Shown piece after piece: positions 1 to 64,000 of a stretch of 64,000 nt of DNA; positions within the stretch are counted from its first letter, which is position 1, and each line of letters begins with the position of its first letter. The stretch is from Allobosea sp. Leaf344. GTDB lineage: Bacteria > Pseudomonadota > Alphaproteobacteria > Rhizobiales > Beijerinckiaceae. Made by a program: the position numbers and the translations under genes. The notes under the pieces are model-generated. The model was not told the DNA's origin, did not search any database, and saw only the letters and a list, made by a program, of their open reading frames with translations. Location: contig NZ_LMRT01000009.1 in the NCBI RefSeq assembly GCF_001426225.1, forward strand, positions 433,594-497,593. Direction: 5' to 3'.

Positions 1-75
1 GCCGATGTCGCGCGGCATTGGGCCTCGTTCAAGGCCTATGACGTGCCGCAGGCGATCCTCGGACCCAGCCCATGA
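1..75 (+). CDS. 3' end of an unidentified coding region (cut by window start)
   Basis: Frame 1 is open from the first base and closes with TGA at 73-75, giving the 24-residue tail ADVARHWASF...ILGPSP. The tail is too short to assign to a family. It shares the strand of the ABC importer that follows, with 89 bases between its stop and the binding-protein start, so it may be the last gene of an upstream unit or an enzyme co-transcribed with the importer. An alternative ATG at 72 overlaps this stop, but the binding protein has a much better start at 165. Confidence 0.5.
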   Translation, partial: ADVARHWASFKAYDVPQAILGPSP

Positions 76-164
76 AGGCCACCCGGGAGGGGCATGGCAT
101 TCGCCTTGCATCCGGTCCCGCACGGAACCAATATGCCCGGACAACAACAACAGGGGATCGGCTC

Positions 165-1772
165 ATGAAGATCGCACACACCATCTGGCTCGCCACGGCG
201 TTGTTGTCCTCCACGGCGCTGCCGGCCCTGGCACAGACGCGCGCGGAGACATTGCGCCACGTCACCGGCGCCGCGATCAACACGCTCGATCCGAACATGC
301 CCGGCTCGACGCGCGAGGCCTTCGGCCTGAGCCTGCTGACCTATGACCGGCTGCTCTCCTTCGGGCGCAAGCAGCTCGACGGGAAATGGGTGTTCGACCT
401 CGATAATTTCCACGGCGAACTCGCGGAATCCTACACGGTGAGCCCGGACGGGCTGAAGATCACCTTCAAGCTGCGCAAGGACGCGAAATTCCACGATGGC
501 AGCCCGGTCACGGCCGAGGATGTGAAATGGTCGCTGGACCGCGCCGTCTCCGCCAATTCCCTGGCCAAGGGCCAGCTGCTGACGGGGTCCCTGACCAGCA
601 CCGACCAGTTCAAGGTGGTCGATCCCCACACGTTCGAGGTCACGCTGCCCAAGCCGGACAAGCTCGCCCTCGCCAATCTCGCGGTGGTCTATCCCGTGAT
701 CTTCAACTCCAAGCTCGCCAAATCCAAGGCGACGCCGGAGGATCCCTGGGCGATGGCCTGGCTCAAGGAGAATACCGCCGGCTCCGGCGCCTATGTCATC
801 GAGAGCTTCAAGCCGGGCGAGACCACGATCCTGCGCCGCAATCCCGACTGGAACCGCGGATCCGCCGACAAGCCCGCCGGCTTCAAGCGCATCATCACCC
901 AGACGGTGCCGGAGGCGGCGACCCGCGCCAATCTGGTCGAGAAGGGCGATGCCGACATCGTCATCGACCTGCAGGCGACGGATGCGGCCGATCTCGAGAA
1001 GAAGGGCAAGCTCAAGGTCGTCTCGACCCCGCAATACAACGCCATCACCTTCGTCTCGTTCAACACCCAGATGCCGCCCTTCGACAAGCCGGAGGTGCGC
1101 AAGGCCATCGCCGCCGCTTTGCCCTATGAGGACATGTTCAAGGCGGCCCTCTTCGGCCGCGGCGCGCCGCTCTACGGCGCGAACTGGCCCGACGGCAAGG
1201 CGCCGACCGGCGAGACCTTCCCGATCAGGCAGCCGGTGAAGACCGATCTGGCGGAGGCGAAGAAGCAGCTCGCCGCGGCGGGCATGGCGGATGGTTTCTC
1301 CACCACCTTCAGCTTCAATGTCGGCCAGGCCGGCACGGCCGAGCCGATGGCCGCGCTGCTCAAGGAATCGCTGGCCAAGATCGGCATCAAGGTCGACATC
1401 CAGAAACTGCCGGACGCGCAGATGTCGACGCTGATCAACGAGAAGAAGCTGCCCTTCTTCACCGAGGGTATCGTCGCCTGGCTGCCCTCGATGGATTATT
1501 TCTACCGGAACTTCTACATCGGCCCGATCCGCTGGAACTATTCCTCCCTGAACGATCCGCAGATCACCGAATGGGCGCAGACCGCGCGCTTCGAGCAGGA
1601 CAAGGCGAAATATGCCGCCCTCGGCAAGGATCTGAACACCCGGCATTTCGAGCTGATGCCGCAGATCCCGCTCTGGCAGCCATCCCAGGACGCAGTGATG
1701 CAGCCGAGCGTCGAGGGCTATACCTACCAGTTCCACCGCCAGATCGACTTCCGCGATCTGAGCCGCAAATAG
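165..1772 (+). CDS. ABC transporter substrate-binding protein (peptide/nickel family, SBP_bac_5)
   Basis: Periplasmic binding protein of a peptide/opine-type ABC importer, 535 residues, the usual size for family 5. The ATG at 165 is preferred over the in-frame ATG at 72 because it gives a clean Sec signal peptide (MKIAHTIWLATALLSSTALPALA, cleaved before QTRAE). The mature part starts with the family pattern LRHVTGAAINTLDP and contains TFKLRKDAKFHDGSPVTAEDVKWSLDR, the typical family 5 signature region. Two permeases and a double ATPase follow on the same strand. The ligand cannot be told from sequence; dipeptides, opines or other small peptides are all possible. Confidence 0.93.
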   Translation: MKIAHTIWLATALLSSTALPALAQTRAETLRHVTGAAINTLDPNMPGSTREAFGLSLLTYDRLLSFGRKQLDGKWVFDLDNFHGELAESYTVSPDGLKITFKLRKDAKFHDGSPVTAEDVKWSLDRAVSANSLAKGQLLTGSLTSTDQFKVVDPHTFEVTLPKPDKLALANLAVVYPVIFNSKLAKSKATPEDPWAMAWLKENTAGSGAYVIESFKPGETTILRRNPDWNRGSADKPAGFKRIITQTVPEAATRANLVEKGDADIVIDLQATDAADLEKKGKLKVVSTPQYNAITFVSFNTQMPPFDKPEVRKAIAAALPYEDMFKAALFGRGAPLYGANWPDGKAPTGETFPIRQPVKTDLAEAKKQLAAAGMADGFSTTFSFNVGQAGTAEPMAALLKESLAKIGIKVDIQKLPDAQMSTLINEKKLPFFTEGIVAWLPSMDYFYRNFYIGPIRWNYSSLNDPQITEWAQTARFEQDKAKYAALGKDLNTRHFELMPQIPLWQPSQDAVMQPSVEGYTYQFHRQIDFRDLSRK

Positions 1773-1780
1773 CGCAGGGC

Positions 1781-1802
1781 CGGGCCGGCGCGAGCCGGCC
1801 CG
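1781..1802 (+). other. GNRA-capped stem-loop between binding-protein and permease genes
   Basis: A perfect 9-bp stem (CGGGCCGGC / GCCGGCCCG) closed by a GCGA tetraloop lies 8 bases after the binding-protein stop. No T-run follows, so it is unlikely to be a full terminator. In ABC operons such hairpins commonly protect the 5' binding-protein message and keep it more abundant than the permease message; that role here is inference. Confidence 0.5.
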
Positions 1803-1878
1803 CGCCGCGGGGCAAGGACGCCCGGCGGCAGCCTCCCGGCAATGAGGGCTCGTTGGTCAGCATGGGTCACTGCAACTG

Positions 1879-2910
1879 ATGTCGCAGCTCTCCACCATCG
1901 CCGGACGCGCCGGCCGGCGCTTCGTCTCGTCGCTGCCGGCGCTGTTCGGCGTGCTGGTCTTCACCTTCCTGCTGATGCGCGTGCTGCCGGGCGATCCCGC
2001 GGTCTTCTTCGCCTCCGGCCCCACCGCCGGCAAGGAGGAGATCGAGCTGATCCGCAAGCAGATGGGGCTGGACAAACCGGTGCCCGAACAGCTGCTGCGC
2101 TATCTCGGGGATATCGGCTCCGGCAATCTCGGCCGCTCGCTGACCACCGGCCAGCCCGTTCTCAGCGATCTCCGCTCGCGCCTGCCGGCCTCGCTGGAAC
2201 TGACCTTCTCGGCCCTGCTGATCGCGCTCCTGACGGCGGTTCCGCTCGGGGTCGCCGCCGCGCTGCGGCCGAACTCCGCGATCGATCACCTCGTCCGTTT
2301 CATCTGTGCGCTCGGCGTCTGCGTGCCGACCTTCGTCTCCGGGCTCCTGCTGATCTACGCCTTCTACTACCTGCTCGGCTGGGCGCCGGACCCGACCGGC
2401 CGCTTCGACATCTTCACCTCGCCGCCACCGCAGGTCACCGGCTTCCTGCTGATCGACTTCGCCCTGGCGCGCGACTGGGAGGGCTGGAGCGCCGCTGCGC
2501 GCCAGCTCGTCCTCCCGGCCCTGACCATGGCCCTCTTCGTCGTGGCCCCTCTCGCCCGCATCACCCGCGCGGCGATGCTCGCCTCGCTCGGCAGCGATTT
2601 CGTCCGCACCGCCCGCTCGCTCGGCCTGTCGCGCCGCAAGATCGTGGTGACCTATGCGCTGCGCAACGCGATCCTGCCGGTCCTGACCATCGCCGGCATC
2701 GTCTTCTCGACCATGCTGGGTGCCAATGTCCTGGTCGAGAAGGTGTTCTCCTGGCCGGGCGTCGCCTCCTACGCGCTCGATGCGCTCTTGTCCTCCGATT
2801 ACGCGCCGGTCCAGGGATTCGTGCTGCTGATGGCCTCGATCTTCGTGCTCGTGAACCTGACCGTCGACGTGCTCTACGGCATCGCCGACCCGCGGGTCTC
2901 CGTCGAATGA
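1879..2910 (+). CDS. ABC transporter permease, DppB family
   Basis: Inner-membrane permease of 343 residues, the usual size for DppB/OppB. It starts with the canonical first membrane segment (FGVLVFTFLLMRVLPGDPA). The ATP-binding-subunit contact loop is recognisable near residues 236-253 (FVRTARSLGLSRRKIVVTYA, the EAA-like motif), and the C-terminus ends in YGIADPRVSVE as in other DppB proteins. It is the second gene of the importer operon. The 106-base gap from the binding-protein gene holds the stem-loop at 1781-1802. Confidence 0.93.
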   Translation: MSQLSTIAGRAGRRFVSSLPALFGVLVFTFLLMRVLPGDPAVFFASGPTAGKEEIELIRKQMGLDKPVPEQLLRYLGDIGSGNLGRSLTTGQPVLSDLRSRLPASLELTFSALLIALLTAVPLGVAAALRPNSAIDHLVRFICALGVCVPTFVSGLLLIYAFYYLLGWAPDPTGRFDIFTSPPPQVTGFLLIDFALARDWEGWSAAARQLVLPALTMALFVVAPLARITRAAMLASLGSDFVRTARSLGLSRRKIVVTYALRNAILPVLTIAGIVFSTMLGANVLVEKVFSWPGVASYALDALLSSDYAPVQGFVLLMASIFVLVNLTVDVLYGIADPRVSVE

Positions 2911-2995
2911 ACCCCGCTGACGCCCTGGGATCCTGGACCGGCCGGCTTCGGCTCTCTGCGATTGGAGCCGGACATCCCGCGGGAGGGCCGAGTTC

Positions 2996-3844
2996 ATGAC
3001 CGCCTCGACCCTGCGCCACGCCGCCTGGGTGCTGCGCGGCAACCCCGTCACGGCCATCGCCGCGGCCGGCGCCTTCGGCCTCTGCCTGCTGGCGATCATC
3101 GGCCCGGCGATCGTGCCCTATGACCCGATCGCCTCGGATGTCTCGAACGCGCTGCAGCCGCCGAGCGCCCGCTACTGGGCCGGCACCGACCAGCTCGGCC
3201 GCGACGTCTTCAGCCGGCTGATCGTCGCGGCGCGGCTCGATCTGGCGATCGCCGCCTCGGCGGTGACGCTGTCCTTCGTGCTCGGGGCGGTCATCGGCGC
3301 GCTGTGCGGCTATGCCGGCGGGCGGCTCGACCGCTATGTCGGGCGCTTCGTCGACGTGCTGATGGCCTTCCCGCTCTTCGTGCTGGCCATGGCGATGGTC
3401 GCCGCGCTCGGCAACAGGGTCGAGAACATCGTCATCGCCACCGCCATCATCAACCTGCCCTTCTACATCCGCTTCGCCCGGGCCGAGGTGAATGTCCGCC
3501 GCAATGCCGGCTGGGTGGAGGCCGCGCGCGCCTGCGGCGACAGCCATGTCTCGGTGGTGCTGCGCTTCCTCCTGCCCAACGTGCTGCCGGCCATGGCGGT
3601 GCAGGTCTCGCTCAATCTCGGCTGGGCCATCCTGAACGCGGCCGGGCTGTCCTTCATCGGGCTCGGCGTCAAGCCGCCGACGCCGGAATGGGGCATCATG
3701 GTCGCCGAGGGCGCCCGCTTCATCTCCACCGGCAAATGGTGGCTGGTGACCTTCCCGGGGCTGGCGCTGATGCTGACCGTGCTCTGCTTCAACCTGCTGG
3801 GCGACGGGCTGCGCGACATCCTCGACCCGCGCATGCGGACGTGA
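2996..3844 (+). CDS. ABC transporter permease, DppC family
   Basis: Second inner-membrane permease of the importer, 282 residues. It shows the DppC pattern of an N-terminal anchor, then HPLGTDQLGRD-like sequence (WAGTDQLGRDVFSRLI), and the EAA-like loop near residues 172-190 (GWVEAARACGDSHVSVVLRF). It ends with the usual FNLLGDGLRDILDPRMRT. It pairs with the DppB-type subunit upstream and is followed after 5 bases by the ATPase gene. Confidence 0.93.
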   Translation: MTASTLRHAAWVLRGNPVTAIAAAGAFGLCLLAIIGPAIVPYDPIASDVSNALQPPSARYWAGTDQLGRDVFSRLIVAARLDLAIAASAVTLSFVLGAVIGALCGYAGGRLDRYVGRFVDVLMAFPLFVLAMAMVAALGNRVENIVIATAIINLPFYIRFARAEVNVRRNAGWVEAARACGDSHVSVVLRFLLPNVLPAMAVQVSLNLGWAILNAAGLSFIGLGVKPPTPEWGIMVAEGARFISTGKWWLVTFPGLALMLTVLCFNLLGDGLRDILDPRMRT

Positions 3845-3849
3845 CGGCG

Positions 3850-5556
3850 ATGCGCGACACGGCCTCCCCTCTGCTCGCCATCGACGATCTCCACGTCGCC
3901 TTCTCGACACGGCGCGGCATCGTCGAGGCCGTCCGCGGCGTTTCGCTCGCCGTGGCGCGCGGCGAGACGCTCGGCATCGTCGGGGAATCCGGCTCCGGCA
4001 AATCCGTCACCGCCTTCGCCATCACACGGCTGCTCGATGCCGCCGGTCGCATCACCGCAGGCACGATCCGCTTCCGGGGCGAGGACATCACCCGCGCCTC
4101 CTCGAAGCAGCTGCGCAGCCTGCACGGCGCGGCGATCTCGATGATCTTCCAGAACCCGCGCGGCGCGCTGAACCCGATCCGCAGCGTCGGCGACCAGATC
4201 GCGGACGCGATCACCGCCCATGAGCCGGTCTCGCGGCAGGAGGCGCGGGCCCGCGCCCTCGATCTGCTCAAGGCCGTGCTGATCCGCGAGCCGGACAAGC
4301 GGCTCGACGCCTATCCGCACGAGCTCTCCGGCGGCATGTGCCAGCGCGTGATGATCGCCATGGCGATCGCCTGCGAGCCGGCGCTGCTGATCGCCGACGA
4401 GCCGACGACCGGGCTCGACGTCACCACCCAGAAGACGGTGATGGACCTCGTCGCCCGGATCACTGCCGAGCGCGGCATGGCGATGATCCTGATCACCCAT
4501 GATCTCGGCCTCGCCTCCCGCTACTGCCAGCGGGCGATCGTGATGGAGCAGGGCCGGGTCGTGGAGGAGGCGCCGCCGCACGAGCTGTTCAGCCGCCCGC
4601 GGCACCCCTATACCAAGCGCCTCGTCGCCGCATCGCCGACCGCGACCTCGACCATCGCCGATCTCGCGCCGCCCGCCGAGGGCGGCGACGCGCCGGCTAT
4701 TCGGCCGGCCTCCGCCCCGGCCGGCGAGCGGCGCCGCCAGCCCGGCACGCCGATGCTGCTCGAGGTCCAGCATCTGGTGAAGCGCTATGACGGTTTGACC
4801 GCGGTCGACGACGTCTCCTTCGCCATCCGCGCCGGCGAGAGCCTCGGCCTGGTCGGCGAATCCGGCTCCGGCAAGAGCACCATCTCGCGCATGGTCTGCC
4901 GGCTGATCGACTGCAGCGCGGGCGAGATCCTGTTCGACGGGCAGGCGATCGGCTCGCTGCCGGCGCGCGATTTCCACCGCTCCACGCAGCGCAAGGACAT
5001 CCAGATCGTCTTCCAGGATCCGACCGACAGTCTGAACCCGCGCTTCAACGCTTTCGACTGCATCGCCCATCCGCTGCGCCGGCTGCTCGCGATGAAGGAT
5101 GGCGCGGCGCTGACCGAGCGGGTCCGCGAATGCGCCGGCCGGGCCGGGCTGCCCTTCGATCTGCTCGAGCGCTTTCCGCATCAGCTTTCCGGCGGCCAGA
5201 AGGCCCGGGTCGGGATCGCCCGCGCCATCGCCTGCCGGCCGCGTCTGCTGATCCTCGACGAGCCGACGGCGGCGCTCGACGTCTCCGTCCAGGCCGTGAT
5301 CCTGCAATTGCTCGACCGGCTGCGCCGCGAGGACGATCTCGCGCTGCTCTTCGTCAGCCATGACCTCAATGTCGTCAGGATGATGTGCGAACGCACGGTG
5401 GTTCTCCAGAACGGAAAGGTGGTCGAGCAGGGCGAGAGCCAGGCCCTGTTCACCGCGCCGCGGACCGCCTATGCGCGCACGCTGCTGGAGGCGGTGCTGC
5501 ATCTCGGCGGCCCGGTCGCGCATCCCGCCGGCGAGATGACCCCGGCCGCGACTTGA
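3850..5556 (+). CDS. ABC transporter double ATP-binding protein (DppD-DppF fusion)
   Basis: A 568-residue protein with two complete ABC ATPase domains, as in GsiA-type importers where DppD and DppF are one chain. Domain 1 has Walker A GESGSGKS, signature LSGGM and Walker B LLIADEP. Domain 2 has [14 protein letters not shown] and LLILDEP. Both have the switch histidine (ITHD, VSHD). The first half carries the oligopeptide-transporter C-terminal extension ([12 protein letters not shown]). ATG 3850 is chosen over the much longer upstream open frame, which is only antisense-free read-through of the permease; GTG 3841 is an alternative. It energises the two permeases upstream. Confidence 0.93.
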
Positions 5557-5621
5557 AATCGCCGCCGGTCCGGGGATCATGGGCGGCAAATCCCACCATG
5601 CCGCCATCGAGGAACCGCCGC

Positions 5622-5921
5622 ATGCGCCCTTTGCTCCTGCTTCCGCTGCTGGCTCTCGCCGCCTGCACCGTCACCACATCCCGCGTCAGCAAGGTCGTGG
5701 TCACCGAGAACAAGGCGGTGGTGGCGAGCTGCACGAAGGTCGGCGACGTCGACGGCGCCAGCGCGCTGAACCGCCTGCTGCTGCGCGACAAGGCCCGCGA
5801 CGCGGCGCTGACCCAGCTCAAGGCGGCCGGCGCCGATCTCGGCGCCAGCCATGTGCTCTCGCCCGTCGCCGACATCAAATGGAAGGGCGAGGATTACAAG
5901 GGCGTCGCCTATCGCTGCTGA
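5622..5921 (+). CDS. Small lipoprotein, DUF4156-like
   Basis: A 99-residue predicted outer-membrane or periplasmic lipoprotein. The signal sequence MRPLLLLPLLALAAC has a good lipobox (LAAC, Cys15). The mature part runs VTENKAVVASCTKVGDV and ends DYKGVAYRC, leaving two further Cys that may pair. The pattern of a short lipoprotein with an early C-x-x-VG and a terminal GxAYxC resembles DUF4156-type proteins; the function is unknown. ATG 5598 is an in-frame alternative but weakens the signal peptide. It probably has its own transcription, since it is unrelated to the importer. Confidence 0.7.
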   Translation: MRPLLLLPLLALAACTVTTSRVSKVVVTENKAVVASCTKVGDVDGASALNRLLLRDKARDAALTQLKAAGADLGASHVLSPVADIKWKGEDYKGVAYRC

Positions 5922-6066
5922 GCGCGGCGCCGCATGCCGCCTCTTCCCGCGGCGCCATTGACTTGACCGCATCGGCAGGCGCCTCTTCGGGCGAACCCTC
6001 CTGCCCGGCCCGCCGGGCCGTCCGAATCGCGACGGCCGGCCCGGCCACGACCACAGAGCTGCGCCC

Positions 6067-7011
6067 ATGACCCGATATCACGACCAGATCGCCGAAGCCG
6101 CTGCGCGCATAGCGGGCCATGCCCGCGTCACCCCGGTGATGCGGCTGGGCAGCGGAGCGTTCGGCTCGGAGGCGGATATCTCGCTGAAGCTCGAATCCCT
6201 CCAGCATGCCGGCTCTTTCAAGACGCGCGGCGCCTTCAACAATCTCCTGTCGCTGCAGGTGCCGGAGGCCGGCGTCTCCGCCGCCTCGGGGGGCAATCAC
6301 GGCGCCGCCGTGGCCTTCGCGGCGCGCGAGCGCGGGGTCAAGGCCACCATCTTCGTTCCCGAGATCTCGCCGGCCGCGAAGATCGAGGCGATCCGCCGCT
6401 TCGGCGCCGATGTCAGGATCGGCGGCGCGCAATATGACGATGCCCAGGCCGCCTGCGACCGGTTCGTCGCCGAAAGCGGCGCGCTCAAGATCCATCCCTT
6501 CGCGGCGATCGAGACGATCCTCGGCCAGGGCACGCTCGCCCGCGAGTGGCATGAGCAGGAGCCCGATCTCGACACGGTGCTGGTCGCGGTCGGCGGCGGC
6601 GGCCTGATCTCGGGCATCGCCGCCTGGTTCGCCGGCAGCCGGGTCAAGGTCGTCGGCGTCGAGCCCGAGCATTCGCGCGCTCTGCATGCGGCGCTGGCGG
6701 CCAGCGGCCCGGTCGACGTGACCGTGCAATCGGTGGCCGCGGATTCGCTGGGCGCCCGCAATGTCGGCCCGCTGGTCCACGAGATCTGCCGCGACACGGT
6801 CGAGCAGGTCGCGCTGGTGCCGGACGCCGCGATCACGGCGGCGCAGGTGACGCTGTGGCGGGATTTCAGGCTGGCGGTGGAGCCGGGCGGCGCGGCGGCG
6901 CTCGGCGCGCTGCTCTCCGGCGCCTACCGGCCGCAACCCTGCGAGAGGCTGGGCGTGCTGATCTGCGGCGCCAATGTCGACCTCGCCAAGCTCGCCGCCC
7001 TGCAGGGCTGA
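6067..7011 (+). CDS. Threonine/serine dehydratase family PLP enzyme
   Basis: Fold-type II PLP enzyme of 314 residues, cytoplasmic. The Schiff-base lysine is Lys52 in GSFKTRGA, the phosphate/substrate loop is SGGNHG, and the cofactor phosphate loop is VGGGGLISGI. The length fits a catabolic threonine or serine ammonia-lyase without the C-terminal ACT regulatory domain of biosynthetic IlvA. The expected reaction is threonine or serine to 2-oxoacid plus ammonia; threo-3-hydroxyaspartate dehydratase or serine racemase activity are alternatives in this subfamily. It is preceded by a 145-base gap and followed by the MaoC gene on the same strand. Confidence 0.85.
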   Translation: MTRYHDQIAEAAARIAGHARVTPVMRLGSGAFGSEADISLKLESLQHAGSFKTRGAFNNLLSLQVPEAGVSAASGGNHGAAVAFAARERGVKATIFVPEISPAAKIEAIRRFGADVRIGGAQYDDAQAACDRFVAESGALKIHPFAAIETILGQGTLAREWHEQEPDLDTVLVAVGGGGLISGIAAWFAGSRVKVVGVEPEHSRALHAALAASGPVDVTVQSVAADSLGARNVGPLVHEICRDTVEQVALVPDAAITAAQVTLWRDFRLAVEPGGAAALGALLSGAYRPQPCERLGVLICGANVDLAKLAALQG

Positions 7012-7112
7012 AGGCGCCTGCGCCCATCGTCGGGGGGTGAGAGGCTGGACGCGGGCCGGTGCTGCGACGCACAATGCGGCCCGTGTTCCCGAAGCCCAGC
7101 CCGAGACGAGCC

Positions 7113-8174
7113 ATGCCCGATTCCGCGCCCAAGACCGATGATGGCCGCTTCTTCGAGGATTTCCGGCTCGGCGAGACCATCATCCACGCCACGCCGCGCA
7201 CCGTCACCTCGGGCGACGTCTCGCTCTACACGGCGCTCTACGGCCCGCGTTTCGCCGTCCAATCCTCCGATGCCTTCGCCCGCGGCCTCGGCTATCCCGC
7301 GGCGCCGGTCGATGATCTCCTGGTCTTCCACATCGTCTTCGGCAAGACGGTGCCGGACATCTCGCTGAACGCGGTCGCCAATCTCGGCTATGCCGATGGC
7401 CGCTTCCTCGCCCCGGTCTTCCCCGGCGACACGCTCACCGCGCGCTCGGAGGTGATCGGGCTGAAGCAGACCTCGTCCGGCGATGCCGGCATCGTCTATG
7501 TCCGCTCGACCGGCTTCAACCAGGACGGCGTCACGGTGCTGAGCTACGCGCGCTGGGTGCTGGTGCGCAAGCGCAGCCCGGGCACGCCGGCGCAGGCCGA
7601 GCATGTGCCGGAGCTCGCCGGGAGCGTGCCGCCGGAGGCGTTGGGCCGGGCCTGCCCGCCCCTCGACGCGAGCGCCTATGACAGGCTACTCGCCGGCTCG
7701 GCGCATCTCTGGGGCGATTACCGGCCGGGCGAACGCATCGACCACAGCGACGGCATGACGGTCGAGGAGGCGGAGCATCAGCTGGCGACGCGGCTCTACC
7801 AGAATACGGCGAAGGTGCATTTCGACGGGCATCGCGCGCGCGAGACCCGCTTCGGCAAGCGGCTGATCTATGGCGGCCATGTCATCAGCCTGGCGCGGGC
7901 CCTGTCCTTCAACGGGCTCGGCAACGCCTTCCATCTCGCCGCCGTCAATGGCGGGCGCCATGTCGCGCCGCTCTTCGCCGGCGACACCGTCTACGCCTGG
8001 AGCGAGGTGCTGGAGACCGCCGCCCTGCGCGGGCGCGACGATCTCGGCGCGCTGCGCCTGCGTCTCGTTGCCACCCGGAACCGTCCCTGCGCCGATTTCC
8101 CGCTCAGGCAGGACGAGGGCTATGCCGAGGGGGTGATCCTGGATTTCGACTATTGGGCGCTGATCCCGCGCTGA
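7113..8174 (+). CDS. Double-hotdog MaoC hydratase, mesaconyl-CoA-hydratase-like
   Basis: A 353-residue protein with two MaoC-type hotdog halves. The first (about residues 10-160) begins GRFFEDFRLGETIIHATPRTVTSGDVSLY and contains ARSEVIGLKQTSSG. The second (about 205-350) contains RYQNTAKVHFD-like sequence and YGGHVISLARALS. This architecture and length match mesaconyl-CoA (beta-methylmalyl-CoA) hydratases of the ethylmalonyl-CoA pathway, but I cannot exclude another enoyl-CoA hydratase. ATG 7113 is favoured over the in-frame start at 7059, which adds a non-conserved stretch. It lies just upstream of sdhCDAB, which would take pathway-derived succinate onwards. Confidence 0.75.
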   Translation: MPDSAPKTDDGRFFEDFRLGETIIHATPRTVTSGDVSLYTALYGPRFAVQSSDAFARGLGYPAAPVDDLLVFHIVFGKTVPDISLNAVANLGYADGRFLAPVFPGDTLTARSEVIGLKQTSSGDAGIVYVRSTGFNQDGVTVLSYARWVLVRKRSPGTPAQAEHVPELAGSVPPEALGRACPPLDASAYDRLLAGSAHLWGDYRPGERIDHSDGMTVEEAEHQLATRLYQNTAKVHFDGHRARETRFGKRLIYGGHVISLARALSFNGLGNAFHLAAVNGGRHVAPLFAGDTVYAWSEVLETAALRGRDDLGALRLRLVATRNRPCADFPLRQDEGYAEGVILDFDYWALIPR

Positions 8175-8336
8175 AACGCCGCCGCCAAGCTGCGCTGACA
8201 GATTCCGATCTTTGTCACCCGCCGCCAACACGCCGCATTGCAGCATCGGCCCGGTTTCGTTACAGAGCCTTACACTCTAGAATGATGCCAATTGGATCGG
8301 CCCGTTTCAGAGGCCGGCAGAGGTCGGAGAGCACAC

Positions 8337-8732
8337 TTGGCCGAGGTCAAACAGGCGGCGCGTCCGCTTTCGCCGCATCTGCAGATCTACCGCTGGTCCT
8401 GGACCATGGCGATGTCGATCGCCCATCGCGTCACCGGCGTGGCGCTCTATGGCGGCAGCCTCCTCGTGGCGATGTGGCTGGTCGCCGCCGCCTCCGGCCC
8501 CGGCCCCTTCGAAACCGCGCAGGCCATCGCCGGCTCCTGGCTCGGACGCCTCGTCCTGTTCGGCTACAGCTTCGTGCTGCTGCACCATATGATGGGCGGC
8601 CTGCGCCATTTCGTCTGGGACCTCGGCAAGGGCTATGATCCGCAGACCCGGATGAACCTGGCCAGGTACAGCGTCGTCGCCTCGGGCGGGCTGACCCTGC
8701 TCATCTGGCTGATTGCCTTCACGGCGCGCTGA
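8337..8732 (+). CDS. sdhC: Succinate dehydrogenase, cytochrome b556 subunit
   Basis: Membrane anchor of complex II, 131 residues and three membrane segments. It has the family N-terminus RPLSPHLQIYRW, the signature SIAHRVTGVALYGG, and LHHMMGGLRHFVWD, which contains the haem-ligand histidine (His84 region). There is no ATG: TTG 8337 is chosen because it begins at the conserved length and has GGAG 8 bases upstream. The in-frame TTG at 8292 would add 15 unconserved residues. A TAGAAT hexamer at 8278-8283 could be the -10 of the operon promoter, but its -35 is poor. First gene of sdhCDAB. Confidence 0.95.
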   Translation: MAEVKQAARPLSPHLQIYRWSWTMAMSIAHRVTGVALYGGSLLVAMWLVAAASGPGPFETAQAIAGSWLGRLVLFGYSFVLLHHMMGGLRHFVWDLGKGYDPQTRMNLARYSVVASGGLTLLIWLIAFTAR

Positions 8733-8742
8733 GGAGCCGATC

Positions 8743-9135
8743 ATGCTGTCCAACTCCACCATGCGCACCCCTTTGTCCCGCGTCCGCGGGCTGGGCTCCG
8801 CCAAATCCGGCACCGGGCATTTCTGGCTGCAGCGGCTGACCGCCGTCGCCAACGCCATTCTGGTGATCGCCTTCCTCGGCGTGGTCGTCTCGCTGTTCGG
8901 CCGCTCGCATCTCCAGGCGGTGGCGCTTCTGTCGCACCCGCTCGTGGCGATCCTGATGCTGCTCTTCACCGTATCGGCAGCAGTGCACATGCGGATCGGC
9001 ATGCAGGTCATCATCGAGGACTATGTCCATCACGAGGGCCTCAAGATCGCCGCCGTGATGGCCAATACGTTTTTTGCGATCGCAGTGGGAGGCGCCTGCG
9101 TCTTCGCGATCCTGAAGCTCTCTTTTGGAGGCTGA
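8743..9135 (+). CDS. sdhD: Succinate dehydrogenase, hydrophobic membrane anchor subunit
   Basis: Second membrane anchor of complex II, 130 residues with three membrane segments. Diagnostic features are [15 protein letters not shown] near the N-terminus (quinone site region), the haem-contacting His82 in SAAVHMRIG, and [10 protein letters not shown] after segment two. The ATG at 8743 has a strong GAGGAG ribosome site overlapping the sdhC stop. The stop lies inside the ribosome-binding site of sdhA, so the two are probably translationally coupled. Confidence 0.95.
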
Positions 9136-9139
9136 TCCG

Positions 9140-10972
9140 ATGGCGATCACCAGGAACCGTTCGACCGCGGCCTATACTGGCCAGGCCTATCCGATCACCG
9201 ACCACACCTTCGACGTGGTCGTCGTCGGCGCCGGCGGCGCGGGCTTGCGCGCCACGGTCGGCTGCTCCCAGGCCGGACTGCGCACGGCCTGCATCAGCAA
9301 GGTCTTCCCGACCCGCTCGCACACCGTGGCCGCCCAGGGCGGCGTCGCCGCCTCGCTCGGCAATATGGGCAAGGACACCTGGCAATGGCACATGTACGAC
9401 ACCGTCAAGGGGTCGGACTGGCTGGGCGACCAGGACGCCATCGAATATCTCGTGCGCAACGCGCCCGCCGCCGTCTACGAACTCGAGCATTGGGGCGTGC
9501 CCTTCTCGCGCACCGAGGACGGCAAGATCTACCAGCGCCCCTTCGGCGGCATGACCACCGATTTCGGCAATGGTCCGCCGGCCCAGCGCACCTGCGCCGC
9601 CGCCGACCGCACCGGCCATGCCATGCTGCACACGCTCTACGGCCAGGCGCTGCGCTACAACACCGAGTTCTTCATCGAATATTTCGCCATCGACCTGATC
9701 ATGGACGATGAGGGCCGCTGCTGCGGCGTGATCGCGCTCAAGATGGATGACGGTACCATCCATCGCTTCCGCTCGAAGATGGCGATCATGGCGACCGGCG
9801 GCTATGGCCGCGCCTATTTCTCCGCCACCTCCGCCCATACCTGCACCGGCGACGGCAACGCCATGGTGCTGCGCGCCGGCCTGCCGCTGCAGGACATGGA
9901 ATTCGTGCAGTTCCACCCGACCGGCATCTACGGCGCCGGCTGCCTGATCACCGAGGGCGCGCGCGGCGAAGGCGGCTATCTCACCAATTCCGAGGGCGAG
10001 CGCTTCATGGAACGCTACGCCCCCTCCGCCAAGGACCTCGCCTCGCGCGACGTCGTCTCACGCTCGATGACCATGGAGATCCGCGGCGGGCGCGGCGTCG
10101 GCAAGAACAAGGACCATATCTACCTGCATCTCGACCATCTCGACCCGAAGATCCTGCATGAGCGACTGCCCGGCATCTCCGAGAGCGCCAAGATCTTCGC
10201 CGGCGTCGACGTCACCCGCGAGCCGATCCCGGTGCTGCCGACCGTCCATTACAACATGGGCGGCATCCCGACGAACTTCCACGGCGAGGTGCTCACCAAG
10301 GTCGACGGCAATGCCGACACCGTGGTGCCCGGGCTGATGGCGATCGGCGAGGCGGCCTGCGTCTCCGTCCATGGCGCCAACCGGCTGGGCTCGAACTCGC
10401 TGATCGACCTCGTCGTCTTCGGCCGGGCCGCCGGCCTGCGCTGCGCCGAGATCGTCACCCCCGGCGAGAAGCAGCCGGAACTGCCGAAGAACTCGGCCGA
10501 TCTCGCTCTCAGCCGCCTCGACCGATTCCGCAACGCGGCCGGCAACACCTCCACCGCCGAGCTGCGTGGCCGCATGCAGAAGACGATGCAGGATAATTGC
10601 GCCGTCTACCGCACCGGCGAGACGCTGGAGGAAGGCCACAGGCTGATCCACCAGGTCTGGGCCGGCATCGACGATATCGGCACCAAGGACCGGTCTCTGG
10701 TCTGGAATTCCGACCTGATCGAGACGATGGAATTCGACAACCTCATCACCCAGGCCGTGGTCACCATGGATTCGGCGCTGAACCGTCCGGAAAGCCGCGG
10801 CGCCCATGCCCGCGAGGATTATCCCAACCGCGACGACAAGGACTGGATGAAGCACACCCTCGCCTGGATCGACGATACGACCCGCAGCGTGACGCTCGAC
10901 GACCGCCCGGTCCATACCTACACGCTCTCGAACGACATCGAATACATCGCGCCCAAGGCGCGGGTGTATTGA
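9140..10972 (+). CDS. sdhA: Succinate dehydrogenase flavoprotein subunit
   Basis: Catalytic subunit of complex II, 610 residues, oxidising succinate to fumarate on the cytoplasmic face. The N-terminal Rossmann motif is VVGAGGAG (residues 29-35) and the FAD-attachment histidine is His61 in [10 protein letters not shown]. Active-site stretches HPTGIYGAG and [10 protein letters not shown] are intact, as is the C-terminal [19 protein letters not shown]. The start at 9140 is set by GGAGG nine bases upstream; the ATG at 9125 lies inside sdhD and lacks such a site. Confidence 0.97.
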
Positions 10973-10986
10973 GGACGATCTGACAG

Positions 10987-11784
10987 ATGGCCGAATTCAA
11001 CCTTCCGCAGAACTCCCGCCTGACCGAGGGCAAGACCTGGCCGAAGCCGGCCGGTGCCGCCCGGCTGACGGAGTTCAAGGTCTATCGCTGGAACCCGGAC
11101 GACAGCGCCAATCCGCGCACCGACACCTATTTCGTCGATCGCGACGATTGCGGGCCGATGGTGCTGGACGCGCTGATCTGGATCAAGTCGAAGATCGACC
11201 CGACCTTGACCTTCCGCCGCTCCTGCCGAGAAGGCATCTGCGGCTCCTGCGCCATGAACATGGACGGGAAGAACGGCCTCGCCTGCACCACCGGCATCGA
11301 CGACTGCGCCGGCCATGGCAAATCCGCGGGCCGGGTCGCGATCTACCCGCTGCCGCATATGCCGGTGATCAAGGATCTCGTCCCCGATCTCACCCGCTTC
11401 TACGCCCAGCATGCCTCGATCGAGCCCTGGCTGAAGACGACCACGCCCTCGCCGGAGAAGGAATGGGCACAGGACAAGGTCGATCGCGAGAAGCTGGACG
11501 GGCTCTACGAGTGCATCCTCTGCGCCTGCTGCTCGACCTCATGCCCGAGCTATTGGTGGAATGGCGACCGCTATCTCGGCCCCGCCGCCTTGCTGCAGGC
11601 CTATCGCTGGCTGATCGATTCCCGCGACGAGGCGACCGGCGAGCGGCTCGACAATCTGGAAGATCCCTTCCGGCTCTATCGCTGCCACACCATCATGAAC
11701 TGCGCCAATGCCTGCCCGAAGGGGCTGAACCCGGCCAAGGCGATCGCCGAGGTCAAGAAGATGATGGTGGCGCGCCAGGTCTGA
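10987..11784 (+). CDS. sdhB: Succinate dehydrogenase iron-sulfur subunit
   Basis: Electron-transfer subunit of complex II, 265 residues. Ligands of the [2Fe-2S] cluster are Cys80, Cys85, Cys88 and Cys100 ([10 protein letters not shown]...C). The [4Fe-4S] and [3Fe-4S] ligands lie in [12 protein letters not shown] (from residue 176) and [17 protein letters not shown]. It completes the sdhCDAB operon, 14 bases after sdhA. The next gene converges from the other strand after only 19 bases, with no obvious terminator hairpin between them. Confidence 0.97.
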
Positions 11785-11803
11785 CCGGGCGCCTCCTCCC
11801 GGC

Positions 11804-13048
11804 TCAGGCGAGGTAGCGACCCGGCCGGAACGGCGCGGGATCGGCCGGCGGCGCCTCGCCCGCCATCAGCGCCGCCAGGATCTCCCCGGTCACCGGACCG
11901 GTGGAGAAGCCGATATGCTGGTTGCCGAAGGCGAGCCACAGCCCCGGATGTCGCGGCGCCTCGCCGATCATCGGCAGCGAATCCGGCAGGGTCGGCCGCG
12001 CGCCCCGCCAGATCTCGCCGGCTCCCTCCGCCAGCGGCAGCGCTTCGCGCGCGCTCGCCACCACCGCGTCGATCTGCCGGTGATTGTCCGGCGCGTCGCG
12101 ATGGGCCAGCTCGACGCCGCTGCTGATCCTGATGCCCTGCTCCATCGGCGCCATGAAATAGGCGGCCTCGACATCGTAGAGCGGCCGGCGCAGCGCCGCA
12201 CCGTCGCGCGGCTGGAGATGGCGGTGATAGCCGCGCTCGACCCCGAGCGGCGGGCGCAGCCCGAGCGGCTTCAGCAGATCCGCGCTCCACGGCCCCAGCG
12301 CCACCACGACCTGCTCCGCGGCGATATCGCCCTGGTCGGTCGCGACCAGCCAGCCCGCGCCGCCGCGCCGAACCCCATTGACGCCGGCCTGCCTGACGAT
12401 CCCGCCCCGGCTGCCGAACAGCGCGGCATAGGCGGCCACGACCGCGCCCGGCGAATCCACCGAGCCATTGCCGGGGAACAGCAGCCCGGCCGGGAAGATC
12501 GGCCGCAGGCTGGGCTCCAGCCCCGACAGCGCCTGGCGGTCCAGAAGTTCGGTCTCGATGCCGTGCCGCGCCAGCATCGCCTGCTCGGCCTGCGCCTTGG
12601 CGAGGCCTTGCGTCGACCGCCAGAGTTTCAGCGTGCCGTTCTCGCGCAGGCGATGGCCGATGCCGGCCTCCTGCATCAGCGCCCGATGCAGCGGCAGGGT
12701 GTGGCGCGTCAGCGAATCCAGCGCCGCCATCCGCTCCGCCGCCACGCCGGGGCGCGCCTCCCACAGGAAGCGCAGCATCCAGCCGGGCTCGCCGATCAGC
12801 CGGCGCCAGTCGATGTGCAGAGCCGCGCTGCGATTGCCGAGATAGGCCGGCAGGCTCCTGAACAGCGCGGGATTGTTGAGCGGGACGATCGAGCTGCGCG
12901 ACAGGACCCCCGCATTGCCATAGGAGGTCTCGCGGCCGGGCTCGCGCCGGTCGATCAGCGTCACCGCGAAGCCGCGCTTCTGCAGGGCGAGGGCGCAGGA
13001 GACGCCGACCATGCCGGCGCCGAGCACGAGGACGCTGCGCGGGCTCAC
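11804..13048 (-). CDS. FAD-dependent D-amino-acid dehydrogenase-like oxidoreductase (DAO family)
   Basis: A 414-residue flavoprotein of the DadA/DAO family. The dinucleotide-binding motif VLGAGMVGVSCALALQKRG lies at the N-terminus and is followed by the DadA-typical DRREPGRETSYGNAGVLS. The late motif GFSTGPVTGEILAALM is also family-typical. The likely reaction is oxidative deamination of a D-amino acid or secondary amine at the membrane face. GTG 13048 is chosen because it overlaps the stop of the upstream amidotransferase as GTGA; the upstream ATG (13081) lies inside that gene. The two genes form a coupled reverse-strand operon. Confidence 0.85.
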   Translation of the reverse strand: MSPRSVLVLGAGMVGVSCALALQKRGFAVTLIDRREPGRETSYGNAGVLSRSSIVPLNNPALFRSLPAYLGNRSAALHIDWRRLIGEPGWMLRFLWEARPGVAAERMAALDSLTRHTLPLHRALMQEAGIGHRLRENGTLKLWRSTQGLAKAQAEQAMLARHGIETELLDRQALSGLEPSLRPIFPAGLLFPGNGSVDSPGAVVAAYAALFGSRGGIVRQAGVNGVRRGGAGWLVATDQGDIAAEQVVVALGPWSADLLKPLGLRPPLGVERGYHRHLQPRDGAALRRPLYDVEAAYFMAPMEQGIRISSGVELAHRDAPDNHRQIDAVVASAREALPLAEGAGEIWRGARPTLPDSLPMIGEAPRHPGLWLAFGNQHIGFSTGPVTGEILAALMAGEAPPADPAPFRPGRYLA

Positions 13049-13845
13049 CCCGGCAGCGCCTCGGACGGAACCGCGAGCCAATGATCGAGGAACGCGTCGA
13101 GCCAGGCCCGGATCGCCGGGTCGTGCTGGTACCAGCCGTTGAGATGCATGTGCCGGAGCTGCGCGCCGGGCATCAGCGTGCGCTCATGACCGCGCACCGA
13201 CCAGCGGCACATCATCGCCGGCGTCACCTCCGGATGGAACTGGACGCCATAGGCGCGCGGGCCGCTGCGGATCGCCTGCACCGGGAAATCGCCCCCAGTG
13301 GCGAGGCATTCCGCGCCGGGCGGGCAGTCGAACCCCTCGCGATGCCATTGATAGACGGTCTCCGGCCAGGCGAAGCCCGCCTCGCCCGCGTGGCGGCGGC
13401 CGTGCTCGGTCAGATCGAGCCGGTAATAGCCGACCTCGGCGCGCCCTTCGGGATGGGTGTAGACCCGGCCGCCGAGCTGGCGCGCCAGCATCTGCGCGCC
13501 CAGGCAGATCCCCAGGAACGGGGCCTGCTCCTTCAGGCAGACTTCGATCCAGTCGATCTCCGCCTTGACGAAATCATCCGGGTCGTTGGCGCTCATCGGC
13601 CCGCCGAAGATGACGGCGCCGGCATGCTCGCGCATCGTCTGCGGCAGCGGGTCGCCATAGCGCGGCTTGCGGATATCCAGGCCGTAGCCGCGCTCGATCA
13701 GCAGCCGCCCCACCCGGCCCGGCGTCGACTGCTCCTGATGCAGGACGATCAGCACCGGCTTGCGCGCCGGCGGCTGCATCCGCCGCCGGGGCTTGGCGGG
13801 CCGCCAGGGGCCCGCCGGGGCCAAGCGAAAGGACTGGTCGTTCAT
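13045..13845 (-). CDS. Class I glutamine amidotransferase-like protein
   Basis: Cytoplasmic class I amidotransferase domain protein of 266 residues. The nucleophile cysteine sits in FLGICLGAQML, and the catalytic His-Glu pair in GVQFHPEVT. The oxyanion-loop sequence FGGPMSANDPD is intact. The first 35 residues are a basic, Pro/Arg-rich extension of unknown use. Stand-alone proteins like this often hydrolyse gamma-glutamyl compounds or feed ammonia to a partner; the coupled oxidoreductase downstream suggests amine or amino-acid catabolism, which is inference. ATG 13845 is chosen over 13971 because the longer form runs into low-complexity sequence. Confidence 0.82.
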   Translation of the reverse strand: MNDQSFRLAPAGPWRPAKPRRRMQPPARKPVLIVLHQEQSTPGRVGRLLIERGYGLDIRKPRYGDPLPQTMREHAGAVIFGGPMSANDPDDFVKAEIDWIEVCLKEQAPFLGICLGAQMLARQLGGRVYTHPEGRAEVGYYRLDLTEHGRRHAGEAGFAWPETVYQWHREGFDCPPGAECLATGGDFPVQAIRSGPRAYGVQFHPEVTPAMMCRWSVRGHERTLMPGAQLRHMHLNGWYQHDPAIRAWLDAFLDHWLAVPSEALPG

Positions 13846-14017
13846 CGTGCCATCAGGACCATTGCTGGAGCTGCTCCGGGGCGGCGGGGCCACGCGCCGG
13901 AGCCTGACAATGCGGTTCCACAAGGAACCAGGCAAGCAATTTGTGAGCCATGGCAAGAGTTTGGCCGACAAGCCAGAACGCGAAGCCGTCCCTTGACTTT
14001 TTGCACTGCGGCAGGCA

Positions 14018-14041
14018 TTGAGAATGAACGTTCATTCTCAA
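14018..14041. promoter_or_regulatory. 24-bp perfect palindrome, probable TetR-family operator
   Basis: A perfect inverted repeat of 24 bp with the core GAGAATGAACGTTCATTCTC lies 14 to 37 bases before the TetR GTG start. A TTGACT hexamer at 13993-13998 upstream could be the -35 of the same promoter, which would put the palindrome over the -10/+1 zone. Position, perfect dyad symmetry and the GAATGAACGTTCATTC core, common for TetR repressors that guard RND pumps, make autoregulation of the tetR-adaptor-pump operon likely. Confidence 0.8.
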
Positions 14042-14054
14042 CTGGGACCACGCA

Positions 14055-14699
14055 GTGCCGCCACCGATCACGCCGCCAGCAGGCGCCAGCCCCGGCGCCG
14101 ACCGAAGGACGCGGATCCTCGATGCCGCCGAGGCGGTGTTCGCGCGCGCCGGCTTCCACGCCGCGACGATGAACGACGTCGCTACCGAGGCCGGGATGAG
14201 CCCCGGCAATCTCTACCGCTACTTCGCCTCCAAGGACGCGATCATCGCCGGGATGGCGGAGCGCGACCGGACCCAGATCGCCGCCGATTTCGCCGGGCTC
14301 GACCCGGTCAAGGGCGGGCTGCTCGATCAGCTCGAGACGCTCGGCCGCCGCCATCTCGTCGAGGAGCCCCGGGCGCGGGCCGTGATCGCGCTGCAGATCT
14401 GGGCCGAGGCGGCGCGTAATCCCGAAATGGCGCGGATGTGCGCGGCGATCGACGGCACCGTCGCCGGCGGCCTCGCCTCGGCGATCGCCCGCGCCAAGGA
14501 GGCCGGCGAGCTGCCGGCCGATCTCGACGACGTCAGCTTCCTGCAGGCGGTCTTCATGATGGCCGACGGCTTCTTCTGCCGCCGGGCGGCCGATCCGAAT
14601 TTCGATCCGGCGGCGGGGGCCGATACCCTGTTCCGGGCCATGCGCGGGCTCGCCCGCATCCTGGTCCTGCCGGCCGCCCATGCGGCCGCCGCCGAATGA
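14055..14699 (+). CDS. TetR/AcrR family transcriptional regulator
   Basis: A 214-residue repressor. The N-terminal helix-turn-helix runs RTRILDAAEAVFARAGFHAATMNDVATEAGMSPGNLYRYFASKDAII (residues about 18-63), canonical for TetR. The C-terminal helical ligand-binding part is of the TetR_C type. GTG 14055 is the start; no ATG fits. Its stop overlaps the next start (ATGA at 14696-14699), so it is translationally coupled to the efflux adaptor. The palindrome immediately upstream is its probable operator. The inducer is presumably a pump substrate. Confidence 0.93.
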   Translation: MPPPITPPAGASPGADRRTRILDAAEAVFARAGFHAATMNDVATEAGMSPGNLYRYFASKDAIIAGMAERDRTQIAADFAGLDPVKGGLLDQLETLGRRHLVEEPRARAVIALQIWAEAARNPEMARMCAAIDGTVAGGLASAIARAKEAGELPADLDDVSFLQAVFMMADGFFCRRAADPNFDPAAGADTLFRAMRGLARILVLPAAHAAAAE

Positions 14700-15919
14700 T
14701 CGTCTCCCATTCCATGCCAGCCAAGGCTGCTTCCATGTCCGTCCTGTCCCGCCGCGCCGGCCTCGCTCTGTCCCTGCTCGCCCTCCTGATCGCCCCGACG
14801 GCCGCTCTCCGGGCGCAGACGCCCGCACCGACGCCGGCGGCCGCCAGCGCCGGCCCTTCCGTCACCGTCATTCCCGCCCGCCGCACGGAGATCGTGCAGA
14901 GCGTGGTGGTCTCGGGCTCGATGGTGGCGCGCGACGAGGTGCTGGTCTCGCCGGAGGTGGATGGTCTCGCCATCGTCGAACTCGCCGCCGAGGAGGGGGA
15001 TCGCGTCGCCGCGGGTCAGGTGCTGGCGCGGCTGTCGCGCGTGACGCTGGAAGTCCAGAAGACGCAGAACGAGGCGCAGCAGCAGCGCGCCGAGGCCGGG
15101 ATTTCCCAGGCGCGGGCGCAGATCGCCGAGGCGCAGGCCAATCTCGTCCAGGCCCAGAACGCCTTCGAGCGCACCAAGACCCTGCGCGACAGCGGCAATG
15201 CCAGCGTCGAACAGTTCGATCTGCGCGCCAGCGCGGCGCGCGGGGCCGAAGCGCGGCTGAACGCGGCCAACCAGGCCCTCGCCATCGCCACGGCCGATCT
15301 CGCGGTGATCCGCTCGCAGGGCCGCGACCTCGCGGTGAAGCTCGAGCGCACCGAGATCAAGGCCCCGGCCGCCGGGCTGATCAGCCGGCGCAATGCCAGG
15401 CTGGGCGCGATCGTCGCCATGGCCGCGGCGGAACCGCTGTTCCGGATCATCGCCGACGGCGCGATCGAGCTCGAAGCCGACATCGCCGAGGTCGAGCTGC
15501 CGCGCATCGGCGTCGGCCAGCCGGTCGCCGTCACCCCGGCGGGCAGCACCACGGCGCTGGCCGGGAAGATCCGCCTGATCTCGCCCGAGGTGAACCGCCA
15601 GTCCCGGCTCGGCCGGGTCCGCGTCGCGCTCGACGGCAATCCGCAGGTGGCGCTCGGCTCCTTCGCCCGCGGCGTGATCGAGACCGGACGCAAGACGGCC
15701 CTGACCCTGCCGCTGTCGGCCATTACCTATGCGCGCAGCGGCGCCACGGTGCAGCGCGTGGTCGACAACCGGGTCGAGACCGTCAAGGTCGAGCTCGGCC
15801 TGCTCGGCGACGGCCGGGCGGAGATCGCTTCCGGGCTCGACGAGGGCGCCGTGGTGGTGGCGCGCGCCGGCACCTTCGTGCGCGACGGCGACATCATCAC
15901 GCCCGTGCCGACGAACTGA
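14696..15919 (+). CDS. RND efflux periplasmic adaptor (membrane fusion protein)
   Basis: Adaptor subunit of a tripartite efflux system, up to 407 residues. An N-terminal signal peptide is visible (SVLSRRAGLALSLLALLIAPTAALRA). The split lipoyl domain (PEVDGLAIVELAAEEGDRVAAGQVLARL ... IKAPAAGLISRRNARLGAIV) flanks a Gln/Ala-rich helical hairpin (about residues 115-210). Beta-barrel and membrane-proximal parts follow. ATG 14696 overlaps the tetR stop; ATGs at 14714 and 14735 are also possible and give a more typical signal peptide. No outer-membrane channel gene lies nearby, so a TolC-like protein encoded elsewhere must complete the complex. Confidence 0.9.
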   Translation: MIVSHSMPAKAASMSVLSRRAGLALSLLALLIAPTAALRAQTPAPTPAAASAGPSVTVIPARRTEIVQSVVVSGSMVARDEVLVSPEVDGLAIVELAAEEGDRVAAGQVLARLSRVTLEVQKTQNEAQQQRAEAGISQARAQIAEAQANLVQAQNAFERTKTLRDSGNASVEQFDLRASAARGAEARLNAANQALAIATADLAVIRSQGRDLAVKLERTEIKAPAAGLISRRNARLGAIVAMAAAEPLFRIIADGAIELEADIAEVELPRIGVGQPVAVTPAGSTTALAGKIRLISPEVNRQSRLGRVRVALDGNPQVALGSFARGVIETGRKTALTLPLSAITYARSGATVQRVVDNRVETVKVELGLLGDGRAEIASGLDEGAVVVARAGTFVRDGDIITPVPTN

Positions 15920-15930
15920 CGGAGAGCCGC

Positions 15931-18900
15931 GTGAACATCAATTTCTCCGCCTTTTCGATCCGCAAGCCGGTCCCCGCGATCCTGCTGTTCTTCGTGCTGT
16001 GCGTGCTCGGGCTGCTCTCCTTCTCGAAACTGCCGGTCACCCGCTTTCCGAATATCGACGTGCCGCTGGTCTCGGTGACGATCACCCAATCGGGCGCCGC
16101 GCCGGCGGAGCTCGAAAGCCAGGTCAGCAAGCGCGTCGAGGACGCCGTCGCCAATATCACGGGCGTCAAGCACGTGATGTCGACGCTGACCGACGGCCAA
16201 TCCCAGACCGTCATCGAGTTCCGGCTCGAGGTGAACACCGACCGCGCGGTCAACGACGTCAAGGACGCGATCGCCAAGGTCCGGGCCGACCTGCCGCGGA
16301 CCATCGACGAGCCGGTGATCCAGCGCATCGACGTCGAAGGCCAGTCCATCCTGGTCTATGGCGCCTCCTCGCCCGGGCTGACGCTGGAACAGCTCTCCTG
16401 GCATGTCGACGACGTCGTCGCGCGCGAGCTGCAGGGGCTCAAGGGCGTCGGCCGCATCGACCGCTATGGCGGCGTCGACCGCGAGATCAGGATCTCGCTC
16501 GACCCCGACAGGCTGCTGGCGCTCGGCGTCACCGCGGGCGAGGTCAACCGCCAGATCCGCGCGACAAACGTCGACCTCGCCGGTGGCCGCGGCGAGATCG
16601 GCGGGCAGGAGCAGGCGATCCGCACGCTGGCCGGCGCCCGCACCGTCGCCGACCTCGCCGAGACCAAGATCATCCTGTCGGGCGGCCGCGAGGTGCGCCT
16701 GAAGGAGCTCGGCCGGGTCGAGGACGCCGCATCGGAGCCGCGCTCCTTCGGCCGGCTCGACAAGCAGCCGGTCGTCACCTTCGCCGTCTTCCGCTCCAAG
16801 GGCTCGAGCGAGCTCTCGGTCAAGGAGGTGGTCGAGGCTCGCATCGCGGATCTCAACAAGCGCTATCCGGACATCCAGATCCGGTCGATCGACGACGCCG
16901 TCTCCTACACCTATGGCAATTACAAGGAGGCGATGAAGACGCTGATGGAGGGCGCCGCCCTCGCCGTCATCGTCGTGTTCCTGTTCCTGAAGAACTGGCG
17001 CGCCACGCTGATCACCGCGATCGCCTTGCCGCTCTCGGCGATCCCGACCTTCTGGGCGATGGAGCTGATGGGGTTTTCGCTCAACCTCGTCAGCCTGCTC
17101 GGCATCACCCTCGTCACCGGCATCCTGGTCGACGACGCCATCGTCGAGATCGAGAACATCGTGCGCCATATGCGCATGGGCAAATCGCCCTATCGCGCGG
17201 CGATGGAAGCAGCCGACGAGATCGGCCTGGCGGTCATCGCGATCACTTTGACGATCGTGGCGATCTTCGCGCCGGTCTCCTTCATGGGCGGCGTCGCCGG
17301 CCAGTATTTCCGGCAGTTCGGCCTCACCGTCGCCGTCGCCGTGCTGTTCTCGCTGCTGGTCGCGCGGCTGATCACGCCGATGATGGCGGCCTATCTGATG
17401 AAGCCGGTAAAACACGCCGACCCCAAGGACGGGCTGGTGATGCGCGGCTATGTCGGCCTGCTGCGCGGCACGCTGCGCGTGCGCTACCTCACTCTGGTGA
17501 TCGGCTTCGCCTTTCTCTGGGGCTCGATCCAGGCGACCGCGATGCTGCCCACGGGTTTCATCCCGGACGAGGACACCTCCCGTGTCGTCGCCAGCGTCGA
17601 ATTGCCGCCCGGCGCCACGCTGGAGGATACCCGCGTCGCCAGCGACCGGATCGTCGACGCGCTGCGCACCATTCCCGAGGTCACCCAGGTCTTCGTGCTC
17701 GGCGGCTCCTCGCCGACCGGCCAGCGCGAGATCCGCCGCGCCGCGGTGACCATCAAGCTTCTGCCGAAATCCGAGCGCCAGGCACGGCAGAAGGACCTCA
17801 AGGTCGTCATCGCCGACAAGCTCGCGGCGGTGCCGGATGTGCGGGCCTGGTATGTCAACGAGCGCGGCGAGCGCGAGATGGCCTTCTCGATCCTGTCCAA
17901 GGACGGGCCGGCGCTGGACGAGGCGGTGGCGCGGATCGAGGCCAGGATGCGCAAGGTCGACGGCTATCTCAACGTCGCCTCCTCCGGCTCGCTGAGCCGC
18001 CCGGAATTGCGGGTCACGCCGAAGCTCGAAGCCGCGGCCGATCTCGGCGTCACGCCCGAGGCGATCTCGGAAGCGGTGCGCGTCGCCACCATCGGCGATG
18101 TCGGCGCCAATCTCGCGAAATTCAACGCCGGCGACCGGCTGGTGCCGATCCGCGTGCAGCTCGAGGAAGCGGCTCGGACCGATATCCGCAACATCGCGGC
18201 GCTGCGCGTCAGCAATGCCAGCGGCGTCTCGGTGCCGCTGACCGCCGTGGCCGAGATCGGCTTCGGCGAAGGGCCGAGCTCGATCAACCGATATGACCGC
18301 GTCCGCCGCGCCACGATCGGCGCCGATCTCAAGCGCGGCTTCGAGCTCGGCACGGCGCAGAACACCTTCAACGAGATCGTCAAGGAGGTCGGCCTGCCGG
18401 ACGGGGTCTGGATCGCCGCCACCGGCGATGCCGAGATCCAGGGCGAGGTGGTGCAGGGCTTCATCACGGCGATGACGACGGGGCTGATGCTGGTCTTCGC
18501 CGTGCTGATCCTGCTGTTCGGCTCGGTCTTCCAGCCGATCACCATCCTGCTCTCGCTGCCGCTCTCCTTCGGCGGCGTGGTGCTGGCCCTGCTGGCCACC
18601 GACAAGCCGGTCTCGATGCCGGTCTATATCGGGCTGCTGATGCTGATGGGCATCGTCACCAAGAACGCGATCATGCTCGTCGATTTCGCGGTGGAGGAGG
18701 AGGCGCGCGGCAAGCCGCGCACCACCGCACTGCTGGAAGCGGGGCGCAAGCGGGCGCGGCCGATCGTGATGACCACCATCGCCATGGCGGCCGGCATGCT
18801 GCCATCCGCGGCCGGGCTCGGCGATGGCGGCGAGTTCCGCTCGCCGATGGCGATCGCGGTGATCGGCGGCCTTCTGGTCTCGACCGTGCTCAGCCTCGTC

Positions 18901-19083
18901 TTCGTGCCGTCCTTCTACGCGGTGATGGACGATCTCTCGAAGCTGACCGCCTGGCTGTTCGGCCGCTTCTTCAGCAAGGCCGAGGATGAATCGACCTGGG
19001 AGCCGATCCACGAGGAATCCCCGGGGGAGGCCAGTGCCAAGGCGCTGGCCGGCCATCCGCCGCCGCGTCTGGCGGCGGAGTGA
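15931..19083 (+). CDS. RND efflux pump permease (HAE1/AcrB-like family)
   Basis: Inner-membrane proton antiporter, 1050 residues, the full RND length. The first membrane helix follows FSIRKPVPAILLFFVLCVLGLLS. The proton-relay aspartates of helix 4 are present in GILVDDAIVEIENIVRHMRMG. The repeated second half has the matching TKNAIMLVDFAVEEEARGK. Two large periplasmic loops lie at about residues 40-330 and 550-860. GTG 15931 is the start; it follows GGAGAG by 5 bases. Drugs, detergents or metabolites are all possible substrates. The adaptor upstream and TetR control point to inducible export. Confidence 0.93.
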   Translation: MNINFSAFSIRKPVPAILLFFVLCVLGLLSFSKLPVTRFPNIDVPLVSVTITQSGAAPAELESQVSKRVEDAVANITGVKHVMSTLTDGQSQTVIEFRLEVNTDRAVNDVKDAIAKVRADLPRTIDEPVIQRIDVEGQSILVYGASSPGLTLEQLSWHVDDVVARELQGLKGVGRIDRYGGVDREIRISLDPDRLLALGVTAGEVNRQIRATNVDLAGGRGEIGGQEQAIRTLAGARTVADLAETKIILSGGREVRLKELGRVEDAASEPRSFGRLDKQPVVTFAVFRSKGSSELSVKEVVEARIADLNKRYPDIQIRSIDDAVSYTYGNYKEAMKTLMEGAALAVIVVFLFLKNWRATLITAIALPLSAIPTFWAMELMGFSLNLVSLLGITLVTGILVDDAIVEIENIVRHMRMGKSPYRAAMEAADEIGLAVIAITLTIVAIFAPVSFMGGVAGQYFRQFGLTVAVAVLFSLLVARLITPMMAAYLMKPVKHADPKDGLVMRGYVGLLRGTLRVRYLTLVIGFAFLWGSIQATAMLPTGFIPDEDTSRVVASVELPPGATLEDTRVASDRIVDALRTIPEVTQVFVLGGSSPTGQREIRRAAVTIKLLPKSERQARQKDLKVVIADKLAAVPDVRAWYVNERGEREMAFSILSKDGPALDEAVARIEARMRKVDGYLNVASSGSLSRPELRVTPKLEAAADLGVTPEAISEAVRVATIGDVGANLAKFNAGDRLVPIRVQLEEAARTDIRNIAALRVSNASGVSVPLTAVAEIGFGEGPSSINRYDRVRRATIGADLKRGFELGTAQNTFNEIVKEVGLPDGVWIAATGDAEIQGEVVQGFITAMTTGLMLVFAVLILLFGSVFQPITILLSLPLSFGGVVLALLATDKPVSMPVYIGLLMLMGIVTKNAIMLVDFAVEEEARGKPRTTALLEAGRKRARPIVMTTIAMAAGMLPSAAGLGDGGEFRSPMAIAVIGGLLVSTVLSLVFVPSFYAVMDDLSKLTAWLFGRFFSKAEDESTWEPIHEESPGEASAKALAGHPPPRLAAE

Positions 19084-19308
19084 GCCGGCCCCGCCCTTCG
19101 CTGTGGAGAACCCGCCGCCGGCGCCTGCCGGCTTCGCGCAGGTGATTGCGGCGGGGACTCGTCGGGGTCTAGCCTCGAGACGGAGTCGGGGGATTCGGGC
19201 GTAGCTGCCGGAGCGTCACCTCGACCCCGGTAGCAGAGCCGCCTCCGAGCGCGAGCGACGGGCGCATGCTCCCGGTCGATGCAGCCAGCCGCCTCGGAGT
19301 GCCCTCCA

Positions 19309-20196
19309 TTGACCAGCGATTTCAGCCTGCCGCCCGGACTGCGGCATCGCCAGATCGTGGTGCGCGACACGACGCTGCATGTGGCGGAAGTCGGCGATGG
19401 CCCGCCCGTCCTGCTCCTGCATGGCTGGCCGGAATTCTGGGCGACCTGGCTGCCCCTGATGAACCGGCTCCACGGCGAATTCCGGCTGATCGCGCCGGAT
19501 CTGCGCGGCTTCGGCGACAGTGCGAAATCCCCGATGCCCCGGGCCGATGTCGGCGCCCATGCCCATGCCGACGACATGGCGGCACTGGTCGCGACGCTGG
19601 GCCTCGATTCCATCGGCGTGGTGGGGCACGATGTCGGCGCCTATGCGGCCCAGGCCATGGCGCGGCGCTATCCGCAGCTGGTCGAGCGGCTGCTCTTCTT
19701 CAACTGCCCGACCCAGACCGTCGGCGGCCGCTGGGTCCATGACGGCCATGTCAACGAGGTCTGGTACCAGGCCTTTCAGCAATTGCCGCTGGCGGAAGCG
19801 CTGGTCGGTGCCAGCCGCGAGACCTGCAGCCTCTATCTCCAGCATTTCCTGACCCATTGGTGCCATCGCAAGGATGCCTTCGCCCCTGCGCTGGAGATGT
19901 GGGTCGATAATTTCATGAAGCCCGGCAATCTGCGCGGCGGCTTCGACTGGTATCGCAGCCAGAACGCCCTGCGCATCGCCGCCATCGACGGCCATCCGAC
20001 GCCCTCGGTCCGGATCCATCAGCCGACGCGGGTGCATTGGGGCCGCCACGACCCGATCCTGAAATCCGAATGGGCGGCCTTCGTCGACGAGCATTTCGAC
20101 CAGGCCGAGGTCACCTTCTGCGAGAGCGCCGGCCATTTCGTCCATGTCGAGGCGCCCGACGAGGCGGCGGACGTGCTGGCCGACTGCTTCGCCTGA
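19309..20196 (+). CDS. Alpha/beta hydrolase, epoxide hydrolase / haloacetate dehalogenase-like
   Basis: An alpha/beta hydrolase of about 295 residues. The oxyanion motif is [12 protein letters not shown] and the nucleophile elbow is GHDVGAY, an Asp nucleophile as in epoxide hydrolases and haloacid/haloalkane dehalogenases. The catalytic His lies in [17 protein letters not shown] 19309 is preferred because GGAG lies 9 bases upstream; ATG 19279 is in frame and would add 10 residues. Which of the two chemistries applies cannot be decided by eye. A strong terminator follows the gene. Confidence 0.82.
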
Positions 20197-20242
20197 CAGG
20201 CTGAGAGTTCGGCCCCGGCCGGTCCGCAGCCGCGCGCGCGAC

Positions 20243-20275
20243 AAAAAAACCCGGCGGTCGCCCGCCGGGTTTTTT
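20243..20275. terminator. Bidirectional intrinsic terminator
   Basis: An 8-bp GC stem (CCCGGCGG / CCGCCGGG) with a TCGC loop is flanked by seven A on the left and six T on the right. It works in both directions and lies between the convergent hydrolase and carD genes. Confidence 0.92.
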
Positions 20276-20300
20276 CATTCAATGGAAGACTTCGCGCCGC

Positions 20301-20903
20301 TCAGGCGGCCTCTTCCGCGATGTCGTCATTGTCGCTCTCGATATCGCCATCGGCGGTCTCGGAGGCCTCGCCCTTGGCGGCGCGGCGCGGCGACTTCGCC
20401 AGCTGCCCTTCGATCTTCTTCAGCGCCTCGGTCTCGGTGACGTCGTCGACCACGGCGATCTCGCGGGTCATCCGGTCGACGGCGGCCTCATAGAGCTGGC
20501 GCTCGGAATAGGACTGCTCCGGCTGCGCCTCGGACCGATACAGATCACGCACGACCTCGGCGATGGCGACGAGATCGCCGGAATTGATCTTCGCCTCGTA
20601 TTCTTGGGCACGGCGCGACCACATGGTGCGCTTGACGCGGGCGCGGCCGGTCAGCGTGGTCAGGGCCTTGGTGACGGAATCGGCATCGGCGAGCTTGCGC
20701 AGGCCGACGCTGGCGGCCTTGGCGGTGGGGACGCGCAGGGTCATCTTGTCCTTGGCAAAGCTGACCACGAACAGCTCGAGCTTGAAGCCAGCGACTTCCT
20801 GTTCCTCGATCGCCGTGATCTGGCCGACGCCATGGGACGGGTAGACGACGAATTCGCCGGTCTTGAACCCCTGGCGCACAACAGCTTTCTTCACCGTGGA
20901 CAT
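20301..20903 (-). CDS. carD: CarD family transcriptional regulator
   Basis: A 200-residue CarD/CdnL protein that binds RNA polymerase beta and stabilises open promoter complexes. The N-terminal RNAP-interaction Tudor-like domain reads FKTGEFVVYPSHGVGQITAIEEQEV. The helical DNA-binding part spans about residues 70-160 (RRAQEYEAKINSGDLVAIAEVVRDLYR). The last 40 residues are an acidic low-complexity tail (GDIESDNDDIAEEAA). It is separated from fdxA upstream by 370 bases that hold its own promoter (21166-21194), so its message would have a leader of about 250 bases. Confidence 0.94.
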   Translation of the reverse strand: MSTVKKAVVRQGFKTGEFVVYPSHGVGQITAIEEQEVAGFKLELFVVSFAKDKMTLRVPTAKAASVGLRKLADADSVTKALTTLTGRARVKRTMWSRRAQEYEAKINSGDLVAIAEVVRDLYRSEAQPEQSYSERQLYEAAVDRMTREIAVVDDVTETEALKKIEGQLAKSPRRAAKGEASETADGDIESDNDDIAEEAA

Positions 20904-21165
20904 GCCGTTACGACTCCTGGTCGGGCCGCTTGCGCGGCCTCACGATTCTGCCCCCCGGCCGGGATGGCCCGGGGATCTCTGCCCGGGCAGGCGGATCGAC
21001 TCCACCGGCCCACGCTCCCTCAGCCGCGCCTCCTGCCTCCGGCCACGCAACAAGGCTGAGACGCTCCGGCGGAAAGGCCGGTGGCCTGCAGCATTGCGAT
21101 AGCTAGGGAGCCCCGATTTGTGACAACCTCGCTGGGGCATGCGGGAAAGCGGCGACTGGGCCGAT

Positions 21166-21194
21166 TGTATAGCACAAAAAACGCGGCGAATCAA
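21166..21194 (-). promoter_or_regulatory. Sigma-70-type promoter for carD
   Basis: On the reverse strand TTGATT (21194-21189), a 17-base spacer and TATACA (21171-21166) form a good housekeeping promoter. It sits in the 370-base gap between fdxA and carD (20904-21273). Transcription would start near 21158 and leave about 255 bases of leader before the carD start. Apart from this promoter and the hairpin at 21233-21270 I see no gene in the gap. Confidence 0.65.
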
Positions 21195-21232
21195 AGGTAA
21201 AGCCGATTCGCGGAGGCCGGCGCCCCGGCCTG

Positions 21233-21270
21233 CATCATGCGGTTGGCGGCTCTGCGCCTGCCGCATGATG
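21233..21270 (-). terminator. Stem-loop just behind fdxA
   Basis: A perfect 10-bp inverted repeat (CATCATGCGG / CCGCATGATG) with an 18-base loop begins three bases after the fdxA stop. There is no T-run, so it is either a weak or Rho-assisted terminator or a 3'-end stabilising hairpin. Confidence 0.45.
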
Positions 21271-21273
21271 GGC

Positions 21274-21612
21274 TCAGTCGCCCTCGCCCGGATTCGGCGA
21301 GAAATGCGCTTCGAGCTTGCCGGCCACGCCGTCGAAGGCCTTGGCATCGGCGGGAGCCTCCTTCTTCTGGGTGATGTTCGGCCAGGAGGAGGCGTATTTC
21401 GAATTGAGCTGCAGCCAGCTTTCCAGGCCCGGCTCGGTGTCGGGCTTGATCGCCTCGGCGGGGCATTCCGGTTCGCAGACGCCGCAATCGATGCATTCAT
21501 CGGGATGGATGACGAGCATGTTCTCGCCTTCGTAGAAGCAATCGACCGGACACACTTCGACGCAGTCCATGTACTTGCACTTGATGCAGTTCTCAGTGAC
21601 CACATACGTCAT
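21274..21612 (-). CDS. fdxA: 7Fe ferredoxin
   Basis: A 112-residue soluble electron carrier. The [3Fe-4S] part is [25 protein letters not shown] and the [4Fe-4S] part is [12 protein letters not shown]. The C-terminal extension (about residues 60-112) is typical of FdxA in alphaproteobacteria. ATG 21612 is used; the in-frame ATG at 21720 would add 36 unconserved residues. The helicase, S4, fdxA, carD order on one strand is recurrent in Hyphomicrobiales. The redox partner is unknown. Confidence 0.95.
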
Positions 21613-21726
21613 AGCCGTCCAGTCCTTCCGACACGCCCGAGCCTGCCATAAAGCCCCGGGCCGCTCGCGATTCAAGCCCGAACTTTGCCGCCTCACTTCG
21701 GCAAATTCATATGCATACAAACGAGT

Positions 21727-22038
21727 TTAGGCTTCGCTCCCATCAGGCGCAAGCGACGCATCGCCGCTGTCTTGCCCATCCAGCCGCACATAGAGCAGCC
21801 TGGCGAGCTCATAGGCCTCGCGCCGCTCTCCCAGCCCGACGAGCCTGACCACAAGCGTCGCGTGCGGCAGAGCGAGCGTCAGCACATCGCCCGGCTTGAG
21901 CGCGTGAGCGGGCGCCTCCACCCTGCGGCCTTCGACACGGACATGCCCGTCCTCGATCAGCCTGACGGCCGCTGCCCGCGTGCGGGCGAAGCGCGCGAAC
22001 CACAGCCATTTGTCGAGACGCTGACGATCCTGTCGCAA
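21727..22038 (-). CDS. S4-domain RNA-binding protein (HslR/Hsp15-like)
   Basis: A 103-residue protein with one S4 RNA-binding domain: RLDKWLWFARFARTRAAAVRLIEDGHVRVEGRRVEAPAHALKPGDVLTL. The R-L-D-K-W-L-W-F start is the hallmark of the Hsp15 group, which binds 50S subunits carrying stalled nascent chains. It lies 62 bases downstream of the helicase gene, in the same direction, and is probably co-transcribed with it. The last residues are variable. Confidence 0.9.
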   Translation of the reverse strand: MRQDRQRLDKWLWFARFARTRAAAVRLIEDGHVRVEGRRVEAPAHALKPGDVLTLALPHATLVVRLVGLGERREAYELARLLYVRLDGQDSGDASLAPDGSEA

Positions 22039-22100
22039 ATGCTGCCTTCCCCGCAGCGGGGCCGCATCCCCGCCCCTGCCGCCTCAACGCGCGGGACAGC

Positions 22101-25100
22101 TCAAGGTTTGCGGCCCTCGAGCTGCGCCTTCAGCGCCGCCAGCTTGGCGAAAGGCGAATCCGGATCCGGCTCGCGGTTCACCGGGCGCGGCGGCGGCTGG
22201 AAGCGCTCGCCGGCGCCGCGCTCGTCGCGCCTGGGTCCGCCGGGGCGGCCATCGCGCTTGAAATCGGGACGCGGGCCGCGCCCCTGCTCGGGACGGCCCT
22301 GGCCCTGATCTGGCCGCGGGCCGCGCTGGCCCTGGCGGGGCCGCTCATCGCGCCGCGGCTCGCGTTCGGGCCGTGGCGCGGCTGCGCCAGCCTCGCCGGG
22401 CGCGGCTGCGACGGCAGGCGTCTCATCCCGGCGCGGACCGCCGAGCCTGGGACCGCGATTGGGACGATCGCCACGACGGCCGCCGGGCGCACGTTCGCCG
22501 GCCGCGCCGTCGCGGCCCGGGCCGCGCTGGCCCGCCTCCGGACGGCGGCCGCCCTGATGGCGGTGCGGGCGCCAGACCTCGATCAGCTCCGGCTCCGCCG
22601 GCGCGGCGGCCGCGCCCGCCACGGAGGCGGTCTCGGCATCGGCGGTCGCTTCGGCCGCGGCGGCCGCTTCGGGCGCGGCGGTCGCTTCGGGCGCGGCGGG
22701 CTGGGCCTCACCCGCGACCGCAGCCTCCTCGGCGGCCACGGCCTCCTCCGGCGCCGGCTTCAGCGCCGAGAGCATGTCGGCCGGCACGGGCTCGGGGGCG
22801 GCAGGAGCCTCCGCAGCAGCCTCGGCAGGTGCCTCGGCCGCGATCTCGGCCTCGGTCAGGATCGGTGCATCGGCCGTTTCCGGCGCGAGCTCGCCCGCCT
22901 CGGCAGGCTTAGCTTCGGCAGGCGCGGCCTCGGCAGGCGTGGCCTCGGGGGTTGCCGTCTCGGCCGATGCCGTCTCGGCGGATCCGGCCTCGTTCAGCGC
23001 CGCGGCGGGATCGGCCGCGGCCTCCGGCGCTGCGGTCGGCTTGGCCGGTGCGGCCAGAGGCACGGTGATCGCGGGGCCCGGCCGTTTGGCCGAGACATAG
23101 CCGAGCGAGCGCAGGATCGAGCCGAAATCCTCGCCCGCGCAACCGACCAGCGAGGTCATGGCGCCCGTTGCCACGAAGCCGTCCTGATCGGCGGCGCCGG
23201 CCGGCGGCGTGCCCTGGGTCAGCCCGGGACGATAGGCGATGGCCGGCCGGATCAGATCCGCCAGCCGCTCGAGGATGTCGACGCGCACCGCGCGCTCGCC
23301 GCAGACGCGGTAGCCGGCGGCGCGATAGAGCCCCTTCGGAATGGCCTTGTCGACCGGGAAGGAGGTGCGGCCGGAGGCGGCGAGATGGGCGATGTCGTCC
23401 AGCCCGGCCAGCTCCGGCCCGCCATGTTTCAGCGTCCAGAGCTGGGCCGCGAGCGCCCGCGGCGCCGGCTTGAGCAGCGCCGGGACGTAGAGATGGAACG
23501 CGCCGAAGCGGATGCCGAGCTGGCGCAGCGCCGAGCGGCCCTCCTGATCGAGCGCCTTCATCTCCTCCGCGACCTTGGCGCGCTCCAGCACGCCGAGCGC
23601 CTCGGCCGCCTGATAGGCGATGCCACGGGCGATCCCGGTCAGATTGGGCGCGGCCTCCAGCAATTGCAGCGGGCCGAGCAGCCTGGTGATGTGGCTCTTC
23701 AGCCAGAGCTGCAGCCGCGCCTCGACCTGTTCACGGGCCTGGCCGGCGAGATGCTCCTCGACCAGCAGGCGCAGGCGCGGCTCGATCGCCTTCTCGCCGG
23801 CGACCAGCCGCGCGACCGGCTCGCCCACCCAGCGCAGCAGCCCGTCATGCGACAGCACGAAAGCATCGTCCCCGGCGAGCGAAACCCGCGCCGCGCGCGA
23901 TTCGATCTCGCTGGTCAGCGCCTTCATCGCGGCCATGTTCAAGGCCTTCGCTTCCGGCCCGCCGGCCTTCGGGTCCGCGGTGAAGCGAAAACCCTGCAGC
24001 ATTCCGACGTGCTGGCCCTCGACGAGCACATCGCCCGCCGTGGTGACCTCAGCCTCCAACATCGCATTCTCCCGCAAACGACGCATCAGCACGCTCGTCC
24101 GCCGATCGACAAACCGGCTGGCGAGCCTCTCGTGCAGAGCGTCCGACAGCTTGTCCTCTACTAGACGCGCAACCCCCTGCCAATGCTCAGGATCAGGTAA
24201 CCAGTCCGGGCGGTTGGCGACGAAGGTCCAGGTCCGCACCTGGCTGATGCGCGCCGACAGCGTATCGATCTCGCCATCGGTGCGGTCGAGCGCCGCCAAT
24301 TGCGCGGCATACCAGTCGATATCCAGCCGGCCATGGCGCATCAGGCGCAGATACAAAGTGGAGGCGAGGTCGGCATGCTGCATCGGCGCGATCTTGCGGT
24401 AGTCGGGCAGGCCGCACACCTCCCAGAGCCGTTCCACAGCCGGCCTGCCCTGGGCGAGAGCCTTGATGTCGGGGTCCTTGGCCAGGATCTCGAGCGTGGT
24501 CATGTCCTCGGCGATCAGGGCCCGGGTCAGCCCCTGCTCGCTCGGCTGCAGGTTGAGCGTGTCGAGCAGCCCTTGGACGGAGCGCAGATCGAGGTCGGTA
24601 TTGCGCCATTGCAGCTGCCGCACCGGCTCGAAGCGATGGCTCTCGATCGCCTCGGTCAATTCGGCGTCGAAGGGCGGGCAGCGGCCGGAGGTGCCGAAGG
24701 TGCCGTCCCGCAGATGCCGCCCGGCCCGCCCGGCGATCTGGCCGAACTCGGCCGGGTTGAGCCGGCGGAACTGGTGGCCGTCATATTTGCGGTCGGCGGC
24801 GAAGGCGATGTGGTCGACATCGAGATTGAGCCCCATCCCGATCGCATCGGTGGCGATGAGATAATCGACGTCTCCCGACTGGTAGATCTCGACCTGCGCA
24901 TTGCGGGTGCGCGGCGAGAGCGCGCCCAGCACCACCGCGGCGCCGCCCTTCTGCCGGCGGATCAGCTCGGCGATGGCGTAGACCTCCTCCACCGAGAAGG
25001 CGACGATGGCCGAGCGCCGCGGCAGCCGGGTGATCTTCTTGTCACCGGCGAAGAGCAATTGCGACAGGCGCGGACGCGTCACCACGTTGACGCCCGGCAT

Positions 25101-25550
25101 CAGCTTCTCGATCAGCGGCTTCATCGTGCCGGCGCCGATCAGCATCGTCTCGGCGCGGCCGCGGCGGTTCAGCAGCCGGTCGGTGAAGACATGGCCGCGA
25201 TCGAGATCGGCGCCGAGCTGGATCTCGTCGATCGCCACGAAATCGACGGCCAGGTCGCGCGGCATCGCCTCCACGGTGCAGACCCAGAAGCGCGGCCGCG
25301 CCGGCTTGATCTTCTCCTCGCCGGTGACCAGCGCTACGGCATCGGCGCCGACCTTCTCGACCACGCGCTGATAGACCTCGCGCGCCAGCAGGCGCAGCGG
25401 CAGCCCGATCATCCCGGTGGGATGGGCGACCATGCGCTCGATGGCGAGATGGGTCTTTCCGGTATTGGTCGGCCCCAGCACCGCCGTGACCCCGTTGGCA
25501 CGGGCGGCGGGAGGCAGGGAACGGAACGGCAAGGCGGGAGGTGCTGACAC
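22101..25550 (-). CDS. SUV3/MgpS-like superfamily 2 helicase with long low-complexity tail
   Basis: A 1149-residue SF2 helicase. Walker A is GPTNTGKT (residues 26-33), Walker B with the DEIQ box is FVAIDEIQLG, and helicase motif VI region reads FGQIAGRAGRHLRDG. This resembles mitochondrial SUV3, an RNA helicase partnered with exoribonucleases; alphaproteobacterial members are often annotated MgpS-like. From about residue 790 to 1000 the chain is almost only Ala, Glu, Pro and Thr (repeats such as PAEAAPAEAKPAEAGE). The last 150 residues are Arg/Gly/Pro/Asp-rich (RGPRPDQGQGRPEQGRGPR), like RGG-type RNA-binding tails. RNA remodelling is inferred. Confidence 0.88.
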   Translation of the reverse strand: MSAPPALPFRSLPPAARANGVTAVLGPTNTGKTHLAIERMVAHPTGMIGLPLRLLAREVYQRVVEKVGADAVALVTGEEKIKPARPRFWVCTVEAMPRDLAVDFVAIDEIQLGADLDRGHVFTDRLLNRRGRAETMLIGAGTMKPLIEKLMPGVNVVTRPRLSQLLFAGDKKITRLPRRSAIVAFSVEEVYAIAELIRRQKGGAAVVLGALSPRTRNAQVEIYQSGDVDYLIATDAIGMGLNLDVDHIAFAADRKYDGHQFRRLNPAEFGQIAGRAGRHLRDGTFGTSGRCPPFDAELTEAIESHRFEPVRQLQWRNTDLDLRSVQGLLDTLNLQPSEQGLTRALIAEDMTTLEILAKDPDIKALAQGRPAVERLWEVCGLPDYRKIAPMQHADLASTLYLRLMRHGRLDIDWYAAQLAALDRTDGEIDTLSARISQVRTWTFVANRPDWLPDPEHWQGVARLVEDKLSDALHERLASRFVDRRTSVLMRRLRENAMLEAEVTTAGDVLVEGQHVGMLQGFRFTADPKAGGPEAKALNMAAMKALTSEIESRAARVSLAGDDAFVLSHDGLLRWVGEPVARLVAGEKAIEPRLRLLVEEHLAGQAREQVEARLQLWLKSHITRLLGPLQLLEAAPNLTGIARGIAYQAAEALGVLERAKVAEEMKALDQEGRSALRQLGIRFGAFHLYVPALLKPAPRALAAQLWTLKHGGPELAGLDDIAHLAASGRTSFPVDKAIPKGLYRAAGYRVCGERAVRVDILERLADLIRPAIAYRPGLTQGTPPAGAADQDGFVATGAMTSLVGCAGEDFGSILRSLGYVSAKRPGPAITVPLAAPAKPTAAPEAAADPAAALNEAGSAETASAETATPEATPAEAAPAEAKPAEAGELAPETADAPILTEAEIAAEAPAEAAAEAPAAPEPVPADMLSALKPAPEEAVAAEEAAVAGEAQPAAPEATAAPEAAAAAEATADAETASVAGAAAAPAEPELIEVWRPHRHQGGRRPEAGQRGPGRDGAAGERAPGGRRGDRPNRGPRLGGPRRDETPAVAAAPGEAGAAAPRPEREPRRDERPRQGQRGPRPDQGQGRPEQGRGPRPDFKRDGRPGGPRRDERGAGERFQPPPRPVNREPDPDSPFAKLAALKAQLEGRKP

Positions 25551-25894
25551 GAAACGCGACCGATCATCATGCAGGGCGGCAGGCGACGGAGGCTCGTCCC
25601 CGCGCAGCAGCCCCGCCAGAGCTTTCAGAGAACAGAACGAGTCCGGAACGAAGCGGGCCCGAATCGCTGACTCCGACAGAATCGGGATTCGTTCTCACGG
25701 GCCGGCGCGGCTGGCCGCGCGGATTTCTCTGTCGGGACGAGGCGTGGTGGCATCGGCGGCCCTTTGCACGAAGTCTCAGCGGGCGCGCGGACCCGGAGCC
25801 CCTATGTAAGGCTTTTTCCCCGGGAAACGAGAGGCCGGACTCGCGGCGGCGGCGAACCCGCGCCGGCGCGGATGCAGCGGGCGGGGCGGCGCCC
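25551..25894. other. 344-base gap upstream of the helicase gene
   Basis: No gene is credible here. It contains a 13-bp symmetric element TTTCCC-C-GGGAAA (25815-25827) and a 14-bp GC palindrome CCGCGCCGGCGCGG (25858-25871), the latter just behind the hydrolase stop. The helicase promoter should lie here on the reverse strand, but no convincing -35/-10 pair was seen; TACATA at 25808-25803 is a possible -10 without a good -35. Confidence 0.4.
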
Positions 25895-26764
25895 TCAGGC
25901 GGCTCCGATCTCGGCCGCCAGGAACGCCACGGCTTTCTCCCAGGCCTGGCGGGCGGCAGCGGCATTGTAGCGCTCGCTGCTGGTGTCGTTGTGGAAGGCA
26001 TGGTCGACATCGGGATAGACGATGATCTCGTGGCGGATCGCGGCCGCCTTCAGCGCCGTCTCGTAATCCGGCAGCGCCTGGACCAGGCGGGTGTCGCGCG
26101 CCGCATGCTGGATCAGCAGCCGCGCCTTGATCTGCGGGACCAGAGCGAGATCGGGCGAGCGCCCGTAGAAGACGACGCCGGCAGCGAGCTCCGGCGCCGC
26201 CACGGCGAGATCGTTGACCGCGCCGCCGCCCCAGCAGAAGCCGAGCGCTCCGGTCTTGCCGGTCGCATCCGGCCTTTGTGCCAGGAGCTTCAGCGCCGCG
26301 CGCCCCTGCGCGACAACTTGCGCGGTGGGCAATTGTCCGAACAGCGCCCGCGCCGCATCGGGATCGGCGGGCGTGCCGCCGAGCGGCGTCAGGAAATCCA
26401 GGCCGAGCGCCATGAAACCCGCCAGCGCCATCCGCCGCGTCACATCCTCGATATGCGGGTTGAGGCCGCGATTCTCATGGATGACCAGCACGCCGCCCCG
26501 CCTGCCTTGGGCACGGGGCGTGACCAGATAGCCCTTCAGCATCACGCCATCGACGCTCTGCTCCAGCCGCGCGGCGAGCAGCCGCTCGTCATCGGGTTTT
26601 ATCTGCTGCGCCTGGGCGTAATTCGGCTCGAGCAGCGCCAGCGCCGCCTCCGCAGCCGCCGTCGACCCCGCCAGCAGGATCAGCCGGTTCATGAACACCC
26701 GCCGGTCGAGCGGCCTGTGCGTGTATTCGTCGTAGAGTTCGACGATCCGCCGATCCAGCGCCAT
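25895..26764 (-). CDS. Dienelactone hydrolase family protein
   Basis: An alpha/beta hydrolase of 289 residues in the DLH family. It uses the Cys nucleophile of GFCWGGGAVN, with Glu in VIHENRGLNPHIEDV and the catalytic His in YPDVDHAFHND. An N-terminal stretch with a hydrophobic segment (MNRLILLAGSTAAAEAALALL) resembles the exported YghX/carboxymethylenebutenolidase subgroup. ATG 26764 is chosen because GGAGGT lies 5 bases upstream; ATGs at 26776 and 26851 are longer options. It is divergent from the sigma-factor gene. The natural substrate is unknown. Confidence 0.87.
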   Translation of the reverse strand: MALDRRIVELYDEYTHRPLDRRVFMNRLILLAGSTAAAEAALALLEPNYAQAQQIKPDDERLLAARLEQSVDGVMLKGYLVTPRAQGRRGGVLVIHENRGLNPHIEDVTRRMALAGFMALGLDFLTPLGGTPADPDAARALFGQLPTAQVVAQGRAALKLLAQRPDATGKTGALGFCWGGGAVNDLAVAAPELAAGVVFYGRSPDLALVPQIKARLLIQHAARDTRLVQALPDYETALKAAAIRHEIIVYPDVDHAFHNDTSSERYNAAAARQAWEKAVAFLAAEIGAA

Positions 26765-26862
26765 TCGCACCTCCATCGCGCAGCGGCGGGTGATCCGGTC
26801 GCGGATCGCCGCCGTAGACAGGCCTGAACAAGCCGAGGCCAGCATAGCCAAGGGAGGCGATC

Positions 26863-27732
26863 ATGAGTGAGATCGCAGGCGTCGATCGCAATTTCGTGAA
26901 GGCCGCGATGGCGGCGCCCTTCCTCGAACGCGAGGAGGAGCAGGATCTGGCGCAGCGCTGGCGCGGCCTCGGCGACCAGGCGGCGATGCACAAGCTAACC
27001 TCCGCCCATATGCGGCTGGTGATCGCGATGGCGACGCGCTTCCGGCATTACGGCCTGCCTCTGGCGGATCTGATCCAGGAGGGGCATGTCGGCCTGCTCG
27101 AGGCCGCCGCCCGCTTCGAACCCGCACGCGAGGTGAGGTTCTCGACCTATGCGACCTGGTGGATCAGGGCCTCGATGCAGGATTACATCCTGCGCAACTG
27201 GTCGATCGTCCGTGGCGGCACCTCTTCGGCCCAGAAGGCGCTGTTCTTCAATCTGCGCCGCCTCCGGGCCAGGCTGACGCGCGGCGGCGAGGAGCGGATG
27301 AGCGACGCCGCCTATGGGGCGATCGCGGCGCGCATCGGCGTCAGCCGCGCCGATGTCGCCTCGATGGATGCGCGGCTGTCGGGCCCCGACCTCTCGCTCA
27401 ACGCCCCAATCGGCGAGGATGACGGATCCGGCGCCGAGCGCATGGATCTGCTGCCGGATACGGGCGTCCTGCAGGACGAGACCGTCGGCAACGGCATCGA
27501 CAGCGACCGGCGGCTGGCCTGGCTGCAGGATGCGCTGGCCGTGCTCTCGGAGCGCGAATTGCGGATCGTGCGCGAGCGCCGCCTCGTCGAGGAGGCCTGC
27601 ACCCTCGACGCGCTCGGCCACCGGCTCGGCATTTCGAAGGAGCGCGTGCGCCAGATCGAGAACCGCGCGCTGGAGAAGCTGAAGCGCGCCTTGCTCGACC
27701 GCCACCCCCAGGGCGCCGCCGCGCTGATCTGA
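26863..27732 (+). CDS. rpoH: RNA polymerase sigma-32-type factor
   Basis: A 289-residue heat-shock-type sigma factor. Region 2 reads LVIAMATRFRHYGLPLADLIQEGHVGLLEAAARFEPAREVRFSTYATWWIRASMQDYILRN. The RpoH box is present as QKALFFNLRRLRARL, which separates it from RpoD/RpoE groups. Region 4 carries LGISKERVRQIENRALEKLKRAL. Hyphomicrobiales commonly hold two or more rpoH genes; this divergent sequence may be the RpoH2 type, which serves oxidative or general stress, but that is not certain. GGGAGG lies 7 bases before the ATG. Confidence 0.9.
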   Translation: MSEIAGVDRNFVKAAMAAPFLEREEEQDLAQRWRGLGDQAAMHKLTSAHMRLVIAMATRFRHYGLPLADLIQEGHVGLLEAAARFEPAREVRFSTYATWWIRASMQDYILRNWSIVRGGTSSAQKALFFNLRRLRARLTRGGEERMSDAAYGAIAARIGVSRADVASMDARLSGPDLSLNAPIGEDDGSGAERMDLLPDTGVLQDETVGNGIDSDRRLAWLQDALAVLSERELRIVRERRLVEEACTLDALGHRLGISKERVRQIENRALEKLKRALLDRHPQGAAALI

Positions 27733-27751
27733 GCGGCGCAGCGGGTCTTCG

Positions 27752-29221
27752 CTAGTCCGCGACGATCTTGTAGCGCTGCCCGGGGACGAGCGGGCCGCGA
27801 TCCAGCCCGTTCAGCACCATGAACAGCTCCTGCGCGCGCTCCTGCCCGGCCATCCGCGCGGCCATGCTCGCCGGCGTGTCGCCCGGAGCGGCGGCGACCA
27901 GCCTGATCTGCATCGGCCTGACCGCCTGCGCCTCGCCGGGGCTGAGGCTGCGGAAACTGGCGATCACGCTGCGCAGCGGGCGCTCGGGATCCGAGCCGCT
28001 GCGCGCCGCCATGATGAAGCGATAGACGCGGCTGCCGGCCTGCACCGCCGCCAGGCGGAAGCTCCAATCCGTGCCCTTGCCGGTGGCGACCACCGCCGGC
28101 AGCCCACCGATCTCGAGCTTCTCGACCGCGCTGGTCTCGACGCCGTCGATCCAGCCCGAGGCGACATAGGCCTCCAGCGTCTGCTCCGGCTTGATCGTCA
28201 CGGCATCGAAGCGCAGCGCCTGGGCGCCATTGGCGCTGACGCCGATCACCATGTCGCGGGCCGCCTCGAGCTGAAAACCGTCCGGCGCCGTGAAGGCGAT
28301 GCGCAGCGCGCTGTTCACATAATTCCGGCCGCGCACGATGCCGTCGCGCGGATCGTCGCCATAGGCGATCCCCTCCACCACCGAGAGCCAGCGCAGCGGA
28401 TCGCGCTCGCCGATGCCGGGCGCGCCGATCTGCCGGGCGGCGGCAGTGACGGCCGCGACGCGCTCCGGCGTCGAGGGATGGCTGGAGAGGATGTCGAGCC
28501 GCCGGCCCTCGGCGCTCTGCCCCTGCGAGGCGTTGCGGAAAGCGGTGTTGCGGCCGAGCGCCGCCAGGAAGCGCCCGGCGCCATAGGGATCGAACCCGGC
28601 CCGCGCGATGTTCTGCACGCTGATCTGGTCGGCGGCGAGCTCCTGCTGCCGCGAGAATTTGGCGAGGGAGAGCTTCGAGCCCGCCTGCACCGCCGCGCCC
28701 GCGACCGGATCGTTCAGCACCTGCGACACGACCTGGCTGACCAGCACCGATTCCGCTTCGCGCTCCGCCCGCTGCACCGCGTGCTGCGCGGTGACATGGG
28801 CGATCTCATGCGCCACCACCGAGGCGATCTCGGAGCTGTCGTTGGCCAGCGCCAAAAGCCCGCGCGTCACATAGAGCCGGCCGGTCGGCAGGGCGAAGGC
28901 ATTGACCACCGGCGAATTCAGGATGGTGATCTCATAGCTGCCGATCTGGCCGCCGCTGGCGGCGGCGAGCTTCTGCACGATCGTCTCCAGCGCCGCCCGC
29001 GCCACCGGCGCGCGATACTCCCCGCCGAACGCCTCGAGCAGGCGCAGATGCTCGCGATCGGAGGCGCGCTGGATCGGGCTGACGCGGGGCGCGAGCTCGG
29101 CCGAGCTCGGCAGCAGCGCGCTCTGGTCGCTGGTGCAGCCGAGCAGCAGCAGGGCCGGCAGCGCCAGCGCCGCCAGGCGTCGGGCGAGATCTCGCACCGC
29201 AAAAGGCTGGAACGACAGCAT
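27752..29221 (-). CDS. M48-family metalloprotease lipoprotein (BepA-like)
   Basis: A 489-residue lipoprotein peptidase. The signal peptide ends at a lipobox LLLGC (Cys29). The zinc-binding HExxH sits in VVAHEIAHVTAQHAV, and the third-ligand region is SRQQELAADQISVQ. Downstream, SSHPSTPERVAAV is typical of periplasmic M48 proteases that monitor outer-membrane assembly (BepA/LoiP type). Instead of TPR repeats, the C-terminal half has a separate domain that ends in a LysM-like segment (about 435-489: APGDTPASMAARM...LNGLD...VPGQRYKIV), suggesting peptidoglycan association. Confidence 0.87.
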   Translation of the reverse strand: MLSFQPFAVRDLARRLAALALPALLLLGCTSDQSALLPSSAELAPRVSPIQRASDREHLRLLEAFGGEYRAPVARAALETIVQKLAAASGGQIGSYEITILNSPVVNAFALPTGRLYVTRGLLALANDSSEIASVVAHEIAHVTAQHAVQRAEREAESVLVSQVVSQVLNDPVAGAAVQAGSKLSLAKFSRQQELAADQISVQNIARAGFDPYGAGRFLAALGRNTAFRNASQGQSAEGRRLDILSSHPSTPERVAAVTAAARQIGAPGIGERDPLRWLSVVEGIAYGDDPRDGIVRGRNYVNSALRIAFTAPDGFQLEAARDMVIGVSANGAQALRFDAVTIKPEQTLEAYVASGWIDGVETSAVEKLEIGGLPAVVATGKGTDWSFRLAAVQAGSRVYRFIMAARSGSDPERPLRSVIASFRSLSPGEAQAVRPMQIRLVAAAPGDTPASMAARMAGQERAQELFMVLNGLDRGPLVPGQRYKIVAD

Positions 29222-29227
29222 GCTGGG

Positions 29228-30052
29228 TCAGTCGATCACATTCAAAGCCGAAACCGCCGTGATTTCGAGCAGCAGCCCGTCCCGGCCGGACAGGATGCCC
29301 TCCGCCCTGACCGCTCTACCGTCCAGCCGGGCCGCGGTCCAGCCGGCCTGCTGCATTTCCCGCCAGAGCCTGCGTGACATCACGATCGAAGCCGCCTCTC
29401 CGCGTCGCCGCGACAGGTTCAGATAGGTGCGCTGCGACCGTTCCCCCACCGAGGCGATCCGGCCGGTCAGCGTCACGATCCTGCCCGCCTGCACCTTCAA
29501 GGCGGCGATATCATGGCCATCCACCGCATCGCCCGGCGCGGCCGCCGCCGCGCGGCCCTGGCCGGCCCGAAGCGCGGCCGGCTCCCCGGCGCTGCGCTCC
29601 GGCTCCTGACAGGGCGTGGATCCGGGCTCCGCCAGCCGCCGCGCCGCACCGGCAGCGACCAGCGCCGCGCCGACCTCCTCGCCCGCCGTCCCGCCAGCGT
29701 CGGCCGGCGCATCGGCGAGAAGGCGCCCGGGCAGGCGGCCCCAGCGATCGGGAGGGCCGAGTACGAGGAGCCGCAACGCGCGCCCGCGCCACGCCTCCAC
29801 CGCCGCGCGAAACCGCGCATCCTCCTCATCGTCCTGGCGCGGCGCGATCCCGACCAGCCGCAGCACGCGGCCATCGGCCAGAACCGGGTCTCCGGCCGCA
29901 TCGACACCCGCGAGCCGCACCGCCTCGCTCTCGCCATCGGCGCCGCCTCCGCCGGCCGGACAGGGGGGAGCAGCCGCGACCGGCCCGCATGCCAGCAGCA
30001 GCAGCAGCGTGGCGAGCCGCTTGGCGATGATGCCTGGCTGGAACGCTCCCAC
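29228..30052 (-). CDS. Secreted protein with a nuclease-like (TNase/OB) pattern, function unproven
   Basis: About 274 residues with a signal peptide (GIIAKRLATLLLLLACGPVAAA). The middle section DGRVLRLVGIAPRQDD...FRAAVEAWRGRALRLLVLGPPDRWGRLPGRLL recalls the barrel strands of staphylococcal-nuclease-like proteins, with a C-terminal OB-like strand set (GRIVTLTGRIASVGERSQRTYLNLSR). The catalytic Asp/Arg pattern of true thermonucleases is not clearly present, so enzymatic activity is doubtful. The start is uncertain: GTG 30052 fits the signal peptide; ATG 30154 is longer; the open frame beyond that runs into the tRNA gene. It ends 6 bases before the M48 gene. Confidence 0.6.
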   Translation of the reverse strand: MGAFQPGIIAKRLATLLLLLACGPVAAAPPCPAGGGGADGESEAVRLAGVDAAGDPVLADGRVLRLVGIAPRQDDEEDARFRAAVEAWRGRALRLLVLGPPDRWGRLPGRLLADAPADAGGTAGEEVGAALVAAGAARRLAEPGSTPCQEPERSAGEPAALRAGQGRAAAAAPGDAVDGHDIAALKVQAGRIVTLTGRIASVGERSQRTYLNLSRRRGEAASIVMSRRLWREMQQAGWTAARLDGRAVRAEGILSGRDGLLLEITAVSALNVID

Positions 30053-30174
30053 GGCCTTCCCCCACCCGTTTCGCGGGGTGACGCCCCGCCGCGCCCGGCT
30101 GCCGAAGCGCCGACTTTCCTCGCGGCCAGCCTCTGGAACCGCGGCAGGCGGCATGATAGACAGCGACGCTGTGC

Positions 30175-30251
<77 letters not shown>

Positions 30252-30256
30252 AATTT

Positions 30257-30399
30257 CTGCGCAATTCGCTGGAGCGCCTTAACGGCGAGATCAAGCGCAG
30301 GATCGACGTCTCAACATCTTCCCCAACGCGGCCGTCATCACCCGGCTGGTCGGCGCCATCCTGCTCGAATAAAACGATGAATGCGCGGTCAGAGCTGAC
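30257..30399 (+). pseudogene. C-terminal remnant of an IS256-family transposase
   Basis: Directly behind the tRNA the forward strand reads RNSLERLNGEIKRRIDV, then after a frameshift near 30311 NIFPNAAVITRLVGAILLE-stop-NDECAV. This matches the well-known C-terminal pattern of IS256-type transposases (NPLERLNGEIKRR..VVGIFPN...RLVGAILLEQNDEWAVQRA). The codon expected to be CAA is TAA at 30370-30372. It is therefore a dead fragment. The rest of the 322-base gap (30252-30573) shows no other gene. No terminal inverted repeat was identified. Confidence 0.8.
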
Positions 30400-30573
30400 C
30401 TCCGCTGGGGAAGACGAGGCTCGGAACATGTTGGATGCGGCTCCGAGCAAGATTCCGAAAGTATCATAAGCACGACGCAAAGGTTTGTGCTGTGGACATC
30501 GCATGGCGGAGGGTTGAACGCACAATCCAAACGTGCCCTACCTATTTCTACTCGCGTGAGCCGGAGCACCGCG

Positions 30574-31509
30574 ATGTCGGCAGATGAGCAACATCGTTTT
30601 GGCGGACGCCATACCGATGAGAAGCTGAACAAGCTTGGCCAGTACATGGCCACCTACACGACAGCTCTGAAGGATCAGGGTTTCGTGCTTGCCTATATCG
30701 ATGCGTTTGCAGGTTCGGGCGGTCGCGTGGAAACTCGGCCCACCCTTCCTCTTTTTGCGGAGCCGGGTGCGGAGCCGGAGACGGTGACCGTCGCAGGATC
30801 AGCTCGCCTTGCGTTTGAGACGAAGCCTCCGTTTGAGGTGATGGTTCTGGTTGAGAAGGATGCGGGGCGGTTCGCTGCTCTTGAGCGTCTGCGCGAAAGC
30901 TACCCGGATCAGCAGGTGAAGCTGGCCCAAGGTGATGCGAACGAGGTTGTTCAGAAGCTCTGTCGCGGATTGCCGTGGCATGGGTCGGCGACCATGCCGA
31001 AGGGGATGCGGGGCCTGTTGTTCCTCGATCCGTATGGCATGGAGGTGAACTGGCAGACTATCGAGGCTGTCGCGGGGACACAGGCCATAGACCTGTGGTG
31101 CTTCTTCCCGCTAATGGGCTTGTATCGCCAGGCTGCTCGCGAGCAGGTTCGGATCGACGCAACGAAGCGCGCGATGCTCAACTCGGTGCTCGGCACCACG
31201 GACTGGGAACAGGATTGGTATCAGCCCATCCCTAGGCCGTCCGATATGTTTGGTCTGATGGAAGATGAAGCGACGCGCGTACGGACGGCAGACGTGAACG
31301 CCATCGAAGCATATGTGCAGCGGCGCCTCCAGTCAGTATTCAAAGGCGCGGTACTTCCTCCGAGCCGCATCTACAACGGCCGGGGAGCCCCGCTTGCCTC
31401 TCTGTTTTTTGCCATGGCCAATCCGGCGCCGAAGGCTGTAGCCGTTGGCACACGGATCGCGCGTCATATCCTCAATTCGGGCAGTTCATCCCAGAGGCGG
31501 CCCCGATAG
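30574..31509 (+). CDS. tcmP: Three-Cys-motif partner protein TcmP
   Basis: A 311-residue protein recognised as TcmP from HRFGGRHTDEKLNKLGQYM at the start, LAYIDAFAGSGG (residues 39-50) and LLFLDPYGMEVNW (148-160). The last two resemble the SAM-binding and catalytic-region motifs of Rossmann methyltransferases, though activity is unproven. The family is known to occur beside three-Cys-motif (Gp37/Gp68) proteins, as here. GGAG lies 7 bases before the ATG. The C-terminus (after ARHIL) runs 46 bases into the antisense of the partner gene, so its last residues may be a truncation product. Codon use is visibly less GC-biased than the neighbours. Confidence 0.85.
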   Translation: MSADEQHRFGGRHTDEKLNKLGQYMATYTTALKDQGFVLAYIDAFAGSGGRVETRPTLPLFAEPGAEPETVTVAGSARLAFETKPPFEVMVLVEKDAGRFAALERLRESYPDQQVKLAQGDANEVVQKLCRGLPWHGSATMPKGMRGLLFLDPYGMEVNWQTIEAVAGTQAIDLWCFFPLMGLYRQAAREQVRIDATKRAMLNSVLGTTDWEQDWYQPIPRPSDMFGLMEDEATRVRTADVNAIEAYVQRRLQSVFKGAVLPPSRIYNGRGAPLASLFFAMANPAPKAVAVGTRIARHILNSGSSSQRRPR

Positions 31510-32216
31510 GTACGGCCGGTCCGCTTCTTCTGGACCCCTCCCCATTGCTTGAAGAAGAATGCCGCTCCGTCACGGCGACAAGCATGCTCTATCTCGTCGA
31601 CCCAATCGGTCTGCATGACCCGAGCGCTGGGGCCGCTTTCGCCGCCGACTATTGCCCAACCGATGCCGGTCAGGTCTGCTTTCTTGACTGAGCCGATTAG
31701 CGGTTCAAACGACACGAAGCGGATCGCCGCCGGTACGCGGCGTAGATCGTCGAGGCGGGAAAGAACGCGGTCGTCTTCGACACTGGTGCCAAGCCACACG
31801 TTAGGTAGCACAGAAAAGCCGTCCGACTGCAGGACTGTTGCCATCCGCCCGGGGCGTTTGGTCAGTATCTGATAAGTGTGGTGTGGAGTGGCCTTCATGA
31901 CCTGCCAGACGCGCTGTATGAATTCGCTTGGCACGTCCTGATGAAATAGGTCTGACATGCTGTTTACGAAGATGCGGCGCGGTTTCTTCCACCTCAGCGG
32001 GACTTGTAGAGCGTGCTCATCGAGAAACAGCCTGCCGGTCCACACACGGCGACTGCCACTCTTGCGAGTTAGACCCTGATACTTCTCGACACCCATAGCC
32101 TCCAATCGGGCTGCCATCCGCATTGCGTAGCAGTTCGTGCAGCCGGCAGTAACGATGGTACAGCCCGCAACCGGGTTCCACGTTGCGTCGGTCCATTCGA
32201 TAGTGGTTTCTGCCAT
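31464..32216 (-). CDS. Phage Gp37/Gp68-type three-Cys-motif protein (DUF5131)
   Basis: A 250-residue protein with the defining cysteines Cys19, Cys26 and Cys29 in WNPVAGCTIVTAGCTNCYA, a C-x6-C-x2-C spacing, followed by SMSDLFH, YQILTKRP, WLGTSVED and IVGGESGP, all family hallmarks. The cysteines probably hold a metal or Fe-S cluster, and the fold is thought to be related to radical-SAM barrels; the reaction is unknown. Members occur in phages and genomic islands. ATG 32216 has GAGGAG 7 bases upstream. It converges on and overlaps tcmP by 46 bases. Confidence 0.88.
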   Translation of the reverse strand: MAETTIEWTDATWNPVAGCTIVTAGCTNCYAMRMAARLEAMGVEKYQGLTRKSGSRRVWTGRLFLDEHALQVPLRWKKPRRIFVNSMSDLFHQDVPSEFIQRVWQVMKATPHHTYQILTKRPGRMATVLQSDGFSVLPNVWLGTSVEDDRVLSRLDDLRRVPAAIRFVSFEPLIGSVKKADLTGIGWAIVGGESGPSARVMQTDWVDEIEHACRRDGAAFFFKQWGGVQKKRTGRTYRGRLWDELPELRI

Positions 32217-32290
32217 AGCCGGCTCCTCGTGGCCGTCGCACACTGCGATCGATGCGTTAAGGAGCCTTCCTCGCTCCGCAGCGGCGCCGT

Positions 32291-32331
32291 GGTCATGGTC
32301 AGCATGACCGACTTGGCGGGGAAGTTGTCAA
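32291..32331 (-). promoter_or_regulatory. Promoter with inverted repeat upstream of the three-Cys-motif gene
   Basis: On the reverse strand a perfect TTGACA (32331-32326) is followed 17 bases later by a weak -10 (GTCATG). An inverted repeat GGTCATG-N5-CATGACC (32291-32309) covers that -10, as a repressor site would. The 337-base gap 32217-32553 holds this element and, at its far end, the autotransporter fragment. No regulator gene lies nearby. Confidence 0.5.
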
Positions 32332-32370
32332 CCAGGATTTGGCTTGTGTAGCATCTCCAAACGCGTATGC

Positions 32371-32511
32371 CCCGCCAACAAGGCGCTCGTCGGCGCCTCC
32401 GCCGAAACCGCCTGGAGCAATGGGCTCTCGCTCGCCGCCTCCTTCGACGGCGAATTCGCCAGGAAGACCAGCGGCTATGCCGGCAAGGCGACCCTCTCCT
32501 ATCGCTGGTGA
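32371..32511 (+). pseudogene. 3' remnant of an autotransporter beta-domain gene
   Basis: The forward frame reads NKALVGASAETAWSNGLSLAASFDGEFA...GYAGKATLSYRW and stops at 32509-32511. This is the last strand pair of an autotransporter beta-barrel, with the terminal aromatic residue that the outer-membrane insertion machinery recognises. GC bias here returns to that of the host chromosome. Everything upstream of about 32371 is unrelated, so the gene was cut, probably when the accessory DNA to its left arrived or was rearranged. Confidence 0.65.
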
Positions 32512-32553
32512 CCGCGATCGGGGACCGCCCCCCTCTCGCTCGCGCGGCGCGGA

Positions 32554-33834
32554 TCAGATCTGGCTGCTGAGCCAGCTCGCCATCCAGTCCGAGGCCTTCT
32601 GCCAGAGCGGCCGGGCCTGCCATTGCGCCAGCGAATAGGGTTTCGAACGGGCGAGATCGGCCTCGAACAGCCGGTCCTGCGTCGCGGTGAAGGCCCGGTC
32701 GTAGAGGTTGATATTGGCCTCGTCGTTCAGCCGCAGCGCGCGCTCGTCGATATTGGTCGAGCCGACGGAGGCCCAGAGCCCGTCGATGGTGACGAGCTTG
32801 ACGTGGTACATCGTCGGCTGGAATTCATGGATACGGATCCCGGCCTCCAGCATCTCGCCCCAGTAATGCCGCGAGGCCTTGCTGACGAGGCGCGCATCGG
32901 TCTCGGGCCCGGGCACGATCACCTCGATCTCGACGCCGCGCCGCCGGGCCGCCAGCAATTGCTGCCGGGCGATCTCGTCCGGCACGAAATAGGGGGTGGC
33001 GATGCGGATCCGCGTCTCGGCCGCCGCCAGCGCCGTCATCAGCATGAGATGCATGACGTTGCGCTGATGCGTCGAGCTCACCACGATCTGCGCGCCGGTC
33101 TCTCCCACCGGCTCGATGGCGGGGAAGAAGCGATCGCCCATCAGCAATTCGCCGGTGGCCTCGATCCAGTGCTCGGCGAAGGCCGCCTGCAGCTCCGCCA
33201 CCGCCGGCCCCTCCAGCCGATAGTGATTATCGCGCCATTCCTGCGGGTTGCGCGCATCGCCGAGCCATTCGTCGCCGATCCCGACCCCGCCGGTGAAGCC
33301 GATGCGGCCATCGACGATCAGCAGCTTGCGATGGGTGCGGTTGTTGATCTTGTCGAGCGTGTACCAGTGGATCGGGCGGAAGCGCACCACCTCGACCCCG
33401 GCCGCCTGCATTCGTTTGACCAGCTCCTCCTCCATCGGGAGGCTGCCGACCCAATCGAGCAGCACCTTGACGCTGACCCCCTCGCGCGCCTTCGCCGCCA
33501 GCGCATCGGCGACGCGCTTGGCGATGTCGCCGGCCCAATAAATATAGGTCTCGAAGGTGATGGTGTTGCGCGCGCTGCCGATCGCATCGAGCATCGCCGG
33601 GAAGATCTCCTCGCCATTGACGAGCGAATCCAGCCTGTTGCCGGGGATGAAATTCGAGCCGAACAGCGCTCCCATCGAGAGGCGGAACTGCTGGTCGGAA
33701 GAGGCCAGGTGATGCGGCAGCGGCTCCTGCAGCTCATGCGGCTCCGGCGCCAGATTGGCGACGAGCAGCGCGGCCGCGGCGCCGGCCACGGCGGCGAGCC
33801 CAGCAATCACCCATCGTCGTCTGAAGAACCGCAT
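32554..33834 (-). CDS. Phospholipase D-family cardiolipin synthase
   Basis: A 426-residue membrane-anchored enzyme with an N-terminal hydrophobic anchor (RRRWVIAGLAAVAGAAAALLVANLA). Two HKD motifs are present: HRKLLIVDG in the first half and YHVKLVTIDG in the second, each followed by the usual G-T/S-x-N type strand (GGVGIGDEW; GSTNIDERALRLNDE). This is the Cls/ClsB-like arrangement, making cardiolipin from phosphatidylglycerol or phosphatidylethanolamine. ATG 33834 starts the anchor; the open frame beyond it is not conserved in character. It is divergent from the isochorismatase-type gene. Confidence 0.88.
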   Translation of the reverse strand: MRFFRRRWVIAGLAAVAGAAAALLVANLAPEPHELQEPLPHHLASSDQQFRLSMGALFGSNFIPGNRLDSLVNGEEIFPAMLDAIGSARNTITFETYIYWAGDIAKRVADALAAKAREGVSVKVLLDWVGSLPMEEELVKRMQAAGVEVVRFRPIHWYTLDKINNRTHRKLLIVDGRIGFTGGVGIGDEWLGDARNPQEWRDNHYRLEGPAVAELQAAFAEHWIEATGELLMGDRFFPAIEPVGETGAQIVVSSTHQRNVMHLMLMTALAAAETRIRIATPYFVPDEIARQQLLAARRRGVEIEVIVPGPETDARLVSKASRHYWGEMLEAGIRIHEFQPTMYHVKLVTIDGLWASVGSTNIDERALRLNDEANINLYDRAFTATQDRLFEADLARSKPYSLAQWQARPLWQKASDWMASWLSSQI

Positions 33835-33971
33835 GTCACCCCCGAGGCGGGAGGTAACCGACCGCGCGTCACCCGGGTTCCATGCGAGGCGCCGCGGTGC
33901 CGGCCGGGAGCCAGGTGCGGCGGCCGCCACTCTGTGCCATGATGGCGTCCCCGCAGCCGAAGGCACCGCTT

Positions 33972-34502
33972 ATGCCGCTGATCAGCCCGAGCCAGGCGAC
34001 GCTCGTCATCATCGATGTCCAGGCCAGGCTGATGCCGGCGATCCATGACGGGGGCCGCGTTCTCGAGAATGCGCGCCGCCTGGTCGATGCCGCCGGCCTC
34101 CTCGGCCTGCCGCTGCTGATGACGGAGCAGAATCCGGACGGGCTCGGCGGCACCGTGCCGGAACTCGCCGGCAGCGGCCCGGTGATCAGAAAGATGAGCT
34201 TCGATTCCTGCGCCGAACCCGCCTTCCTCGCCGCCCTGGCGGGCGAGCGCGACCTGGTCGTCTGCGGCTGCGAGGCGCATGTCTGCGTGCTGCAGACGGT
34301 GATCACCCTGCTCTCCTTCCGCAGGCGGGTCTATCTCGTCCAGGATGCGGTGGGCTCGCGCCGGGAGGAGTCGAAATCCGCCGCCATCACGCGCATGCAG
34401 CGTCACGGCGCGGAGATCGTCACCACCGAGATGGTGGTGTTCGAATGGCTGCGCAGCGCCAGCCATCCGCAGTTCCGCCCGGTGTCGAAGCTGATCCGCT
34501 GA
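33972..34502 (+). CDS. Isochorismatase-family cysteine hydrolase
   Basis: A 176-residue hydrolase with the family's Asp-Lys-Cys triad: Asp in LVIIDVQARLM, Lys in VIRKMSFDS, and Cys in CGCEAHVCVLQT. The short length and the sequence after the Cys are like the YcaC group rather than true nicotinamidases, so the substrate is open. ATG 33942 is an alternative start. The gene converges on the TRAP permease 31 bases further on. A link to the nearby pyridine-nucleotide-like module would be speculative. Confidence 0.85.
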   Translation: MPLISPSQATLVIIDVQARLMPAIHDGGRVLENARRLVDAAGLLGLPLLMTEQNPDGLGGTVPELAGSGPVIRKMSFDSCAEPAFLAALAGERDLVVCGCEAHVCVLQTVITLLSFRRRVYLVQDAVGSRREESKSAAITRMQRHGAEIVTTEMVVFEWLRSASHPQFRPVSKLIR

Positions 34503-34533
34503 ACTGGTTCTCGCGGCGGCAGGGCTTCCGCGC

Positions 34534-36450
34534 TCAGCCCGCCACGGCGACGGAGCGCGAGGCGCGACGGTTCGCCAGCAGCCACAGCATCATCGCCGCG
34601 AAGAGCACCATGCCGGCGATGCGCATCGCATCCGAGGGCAGCAGCAGGGCGAGCCCCGCCGCCAGCAGCAGACCGCGCCTCAGCCCATCCAGCCTGACCA
34701 GGCAATAGCCCTCCAGCGCCGCGTTGAGCGCCACCACCCCGGCCACCACCAGCGTCACCGACAGCAGGATCGTCCCGGCCGATCCGACCAGCAGCAAAGC
34801 CGGGTGATAGATGAAGACGAAGGGCAGGATGAAGGCGACCATCGCGATGCGGCAGGCGAGGACCGCGATCTTGACCGGGTTCGCCTGGGCGATCGAGGCC
34901 GCGGCGAAGGCGGCGACGGCCACGGGCGGGGTGATCGCCGACATCGAGGCGATATAGACGATGAAGAGATGCGCCGGCAGGAGCTCGATGCCGAGCGCGA
35001 TCAGCGCCGGCGCCGCCAGCACCGCCGACAGGGCGTAGACCGCCGGCGTCGGCATGCCCATGCCCAGCACGATGATCACGAAGGCGGCGGTGACGACCGT
35101 CAGCAGCGGGTTGCCATCGGCCATGACGAACAGGCCGGAGCTGATCTTCCCGGTGAGATCGGTCATCGACAGGGTCCCGACCACCAGCCCGGCGATCGCG
35201 CAGGCGACACCGACCCCGATCATGCCCTTCATCCCGTCGCTCAGCCCGTAGAACAGCGCCTTGACCAGCTTCAGCGGCGAGCGCTCGCGCAGGATCGCGA
35301 CCGGCAGCAGCGCCGCGCAGGCGATGGCGCCGGCGAAGGAGGGCCGGTTCAGGCTGAGCACGCCCCAGACCAGCAGGCCGATCGGCAGCAGATAGATCCA
35401 GTGACGCGTCAGCACGTCGCGAAGCCGCGGCGTCTCGCCCTCCGACATCGGCTTCAGCCCGTCGCGATGCGCCTTGAAATGCACGGCGAGGAAAACGGAG
35501 AGATAATAGAGCAGCGCCGGGACCAGCGCCGCCAGCACGATCGAGGCATAGGGAATGCCGGTGAAATCGGTCATCAGGAAGGCGGCCGAGCCCATCACCG
35601 GCGGCAGCAGCGCCCCGCCGGTCGAGGCCGCGGATTCGATCGCGCCGGCATGCGTCCGGCTCGTCCCGGTGCGGATCATCAGCGGGATGCTGAAGGAGCC
35701 GGTGGTCACGACATCGGCGGTGGGCGAGCCCGAGATCGACCCGTAGAGCCCCGAGGAGACGACGGCGACCTTGCTCGCCCCGCCGACCTGCCGGCCGACC
35801 AGGCTGTTGGCCATTTCGTAGAAGAAATCCGCCCCGCCGAACCGGTCTAGCAAGGCTCCGAACACCACGAAGACGAAGACCAGGAAGGCCGCCACCTCCA
35901 GCGCCGGGCCGAACAGCCCATTGGTCGAGAAGACGAGGTGATCGACCATTTCCTGGGTGGTGAAGCCGCGATGGGCGAAGGCGCCGGTGAGCCTGTTGCC
36001 GAGCACCGCATAGGCCAGGAAGACGAGGACCAGCGTCACCAGCGTCATGCCGATGCAGCGCCGCGTCGCCTCCAGCACCAGCAGGATCAGCAGGATCGAG
36101 GCCGCGATGTCGAGCGGCGTCAGCTCGTCGATCATCGGCAGCCGCAGCTCGTGGACCGGCCGCATCGCGATGAAATAGGCGCAGGCCGCGAGCGACAGGG
36201 CGGCGAGCGCGATCGCCCACCAGGAGCGGCCGCGCGACCGCCCCGGATGTCCGGTCGCGGTCAGGAAGGCGAGGCTCAGCACCGCGCCGAGGAAGAGGAA
36301 CAGCGCGATCTCGCGCGGGACATACCAGCCGAAGGCCATCGCCAGCAGCAGAAGCCCGGTCGCCGCCCCGACGAGATGGACGAAACCCTGTTCGGCGGCG
36401 GGCAGGACCCGGGACTGGCCCGGCGCGAGCCGGCGGAGCAGCGTCAGCAT
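34534..36450 (-). CDS. TRAP transporter fused permease (TAXI type, DctQ-DctM fusion)
   Basis: A 638-residue inner-membrane protein with many membrane segments. It fuses the small (about residues 1-160) and large TRAP permease subunits, the arrangement found with TAXI binding proteins. Typical large-subunit stretches are FFYEMANSLVGRQVGGASKVAVVSSGLYGSISGSPTADVVTTGSFSIP and GMGMPTPAVYALSAVLAAPAL. Transport is driven by an ion gradient. It is the second gene of a reverse-strand operon after the binding protein. Confidence 0.92.
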   Translation of the reverse strand: MLTLLRRLAPGQSRVLPAAEQGFVHLVGAATGLLLLAMAFGWYVPREIALFLFLGAVLSLAFLTATGHPGRSRGRSWWAIALAALSLAACAYFIAMRPVHELRLPMIDELTPLDIAASILLILLVLEATRRCIGMTLVTLVLVFLAYAVLGNRLTGAFAHRGFTTQEMVDHLVFSTNGLFGPALEVAAFLVFVFVVFGALLDRFGGADFFYEMANSLVGRQVGGASKVAVVSSGLYGSISGSPTADVVTTGSFSIPLMIRTGTSRTHAGAIESAASTGGALLPPVMGSAAFLMTDFTGIPYASIVLAALVPALLYYLSVFLAVHFKAHRDGLKPMSEGETPRLRDVLTRHWIYLLPIGLLVWGVLSLNRPSFAGAIACAALLPVAILRERSPLKLVKALFYGLSDGMKGMIGVGVACAIAGLVVGTLSMTDLTGKISSGLFVMADGNPLLTVVTAAFVIIVLGMGMPTPAVYALSAVLAAPALIALGIELLPAHLFIVYIASMSAITPPVAVAAFAAASIAQANPVKIAVLACRIAMVAFILPFVFIYHPALLLVGSAGTILLSVTLVVAGVVALNAALEGYCLVRLDGLRRGLLLAAGLALLLPSDAMRIAGMVLFAAMMLWLLANRRASRSVAVAG

Positions 36451-36490
36451 GGCGGCCTCATCGGGCTCTCGCGGCGGGGACGGGGCGGCG

Positions 36491-37474
36491 CTATTTCAGC
36501 AGGCCCGCCTTGCGATAGGCCTGTTCCGCCCCCGGATGCAGCGTCAGCGGCTGGACCCGCGCCAGATCCGCCGGCTCGAGCTTGGCGAGCATGGCATGGG
36601 CCTGTTTGAGATAGGGGAAGTGCTTGATCATCCCCTCGACGATCGTCGCCGCATCCTCGTCCTTCATCTCCGCCGAGGCGAACAGCACCACGCTGCCGGT
36701 GATGGTGGCGATCTCGGCCGGCTGGAACGGGTAGGTGCCCGCCGGCACGGTGATCCCCGCCGTGCCGAGAAGACCGTTCAGCCTGGCGCTGGCGGCCGGG
36801 CTGATGCCGAGCATCCTGACTTTCATCTCGCGCGTCGCGCCGTTGATCTGACCCGAGGGAAAGGCCAGCATGTTGATGATGATGTCGGCCTGGCCGTTCT
36901 TCATCATCTCCAGCCCGGCATTGTAGTCGACATGATGGATGCGCCCGCCCCAGCCCTCGATATCCCTGGCGGTGATGCCATAGGCCTTGAACACCTCCTC
37001 GCCGGTGACGGCCATCAGCGTGCCGCGCTGGTTGAGCACGACCCGGACCGGCTTCTTGGCGGCGAGGACGGATTCGAAGCTGTCGATCCCGGAATCCTCG
37101 CGCACCAGAATCTGGACCGCGGCCATCGGATCGATCAGCGCCAGCGCGCGCAGATTGGTCACCGGCGCCTTGAACGGCTCCTCGCCGGCCTGGGCGCGCT
37201 TGGCGAGCTGCGCATGGGCGATGCCGAGCTCGATCTTGCCCTGCGAGACCAGCTGGATATTGGCGGCTTCCCGCCCCGGCTCATAGCCGAAGGACACCCC
37301 GGGCGATTCCCGCCGGATCGTCTCGCCGATCGCCGTGCCGACGGCGCTCCAGGCCCCGCCGACCGACCCGCCGGAGAGGGTGATCTTCTTCAGCCCGCCG
37401 CTCTGCGCCAGCGCCGGCAGGGTCCCCACCGCCAGCCCCGAAGCCAGCATCGCCGCGATCGCAAACCGCTTCAT
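36491..37474 (-). CDS. TAXI-family TRAP transporter solute-binding protein
   Basis: A 327-residue periplasmic binding protein with signal peptide MKRFAIAAMLASGLAVGTLPALA. The mature start GLKKITLSGGSVGGAWSAVGTAIGETIRR is the TAXI (TRAP-associated extracytoplasmic immunogenic) signature. Known TAXI ligands include carboxylates and glutamate-like compounds; here the ligand is unknown. The divergent nadC/phosphorylase operon and a shared operator-like site suggest a nucleotide-, nucleobase- or pyridine-related ligand, which is inference. Confidence 0.92.
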   Translation of the reverse strand: MKRFAIAAMLASGLAVGTLPALAQSGGLKKITLSGGSVGGAWSAVGTAIGETIRRESPGVSFGYEPGREAANIQLVSQGKIELGIAHAQLAKRAQAGEEPFKAPVTNLRALALIDPMAAVQILVREDSGIDSFESVLAAKKPVRVVLNQRGTLMAVTGEEVFKAYGITARDIEGWGGRIHHVDYNAGLEMMKNGQADIIINMLAFPSGQINGATREMKVRMLGISPAASARLNGLLGTAGITVPAGTYPFQPAEIATITGSVVLFASAEMKDEDAATIVEGMIKHFPYLKQAHAMLAKLEPADLARVQPLTLHPGAEQAYRKAGLLK

Positions 37475-37644
37475 CACACGCTCTCCCCCAGGATTCGGGC
37501 GCCGGCCGCGCCATGCTCGCCGATCGGACCGGGCTGCCGCGGCGCGCCCGATCCTGGGGCCAGCCGTAGCAGGCTCTTGCATGCAAAACCTCCGGAGGCC
37601 GTTGCCGCCCCGTGGCGGCGCGTCGCATCGCGCACCGTCAGGCG

Positions 37645-37673
37645 AGTTTGTTGGTGTAGAAACGAGTTGTCAA
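37645..37673 (-). promoter_or_regulatory. TRAP operon promoter with operator-like site
   Basis: On the reverse strand TTGACA (37673-37668) is followed after 17 bases by CAAACT (37650-37645). Between them lies GTTGGTGTAGAAACGA (37650-37665, forward reading), which matches 14 of 16 bases of the site before nadC at 37841-37856. The 464-base gap between the two starts (37475-37938) holds these two elements and no credible gene. Confidence 0.45.
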
Positions 37674-37813
37674 TGGCGATCTCCGGCCGCGTCAGCCTGC
37701 GCCTGAATCCTGGGCATCGCACTGAAAAATGAGGCAAACTCTGCAAAACCTAATCTCGCGCGTCCTGGCGTGAAGGCGCGAGGGCTACGCTGGCATCGTG
37801 ACGTGCACGGCTC

Positions 37814-37856
37814 TTGACAGCGCAGCCCACCCTGATCATCGTTGGTATACAAACGA
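37814..37856 (+). promoter_or_regulatory. nadC-operon promoter with near-palindromic operator
   Basis: A perfect TTGACA at 37814-37819 precedes the near-palindrome TCGTTGGTATACAAACGA (37839-37856), symmetric except for one base pair. The repeat would cover the -10/+1 region. Its TTGGTATACAA core resembles GntR-family operators. A 14-of-16 match lies in the TRAP promoter 190 bases away, so one regulator may control both directions. No GntR gene is present in the window. Confidence 0.5.
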
Positions 37857-37938
37857 CATAGCTCCAGGCCAGCCCGATCCGATCGCTCCCCGGCTGCGCC
37901 TGCCTTCCGCCACCCGAGGGAGCCGCCGGGGCGCCAGA

Positions 37939-38772
37939 ATGTATGACCGTTTCACGACCGAGCGGCTGATCGACCTCTGGCTGGCGGAGGATATCGGCTC
38001 TTGCGATCTGACGGTGCAGGTCATGATCGAGCCGAGCGAGACCGGCGCCTTCCGGATGAATGCGCGCGAGCCGATGGTCGTGGCGGGGCTCGAGGTCGCG
38101 GCCGCGGTGTTCAGGCGCTATGAGCCGGCGCTGTCGCTGGAACTCGCCGCGGCCGATGGCGACCGCGTCGAGGCAGGCGCGACGCTGCTGCTGGTGTCGG
38201 GCCCGGCCCGCGGCATCCTCACCGCCGAACGCACCGCGCTGAACATCGTGCAGCGCCTGTCCGGCATCGCCACCGAGACGGCGCGCTATATCGATGTCAT
38301 CAAGGGGACATCTGCGCGGCTGATAGACACCCGCAAGACGACCCCCGGCCTGCGCATGCTCGAGAAACATGCGGTGACCTGCGGCGGCGGGTTGAATCAT
38401 CGCCTGGGGCTCGATGGCGGCGTCATGATCAAGGATAATCACATCGCGATCTGCGGTGGCGTCATGGCCGCCGTAGCGCGGGCCCGGCGCAGCCTGCCGG
38501 TGCTGACCAAGATCGAGGTCGAATGCGACAGCCTCGACCAGGTCAGGCAGGCCGTCGAGGCGGAGGCGGACGTGATCATGCTCGACAACATGCCCGTCGC
38601 GACGATGCGCGAGGCCGTGGCGCTGATCGCCGGGCGCGCCAAGGTCGAGGCGTCGGGCGGCATCCGCTTCGACACGATCCGCGCCATCGCCGAGACCGGG
38701 GTGGACTATATTTCGACCAGCAAGATCACCCAATCGGCCCCGGCGGTCGATATCGGGCTCGACGAGGCCTGA
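37939..38772 (+). CDS. nadC: Quinolinate phosphoribosyltransferase family protein (NadC homologue)
   Basis: A 277-residue type II phosphoribosyltransferase. Conserved stretches include EDIGSCDLT, TAERTALNIVQRLSGIAT, DTRKTTPGLRMLEKHAV, GGGLNHRLGL, IKDNHI and KIEVECDSLDQ, so the quinolinate and PRPP sites look complete. The expected reaction is quinolinate plus PRPP to nicotinate mononucleotide. There is no nadA or nadB beside it; instead it is followed, 15 bases on, by a PhnN-AMP phosphorylase fusion. It may thus be a second copy with a salvage or catabolic role rather than the biosynthetic nadC. ATG 37939 is chosen over 37798, which would start before the operator. Confidence 0.85.
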   Translation: MYDRFTTERLIDLWLAEDIGSCDLTVQVMIEPSETGAFRMNAREPMVVAGLEVAAAVFRRYEPALSLELAAADGDRVEAGATLLLVSGPARGILTAERTALNIVQRLSGIATETARYIDVIKGTSARLIDTRKTTPGLRMLEKHAVTCGGGLNHRLGLDGGVMIKDNHIAICGGVMAAVARARRSLPVLTKIEVECDSLDQVRQAVEAEADVIMLDNMPVATMREAVALIAGRAKVEASGGIRFDTIRAIAETGVDYISTSKITQSAPAVDIGLDEA

Positions 38773-38787
38773 GGCGAAAGCGCACGC

Positions 38788-40896
38788 ATGGCTGGTGGTA
38801 CGCCGTCTGGCATCCTGTTCTTCATCGTCGGCCCCAGCGGGGCGGGCAAGGACACGCTGATCGACGGCGCCCGCGCCGTGCTGCGGCAGGATGAGCGGTT
38901 CAGCTTCGCCCGCCGGCTGATCACCCGCCCGGCCGATGCGGGCGGCGAGGCTCACGAGGCGATCGACACGGAGGGCTTCGCGGCGCTGGAGCGCGCCGGC
39001 GGGCTGCTCGTCTCCTGGCAGGCGCATGGCTTGAGCTATGGTCTGCGCGCCGATGTGCGGGACGCGCTCGCGGCCGGGCGCCATGTCGTCGCCAATGGCT
39101 CGCGCGCCGTCCTGTCGCGGCTGATCGGCCAGGTCCCGCGCCTCGTCGCCCTCGTCGTCACCGCCTCGCCCGAGATCCTGGCGCGGCGGCTGGCGGCGCG
39201 CGGGCGCGAAACCCCCGAGGATATCGCCGCGAGGCTGGCGCGCAGCCAGCTCGCGCTGCCGGACGGCGTCGAGGCGATCACCGTGATGAACGACGGCACG
39301 CCGGAAGAGGGTGTGGCGCGCCTGCTGCAGGCGCTCGAGGAGGCGACGAGCCGCCTCGCCCTGAAGCCGTTGCCGATCGATGGCTGGCGCGATCGCATCG
39401 CCTTCCTGCCGGAGGACAGCATCATCGGCGCGTCGGATTATGACGGCCCCGGCAAGGTCGAGATCTCGGCCGCCGGCCGCGCCATCCGCGCCCGCGTCAA
39501 TCTCGTGGCCGCCGGCACCCTGCTGGCGCCGCATGAGCTCGGCCTGTCGCGGGAGGCGTTTTCGGCGCTGGGCCTGCCGGAAGGTGCATCCGTCTCGCTG
39601 AAGCGGACCCCGCCGCAGCACAGCCGCGACGCCTTGCAGGCCAAGATCCGGGGCGAGGAGCTCAGCCTCGAGCAATATGAGACGCTGCTGCGCGACATCG
39701 TCGAGGGCCGCTATCCCGACAGCGAGATCGCCGCCTTCCTGGTCGCCGCGACCCGCTCGCTCAGCGATGCCGAGGTGGTGGCGCTCGCCCGCGTCCGCAC
39801 CGCCTTCTCGACCGCGCTGCGCTGGGGCGAGCCGATCGTCGCCGACAAGCATTCGATGGGCGGGATTCCGGGCAGCCGCATCACGCTGATCGTCACGCCG
39901 ATCGTGGCGGCCCATGGCATCGCCATGCCGAAAACCTCCTCGCGGGCGATCACCTCCGCCGCTGGCACCGCCGATGCGATGGAGGTGCTGGCCCGGGTCG
40001 ACCTGACGGAGGACGATGTCCGCCGCACCGTCGGCCAGGCGCGGGCCTGCATCGCCTGGAACGGCCGCCTCAACCATTCCGCCGTCGACGATGTGATGAA
40101 CGCCATCACGCGCCCGCTCGGCATCGATTCCAATCGCTGGTCGGTGGCGTCGATCATCTCGAAGAAGCTCACAGCCGGCTCGACCCATGTCATCGTCGAC
40201 CTGCCCTATGGCAGGCGGGCCAAGCTGCGCAGCCTTGAGGAGGCGGGCGAGCTCGCCGCTCTGTTCGAGCGGGTCGGCCGCGGCGTCGGCCTGCATCTCG
40301 AGGCCTGCCCAACGCGCGGCGACGCGCCGATCGGCCGCGGCATCGGCCCGGCGCTGGAGGTGCGCGACGTGCTCTGGGTGCTGGAAGGCCATCCCGACGC
40401 CCCGCAGGACCTGCGCGAGAAGGCCTTGTCCTTCGCCGCCCGCATCCTCGCCTGGGACCCGGCGATCGGCACGGCCGAGCGCGGCCGGGCGCGGGCGCTG
40501 CAGTTGCTGGATTCGGGCGCGGCGCGCGAGGCGCTGCAGCGCATCGTGGCGGCCCAGGGCGCGCGCGATCCGGCGCATCGGCCGGCGGCACCGAGCCGGC
40601 TGGTCCGGGCCGGCGCCAGCGGCGTGATCCAGGCGATCGATGGCTGGCGCATCGCCGGCATCGCCCGCAGGGCCGGCGCGCCGCTGGACAAGAGCGCGGG
40701 CATCGACCTGCTGCGCGGGGTCGGCGAGGCCGTGACCCCGGGCGAGCCGCTCTATGCGATCCACGCCCATGCCGCGCCCGATCTCGACGCCGCCTGCGCC
40801 ATGGCGCAGCAGGATGACGGCATCCTGATCGGCGCCCCGGCAGCTAATGCGACATCAGGCAGCAGACCGGCGTCTCCTGCAGCAGGTCGCGGGTGA
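38788..40896 (+). CDS. Fusion of ribose 1,5-bisphosphokinase (PhnN) and AMP phosphorylase/thymidine phosphorylase-type enzyme
   Basis: A 702-residue bifunctional protein. Residues 1 to about 190 are a P-loop kinase with Walker A GPSGAGKD (15-22) and the PhnN pattern RRLITRPADAGGEAHEAI; PhnN turns ribose 1,5-bisphosphate into PRPP. From about 200 onwards it is a complete long-form AMP phosphorylase: N-terminal domain, then DKHSMGGIPGSRITLIVTPIVAAHGIAMPKTSSRAITSAAGTADAMEVLA in parts, the phosphate- and nucleotide-binding stretch of that family. AMP phosphorylases release base plus ribose 1,5-bisphosphate, exactly the PhnN substrate, so the halves could channel it to PRPP. The end overlaps the convergent stress-protein gene by 53 bases. 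Confidence 0.88.
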   Translation: MAGGTPSGILFFIVGPSGAGKDTLIDGARAVLRQDERFSFARRLITRPADAGGEAHEAIDTEGFAALERAGGLLVSWQAHGLSYGLRADVRDALAAGRHVVANGSRAVLSRLIGQVPRLVALVVTASPEILARRLAARGRETPEDIAARLARSQLALPDGVEAITVMNDGTPEEGVARLLQALEEATSRLALKPLPIDGWRDRIAFLPEDSIIGASDYDGPGKVEISAAGRAIRARVNLVAAGTLLAPHELGLSREAFSALGLPEGASVSLKRTPPQHSRDALQAKIRGEELSLEQYETLLRDIVEGRYPDSEIAAFLVAATRSLSDAEVVALARVRTAFSTALRWGEPIVADKHSMGGIPGSRITLIVTPIVAAHGIAMPKTSSRAITSAAGTADAMEVLARVDLTEDDVRRTVGQARACIAWNGRLNHSAVDDVMNAITRPLGIDSNRWSVASIISKKLTAGSTHVIVDLPYGRRAKLRSLEEAGELAALFERVGRGVGLHLEACPTRGDAPIGRGIGPALEVRDVLWVLEGHPDAPQDLREKALSFAARILAWDPAIGTAERGRARALQLLDSGAAREALQRIVAAQGARDPAHRPAAPSRLVRAGASGVIQAIDGWRIAGIARRAGAPLDKSAGIDLLRGVGEAVTPGEPLYAIHAHAAPDLDAACAMAQQDDGILIGAPAANATSGSRPASPAAGRG

Positions 40897-41689
40897 CCCC
40901 GCCGAAGATCCATTCGCGCAGGCGGCTATGGCCGAAGGCCCCGGCGACGATCAGATCGGCATTTTCCTGCCGTGCGAGCTCGGCGAGGACCGCGATCGCC
41001 GGCTGGTCGCTGCCTGGCCGCGCCAGCGCCCGCGCCGCGATATGGTGCCCGGCGAGATAGCCGCAGACATCCTGCGCGCCGCTCTCCGCCGCCTCCTGCC
41101 CGACGGTCAGCACGATCACCGCTTCGGCCCGCATCAGGAAGGGCAGCGCGTCCCAGACCGCGCGCCGCGCCTCGCGCGTATTCTTCCAGGCGATGATCAC
41201 GCGCCGCCCCGCCAGCCGGTCGAGATGCGGCGGCACGACGAGCACCGGCCGCCCGAGTTCCATCACGAGATCGCCCGGGGACAGCGACATCGGCCCCTGG
41301 TCGGGGTCGGCGGCGCCGAGCCGGGCCATTACGACGAGATCGGCGGCGCGCGCCTGGGCCAGCATATGCTGGCGCGTGGCATCGACCGCGGCGCGCCACT
41401 CCTGGAGCGGGCAGCCCTTGGCCGCCCGGCGAAACAGCACTTCGGCCTGTTCGAGATGCTCGGCGGCGGCGCGTTTCGCTTCCTCGACCAGCACCGCATC
41501 GAGCGCCGCGACGCTGTCCCCGTAATAGGGCAGCACGATATCCTCCGCGGCGACGCCGATCAGCCGGCTGGAGAAGCGCCCGGCGAGCCCGGCCGCCAGC
41601 GCCACCGCGCTCTCCGCGCCCGGGCCGAGATGCACCGGCGCCATGATGCTGGCGTAACGCGCCTGCAGGGCCTGGCTCGATCCCGTCAT
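40844..41689 (-). CDS. Universal stress protein, two UspA domains
   Basis: A 281-residue tandem Usp. The first half is degenerate; the second (about 150-281) has a conserved ATP-loop-like stretch ADLIVAGAFGHSRLREWIFGGVTRDLL, ending PVCCLMSH. Such proteins respond to starvation or low oxygen. It lies 28 bases behind the small hypothetical gene and is probably in its operon, reading away from the FixK/FNR-like box at 42184. It ends almost like the forward-strand Usp at 42249, so the two arose by duplication. Confidence 0.88.
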   Translation of the reverse strand: MTGSSQALQARYASIMAPVHLGPGAESAVALAAGLAGRFSSRLIGVAAEDIVLPYYGDSVAALDAVLVEEAKRAAAEHLEQAEVLFRRAAKGCPLQEWRAAVDATRQHMLAQARAADLVVMARLGAADPDQGPMSLSPGDLVMELGRPVLVVPPHLDRLAGRRVIIAWKNTREARRAVWDALPFLMRAEAVIVLTVGQEAAESGAQDVCGYLAGHHIAARALARPGSDQPAIAVLAELARQENADLIVAGAFGHSRLREWIFGGVTRDLLQETPVCCLMSH

Positions 41690-41717
41690 GACGACCTCCC
41701 TGCCTTGATAGGCATGC

Positions 41718-42116
41718 TCAACCCGCCGCCGCGGCCTTCGTCAGCGTATGAATGGCGACGATCCGGAACGGCTCGAACGCCTCGTCGGCACCGCGGATCG
41801 ACAGATATTCGCCGACCGCGATCCGGTGGCGGTCGAGCTTGAAGGCGCTCTCGTCATCGTCGCTGCTGGCATCGTCGTAATCGATCTGCCAATGCGCCCC
41901 GCCGGCGCCGCCTGACCTGTGCACCAGCCAGCCATGACGATCGGGCTCGCCGGCGCGGAAGCGCCGCACCCGGCAGCGTTCGCGCTCGCTGCGCCAGGCG
42001 GCGGCGTCGAGATGGCCCTCGGCATCGACCGGCGCGATGATGTCGTAGCCGTCGCGGGCGCTGCCTTCGGGATGGGCCGCGGTGCGGCCGAGATGGAGCG
42101 TGATGCGCTGAAGCAT
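41718..42116 (-). CDS. Conserved-looking hypothetical protein, 132 residues
   Basis: I do not recognise a named family. The sequence starts MLQRITLHLGRTAAHPEGSA and continues with DGYDIIAPVDAEGHLDAAAWR and a Trp/Tyr/Asp-rich middle (GWLVHRSGG...HWQIDYDDASSDDDESAF). It ends with a beta-rich EYLSIRGADEAFEPFRIVAIHTL. It is soluble and has no signal peptide. GAGGTC lies just before the ATG at 42116. It shares the divergent promoter region with the forward Usp gene and is followed closely by another Usp gene, so a role in the same stress or low-oxygen response is likely. Confidence 0.72.
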   Translation of the reverse strand: MLQRITLHLGRTAAHPEGSARDGYDIIAPVDAEGHLDAAAWRSERERCRVRRFRAGEPDRHGWLVHRSGGAGGAHWQIDYDDASSDDDESAFKLDRHRIAVGEYLSIRGADEAFEPFRIVAIHTLTKAAAAG

Positions 42117-42183
42117 GGGTGACCTCGTCTGCGATGCGTTGTCGTCCTGAAAAAGAGCGTCACACCAATCCGGCAGAGGCGAA

Positions 42184-42197
42184 TTGATCCAGCGCAA
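42184..42197. promoter_or_regulatory. FixK/FNR-like box between divergent stress genes
   Basis: TTGATCCAGCGCAA fits the FixK2/FNR pattern TTG(A/C)-N6-(T/G)CAA. It lies midway between the divergent starts at 42116 and 42249. Usp genes under FixK, FNR or Anr control are well known, so oxygen-dependent activation of both directions is plausible. No clear -10 was identified. Confidence 0.55.
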
Positions 42198-42248
42198 GGT
42201 TGCGACAAGGCGATCTGACATGGTCCTCCCACACAGGAGAGCCAGCCC

Positions 42249-43088
42249 ATGTATGACAGCATCAAGAGCGTTCTGGTCGTGTTCACCGAGGAAGGCCGCG
42301 GCGAAACCAGCGCGGCGGTTCCCTATGCGATGTCGCTGGCGCAGCAGGCTGCCGCGCATCTGACGCTGCAGGCGGCCTCGGTCCGCTATGCCGTGCCCTC
42401 CTCCCTGATCAATGATTTCGCCGCCGAGATCGTCGGCAAGGAAAACCGCCGCATGGCCGGGCTGGCCCAGCGCCTGGCGGATGATGCGCGCTTCACGGCC
42501 GACCTCGCCGGCGTGACATGCACGGTCGAGGCGCCGCAATTGCTCTATCCCGGCCTGACCCAGCGCTTCATCGCCTATGCCCGCGTCCATGACCTCGCCA
42601 TCCTCGATGCCGAGCGCGACACGCTGGAGATCGACCGGGGCTTGATCGAGGCCGCGATCTTCGAGACCGGCCGCCCGGCGCTGATCGTGCCGCCGAGCAG
42701 CCTGAGCTTCTCGGCGAGGCGCGTGCTGGTGGCCTGGGATGGCGGCGCGGCCGCCGCCCGCGCCGTCGCCGATGCGATTCCCTTCATCGCCGCGGCCGAG
42801 GAGGTGGTGATCGTCTCGGTGACCGGCGAGAAGGATCTATCGGACCGCATCCCCGGCGCGGAGCTCGCGCCGCATCTCGCCCGCCACGGTGCCAAGGTCT
42901 CGGTCAAGACGCTGCCCATGCCGAGCGCGGGCGTCGCCGAAGCGATCCAGGCCGAGGCGAAGGCCTTCGGGGCCGATCTCATGGTCTCCGGCGCCTTCAA
43001 ACATTCGCGCCTGCGGGAATGGCTGCTCGGCGGCGTGACCCAGTCGCTGCTGAAGGATTGCCCGGTGCCGGTGCTGATGAGCCACTAG
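42249..43088 (+). CDS. Universal stress protein, two UspA domains
   Basis: A 279-residue tandem Usp. It starts MYDSIKSVLVVFTEEGRGETSAAVPYAMSLA, and the second half carries ARRVLVAWDGGAAAARAVADAIPF and ADLMVSGAFKHSRLREWLLGGVTQSLLKDCPVPVLMSH. The last 40 residues are nearly those of the reverse-strand Usp at 40844, which marks them as paralogues. AGGAGA precedes the ATG by 8 bases. The Pat-type gene follows after 217 bases and may share its control. Confidence 0.9.
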   Translation: MYDSIKSVLVVFTEEGRGETSAAVPYAMSLAQQAAAHLTLQAASVRYAVPSSLINDFAAEIVGKENRRMAGLAQRLADDARFTADLAGVTCTVEAPQLLYPGLTQRFIAYARVHDLAILDAERDTLEIDRGLIEAAIFETGRPALIVPPSSLSFSARRVLVAWDGGAAAARAVADAIPFIAAAEEVVIVSVTGEKDLSDRIPGAELAPHLARHGAKVSVKTLPMPSAGVAEAIQAEAKAFGADLMVSGAFKHSRLREWLLGGVTQSLLKDCPVPVLMSH

Positions 43089-43305
43089 GCCGCACCGGAC
43101 GGGCCCAAGCCGTCGCCCCGCAATGGGGCGACGAGATCAAACCGTCACCTCCATCCCCGATGATCCCACCCGACCGCCGATCCCGGGGCACGCCGGATCG
43201 CGCATGCCTCGGCTTCGGCGGCAAAGCTTGTATCATGGCGGGCGCGCCGTCGAGGCGCCTGGCCCGCCAGATCCCTTCCGGCCCAACCAGACGAGACGCC
43301 ACGCG

Positions 43306-46002
43306 ATGAGCATCCGGAATTTCGACGCCTTCTTCCGGCCGCGCTCGATCGCGCTGATCGGGGCCAGCAACCGCGCCGGCTCGATCGGCGACGTGCTGGC
43401 GGCGAATCTGCTGGGGGCCGGCTTCGCCGGGCCGGTGATGTGCGTGAACCCGCGCGAAACCGCGATCCGCTCGACGCTCAGCTACAGATCGGTCGCGGAA
43501 CTGCCGGTCGCGCCCGATCTCGCGGTCATCGCCACGCCGGCCCAGGGTGTGCCGGCCATCGTCGCGGAACTGGGCGCGCGCGGCTGCCGCGCCGCCGTGG
43601 TGATCAGCGCCGGCTTCGAAGGGCGCGACGGCAGCGATCTGCAGCAGAGGCTGCTCGATGCGACGCGTCCGCATCTGATGCGGATCATCGGCCCGAATTG
43701 CCTCGGGCTGATCTCCACGCCGCGCGCGATCAACGGCAGCTTCGCGCATCTGACCCCGAAACAGGGCCATATCGCGCTGGTCAGCCAGTCCGGCGCGATC
43801 ATCGCCGCCATGCTGGGCTGGGCCCATGAACGCGATATCGGCTTCTCCCATGTCGTCTCGCTGGGCGACATGGCCGATGTCGATTTCGGCGACATGCTCG
43901 ATTATCTCTGCACCGATCCGACGACCCGGGCGATCCTGCTCTATGTCGAGACGATCACCCATGCGCGAAAATTCATGTCGGCGGCGCGCGCCGCCGCGCG
44001 CACCAAGCCCGTGCTCGTCGTCAAGGCCGGCCGCAGCGCCGCCGGCGCCAAGGCGGCGATGTCGCATACCGGCGCGCTGACCGGCGCCGATGCCGTCTAT
44101 GACGCCGCCTTCCGCCGCGCCGGCCTGCTGCGGGTGCGCGAACTGGACGAGCTCTTCGCCGCTTCGGCGATCCTCGCCACCGGCATGCGGGTCCATGGCG
44201 ACCGGCTGACCATCATCACCAATGGCGGCGGGGCCGGCGTGCTCGCCGTCGACGCCTTGGCCGATCGCCGGCTCGCAGCCGCCACGCTGAGCCCGGACTC
44301 GCTCGCCGCCCTGAGTCGGGTGCTGCCCGAAGCCTGGTCGCATGGCAATCCGGTCGATATTCTCGGCGATGCGAAGGCCGACCGCTACGCCGCGGCGCTG
44401 GAGATCGTGATGGCCGACCCGGCCAGCGACGCGGTGCTGGTACTCAATTGCCCGACCGCGCTCGCCGCGGGCGAGGAAGCGGCCGAGGCCGTCGCCGCGG
44501 CGGTCGACGGCAATCGCGCGGTCCCCGTCCTGACCAATTGGCTCGGCGGCGACGCCACCCTGGCGTCGCGCGCGATCCTGGGCCAACACCGCATCCCGAA
44601 TTTCGAAAGCCCGGAACAGGCGGTGCGCGCCTTCGGCCATCTCGCGGAATTCCGGCGCAACCAGACTTTGCTGCTCGAGACACCCTCGGCCGGCGTCGCC
44701 ATCCCCAAAGCCATGGTGGACGAGGCCAAGGCGATGATCGAGACGGTGCGCGGCGATGCCCGCACCATCCTCACCGAGCCCGAATCCAAGCGGCTGCTCG
44801 CCTTGTTCGGCATTCCCACCGTCGCGACCCGCATCGCCGCGGATCCGGCCGAGGCGGGCCGCTTCGCCGAGGAGATCGGCGGCTCCGTCGCGGTGAAGAT
44901 CCATTCCCCGGACATCACCCACAAATCCGATGTCGGCGGCGTGGCGCTACGGCTGACCTCCGGCGCCGCTGCGCGGGCGGCGGCGGAGGAGATGCTGGCG
45001 CGGATCGCCAAGCTCCGCCCGGATGCGCGCGATTTGCGCTTCACCGTCCAGCAGATGGTGTCGCGCCCGCAGGCGCATGAGCTGATCCTCGGCCTCGCCC
45101 GCGATCCCACCTTCGGGCCGATCATCCTGTTCGGCGAGGGCGGTACGGCGACGGAGGTGATCGCCGATCGCAGCATCGGTCTGCCGCCGCTGAATTCGGT
45201 GCTGGCGCAGGACATGATCGAGGGCACGAGGATCGCCAAGCGGCTCGCCGGCTATCGCCATGTCCCGCCCGCGCCGATGGGGCAGATCGTGGAGGTGCTG
45301 CTGCGCCTCTCCGAAATCGCCGTCCATCTGCCCGACATCGTCGAGCTCGACATCAACCCGCTGCTCGCCGATGCGCAGGGGCTGATCGCGCTCGACGCCC
45401 GCGTGGTGATCTCGGAAACCAAGGCGCTGGCGCCGCTCTACGCGATCACCCCCTATCCCGCCGAGCTGGAGCAGGAATTCCGCCTCAGCGACGGGCAGGA
45501 GCTGATGTTCCGGCCGATCAGGCCCGAGGACGAGGTGCCGATCAGCGAGATGGTCAGGCTCTGCACGCCCGAGGATCTGCGCATGCGCTTTCTCGGCCCG
45601 GTCAAGCATTTCCAGCACGACATGGCGGCGCGACTCTCGCAGATCGACTATGACCGCGAGATGGCCTTCGTCGCGGTGGAAGCCGGCACCGCCTATGGCG
45701 CCGGGCCGATCTACGGGGTGGTTCGCATCGCCGGCGATCCGGAGAGGTCGACGGCGGAATTCGCCATCATCGTCCGCTCCGACATGAAGGGACGCGGACT
45801 GGGCTATCGGCTGCTCGCCGAGATGATCGCCCATGCCAGGCGGGCCGGCTATGCCGAGATCCATGGCGACGTCTTCAGCGAGAACACCGCCATGCTCGGG
45901 CTGGCCGAAGAGCTGGGCTTCGTGCTGCAGCCGCGCGAGCCGGGCGAGGATACGCGCCGCGTCCGCCTCGTCCTGCGGCCCGGGCAGCCCGCGACCTCCT
46001 GA
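43306..46002 (+). CDS. Acyl-CoA ligase (ADP-forming)-like / GNAT acetyltransferase (Pat/PatZ type)
   Basis: An 898-residue protein with the full Pat/PatZ architecture. A CoA-binding domain comes first (RPRSIALIGASNRAGSIGDV), then a succinyl-CoA-ligase-like domain (LVSQSGAIIAAML; AAMSHTGALTGADAVYD). An ATP-grasp domain spans about 480-700 (VKIHSPDITHKSDVGGVALRL), and a GNAT domain about 735-890 (IIVRSDMKGRGLGYRLLAEMI). In this family the ligase part senses acetyl-CoA or nucleotide and the GNAT part acetylates lysines, notably of acetyl-CoA synthetase. The SHTGALTG histidine is present, so residual acyl-CoA ligase activity cannot be excluded. ATG 43306 fits the first strand. Confidence 0.88.
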   Translation: MSIRNFDAFFRPRSIALIGASNRAGSIGDVLAANLLGAGFAGPVMCVNPRETAIRSTLSYRSVAELPVAPDLAVIATPAQGVPAIVAELGARGCRAAVVISAGFEGRDGSDLQQRLLDATRPHLMRIIGPNCLGLISTPRAINGSFAHLTPKQGHIALVSQSGAIIAAMLGWAHERDIGFSHVVSLGDMADVDFGDMLDYLCTDPTTRAILLYVETITHARKFMSAARAAARTKPVLVVKAGRSAAGAKAAMSHTGALTGADAVYDAAFRRAGLLRVRELDELFAASAILATGMRVHGDRLTIITNGGGAGVLAVDALADRRLAAATLSPDSLAALSRVLPEAWSHGNPVDILGDAKADRYAAALEIVMADPASDAVLVLNCPTALAAGEEAAEAVAAAVDGNRAVPVLTNWLGGDATLASRAILGQHRIPNFESPEQAVRAFGHLAEFRRNQTLLLETPSAGVAIPKAMVDEAKAMIETVRGDARTILTEPESKRLLALFGIPTVATRIAADPAEAGRFAEEIGGSVAVKIHSPDITHKSDVGGVALRLTSGAAARAAAEEMLARIAKLRPDARDLRFTVQQMVSRPQAHELILGLARDPTFGPIILFGEGGTATEVIADRSIGLPPLNSVLAQDMIEGTRIAKRLAGYRHVPPAPMGQIVEVLLRLSEIAVHLPDIVELDINPLLADAQGLIALDARVVISETKALAPLYAITPYPAELEQEFRLSDGQELMFRPIRPEDEVPISEMVRLCTPEDLRMRFLGPVKHFQHDMAARLSQIDYDREMAFVAVEAGTAYGAGPIYGVVRIAGDPERSTAEFAIIVRSDMKGRGLGYRLLAEMIAHARRAGYAEIHGDVFSENTAMLGLAEELGFVLQPREPGEDTRRVRLVLRPGQPATS

Positions 46003-46106
46003 TCCGCGGCGCCTTCATCCAACCTTCGCAGATATGGCGTTGCATCTGCGTGCTGTTAGTGTGCAGTGCAGCGAAGGACGGCCCTCTCGCCGTCAGGAGA
46101 TGAAGC

Positions 46107-46982
46107 ATGACCGATATCCGCCCGCGCCGCAGCGTCCTCTATATGCCCGGCTCCAACGCCCGCGCCCTCGAAAAGGCCCGTGAGATCCCCGCCGACGCGC
46201 TGATCCTCGATCTCGAGGATGCCGTGGCGCCGGAGGCGAAGGCGAACGCCCGAGACCAGGTCTGCGCCGCGGTCAAGACCGGCGGCTATGGCCGGCGCGA
46301 GCTGGTGATCCGCACCAATGGCGTCGACACCCCCTGGTTCGAGGCCGATCTGGCCGCGGCCGCCGAGGCTCGGCCCGATGCGATCCTGATCCCGAAAGTC
46401 CAGAATCCCGAGACGCTGAAGCGCATCGGGCAGAAGCTCGACGGGCTCTGGGCGGATCCGAAGACCCGCATCTGGGCGATGATCGAGACGCCGCTGGCGA
46501 TCCTGCACTGCGAAGCCATCGCCGCGGCCGCGCATGACCCGCAGACCCGGTTGGCCTGTTTCGTCATGGGCACCAATGATCTCGCTAAGGAGACGCGGGC
46601 GCGGTTCCTGCCCGGCCGTGCCCCGATGCTGCCCTGGCTGACCATGGCGATCCTGGCCGCGCGCGCCCATGGGCTCGACATCGTCGACGGGGTCTACAAC
46701 GACATCCGCGACGAGGAGGGCTACGCCGCCGAATGCGCGCAGGGGCGCGATCTCGGTTTCGACGGCAAGAGCCTGATCCATCCGAGCCAGGTCGACGGCG
46801 CCAACGCCGTCTTCGCGCCCGACGAGGCGGAGCTTTCCAGGGCGCAGGCGATCATCGCGGCGTTCTCCCGCCCGGAGAACGCCGATAAGGGCGCGATCCA
46901 GCTCGACGGCCGCATGGTCGAGCGGCTGCATGCCGATATGGCGGCGCGCATCGTCGCCTTGGCGCAGGCGATCGCCGCCTGA
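46107..46982 (+). CDS. HpcH/HpaI aldolase / citrate lyase beta-like protein (malyl-CoA lyase group)
   Basis: A 291-residue CitE-like TIM-barrel enzyme. It begins RPRRSVLYMPGSNARALEKA, and metal/substrate residues lie in LILDLEDAVAPEAK, WAMIETPLAI and FVMGTNDLAKE. KSLIHPSQV is the CoA-ester-binding signature. Likely activities are cleavage of malyl-CoA, beta-methylmalyl-CoA or citramalyl-CoA. AGGAG precedes the ATG by 9 bases. It follows the Pat-type gene after 104 bases. A lyase of this type would act next to the mesaconyl-CoA-hydratase-like enzyme at 7113 in the ethylmalonyl-CoA route, which is inference. Confidence 0.85.
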   Translation: MTDIRPRRSVLYMPGSNARALEKAREIPADALILDLEDAVAPEAKANARDQVCAAVKTGGYGRRELVIRTNGVDTPWFEADLAAAAEARPDAILIPKVQNPETLKRIGQKLDGLWADPKTRIWAMIETPLAILHCEAIAAAAHDPQTRLACFVMGTNDLAKETRARFLPGRAPMLPWLTMAILAARAHGLDIVDGVYNDIRDEEGYAAECAQGRDLGFDGKSLIHPSQVDGANAVFAPDEAELSRAQAIIAAFSRPENADKGAIQLDGRMVERLHADMAARIVALAQAIAA

Positions 46983-47016
46983 GCCGGCCTCGCCCGGGCC
47001 GTGGACGCGCCCGGGC

Positions 47017-47550
47017 TCAGCCCGCGGCCTTGGCCCGGTCCATCGCCTCGAGAATGAGCTGCTTGGCCCGGGCGGCATCGCCCCAGCCGGTCAGCTTCAC
47101 CCATTTCCCGGGTTCCAGATCCTTGTAATGCTCGAAGAAGTGCTGGATCTGGTCGAGGGTGATCTTGGGCAGATCGGTATAATTATGCACGTTCTCGTAG
47201 CGCTTGGTCAGCTTCGGAACCGGCACGGCGATGATCTTCTCGTCGCCGCCGGCCTCGTCCTGCATCATCATCACGCCGATCGGGCGCACGGCGATATAGG
47301 AGCCGGGAATCAGCGGCCGCGTATTGGCGACAAGCACGTCGCAGGGGTCGCCATCCTCGGAGAGCGTATGCGGGATGAAGCCGTAATTTCCGGGATAGCG
47401 CATCGGCGTATAGAGGAAGCGATCGACGAACAGCGTCCCGGCCGCCTTGTCCATCTCGTACTTGATCGGCTCGCCGCCAATCGCCACTTCGATCACGACA
47501 TTGACTTCGTCCGGCGGATTCTTGCCGATTGAGATGGCGTCCAGGCGCAT
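47017..47550 (-). CDS. ppa: Inorganic pyrophosphatase
   Basis: A 177-residue family I soluble pyrophosphatase. It has the signature DGDPCDVLV, plus [19 protein letters not shown], and [14 protein letters not shown], which complete the Mg-PPi site. The C-terminal [19 protein letters not shown] is typical. The enzyme drives PPi-releasing reactions such as those of NadC and tRNA synthetases. It converges with the CitE-like gene, separated by 34 bases. Confidence 0.96.
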
Positions 47551-47730
47551 GAGGTGTCGATCCGTGGGTGTTGCAGGGCTGGTGATCCGGGCGTCTTATG
47601 CGTGGTTCCCGGGACGACGACAATCCCAACCTTCGCGCAAGGCGGGCCGCGGCGGTTTGCGCGGCGGGCCTCGCGCTGCTATCGGCTGTCGCATGATCCC
47701 AGACCTGATCCGCATGGCCGGGCCTCAGCC

Positions 47731-48453
47731 ATGCTGAACCGCCTGCGCCCTGACGAAGAGCGCTATGCCAGGCGCATGGCCCGCATCGCGCGCTGGGACC
47801 GGCCGCTGGCCGGCAGCGCCGACCGCCTGCGGGCCTGGGCCAACATGCTGCTGGTCGATCACGGCATCTTCCGCATGGCCTATCTCAACGCGCATCAGGT
47901 GACGCCGCGGCTCTGGCGGGCGGCGCAGCCGGCCCCGACGCAGATCGCGCATTTCGCCCGGAAGGGCGTGAAGGCCATCGTCAATCTGCGGGGTGGGCGC
48001 GAGCACGGCTCCTGGCCGCTGCAGCGCGAGGCCTGCGAGCGGCATGGCGTCACGCTGATCGATTACGTGCTGCGCTCGCGCGGCGCCCCGGACCGCGAGA
48101 CGATCCTCGGCTCGAAGGCGTTTTTCGAGAGCCTGCCGGAGCCGGCGCTGGTGCATTGCAAATCCGGAGCCGACCGCGCCGGCTTCTTCGCCGCGCTCTA
48201 TCTGCTCGTCCATGAGAACCGCTCGCTCGACGAGGCGATGGGCCAGCTCTCGCTGCGCTACGGCCATTTCCGCTTCGCCAAGACCGGGATCCTCGACGCC
48301 TTCTTCGAGACCTATCGCCGCGAGGGCGCGGCCCAGGGCATCGGCTTCCTCGATTGGGTCGAGCGCATCTACGATCCGGAGAAGCTCGAGCGCGAGTTCA
48401 AGCCGGGGCTGATCTCCTCGCTGATCGCCGACCGCCTCATCCGCCGCGAATGA
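47731..48453 (+). CDS. Tyrosine/dual-specificity phosphatase-like protein
   Basis: A 240-residue cytoplasmic protein with the HCx5R phosphatase loop VHCKSGADRAGF. Upstream are VTPRLWRAAQPAPTQIAHFARKGVKAIVNLRG, the typical DSP-type start, and a general-acid candidate in the RSRGAPDRET loop. ATG 47731 is used because the longer open frame (from 47554) covers the region between ppa and this gene. Substrate could be phosphotyrosine or a phospholipid. The last 17 bases overlap the convergent flippase gene. Confidence 0.85.
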   Translation: MLNRLRPDEERYARRMARIARWDRPLAGSADRLRAWANMLLVDHGIFRMAYLNAHQVTPRLWRAAQPAPTQIAHFARKGVKAIVNLRGGREHGSWPLQREACERHGVTLIDYVLRSRGAPDRETILGSKAFFESLPEPALVHCKSGADRAGFFAALYLLVHENRSLDEAMGQLSLRYGHFRFAKTGILDAFFETYRREGAAQGIGFLDWVERIYDPEKLEREFKPGLISSLIADRLIRRE

Positions 48454-49897
48454 GGCTTCCGCCCGGCTGATGCGCCTCATCCGCCGCCAGCCGCGTCCAT
48501 GCGAAGCAGGCATGGGCGAGCAGCCGGCCGAGCGAGACGGCGCAGAGGCCGATCAGGAGCAGATAGGAAAAGCTGCCGATGCCGGCGATCAGCGCGGCCG
48601 CGACCACGAGCGCGATCGCATTGGTCGCGACCGGGCTCTGCGGCCGGCGCGACAGGCTCGCCATCTCGTGGAGCGGCAGCACCAGCGCGATCCCGGTATA
48701 GAACACCGCCATCAGCGCGATCACCGAGCCCGCGCCGTTCCACTCCGTCCCGTCCAGCAGCGGGTCGGCCAGCCAGGCCATCGCGCCGATGCCCGCGAAC
48801 AGCGCGCAGCCGCTGACCAGCAGCGCCAGGGTGATCAGCCGCACCCGCATCTGCCGTTGCGCCCTGGGAGCATGGCGCAGATGCGACATCACCAGCGGCA
48901 CCGAGACCGCGTTGAACATCTGGGTCGGCACGTCGAGCAGGCGCATCGCCAGCGCGACATGCGCCACCAGCAGCGGATTGCCGAGCAGCGGCAGCGCCAG
49001 CAGCGGTGTCACCGTGAAACCGAAGGAGAGCAGCGCCGACGGCAGCAGCAGCCCGGGCGCCAGCCGCCAGCGCCCCGCCGAGCGCGCCAGCTCCGGCAGC
49101 GACCAGGAAGCGGCCGCTACGAAACGCCGCAGCGAGGCCCGCCGGCGCCAGATCAGATAGGCGGCGGCGACGACATGGCCGATCGCATCGGCGGAGACCA
49201 GAGCGAGCGCGCCGGGCTCGAGCAGCCAGATCAGCAGCAGCATCATCGCCGGCTGGACCAGCGCCTGCAGGATATTGGCGTTGCCGAGTGCCGCGAAATC
49301 CCCCTCCGCCGTCGCTTCGGCCGAAACGAGCCGCATCACCGTCCGCCCCGCCAGCGACAGCAGGAACAGCACGGCATGGCTGGCGAGGATCCAGCCGGCG
49401 GATTCGGCGGCCAGCAGCAGGAGCGCCGCGCTGCCGAGGAAACCCGTCCCGACCACGATGGAGAGCCGCACCGCGCGCCCGAGCCGGACGCCGTCGCTGG
49501 TCTGGAAGAACACCGCCTCGAACCGCAGCAGCGCAGCGATCGAGATGAAATTGGCGAGCGTCGCATAGACCGCGAAATCGGCGAAAGCCTGCGCCGGACA
49601 CAGCGCCACCGCCACGATCAGCCCCCAGATCGACAGGAAGCGCGCCTGCACGAAGCGCAGCGCCAGCATCAGCCCGGCCGCCAGCCCCGCCTTGGCCCCG
49701 GGCGTGCAGCCCTGGTCCAGCGGTTCGGCCGGCGCGGCCGCGGCCGGGGCCGCGCGCGGCAGGCCCAGCCGGTCGATGAAGACGTGAGCTGTCAAGTCGA
49801 CATCCGCTTCCGGGAGGTCACGAAGGCTCTCGACACGCCAGTCCCGGCTGTCGCCACGAGAGTAAACAGACGAAATCGGACCGTTCGAGCCGGTCAC
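48437..49897 (-). CDS. Polysaccharide flippase-like multi-spanning membrane protein
   Basis: A 486-residue inner-membrane protein with about 12 hydrophobic segments after a polar N-terminal tail of about 65 residues. The pattern of a first helix pair, FADFAVYATLANFISIAALLRFEAVFFQTSD, and later RLLDVPTQMFNAVSVPLVMSHLRHAPRA is typical of Wzx/MATE-like polysaccharide exporters. No glycosyltransferase genes lie beside it, so its lipid-linked substrate is unknown. The unusual polar N-terminal part might be overlong, but no better in-frame ATG exists before the first helix. Confidence 0.75.
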   Translation of the reverse strand: MTGSNGPISSVYSRGDSRDWRVESLRDLPEADVDLTAHVFIDRLGLPRAAPAAAAPAEPLDQGCTPGAKAGLAAGLMLALRFVQARFLSIWGLIVAVALCPAQAFADFAVYATLANFISIAALLRFEAVFFQTSDGVRLGRAVRLSIVVGTGFLGSAALLLLAAESAGWILASHAVLFLLSLAGRTVMRLVSAEATAEGDFAALGNANILQALVQPAMMLLLIWLLEPGALALVSADAIGHVVAAAYLIWRRRASLRRFVAAASWSLPELARSAGRWRLAPGLLLPSALLSFGFTVTPLLALPLLGNPLLVAHVALAMRLLDVPTQMFNAVSVPLVMSHLRHAPRAQRQMRVRLITLALLVSGCALFAGIGAMAWLADPLLDGTEWNGAGSVIALMAVFYTGIALVLPLHEMASLSRRPQSPVATNAIALVVAAALIAGIGSFSYLLLIGLCAVSLGRLLAHACFAWTRLAADEAHQPGGSLIRGG

Positions 49898-50331
49898 GAC
49901 ACAATGGCCTGACAGGGCAAGAGTGCGCTCGCATGGTTAATGAAGGCTTAGCGAGCGCAACAGCGAAACCGGCGCCGCATCGCGCGCCCAATCTCCATGA
50001 TCCTGTGTCCGAAAAACGGCGAGAACTGCTCCAATTTAAAACTGGTGGCAGCCTCCCGCCTCTCTCTCTCGCCCCAAAACTAACCTAGCGTAAGCTTTTG
50101 CGCTTGAATACCCCCCTCGGCGGATTCTCCGAGAGACCTCGTGCCGCCGGAAAAGCCGCGCCGGATGAGCGTGCCGAACCGAGGCTCGTGGACGCGCCAT
50201 CGCCGGCTCGGCCGGCTGGCGGCCCCGCCCTTACCCCGGATTCATCCTGAATCCACGCTTCACCATGTCGCTCAATCGCGGATTCACCGGCCCGGCGCCA
50301 GATCGCCCTCCCACGACGCTTCGGAGGTCCC
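49898..50331. other. 434-base gap between divergent flippase-like and L,D-transpeptidase genes
   Basis: No gene is credible. It contains a perfect 9-bp inverted repeat TGCGCTCGC-N18-GCGAGCGCA (49924-49959) only 27 bases before the flippase-like start, in the 5' leader of its reverse-strand message. A lower-GC stretch around 50020-50095 may hold promoters, but no convincing -35/-10 pair was found. Confidence 0.4.
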
Positions 50332-50856
50332 ATGCCGACACGCCGCTCTGTGCCGCCGCTCCTGGCCGGCGCCATCCTGCTCGCCGCTCAGGCGCTGCCC
50401 GCCGGCCCGGCGCTGGCGCGCGAACTGGTCGAGGCGCCGCTGCCCTACAGGCCCGGCACCATCGTCATCCGCACCGGCGAGCGCAGGCTCTATTTCGTCC
50501 AGGCTCCGGGGCTGGCGATCCGCTACAGCGTCGCCGTCGGCAAGGCCGGCAAGCAATGGCGCGGCGTCAAATATGTCGAGGAATTGCAGGTGGACCCGGC
50601 CTGGAGCCCGCCCGCCTCGGTGAAGCGCGACATGCCCTCCCTGCCGGACGTTATCCCCGGCGGCTCGCCCCGCAACCCGATGGGGGCGCGCGTCATCGGG
50701 CTCGGCCCGGGCGGCGAATACGCCATCCATGGCACCAATCGACCCGGCACGATCGGCTCCGCCGCCTCCTATGGCTGTTTCCGCATGCATAACCACGACG
50801 TCGTCGATCTCTATGCGCGTGTGCGGCTCGGCACGCCCGTCATCGTCATGCCCTAG
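50332..50856 (+). CDS. L,D-transpeptidase (YkuD domain)
   Basis: A 174-residue exported cell-wall enzyme. The signal peptide ends near AGPALARE. The YkuD catalytic motif is HGTNRPGTIGSAASYGCFRMHNHDVVDLY, with catalytic His and Cys intact, preceded by IVIRTGERRLYFVQAPGLAIRYSVAVGKAGKQW. L,D-transpeptidases make 3-3 crosslinks or attach proteins to peptidoglycan and are numerous in Hyphomicrobiales. It is a single-domain form. GGAGG lies 6 bases before the ATG. Confidence 0.93.
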   Translation: MPTRRSVPPLLAGAILLAAQALPAGPALARELVEAPLPYRPGTIVIRTGERRLYFVQAPGLAIRYSVAVGKAGKQWRGVKYVEELQVDPAWSPPASVKRDMPSLPDVIPGGSPRNPMGARVIGLGPGGEYAIHGTNRPGTIGSAASYGCFRMHNHDVVDLYARVRLGTPVIVMP

Positions 50857-51018
50857 AGGCAGCGGCGACACCGCCACAGAACTGAACTGATGGCCGGTAA
50901 AAAATCGGCTTTGCCGAGCGAAGGCCCCCTCGCCTCCTTCAAGAAACGGCGTTAACGTTTCTGCGTGCGATGAACGGCACACCCACGCGGAAGCGTGCAG
51001 GCAAAGAGGGGCTCGACC

Positions 51019-51336
51019 ATGGATCATCTGTCCGACATCAAGAAATTCGCCAGGAAGCCAGTCAATGACGCAGCCTTCGCCGGCATGGCCAAGGCCTACG
51101 CCCTGGTCATGGCCAAGCCGGATACGCGCTATGTCGCCTGCAGCGATGCCGGCGAACTGGAGCGGGTGCGCGAAAACTTCCTGAAGAAGAAACTCGGCCT
51201 GAAGACCGCCGATCTCGACCAGTCGATCAAGGCGATCTGCGACCATATGAAGGCCGACAGGACGAAATCCCGCCTGACATTCTATTATCTCCTGGCCGAG
51301 CATTACGGAAAGCTCGACCTTTTCGTCAAGAAATAA
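51019..51336 (+). CDS. DUF2853 family protein
   Basis: A small soluble protein of 105 residues. VACSDAGELERVRENFLKKKLGL followed by DQSIKAICDHMKADRTKSRLTFYYLLAEHY is the DUF2853 pattern (an all-helical fold of unknown function). The last motif suggests binding of a partner protein through a helical bundle. ATG 51019 is favoured because upstream residues are not conserved in character. The 162-base gap before it shows no clear promoter. Confidence 0.85.
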   Translation: MDHLSDIKKFARKPVNDAAFAGMAKAYALVMAKPDTRYVACSDAGELERVRENFLKKKLGLKTADLDQSIKAICDHMKADRTKSRLTFYYLLAEHYGKLDLFVKK

Positions 51337-51431
51337 ATCCCCAGCCATCGGCAGGACGGGCGAGGCCGGGCGGCGGCACGATCCGCCGGCACCGGGTCTC
51401 TTCGCCCGCCTCCCTTGCGGCGCGGCCGGAC

Positions 51432-51695
51432 TCAGAAGTCGCTGGCGAGGCCTTTGACCTCCCAATCATCATAGCGCGCGGGATCGAGCCCGCCGCGGCC
51501 GTTGATCTCGCGCTGGCGTGCGAGCTCCGCCGTCTTGGCATCGAGCGCCTCGCGCCGCGCCTCAGCCTCCGCCAAGGCGCGCTGGGCCGCGGGCGTGAGC
51601 GGCTTGGACACGGGCGGCTTGGACACGAGCGGCTCGGGCGCCGCGGCCTCCGGGGATGGCGTGGTGGCCGGGCTCTCGGCGTCTTCGGAAGTCAT
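51432..51695 (-). CDS. DUF1674 protein (SDHAF4-like succinate dehydrogenase assembly factor)
   Basis: A protein of about 87 residues whose last 20 (EINGRGGLDPARYDDWEVKG...) are the DUF1674 hallmark shared with mitochondrial SDHAF4/Sdh8, which protects flavinylated SdhA before complex II assembly. The N-terminal half is Pro/Ala/Glu-rich and probably disordered. ATG 51695 has AAGGGG upstream; ATGs at 51737 and 51749 are alternatives. It is divergent from htpX and far from sdhCDAB at 8.3 kb. Confidence 0.82.
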   Translation of the reverse strand: MTSEDAESPATTPSPEAAAPEPLVSKPPVSKPLTPAAQRALAEAEARREALDAKTAELARQREINGRGGLDPARYDDWEVKGLASDF

Positions 51696-51822
51696 CGCGG
51701 CCCCTTCATTCGTGAAGCTCTCTTGCGGGATCGGCATCGTCTTCACCACATAAGGCCGGAACGAGCCTGGGGGGAGGGGTGTGGAGACCCGAAGCCCGCT
51801 TCGCGCAGCACGGGGATCTTCG

Positions 51823-52743
51823 ATGAACTATGTCCGCACCTTCATGCTGATGGCCGGCCTGACCGCCCTCTTTGGTACGGTCGGCTATCTCCTCGGCGGC
51901 AGCGGCGGCATGCTGATCGCGCTCGCGGTCGCGGCCGCGACCAATCTCTACAGCTACTGGAATTCCGACAGGCTCGCTCTCGCGGCCTATGACGCCCAGG
52001 AGGTCGACGAGCGCAGCGCGCCGGAGCTCTACGGGATGGTGCGCGATCTCGCCGCGCGGGCCGGGATGCCGATGCCGCGGGTCTATCTGATCCAGGAGGA
52101 CCAGCCCAACGCCTTCGCCACCGGCCGCAATCCGCAGAACGCCGCCGTCGCGGCGACGACCGGCATCCTGCGCAGCCTGAGCTATGAGGAGCTGGCGGGG
52201 GTGATGGCGCATGAGCTCGCCCATATCAAGAACCACGACACGCTGACGATGACGGTCACCGCGACCATGGCCGGCGCGATCTCCACCCTCACCACCTTCG
52301 GCATGATGTTCGGCTCCCGCGAGAACCGGCCGGGGCTGCTCGTCCAGATCCTGATCTCGGTGCTGGCACCGCTCGCGGCGATGGTGATCCAGATGGCGAT
52401 CTCGCGCTCGCGCGAATACGAGGCGGACCGGCTCGGCGGCGAGATCGCGGGCAATCCGGCCTGGCTGGCCGATGCGCTGGCCAAGATCGCCGGCGCGGTC
52501 GAGCACATTCCCAACGAGACGGCGGAGGCGAAGCCTGCTACGGCGCATATGTTCATCATCAACCCCCTCAGCGGCCTGGGCATGGATAATCTCTTCTCGA
52601 CCCACCCCGACACCGGCAACCGCATCGCCGCGCTGATGGAGCAGGCGCGCGCCATGGGTGTCGGGCGTCAGGCCGGCGGCTTTGCCGCGCCGCCGCAGCC
52701 GGGCGGCCCCTGGGGTGGCCGCCAGCGCGGCCCCTGGGGCTGA
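51823..52743 (+). CDS. htpX: Membrane zinc metalloprotease HtpX
   Basis: A 306-residue M48B protease. Two N-terminal membrane segments precede the zinc motif HELAH (130-134). Two more follow, then the third ligand in [38 protein letters not shown] is the family signature. It degrades misfolded membrane proteins under envelope stress. The C-terminus is Gly/Pro/Arg-rich. ATG 51823 fits [15 protein letters not shown]-like starts further up are not conserved. rsmB follows after 3 bases, so the two are co-transcribed. Confidence 0.95.
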
Positions 52744-52746
52744 TAC

Positions 52747-54111
52747 ATGGCGGGACAGGCGAAGAGTGGCGGCGCAGGCCCGGCCGCGGGTGATGAAACC
52801 CCGCGCAGCGACGCGCCCGGTCTGCCGGCCCGGCGGCTGGCGACCCGGCTGATCGACGAGGTGCTGAAGGCGCGGCTGGCGCTGGACGAGACCTTCGAGC
52901 GCGTGGCGCCGGAGTACAGGCTCGACGCGGCCGATGCCGGGCTGGCGCGCGCCATCGCGATCACCGCCTTCCGCCGTCTCGGCACGATCCAATACGCCAT
53001 GAACCAGCGGCTCGAACGCGGCAGCCCGCGCAATTCCGGCCTGTTCGAGCCGATTTTGGTGGCGGCCGCCGCGCAGATCCTGTTCCTCGACGTCCCCGAC
53101 CATGCCGCCGTCGATCTCGCCATCCGGCAATTGCACGAGGATCCCAAGGCCGCGCGCTATGTCTCGCTCGGCAACGCGCTACTGCGGCGCCTGGCGCGCG
53201 AGCGCGACGCCGTGCTGGCGGAGGCGGCCGATCCTTTCCTGGACACGCCGGACTGGCTCGCCGACAGCTGGCGCGACGAACATGGCGAGAGCGTCGCCGC
53301 GGCGATCGCGCTCAGCCATCGCGACGAGCCGCCGCTCGACCTCTCGGTGAAGCAGGAGCCCGAACTCTGGGCCGCGCGCCTGGACGGGCTGCTGCTGCCG
53401 ACCGGCTCGGTCAGGCTGCGCGAGCGCGAAAGCATCACCTCGCTCCCCGGCTTCGCGGAAGGCGCCTGGTGGGTCCAGGACGCCGCCGCGGCCCTGCCTG
53501 TGCGCCTGCTCGCGCCGCGGCCGGGCGAGCGTATCGCCGACCTCTGCGCGGCGCCGGGCGGCAAGACCGCGCAGATCGCGGCGTCGGGCGCCGATGTCAC
53601 CGCCGTCGACCGCTCCGGCCCGCGCCTGCGCCGGCTGCGCGCCAATCTCGAGCGCCTCGGCCTCGCCGCCGACATCGTCACCGCCGATGCCGCGAGCTGG
53701 CAGGCCGAACCCTTCGACGCGGTGCTGCTGGATGCGCCGTGCAGCGCGACCGGCACGATCCGCCGCCATCCCGACGTCGCCTGGACCAAGCTGCCGGAGG
53801 ATCGCGACAAGCTCGTCGCCCTGCAAGCGCGCCTGCTCGACGCGGCCGCCCGGTTGACCCGCCCCGGCGGGCGGCTGGTCTATTGCACCTGCTCGCTCGA
53901 GCGCGAGGAGGGTGAGGCGCAGATCGAAGCCTTCCTCGGCCGCCATCCCGAGTTCAGGCGCCAGCCCGTGACGCAAGACGAGATCGGCGGCCTCGCGGAG
54001 GCGATCGATCCGCAGGGCGACCTGCGCACCCTGCCCCACCAGCTCCGCTTCGAGAGCCCCCGCCTGTCCGGATGGGCCGGATTTTACGCAAGCCGCCTGA
54101 TCAGGTTATGA
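52747..54111 (+). CDS. rsmB: 16S rRNA (cytosine-C5) methyltransferase, RsmB-like
   Basis: A 454-residue enzyme. An N-terminal NusB-like domain (about 25-165) is followed by the SAM domain with LCAAPGGKTAQIAASGADVTAVD (motif I), LLDAPCSATGTIRRHPDV (catalytic loop with Cys) and LVYCTCSLEREEGE (second catalytic Cys). Both cysteines of the m5C mechanism are therefore present. The target is expected to be C967 of 16S rRNA. It is coupled to htpX and is followed by the heparinase-family gene, a recurrent order in this group. Confidence 0.92.
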   Translation: MAGQAKSGGAGPAAGDETPRSDAPGLPARRLATRLIDEVLKARLALDETFERVAPEYRLDAADAGLARAIAITAFRRLGTIQYAMNQRLERGSPRNSGLFEPILVAAAAQILFLDVPDHAAVDLAIRQLHEDPKAARYVSLGNALLRRLARERDAVLAEAADPFLDTPDWLADSWRDEHGESVAAAIALSHRDEPPLDLSVKQEPELWAARLDGLLLPTGSVRLRERESITSLPGFAEGAWWVQDAAAALPVRLLAPRPGERIADLCAAPGGKTAQIAASGADVTAVDRSGPRLRRLRANLERLGLAADIVTADAASWQAEPFDAVLLDAPCSATGTIRRHPDVAWTKLPEDRDKLVALQARLLDAAARLTRPGGRLVYCTCSLEREEGEAQIEAFLGRHPEFRRQPVTQDEIGGLAEAIDPQGDLRTLPHQLRFESPRLSGWAGFYASRLIRL

Positions 54112-54170
54112 CGGTTCCGGATTCGCATGGCGTGGGGACGCCATGGCCGGGGACGGGGCAAGCGTGAACG

Positions 54171-55907
54171 TTGAGTGTCTGGTCTGAGCGAGGGGGACTG
54201 GCCCAGGCTGCCGTCGCGCGCGCGGCGCTGAAGACGCGCGGCCAATGCGTCGGCCTGATGCGCAGGCTGCTGCCGTTCCGGCGCAAGGCCGCCACCCGCC
54301 TTCTCTTCGCCCCCCATGATCTGCGCACCGCCGATCCGACGGCGGCGGCCGACATCTATTCCGGCTATTATGCCTTCGCCGGCCGCACCCTGAGCACCCA
54401 TGGCGACAGCCCCTTCGACGCCGAGCCGCCGAGCGAGGCGTGGGCGGAAGCGCTCTACGGCTTCGGCTGGCTGCGCCATCTCCGTGCGGCCGAGACCGCC
54501 CTCGCCCGCGCCAATGCCCGCGCTCTGGTCGAGGATTTCATGGCGCGCCGGCGCGAGCGCAACCTCATCGCCCGCCGCCCGCTGGTCGCCTCGCGCCGGC
54601 TGATCGCTTTGCTCTCGCACTCGCCTCTGCTGCTGGAAGGCGCCGATCACGCCTTCTACGAGCGCTTCGTGCGCCATGTCTCGCGGCTGACCGACCGTCT
54701 GACGCTGATGCTCGCCGGGGCCGTCGAGGGTCAGGCGCGGCTGCAATGCCTGATCGCGGTCTGCTTCGCCACGATCTGCCTCGACGTCCCCGATTCCCGC
54801 CGCCGGCGTTACGAGCTCGCGCTGTCGGACGAGCTCGACCAGCAGATCCTGCCCGATGGCGGCCATCTCAGCCGCAACCCCCGCCTGCTGATCGACGTGC
54901 TGCTCGACCTGCTGCCGCTGCGCGAGACCTTCGCCGCCCGCGGGCTCGAGCCGCCGCGCGGCGTGATCCTGGCCGTCGAGCGGATGATGCCGCATCTCCG
55001 GCTGTTCCGGCACGGCGACGGCGCCCTCGCTCTGTTCAACGGCATGGGCACGACGCCGCCCGATCTGATGGCGACGCTCGCCGCCTATGACGATGCCCGC
55101 GCCCGTCCGGTCGAGCAGGCGATCTATTCCGGCTACAGCCGCCTGAGCTGCGGCCGCAGCGTCGTCATCGTCGATGCCGGCGCCCCGCCGCGCGGGGCCT
55201 ATTCCGTGGAGGCGCATGCCGGTTGCCTCTCCTTCGAATTCTCGAGCGGCGCCTGCCGGATCCTGGTCAATTGCGGGGCGAGCCGCCTCGGCCCGCCGGA
55301 GCTGCGCGAGGCGACGCGCACCACCGCCGCCCATAGCACGGTCACGCTGGACGACCGCTCCAGCGCCGTTTTCGGCCTCGTCCTTGGCGAACGGCGCATC
55401 GTCTCCGGCCCGACCGATGTCAGAGCCGCGCGCCAGGAGAACGAGGCGGGGCAGGAATGGGTGGGAAGCCATGACGGCTATCGCCGCAGCCTCGGCGCGG
55501 TGCATACGAGGCGGCTGCTCCTGGCCCGCGACGGCGCCTCTCTGTCAGGCGAGGACGAGATCACCCTTGCCCAGCCGCGGGCCTCGCTGCCGGCCACCTT
55601 GCGCTTCCATCTGCATCCCGGCGTGAAGCCGGAGCTGGACCCGGAGGGGAGCAGCGCGAGGCTGGCCCTGGCCAATGGCGAGATCTGGCTGTTCGAGGCG
55701 CCGGGCATGCCGATCTCGCTGGAGGAGAGCCTGTTCCTCGCCTCGGCGGACGGCCGGCGCCGCAGCGACCAGCTGGTGGTGGAATTCGACGCCGTGGCCC
55801 AGCACCAGCTGCATTGGCGCTTCCGCCGCCTGGCCCTGCCGTCCCGCGGCACGGGCCCGCAAACGAGCGCGGCGGGCGAAGCGGATGGCGACGCGACGGC
55901 GCACTGA
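54171..55907 (+). CDS. Heparinase II/III family protein
   Basis: A protein of about 578 residues. The N-terminal alpha-barrel part contains LYGFGWLRHLRAAETALARANARALVEDF. The C-terminal heparinase II/III-like beta-domain has FPFGYSRLSCGRSVVIVDAG-like sequence (ARPVEQAIYSGYSRLSCG), HAGCLSFEFSSG and TAAHSTVTLDDRSSAVF, which are typical. Orthologues sit next to rsmB and purH in many Hyphomicrobiales, so it is a core gene, possibly for polysaccharide or peptidoglycan processing. There is no clear signal peptide. The TTG start at 54171 is uncertain; ATG 54258 is an alternative. Confidence 0.85.
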   Translation: MSVWSERGGLAQAAVARAALKTRGQCVGLMRRLLPFRRKAATRLLFAPHDLRTADPTAAADIYSGYYAFAGRTLSTHGDSPFDAEPPSEAWAEALYGFGWLRHLRAAETALARANARALVEDFMARRRERNLIARRPLVASRRLIALLSHSPLLLEGADHAFYERFVRHVSRLTDRLTLMLAGAVEGQARLQCLIAVCFATICLDVPDSRRRRYELALSDELDQQILPDGGHLSRNPRLLIDVLLDLLPLRETFAARGLEPPRGVILAVERMMPHLRLFRHGDGALALFNGMGTTPPDLMATLAAYDDARARPVEQAIYSGYSRLSCGRSVVIVDAGAPPRGAYSVEAHAGCLSFEFSSGACRILVNCGASRLGPPELREATRTTAAHSTVTLDDRSSAVFGLVLGERRIVSGPTDVRAARQENEAGQEWVGSHDGYRRSLGAVHTRRLLLARDGASLSGEDEITLAQPRASLPATLRFHLHPGVKPELDPEGSSARLALANGEIWLFEAPGMPISLEESLFLASADGRRRSDQLVVEFDAVAQHQLHWRFRRLALPSRGTGPQTSAAGEADGDATAH

Positions 55908-55991
55908 GACGCGCCGGCTTTGCTTTGCGCAGCGCAGCATGGTAGCTCGCGCGCAATCCTTTTCCGATAGCAAGCCCGGACCCTGATCCCG

Positions 55992-57584
55992 ATGCCGACT
56001 GAGCTTCGCCGCGTCGAACGCGCGCTCCTTTCCGTCTCCGACAAGACCGGGCTGATCGCCTTCGCCCAGGCGCTGCACAAGCTCGGCATCGCCCTCGTCT
56101 CGACCGGCGGAACCGCCAGGGCCCTCGCCGAAGCCGGGCTGCCGGTCACCGACGTCTCGGACCTCACCGGTTTTCCGGAGATGATGGACGGCCGCGTCAA
56201 GACGCTGCATCCCAAGGTGCATGGCGGGCTGCTCGCGGTGCGCTCCGACCCCGAGCACCAGGCCTCGATGATCGGCCATGGCATCGCGCCGATCGATCTG
56301 CTCGTCGTCAATCTCTACCCTTTCGAGGCGACCGTCGCCGCCGGCCGCGGCTATGACGACTGCATCGAGAATATCGACATCGGCGGACCGGCCATGATCC
56401 GCGCCGCCGCCAAGAACCATCATGACGTCGCGGTGGTGGTCGATGCGGGCGATTACGACGCCGTGCTGAGCGAGCTCTCGGCACAGAAGGGCACGACCAC
56501 CCTGACGCTGCGGCGCCGGCTGGCGCAGAAGGCCTATGCCCGCACCGCCGCCTATGACGCCGCGATCTCCAACTGGTTCGCCGCCCATCTCGGCGAGACC
56601 GCCCCCGGCTACCGCGCGCTCGGCGGCGCCCTGGCCGAGCCGCTGCGCTATGGCGAGAACCCGCATCAATGGGCCGCCTTCTATCGCACGCCGGAAGCCC
56701 GGCCCGGCGTCTCCACCGCGCGCCAGGTCCAGGGCAAGCAGCTCTCCTACAACAACATCAACGATACGGACGCGGCCTTCGAATGCGTCGCGGAATTCGA
56801 CCCCGCGGCCGCGGCCGCCTGCGTCATCGTCAAGCACGCCAACCCCTGCGGCGTCGCCACCGGCACCTCGCTGCTCGGCGCCTATGAGCGCGCCCTCGCC
56901 TGCGACCCCGTCTCCGCCTTCGGCGGCATCGTCGCGCTGAACCGCCGGCTCGATGCCGAGGCCGCGCGCAGAATCGTCGAGATCTTCACCGAGGTGATCA
57001 TCGCGCCGGATGCCGACGAGGAGGCGATCGCCCTGATCGCCGCCAAGAAGAACCTGCGGCTCCTGCTCACCGGCGGCCTGCCGGATCCGCGCGGCGGCGG
57101 CCTGTCGCTGCGCACCGTGTCCGGCGGCTTCCTCGCCCAGGCGCGCGACAATGCGGTGGTCGACGACATGGAGCTGAAGGTGGTGACCCGGCGCCAGCCG
57201 AGCGAGCGCGAGCTCGCCGATCTCCGCTTCGCCTTCCGCGTCGCCAAGCACGTCAAATCCAACGCCATCGTCTATGCCCGCGACCTCGCCACCGTCGGCA
57301 TCGGCGCCGGCCAGATGAGCCGCGTCGATTCCTCGCGCATCGCCGCCTGGAAGGCGGCCGAGGCCGCCAAGGCGGCGGGCCTGCCCGAGACGCTGGCCAA
57401 GGGCTCGGTCGTCGCTTCCGACGCCTTCTTCCCCTTCGCCGACGGGCTGCTCGCCGCGGCCGAGGCCGGCGCCACGGCGGTGATCCAGCCCGGCGGCTCG
57501 ATGCGCGACGACGAGGTCGTCAAGGCCGCCGACGAGGCCGGCCTCGCCATGGTCTTCACCGGCCACCGGCATTTCCGCCATTGA
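55992..57584 (+). CDS. purH: Bifunctional AICAR transformylase / IMP cyclohydrolase
   Basis: A 530-residue purine enzyme that catalyses the last two steps to IMP. The N-terminal IMP cyclohydrolase (MGS) part reads [21 protein letters not shown] ... [10 protein letters not shown]-like. The C-terminal transformylase carries [11 protein letters not shown] (catalytic Lys-His) and [14 protein letters not shown]. The end ([30 protein letters not shown]) is complete. It follows the heparinase-family gene after 84 bases. Confidence 0.97.
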
Positions 57585-57591
57585 GGCCGGC

Positions 57592-57867
57592 ATGGGCGGG
57601 CTCAAGCTGATCGGCGCCGGCTTCGCTCTGCTCGGCCTGCTGCTTGTGCTGGCACCGCGCCTCGCCGCGGCGCGGCCCCAGCCGATCGCCTATGCGATCC
57701 GCCTGTTCCTGCCGCTCTGGCTGCTGATCTCCGCCGCGGCGCTGCTCGTCTCCCTGCGCCGCGGCGGCGGGACGCTGGCGCAGGAGGCATGGCTGGTTGC
57801 GCCCGCCTTCGCCTTGCCGGCCGCCGCCGCCCTCCTCATCCTCTACGCCACCGGGTCCCGCCGATGA
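57592..57867 (+). CDS. Small membrane protein, three predicted segments
   Basis: A 91-residue hydrophobic protein with segments at about 5-25, 38-58 and 68-87. I recognise no family. It starts 7 bases after purH. Its stop overlaps the ATG of the YbaK-type gene (ATGA), so it is translationally coupled to that gene and part of the same operon. Small size and Leu/Ala-rich segments suggest an inner-membrane accessory protein. Confidence 0.7.
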
Positions 57868-58331
57868 GCCTCGAATCCGTCCGGGCCTTTCTCGAAGCCC
57901 ATGCGCCCGACATCGCCATCATCGAGACGCAGGAGAGCAGCGCCACCGTGGCGCTGGCTGCCGCGGCGCATGGCGTCGCCCCGGCGCGCATCGCCAAGAC
58001 GCTGTCGCTGCGCATCGGAGAGCGAGTCGTGCTGCTGGTCGCGCGCGGCGATGCGCGGCTCGACAATCGCAAGGCCAAGGCGGCTTTCGGCGGCAAGCCC
58101 CGCATGCTCGATGCCGAGGAGGTCGCGGAGCTGACCGGCCACCCCGTCGGCGGCGTCTGCCCCTTCGGCCTGGCCCGGCCGCTGCCGGTCTATTGCGACG
58201 TCTCGCTGCAGGCTTTCGACGAGGTCGTGCCGGCGGCCGGCTCGACCCGCAGCGCCATCCGCATCGCGCCGCTGCGCATGGCTGCGCTGACCGGCGCCGA
58301 ATGGGTCGATGTCTGCCAGGATCCGGTCTGA
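57864..58331 (+). CDS. YbaK/EbsC-type aminoacyl-tRNA deacylase
   Basis: A 155-residue single-domain protein of the YbaK/ProRS-INS family. The catalytic Lys lies in ARIAKTLSLRIGERVVLLVARGD. The conserved GGVCPFG and AGSTRSAIRIAP sequences surround the substrate pocket. Members clear mischarged tRNAs (for example Ala-tRNA-Pro or Cys-tRNA-Pro). ATG 57864 overlaps the previous stop. A longer frame from 57789 would lie inside the membrane-protein gene. Confidence 0.9.
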   Translation: MSLESVRAFLEAHAPDIAIIETQESSATVALAAAAHGVAPARIAKTLSLRIGERVVLLVARGDARLDNRKAKAAFGGKPRMLDAEEVAELTGHPVGGVCPFGLARPLPVYCDVSLQAFDEVVPAAGSTRSAIRIAPLRMAALTGAEWVDVCQDPV

Positions 58332-58340
58332 AACCGGATC

Positions 58341-59150
58341 TCAGCCCGCGCCGAGCCTTTCGATCAGCGCCATCGCGGCCGCCGGGTTGCGCGGCTTGGC
58401 GCCGCTGATCACATAGAGAAACACATCGCGGGGCGCCTTCGGCAAGGTCTCGGGGGCTATCCGATCCAGACCCTCCGGCGGCTCGCCCTTCGCCCAGGCC
58501 TTCGCCCGCGCGAGCCAGCGCGCCAGCTCCGCCGAAGCATAGCCCTCCGGCTCGTCCTCGCGCGTCCCCATGATGCGGGCATAGACGAAGTCAGCGGTGA
58601 CATCGGCCATTTCGGGAAACTCGCTGTCCCCGGCGGTGACCAGTGCCACCTCGTATTCCCGCAGCATGGCGACGAAATCCGGGTTGCGGAAGCTGTCATG
58701 GCGCACCTCGACGGCGTGCCGCAGCGGGCGCCCCTCGCGCTCGGCCGGCAGCAGCTTGAGAAACGCTTCGAAATCGGCGGGATCGAAGGCCTTGGTCGGC
58801 ATGAACTGCCAGTTGATCGGCCCCAATTTGTCCTTCAGCTCGAGGATCCCGCTCGACAGGAATTTCTCGAGCGAGGGTCCGGCCTCAGCCAGCACCCGCC
58901 GGTTCGTGATGTAGCGCGAGCCCTTCAGCGCGAAGACGAAATCATCCGGCGTCTCCGCATGCCAGCGGGCGAAACTCTCCGGCTTCTGCGATCCGTAATA
59001 GGTGCCGTTGATCTCGATCGAGGTGAGCCGGCTGGCGGCGAAGGCCAGCTCCTGCTTCTGCGCCAGCCCCTCCGGGTAGAAATTATCGCGCCAGGGCTCG
59101 AAGACCCAGCCGCCGACGCCGATGCGGATCCGTCCTGCACGCACAGCCAC
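58341..59150 (-). CDS. DUF72 domain protein
   Basis: A 269-residue TIM-barrel-like protein of the DUF72 (YecE) family. The N-terminus reads RIRIGVGGWVFEPWRDNFYPEGL, followed by ASRLTSIEINGTYYGSQKPESFARW and FVFALKGSRYITNRR, all hallmark stretches. The function is unknown. No ATG fits the N-terminus, so GTG 59150 (or GTG 59144) is used; the ATG at 59282 would add 44 Arg/Gly-rich residues. It converges on the YbaK gene with 9 bases between. Confidence 0.85.
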   Translation of the reverse strand: MAVRAGRIRIGVGGWVFEPWRDNFYPEGLAQKQELAFAASRLTSIEINGTYYGSQKPESFARWHAETPDDFVFALKGSRYITNRRVLAEAGPSLEKFLSSGILELKDKLGPINWQFMPTKAFDPADFEAFLKLLPAEREGRPLRHAVEVRHDSFRNPDFVAMLREYEVALVTAGDSEFPEMADVTADFVYARIMGTREDEPEGYASAELARWLARAKAWAKGEPPEGLDRIAPETLPKAPRDVFLYVISGAKPRNPAAAMALIERLGAG

Positions 59151-59303
59151 GTTTTTCGCCCCGTCCTGCCAACCAGGCCGCGACCCTAGCGCCGCCCCCG
59201 CCAGAACGCGACAGGATCCTGCTCGCGTCCCGATCGGCGCCGTGCCGTTAACCCATGGGCAAAGTAAATGCCGTAGCGTCATATTTGCACATGGGTGAGA
59301 CAG

Positions 59304-60575
59304 ATGCTTCGAAAACTGATTTCATATATTCGGGAATTCAGGACTGAAAGTCGCGGCAGCGTCATTCTGGTCTTCGCCTTCGCTCTGATACCGATCCTGA
59401 TCCTGTCGGGGATCGTGATCGACTATGCCCGCGCGTCCAACGTCCGCACCGTGCTCGCCGCCGCCGCCGACAGCGCCGTCCTGGCCGCGGTCAGCCATTC
59501 GCAGATCAAGCTGCCGATTCCCGCCGCACGGCGGGCCGCGGAGGCCCTGTTCGACGCCAATGCCGCCGCGGCCGACGTCAAGGGCATCAACCGCTCGATC
59601 CAGATCAGCGAGCGCGGCACGACGCGCGAGGCGAAGGCGAGCTATCAGGTGTCGGTTCCCAGCATGTTCGCGCCCTTCATCGGCGTCGAGGCGATCAGCG
59701 TCGGCGGGACCGCGAGCGCCACGGGCGGCCGCCAGCCCTATATGGATTTTTACCTGCTGCTCGACAATTCGCCCTCGATGGGGGTCGCCGCGACCTATGA
59801 GGATATCAACCGGCTGAATAGGGCGACCGGCTGCGCCTTCGCTTGCCACATCCTCAGCGAACCCGACGATGCGTTTCGCCGCGCCAAGCGCCTCGGCGTC
59901 ACCCTGCGCATCGATGTCGTGCGCGATGCCGCGCAGCGTCTGACCGAGAAGGCGAGCGCCACCGCCCAGATCCCCGGGCAATACCGCATGGGCATCTATA
60001 CGCTCGGGCCCAATTGCGCCGGCAAGCGGCTGACGACGGTCAAGGACCTCTCCGGCGATCTCGCCGCCGTGCGGGCCGAGGCGAGCCGCATCGAACTGAT
60101 GGCGACGCCCCGTCACAGATTCGATCAGGACCGCTGCACCGACTTCAACAGCGCCTTGCGGGCGATGAACAAGATCATCGACACGCCCGGCGCCGGTCTG
60201 CAGGCCTTGCAGGCCCAGAAGGTGATGTATCTGGTCTCGGACGGCGTCGCCGACTACGCCAATGACGCCTCCTGTACCGAGCCGCTCGCGCCGTTCTCTG
60301 AGAATCGCTGCCAGGAACCGCTCGACTGGCGCTATTGCGAGGTGCTCAAGAAGCGTGGCGTCCGCATCGCCGTCCTCTACACCACCTATCTGCCGCTCAC
60401 GGGCGAGTGGTGGTACAACAACACCATCGCACCCTGGATTTCCAAGGTCGCGCCGAGCATGAAGCGCTGCGCCTCGCCCAATCTCTATTTCGAGGTCGCG
60501 CCGAACCAGGGGCTGGCCGAGGCGATGAAGGCCCTGTTCGACCAGGTCGTCGCCAATTCATATCTCGGGCAATGA
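59304..60575 (+). CDS. TadG-like pilus-assembly / VWA-type secreted protein
   Basis: A 423-residue protein. Its N-terminus has the TadE/TadG pattern: a short basic tail, then SRGSVILVFAFALIPILILSGIVIDYARA, a type IV pilin-like helix, and ASNVRTVLAAAADSAVLAAV. The C-terminal part from about residue 150 is VWA-like (DFYLLLDNSPSMG, a MIDAS-type D-x-S-x-S-like site, and MYLVSDGVAD). It has several Cys. No other tad genes lie in the window, so it is an orphan. GTG 59295 is an alternative start. The low-GC upstream stretch likely holds its promoter. Confidence 0.85.
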   Translation: MLRKLISYIREFRTESRGSVILVFAFALIPILILSGIVIDYARASNVRTVLAAAADSAVLAAVSHSQIKLPIPAARRAAEALFDANAAAADVKGINRSIQISERGTTREAKASYQVSVPSMFAPFIGVEAISVGGTASATGGRQPYMDFYLLLDNSPSMGVAATYEDINRLNRATGCAFACHILSEPDDAFRRAKRLGVTLRIDVVRDAAQRLTEKASATAQIPGQYRMGIYTLGPNCAGKRLTTVKDLSGDLAAVRAEASRIELMATPRHRFDQDRCTDFNSALRAMNKIIDTPGAGLQALQAQKVMYLVSDGVADYANDASCTEPLAPFSENRCQEPLDWRYCEVLKKRGVRIAVLYTTYLPLTGEWWYNNTIAPWISKVAPSMKRCASPNLYFEVAPNQGLAEAMKALFDQVVANSYLGQ

Positions 60576-60707
60576 GGCGCCGGCGCGGGCTGCGGCCGGC
60601 CCGGCGATCGCCGCCGCCCGCCGTGCCGGCACGTCCTGCGTGCAGGCCCCGGCGCTGGCACAATTCCTGAATAGCGGGCCGCGAGCCGATAATCCGGTGC
60701 GCGGGGC

Positions 60708-61292
60708 ATGGTGGCGAATCTGAGGATCCTGATCGTCGACGCCAATATGATGCGCGCCGCGATCATCGAGGAAGGGCTGCGCGAGGCGGGGTACCGCGAT
60801 CTCGTGCGCGTCTCCGCGACCACGGGGCTGGTCTCGGCGATCGAGCAGCACGATCCCGACGTCGTGGTGATCGACCTCGAGGATCCCAGCCGCGACGCGC
60901 TGGCCGACATGTTCCTGGTCAGCCGCCACATCCGCAGGCCGATCACCATGTTCGTCGACCAGTCCGATTCCGCCTCGATCGAGGCCGCGGTCGAGGCGGG
61001 CGTCTCCGCCTATATCGTCGACGGGCTGAAGAAGGAGCGCATGCAGCCGATCCTGCAGACCTGCATCAGCCGGTTCAACGCCTTCAAGAAGCTGCGCGAA
61101 GAGCTGGAAGAGGCGCGCTCCCAGCTGGAGGAGCGCCGCATCATCGACCGTGCCAAGGCCATCGTCATGCGGATCAAGAACCTGCCGGAAGACGAGGCCT
61201 ACAGGCTGCTGCGGCGCAGCGCGATGAACGAGAAGCGCAAGCTGGTCGACATCGCCCGCTCGATCATCACCGCCGCCGAGGTGCTGAAATGA
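60708..61292 (+). CDS. nasT: ANTAR-domain response regulator NasT
   Basis: A 194-residue RNA-binding antiterminator. The receiver domain contains RILIVDANMMRA and VVVIDLEDPSRD, and the ANTAR domain is at about 130-190 (LEERRIIDRAKAIVMRIKNLPEDEAYRLLRRSAM). In the known NasT/NasS system, NasT binds paired hexaloop hairpins in leader RNAs of nitrate-assimilation genes and prevents termination. The next gene is nasS, overlapping by 4 bases (ATGA), and the leader before nrtA carries matching hairpins. Confidence 0.93.
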   Translation: MVANLRILIVDANMMRAAIIEEGLREAGYRDLVRVSATTGLVSAIEQHDPDVVVIDLEDPSRDALADMFLVSRHIRRPITMFVDQSDSASIEAAVEAGVSAYIVDGLKKERMQPILQTCISRFNAFKKLREELEEARSQLEERRIIDRAKAIVMRIKNLPEDEAYRLLRRSAMNEKRKLVDIARSIITAAEVLK

Positions 61293-62335
61293 CCCTGCAT
61301 CTGCGTGTCGGCTTCATGCCGCTGATCGATTGCGCCCTGGTGGTGCTGGCCAGGGACGAGGGTTTCGCCGAGGCGGAGGGGCTCAATCTCGAGCTGGTGC
61401 GCGAGGTCTCCTGGTCGAATCTGCGCGACAAGCTCAATGTCCGCCTGTTCGATGCGGCGCATATGCTCGGCCCTGCCGCCATCGCCGCCACGCTCGGCCT
61501 CGGCGGCGTCAGGGCGCCGATGGCGGTGCCGCTGGCGCTCAATCTCGACGGAGCCGCCATCACCCTGTCGCTGCGCCGGCATGAGGAAATGGCCCGCCTC
61601 GCCGAGGGCGAGCTGGCGGATACCACGGTCTCCGCCGCCGCTCTGGCGACGCTGGTCGCCCGGCGCCGGGCCTCGGGCCTGCCGCCGCTGACCTTCGCCG
61701 CGGTGTTCGGCTTCTCCAGCCATACCTATCTGCTCTGCGAATGGCTGGCGAAGGCCGGGCTCGCCCTCGGCTCCGACGTCCGCTTCGAGGTGGTGCCGCC
61801 GCCGCAGACGGTCGAGGCGCTGGCCAGCGGAAGGGTCGACGGCTTCTGCGCCGGCGCGCCCTGGAACGCCGCCGCCGTCTCCGCCGGCATCGGCTGCATG
61901 CTCCACACCGGCACCGATCTGCGGCGCGACTGCCCGGACAAGGTCCTGGCCTGGCAGGCCGATGATTTCGAGCGCAGGCCCGCGGCGGTCGGCAAGCTGA
62001 CCAGAGCAATTCTGCGAGCGAGCGACTGGGCCTGCGACCCCGCCAATGCGCCCCGCTTCGCCCGCCACCTCGCCGCGCCCGATCGGCTGGCCCTGCCCGT
62101 GGCAATGCTGGAGCCGATCCTGTCCGGCAGCCTGCTCCAGGGGGCGGGGCGCCCGCCCCGCCAGGTCCGTAACTTCATCCGGCTCGACCGCGACGCGCTG
62201 CGCCCGCGGCCCGACCATGCCGACTGGATCCTCTCCGGCATGGAGAAGGCCGGGCAGATCGTTCGCTCGCCGGAGATGACGGCGCAGGCGCGCGCCATGT
62301 TCCGCGCCGCGTCCTGGACCGATGGCGCCGACTGA
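61289..62335 (+). CDS. nasS: Nitrate sensor NasS (NrtA/CmpA-like, cytoplasmic)
   Basis: A 348-residue member of the NrtA/CmpA family that lacks any signal peptide (MTLHLRVGFMPLIDCALVVLARDEGF). This is the mark of NasS, the cytoplasmic nitrate/nitrite sensor that sequesters NasT until ligand is present. The ligand part includes VPPPQTVEALASGRVDGFCAGAPWN, nearly as in NrtA at 62634. It is translationally coupled to nasT. Confidence 0.93.
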   Translation: MTLHLRVGFMPLIDCALVVLARDEGFAEAEGLNLELVREVSWSNLRDKLNVRLFDAAHMLGPAAIAATLGLGGVRAPMAVPLALNLDGAAITLSLRRHEEMARLAEGELADTTVSAAALATLVARRRASGLPPLTFAAVFGFSSHTYLLCEWLAKAGLALGSDVRFEVVPPPQTVEALASGRVDGFCAGAPWNAAAVSAGIGCMLHTGTDLRRDCPDKVLAWQADDFERRPAAVGKLTRAILRASDWACDPANAPRFARHLAAPDRLALPVAMLEPILSGSLLQGAGRPPRQVRNFIRLDRDALRPRPDHADWILSGMEKAGQIVRSPEMTAQARAMFRAASWTDGAD

Positions 62336-62470
62336 CCAGGGCTTTGCCGCGGAAATAGGCGCTGCCGGGATTTTGTGCAGTGCAACCGGGCCGCCGGTAA
62401 TCGCCCGCCTGCCGCCTCGGCTTCGCGCAAGCGCCTGCAATTCCTGGCTTCTCCCGGCAATGAACGGCGC

Positions 62471-62486
62471 TGGCACGATCCTTGTA
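62471..62486 (+). promoter_or_regulatory. Sigma-54 promoter for the nitrate operon
   Basis: TGGCACGATCCTTGTA matches the RpoN consensus TGGCACG-N4-TTGCA/T with one mismatch (T for C in the -12 element). Transcription would start near 62497, just before the paired hairpins. Nitrogen-limitation control by NtrC with RpoN would fit a nitrate transporter. Confidence 0.75.
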
Positions 62487-62499
62487 AGTCACCTGTCGA

Positions 62500-62556
62500 C
62501 GCGGCCAACGCTGCCCGCGCCATCCTCCGAACCGGAAGCCACAGCAACGCCGCTGT
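62500..62556 (+). promoter_or_regulatory. ANTAR (NasT) RNA target: two hexaloop hairpins
   Basis: Hairpin one spans 62500-62519: stem CGCGG/CCGCG, an internal C-C mismatch, a closing C-G pair, and hexaloop AACGCT. Hairpin two spans 62541-62556: stem ACAGC/GCTGT with hexaloop AACGCC. Both loops have A at position 1 and G at position 4, the known recognition rule for ANTAR proteins. They lie between the sigma-54 promoter and a terminator-like hairpin. Confidence 0.75.
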
Positions 62557-62568
62557 CGAAAAGTGCCT

Positions 62569-62593
62569 CACGGCGCGTTTCGCGTGGCGTTTT
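62569..62593 (+). terminator. Leader terminator-like hairpin
   Basis: CACG(G)CG pairs with CGCGTG around a CGTTT loop (62569-62586), and TTTT follows at 62590-62593. It lies 13 bases after the second ANTAR hairpin and 40 bases before nrtA. Upstream AACGCC (loop two) can also pair with GGCGTT (62586-62591), which suggests mutually exclusive folds. Confidence 0.6.
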
Positions 62594-62633
62594 CGCGTTT
62601 GGCCGGGCCGAATTGTCAACCGAGAGGCGATCG

Positions 62634-63953
62634 ATGCGCAAACCAGTCGAGACCAAGCCGAAAGCCGCCACCGGGACGCTCGGTCGGCGCCGGCTCCTGC
62701 AGCTCTCCGGCGCGGCGGCCTTGCTCGGCGCCGCCCGGCTCGCTCTGCCCTCCGGCGCCTTCGCGCAGGGGACGGGCCCTGAGGTCAAGGGCACGCGCCT
62801 CGGCTATATCGCGCTGACGGACGCCGCCCCGCTGATCATCGCCAAGGAAAAGGGGCTCTACGCCAAATACGGCCTGCCCGACATGGAGATCGCCAAGCAG
62901 GCCAGCTGGGGTGCGACACGCGACAACATGGCGCTCGGCTTCAAGGCCAACGGCATCGATGGCGGCCATATCCTGCGCCCCAAGACCCATCTCTACAGCA
63001 CCGGCAAGGTGATGCAGAACGGCCAGCCGCTGCCGATGTACACGCTGCTGAACCTCAACGAGGACGGCCAGGGCATCTCGGTCTCCAACGAATACAAGGA
63101 CCTCGACGTCCGCAAGGATTCCTCGCCGCTGAAGCAGGCCTTCGAGCGCAAGAAGGCCGCCGGCAAGGAGCTCACGGCGGCGATGACCTTTCCGGGCGGC
63201 ACCCACGACCTCTGGATCCGCTACTGGCTGGCCGCGGGCGGCATCGATCCCGATACCGACATCAAGGTGATCGTCGTGCCGCCGCCGCAGATGGTGGCGA
63301 ACATGAAGGTCGGCACCATGGATTGTTTCTGCGTCGGCGAGCCCTGGAACGAGCAGCTCGTCAACCAGAACATCGGCTACACCGCGCTGACCACCGGCGA
63401 GCTCTGGGCGCGTCACCCCGAAAAGATCCTCGGCATGCGCGCCGATTTCGTCGACGCCAACCCGAAGGCGACCCAGGCCATCCTGATGGCGGTGATGGAG
63501 GCCCAGCAATGGGCCGACAAGCGCGAGAACCGCCAGGAACTCTCCGAGATCGTCGGCCGGCGGCAATGGTTCAACGTGCCGGTCAACGACATCAACAAGC
63601 GCCTGCTCGGCGACATCAACTACGGCAATGGCCGCGAGGCGAAGGGCACCACGCTGCAGATGAAGTTCTGGGGCGAAGGCGGATCGAGCTCCTATCCCTG
63701 GAAGTCGCTCGACAGCTGGTTCGTCACCGAGAACATCCGCTGGGGCAAGTTCGACCCGAGCATGGACATCAAGGCGCTGGTCGACCGGACGAACCGCGCC
63801 GATCTCTGGCGCGAGGCGGCCAAGACGCTCGGCATCGCCGGCGCGCCGACCGGCGATTCCCGCGGCGTCGAACGCTTCTTCGACGGGATGAGCTTCGATC
63901 CCGCCGCCCCGCTGGATTATCTCAAGGCCCTCAAGATCAAGCGCGTGGCCTGA
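62634..63953 (+). CDS. nrtA: Nitrate ABC transporter substrate-binding protein
   Basis: A 439-residue periplasmic nitrate-binding protein. A twin-arginine signal (GRRRLLQLSGAAALLGAARLALPSGAFA) suggests Tat export. The ligand domain follows with TRLGYIALTDAAPLIIAKEKGLY, GIDGGHILRPKTHL, FPGGTHDLWIRYWLAAGGIDP and FCVGEPWNEQLV, all NrtA hallmarks. ATG 62634 has GAGAGG 10 bases upstream. It is the first gene of the operon read from the sigma-54 promoter through the NasT leader. Its permease and ATPase genes are not seen before the window ends. Confidence 0.95.
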   Translation: MRKPVETKPKAATGTLGRRRLLQLSGAAALLGAARLALPSGAFAQGTGPEVKGTRLGYIALTDAAPLIIAKEKGLYAKYGLPDMEIAKQASWGATRDNMALGFKANGIDGGHILRPKTHLYSTGKVMQNGQPLPMYTLLNLNEDGQGISVSNEYKDLDVRKDSSPLKQAFERKKAAGKELTAAMTFPGGTHDLWIRYWLAAGGIDPDTDIKVIVVPPPQMVANMKVGTMDCFCVGEPWNEQLVNQNIGYTALTTGELWARHPEKILGMRADFVDANPKATQAILMAVMEAQQWADKRENRQELSEIVGRRQWFNVPVNDINKRLLGDINYGNGREAKGTTLQMKFWGEGGSSSYPWKSLDSWFVTENIRWGKFDPSMDIKALVDRTNRADLWREAAKTLGIAGAPTGDSRGVERFFDGMSFDPAAPLDYLKALKIKRVA

Positions 63954-63957
63954 GGCG

Positions 63958-64000
63958 ATGGCCGAGCCGCTGATCATCATCGGCAAGGGCATGGCCGCGA
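63958..64000 (+). CDS. Start of a nitrite-reductase-like FAD protein (cut by window end)
   Basis: Only 14 codons are visible: MAEPLIIIGKGMAA. This matches the start of NirB-type nitrite reductase large subunits or related FAD/NAD(P)H oxidoreductases (LVIIGNGMAG). The ATG begins 4 bases after the nrtA stop and has GAGG upstream, so it is in the same operon. The assignment rests on the dinucleotide-binding motif and context. Confidence 0.5.
   Translation, partial: MAEPLIIIGKGMAA

Follow-up and report, generated by a model that had tools for sequence, protein, structure and literature searches.

We propose that a divergent gene unit in a 64,000-nucleotide stretch of DNA from a soil bacterium of the genus Bosea (the whole stretch is called the window hereafter) is a PRPP-recycling module which turns imported quinolinate into nicotinate; at a probability of roughly 0.7, this is the best explanation of the locus. 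Slightly less firmly, we think it probable that proteobacteria run a degradative cycle in which PRPP is used like a coenzyme: NadC would load quinolinate onto ribose 5-phosphate for decarboxylation, a phosphorylase specific for nicotinate mononucleotide (NaMN) would free nicotinate, and the fused PhnN would recharge the carrier with one ATP, making an NAD-forming enzyme the first step of catabolism.

The gene unit and its fusion protein

The nadC gene (37939-38772, + strand) encodes a quinolinate phosphoribosyltransferase of 277 aa that scores 327.6 bits against TIGR00078 (cut-off 198.4); its start is the ATG at 37939 chosen by the gene finder, not the GTG at 37798, and 277 aa is the length of most relatives. 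In 32 of 32 genomes with nadC beside the fusion gene, the linked NadC has HR and K at the spacing of human H160/R161/K171, which are the His, Arg and Lys residues holding the quinolinate carboxylates. The end of nadC lies 15 bp ahead of the fusion gene (38788-40896, + strand), which was characterized by ORF translation, profile scores, PDB search, an AlphaFold model and a fold search. The 702-residue PhnN-phosphorylase fusion of the original prediction is confirmed: the reading frame is intact, with no internal stop, and both domains exceed their profile cut-offs. Residues 8-185, including the GPSGAGKD motif (residues 15-22), score 196.8 bits against the PhnN profile TIGR02322 (cut-off 156), so this domain belongs by family to the ribose 1,5-bisphosphokinases and is predicted to form PRPP. 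Residues 189-681 exceed the cut-offs of the long-form nucleotide phosphorylase profile NF003338 (596.9 against 434) and of the thymidine-phosphorylase-like profile TIGR02645 (461.0 against 434.6). The score of the fusion against the AMP phosphorylase equivalog TIGR03327 is 378.6, under the cut-off of 535, and we therefore do not file it as an AMP phosphorylase.

The closest PDB relative of the phosphorylase domain is 4ga5 (283 bits), and a fold search with the AlphaFold model (mean pLDDT 88.8) returned the AMP phosphorylase structures 4ga5 and 4ga4 as the top folds. An SSRAITS-AGTAD stretch, probably binding the 5'-phosphate, is common to the fusion and 4ga5, whereas 5oln has SGRGLGHTGGTID at that place; it sets the domain apart from the nucleoside phosphorylases. 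On the base side, 88 phosphorylase domains were compared by group over a loop spanning codons 425-442 (40060-40113, + strand), which presumably adjoins the base site. N425, R427, H430 and N438 of the fusion differ from most unfused relatives, and several of the loop residues are near-fixed within the fusion clade and rare elsewhere. Where the clade has R427, H430 and N438, other nucleotide phosphorylases mostly have Ala/Gly/His, Leu and Ile, respectively, and the three residues would suit a carboxylated base, although Arg at 427 is also found in 4/13 members of the nearest unfused group and is not private to fusions. Four nadC-fusion genomes sampled late (G832, G545, G857 and G1105) stand outside the 88-domain comparison; the strict loop pattern matched one of the four (locus L172). 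We infer that NaMN is the substrate of this domain.

Divergent from nadC and the fusion gene lies a gene for a TAXI-family periplasmic solute-binding protein (36491-37474, - strand; TIGR02122, 141.6 bits, cut-off 84.35), whose start is the choice of the gene finder, the longest ORF extending to 37582. The fused permease gene of a TAXI-type TRAP transporter (34534-36450, - strand; TIGR02123, 572.2 bits, cut-off 320.65) belongs to the unit as well and sits just beyond the region first described (36491-40896). The linked importer of the original prediction is upheld. The TAXI proteins characterized so far bind glutamate, as described in PMC12344293. The gene finder predicted no regulator gene between the importer and nadC in the window. 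An isochorismatase-family gene (33939-34502) was considered as a nicotinamidase or maleamate hydrolase; since the PDB entries closest to it are named MAR1, isochorismatase-like and YcaC, it was rejected as such and is not counted in the unit.

Conservation of the nadC-fusion linkage

The proposal that phosphorylase, PhnN and NadC form a closed logic in one operon gains from comparative data, as nadC stands directly upstream of the fusion gene in 32 of the 39 distinct fusion genomes read, a linkage far beyond chance. Among the 27 loci with gaps listed, 26 have an intergenic distance between -14 and 50 bp, and the four late genomes all have nadC beside the fusion gene (4/4). An assembly artefact, one of the objections foreseen at the outset, is ruled out by the 39 distinct genomes that carry the fusion; when all loci were compared with one another at the DNA level, only two duplicate pairs emerged, and these are counted merged in that number. 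A second foreseen objection, a lack of conserved linkage in related genomes, likewise falls. The phosphorylase domains of 33 fusions form a single clade, and the nadC link is present in alpha- and betaproteobacteria and in one genome labelled Pseudomonas, in shuffled surroundings. Six of the seven fusion genomes without nadC beside the fusion come from one genus, where the fusion gene stands behind cytochrome bc1 genes and the genome search gave no nadC match at all. These bc1-linked fusions nest within the nadC-linked clade of the phosphorylase-domain tree, which suggests that the link to nadC came first and was then lost.

An importer gene adjoins 23 of the 32 nadC-fusion loci and comes from one of four unrelated families, namely TAXI-TRAP, Bug, NMT1-type ABC and MFS carriers; the Variovorax locus L080, for example, consists of nadC, fusion and Bug genes. 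The unfused phosphorylase relatives sit with prs (16/18 loci), not with nadC. Neither nadC nor genes for 6-hydroxynicotinate reductase (Hnr), enamidase or NicC were found at any of 31 loci of unfused PhnN, and a role of the fusion as a phosphonate (C-P lyase) gene was rejected on this count; Variovorax and Pacificitalea records label the fusion 'phosphonate metabolism protein PhnN'. A phage origin was also dismissed, as the 11 stretches of viral contigs that matched the window protein by pattern included no relative.

Nicotinate-degradation neighbours and a predicted shared operator

Genes of nicotinate degradation occur in the fetched flanks of 9/32 nadC-fusion loci and of 0/49 control loci (Fisher p 0.0001, a value that ignores kinship, three of the nine loci being from the genus of the window); the other 23 have no such gene in their flanks, some of which are short. 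Hnr flanks the module in L060, L061, L062/L090, L087, L091, L092 and L100, enamidase in L100 and L104 (2vun, E 2.8e-107) and NicC in L175 (5eow, E 1.3e-170). These neighbours represent two different nicotinate routes, of which the one through nicotinate dehydrogenase, 6-hydroxynicotinate reductase and enamidase is of the Eubacterium barkeri type. The nine loci show six different gene orders, which suggests that the module became linked with nicotinate degradation several times independently. In the four late genomes a nicotinate gene is near the module once (NicC), Hnr and enamidase in 0/4. Distant Mo-hydroxylase matches (24-28% identity) were left uncounted on both sides (fusion loci L094 and L175, control loci L105 and L165); the one in L175 resembles an aldehyde dehydrogenase subunit.

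An operator-like palindrome, TCGTTGGTATACAAACGA (37839-37856, score 25.8), is an exact match to the pattern and precedes the nadC ATG by 100 bp, with an identical copy in genome G004; a weaker one (37648-37665, score 20.6 with the matrix from Bosea relatives) sits in the TAXI-proximal part of the divergent promoter region. The matrix was trained on three Bosea relatives only, the window genome being outside the training set, and it gives a score of 30.5 at position 14491 of locus L167, 118 bp ahead of the nicotinate-dehydrogenase operon in the window genome. The window nadC and that genome's nicotinate cluster have a predicted operator in common, and a MarR protein encoded in the cluster is a candidate for binding both sites. 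At a score of at least 18 there were no matches in 802,044 control bases (49 control loci), while a site is present in 14 of 29 untrained nadC-fusion loci and at dehydrogenase or Hnr promoters in four of five separate nicotinate clusters. The operator is common to the module and nicotinate degradation in the alphaproteobacteria; at the same threshold it is absent from the other 15 untrained loci, which include L064, L065, L173 and the named Burkholderiales loci apart from Paraburkholderia (L081), where a weak match is present. A further match in the window, at 21707, precedes a ferredoxin gene whose connection to the module is not evident.

A search of the window genome found a single nadC, one pncB and a nicotinate-degrading cluster elsewhere. 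The original prediction had suggested looking for a second nadC with nadA, and that search found neither nadA nor a further nadC; with nadC kept, nadA missing and an importer linked, the genome has the features of Bordetella-type salvage. A further nadC is present in 4/12 nadC-fusion genomes, in G428 near nadA. In G221, which does have nadA, no nadC turned up besides the linked one, so that gene may contribute to NAD formation as well. Hnr was found in 10 of the 14 nadC-fusion genomes searched (absent from G436, G169, G1105 and G1058). In a sample of the order, it occurs in 6/8 nadC-fusion genomes against 85/389 others (Fisher p 0.002, with relatives that are not independent), and also in 11 of 22 genomes having only an unfused phosphorylase. 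Given this last count and the kinship of the genomes, we consider genome-level co-occurrence weak and give preference to adjacency and the operator.

Proposed cycle, alternatives and known systems

The cycle would start with uptake of quinolinate by the TAXI-TRAP importer, or elsewhere by a Bug, NMT1-type ABC or MFS system, an assumption to which, for the Bug type, published work on quinolinate binding by Bug27 lends support. NadC, by its family, its active-site residues and the known reaction of that family, would convert quinolinate and PRPP to NaMN, CO2 and PPi. The phosphorylase domain would then split NaMN with Pi into nicotinate and ribose 1,5-bisphosphate. Finally the fused PhnN, whose E. 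coli relative reportedly makes PRPP from ribose 1,5-bisphosphate and takes part in NAD synthesis, would regenerate PRPP with ATP and close the cycle; ribose 1,5-bisphosphate would be handed over inside one protein and PRPP would be a reused carrier. The net reaction, after PPi hydrolysis, would be quinolinate + ATP + H2O -> nicotinate + CO2 + ADP + Pi, with nicotinate passing on to the co-regulated nicotinate dehydrogenase, 6-hydroxynicotinate reductase and enamidase or, via PncB, to NAD. The gene neighbours, the operator in common with nicotinate degradation and the lack of nadA point to NaMN, NadC's own product, as the nucleotide that is split; the cycle would then be self-contained and yield nicotinate on balance. 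Counting against this reading are the seven fusions that lack an adjacent nadC, the loci without a nicotinate-degradation gene or without an operator match, and the glutamate binding of characterized TAXI proteins.

NAD needs little PRPP, for which prs would serve, and we count this against a Bordetella-like quinolinate salvage in which the importer and NadC supply NaMN for NAD and the fusion merely secures PRPP. Such salvage, which we judge unlikely, gives the phosphorylase half no special role and does not account for the operator shared with nicotinate degradation, for degradative neighbours from two different routes, or for the further nadC kept in some genomes; moreover, the window genome can form NAD from nicotinate through PncB. 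It draws support from the single nadC and missing nadA of the window genome and from G221, whose linked nadC is its sole one despite nadA; NadC with a Bug protein in the absence of the de novo pathway is the salvage described in Bordetella, and the same reading was published for the bug27-nadC-phnN neighbourhood of Variovorax (PMC11452294).

The original prediction preferred a base swap, in which AMP, CMP or UMP with Pi and ATP yields base and PRPP, the latter being spent by NadC on an imported pyridine carboxylate. An archaeal family member does act on AMP, CMP and UMP (PMC9700705), and the fusion keeps the SSRAITS-AGTAD stretch of archaeal AMP phosphorylase. Yet the clade-specific base-side loop, the missed TIGR03327 cut-off and the association of unfused relatives with prs instead of nadC argue otherwise, and the swap would leave the neighbours and the operator unexplained; these, together with the lack of nadA, favour NaMN over general nucleotides, and we now hold the base swap to be improbable. 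At least as improbable is a general-purpose sink, with the fusion simply draining ribose 1,5-bisphosphate or nucleotides and its adjacency to nadC being an old accident held by common regulation. The six bc1-linked genomes would fit such a sink, but their fusions fall within the nadC-linked clade, and the link has survived in alphaproteobacteria, betaproteobacteria and the 'Pseudomonas' genome despite the shuffling around it.

Returning to the quinolinate-to-nicotinate cycle, its nearest published counterpart is the work in PMC11452294, where Bug27 and Bug69 are described as binding quinolinate with Kd values of 136 and 70 nM, bug27 adjoins nadC and phnN in Variovorax and Jezberella, and PhnN is suggested to supply NadC with PRPP for NAD. 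The Bordetella salvage described there resembles the module in combining NadC and an importer protein in bacteria without full de novo NAD synthesis, and the Variovorax locus with nadC, fusion and Bug genes is of the same kind as the published neighbourhood. That paper treats a route to NAD and calls the gene phnN, and the word 'phosphorylase' is absent from its main text, whereas here we have a PhnN-phosphorylase fusion in nicotinate-degradation surroundings with their operator. The NMP (AMP) phosphorylase that Archaea use in the pentose bisphosphate pathway is of the same family as the fusion domain and shares its product, ribose 1,5-bisphosphate, but differs in the base-side loop; there this product is handled by an isomerase followed by RuBisCO, or else by a phosphatase and aldolase (PMC9700705), and here it would go to the fused PhnN and PRPP. 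The PhnN of C-P lyase systems belongs to the same family (TIGR02322) as the N-terminal domain, but is neither joined to a phosphorylase nor placed after nadC. Nicotinate degradation, of the Eubacterium barkeri or the NicC type, has been described from nicotinate, and the module would add a quinolinate entry. Within the open-licence literature searched, what goes beyond the published bug27-nadC-phnN neighbourhood is the phosphorylase half together with the degradative context; 'AMP phosphorylase' and 'PhnN' occur jointly in that literature only in PMC9700705, and the fusion may have been mentioned earlier elsewhere.

The route would connect two established pathways in a manner not seen before. 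If it is true, quinolinate, a common metabolite of tryptophan and NAD, gains a gene-level entry into catabolism, NaMN becomes a further substrate for nucleotide phosphorylases, and the records of the Variovorax and Pacificitalea fusions, labelled 'phosphonate metabolism protein PhnN', would be corrected. The bug27-nadC-phnN neighbourhood of PMC11452294 would acquire an alternative reading. NadC genes in bacteria without NadA would take on another meaning, and a biosynthetic phosphoribosyltransferase would serve as a decarboxylase whose PRPP is regenerated at every turn.

Organization of the unit and domains of the fusion

The original prediction placed the PhnN-phosphorylase fusion beside nadC and a divergent TAXI importer; we confirm this arrangement and extend it by a TRAP permease, an operator and a regulon. 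The unit comprises the TAXI-type TRAP fused permease (34534-36450, minus strand), the TAXI binding protein (36491-37474, minus strand), nadC (37939-38772, plus strand) and the 702-aa fusion (38788-40896, plus strand), with a divergent promoter region of 464 bp between the TAXI gene and nadC. A convergent universal-stress-protein gene (40844-41689, minus strand) overlaps the 3' end of the fusion by 53 bp, and beyond it lie a second universal stress protein and an acyl-CoA ligase with a GNAT domain (to 46002); the stress-protein genes and the ligase are not counted as part of the unit. Stress proteins also adjoin one unfused phosphorylase on a Bradyrhizobium plasmid.

Residues 8-185 of the fusion are assigned to PhnN and residues 189-681 to a long-form nucleotide phosphorylase, both with scores above the curated cut-offs; the AMP-phosphorylase equivalog cut-off was not reached. 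The AlphaFold model (mean pLDDT 88.8, pTM 0.68) has the archaeal AMP phosphorylase entries 4ga5 and 4ga4 as its top structural matches, and the phosphorylase domain, like the archaeal enzyme, retains the SSRAITS-AGTAD stretch, a region in which nucleoside phosphorylases are different. Six Burkholderiales fusions (L081, L096, L099, L100, L101 and L103) are shorter than the others, and in the alignments much of the phosphorylase N-terminal domain, between PhnN and the core, seems to be missing.

Distribution, importers and neighbours of the fusion

The fusion is rare but real. With the window genome counted each time, it was found in 4 of 99 genomes of the family sample, 14 of 397 of the order, 4 of 385 of the class and, one short-linker match included, 5 of 398 of the phylum. 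Named carriers include Bosea sp. WAO, Pacificitalea manganoxidans, Variovorax, Caballeronia, Ottowia thiooxydans, Zwartia hollandica and a strain labelled Pseudomonas sp. SLFW. We read 39 distinct fusion genomes after merging L062 with L090 and L096 with L176 (both pairs identical) and L097 with L102 (same MAG); the L097 and L126 loci are cut by contig ends, and phnN and the phosphorylase of L095 are two adjoining genes rather than one. The nadC gene lies directly upstream of the fusion in 32 of the 39; the other seven are L098 and six fusions of one genus behind cytochrome bc1 genes, in whose genomes a search gave no nadC match. These six loci (L067-L070, L072 and L073) include a Rieske protein in five cases, the sixth contig being short. 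In a phosphorylase tree of 89 rows, built by a quick method with SH-aLRT support only, the 33 fusion-type domains form one clade (support 100) whose neighbour is a group of 13 unfused phosphorylases, mostly prs-linked. The bc1-linked fusions nest inside the fusion clade. By this tree the fusion probably had a single origin, and the nadC link is probably the older state.

The importer changes while the nadC-fusion pair stays: TAXI-TRAP occurs in 12 of the 32 nadC-fusion loci, Bug in four, an NMT1-type ABC system in four and MFS in three. None of these types is present in the other nine, several of which are short contigs. In two of them (L100 and L103) a binding protein of the branched-chain ABC type is encoded farther away. 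Part of this association is in print for a few betaproteobacteria: in Variovorax and Jezberella, bug27 has been reported to adjoin nadC and phnN, with PhnN suggested to supply PRPP to NadC for NAD (PMC11452294). The word phosphorylase is absent from the main text of that paper; our Variovorax locus L080 is of the same kind as its bug27-nadC-phnN locus, and the 'phnN' of L080 is the fusion. The present analysis adds the phosphorylase half and the spread, together with the forms that have TAXI, ABC or MFS importers, the degradative neighbours and the operator.

The degradative neighbours are assigned to nicotinate degradation. In genome G004 the nadC-fusion pair is followed by a nicotinate-dehydrogenase-like Mo enzyme, 6-hydroxynicotinate reductase (Hnr; the name comes from plasmid homologues with 65-75% identity, several of which carry this annotation), a PRK04334 protein, which we take to be UPF0280, and AA_synth genes; in L091 and L092 the Mo enzyme, Hnr and PRK04334 genes precede nadC, and the stretch contains no AA_synth. 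Bosea relatives have Hnr in divergent orientation to nadC, enamidase and Hnr come after the pair in Zwartia, enamidase stands ahead of nadC in Ottowia, and G1105 has a single same-strand run of nicC, an MFS gene, nadC and the fusion. Altogether, Hnr, enamidase or NicC lies within the fetched flank of 9 of the 32 loci; neither these nor nadC occurred in the control loci, 18 with unfused phosphorylases and 31 with unfused PhnN. Sixteen of those 18 contain prs. Unfused phosphorylases (L075-L079, L084-L086, L105-L109, L111, L113 and L119) adjoin PRPP synthetase, often accompanied by an MBL-fold hydrolase, and some are on plasmids that carry metal or stress genes. FRG-domain proteins recur beside the nadC-fusion pair (L060, L064, L080, L081, L094, L096 and L174).

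An operator shared with nicotinate degradation

The divergent promoters of the window and G004 have in common the palindrome TCGTTGGTATACAAACGA. A matrix was trained on six sites from three Bosea relatives only, leaving outside the separate nicotinate cluster of the window genome (L167, contig C13), which holds nicotinate-dehydrogenase genes, Hnr (66% identity to the query), UPF0280, enamidase, two AA_synth genes and a MarR regulator. In that cluster the matrix scores 30.5 at L167:14491, a site that precedes the nicotinate operon by 118 bp; the window has sites at 37839, 100 bp upstream of nadC (25.8), and at 37648 (20.6). At a score of at least 18, sites were found in 14 of 29 untrained nadC-fusion loci and not in the other 15; each of the 14 has at least one upstream of nadC, TAXI or a Mo-dehydrogenase gene, at 19-365 bp. 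Among five separate nicotinate clusters, four have a site at the dehydrogenase or Hnr promoter; in L171, which comes from a Bosea that lacks the fusion, the site precedes another gene. The matrix scan gave no site in the 49 control loci (802,044 bases), nor in the seven fusion loci without nadC. Since sites precede a MarR gene adjoining the module by 27 and 45 bp in the Bosea relatives L061 and L062, a MarR regulator is the likely binder.

Another site of this kind, at window 21707-21724, 95 bp before a ferredoxin gene (21274-21612, minus strand), is either chance or a further regulon member. On C13, the Mo/FeS subunit of a nicotinate-dehydrogenase-like enzyme and Hnr appear as one 1465-aa open frame (L167 8076-12473, minus strand); G318, G336 and G253 also have long open frames at Hnr, a hint that the two are joined there as well.

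A putative route from quinolinate to nicotinate

We propose that NadC would convert imported quinolinate and PRPP to NaMN, CO2 and PPi, that the phosphorylase domain would split NaMN with Pi into nicotinate and ribose 1,5-bisphosphate, and that the PhnN domain would return the latter to PRPP with ATP, releasing ADP. PRPP would be neither made nor consumed, at a cost of one ATP per quinolinate once PPi is hydrolysed. We put the probability of this cycle at roughly two in three. The chemistry first suggested for the locus, a base-swap or salvage route, stands in parts, with its direction revised to quinolinate to nicotinate.

The weak point is which nucleotide is split, NaMN being the putative substrate; we found no report of NaMN phosphorolysis by the nucleotide-phosphorylase family in the literature searched. 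In all 32 genomes the linked NadC has the His-Arg and Lys residues with which human QPRT binds the carboxylates of quinolinate. In the phosphorylase domain, 19 positions are at least 85% fixed in nadC-linked fusions and below 35% in prs-linked relatives, several of them in one loop just ahead of the presumed base-contact residues. The loop changes from relatives to fusions are mostly G to N425, A/G/H to R427, L to H430 and I to N438, and, judged by position, the extra Arg and His would be well placed for the nicotinate carboxylate. R427 is not private to fusions (Arg also in 4 of 13 of the nearest unfused group), N425 is also present in 3 of the 22 rows from archaea or CPR, and the bc1-linked group keeps R427, H430 and N438 and not N425.

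Salvage of NAD, as suggested before, would account for NadC and the importer and leaves the phosphorylase and the operator unexplained; a base swap would cover the fusion and leaves the neighbours and the operator unexplained. The quinolinate-to-nicotinate cycle would explain four features: the three activities travel together; the phosphorylase is joined to PhnN, where its relatives have prs alongside instead; one importer type can replace another; and an operator of nicotinate degradation stands at the module.

The window genome (4.35 Mb, 15 contigs, genus Bosea) has a single nadC, and nadA was absent by a model search that found it in 12 of 14 control genomes; without NadA, quinolinate for NadC would therefore come from outside or by another route, e.g. 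kynurenine. The trpD gene (C13 455272-456229) matches as two adjoining pieces that differ in reading frame, owing either to a frameshift or to a genuine split. Since one pncB is present, NAD would be obtainable from nicotinate, and the genome also has genes predicted for the initial steps of nicotinate degradation. Two of 16 genomes searched have nadA: G428 has a second nadC close to it, and in G221 the linked nadC is the only copy found, so it may serve NAD there too. The bc1-linked fusions must act on a nucleotide not supplied by NadC, possibly NaMN from PncB; pncB is present in all six genomes.

In one further locus (L172 6399-8163, G832), a chemoreceptor gene is divergent from nadC with a weak operator-like site ahead of it, as though chemotaxis led the cell to the substrate.
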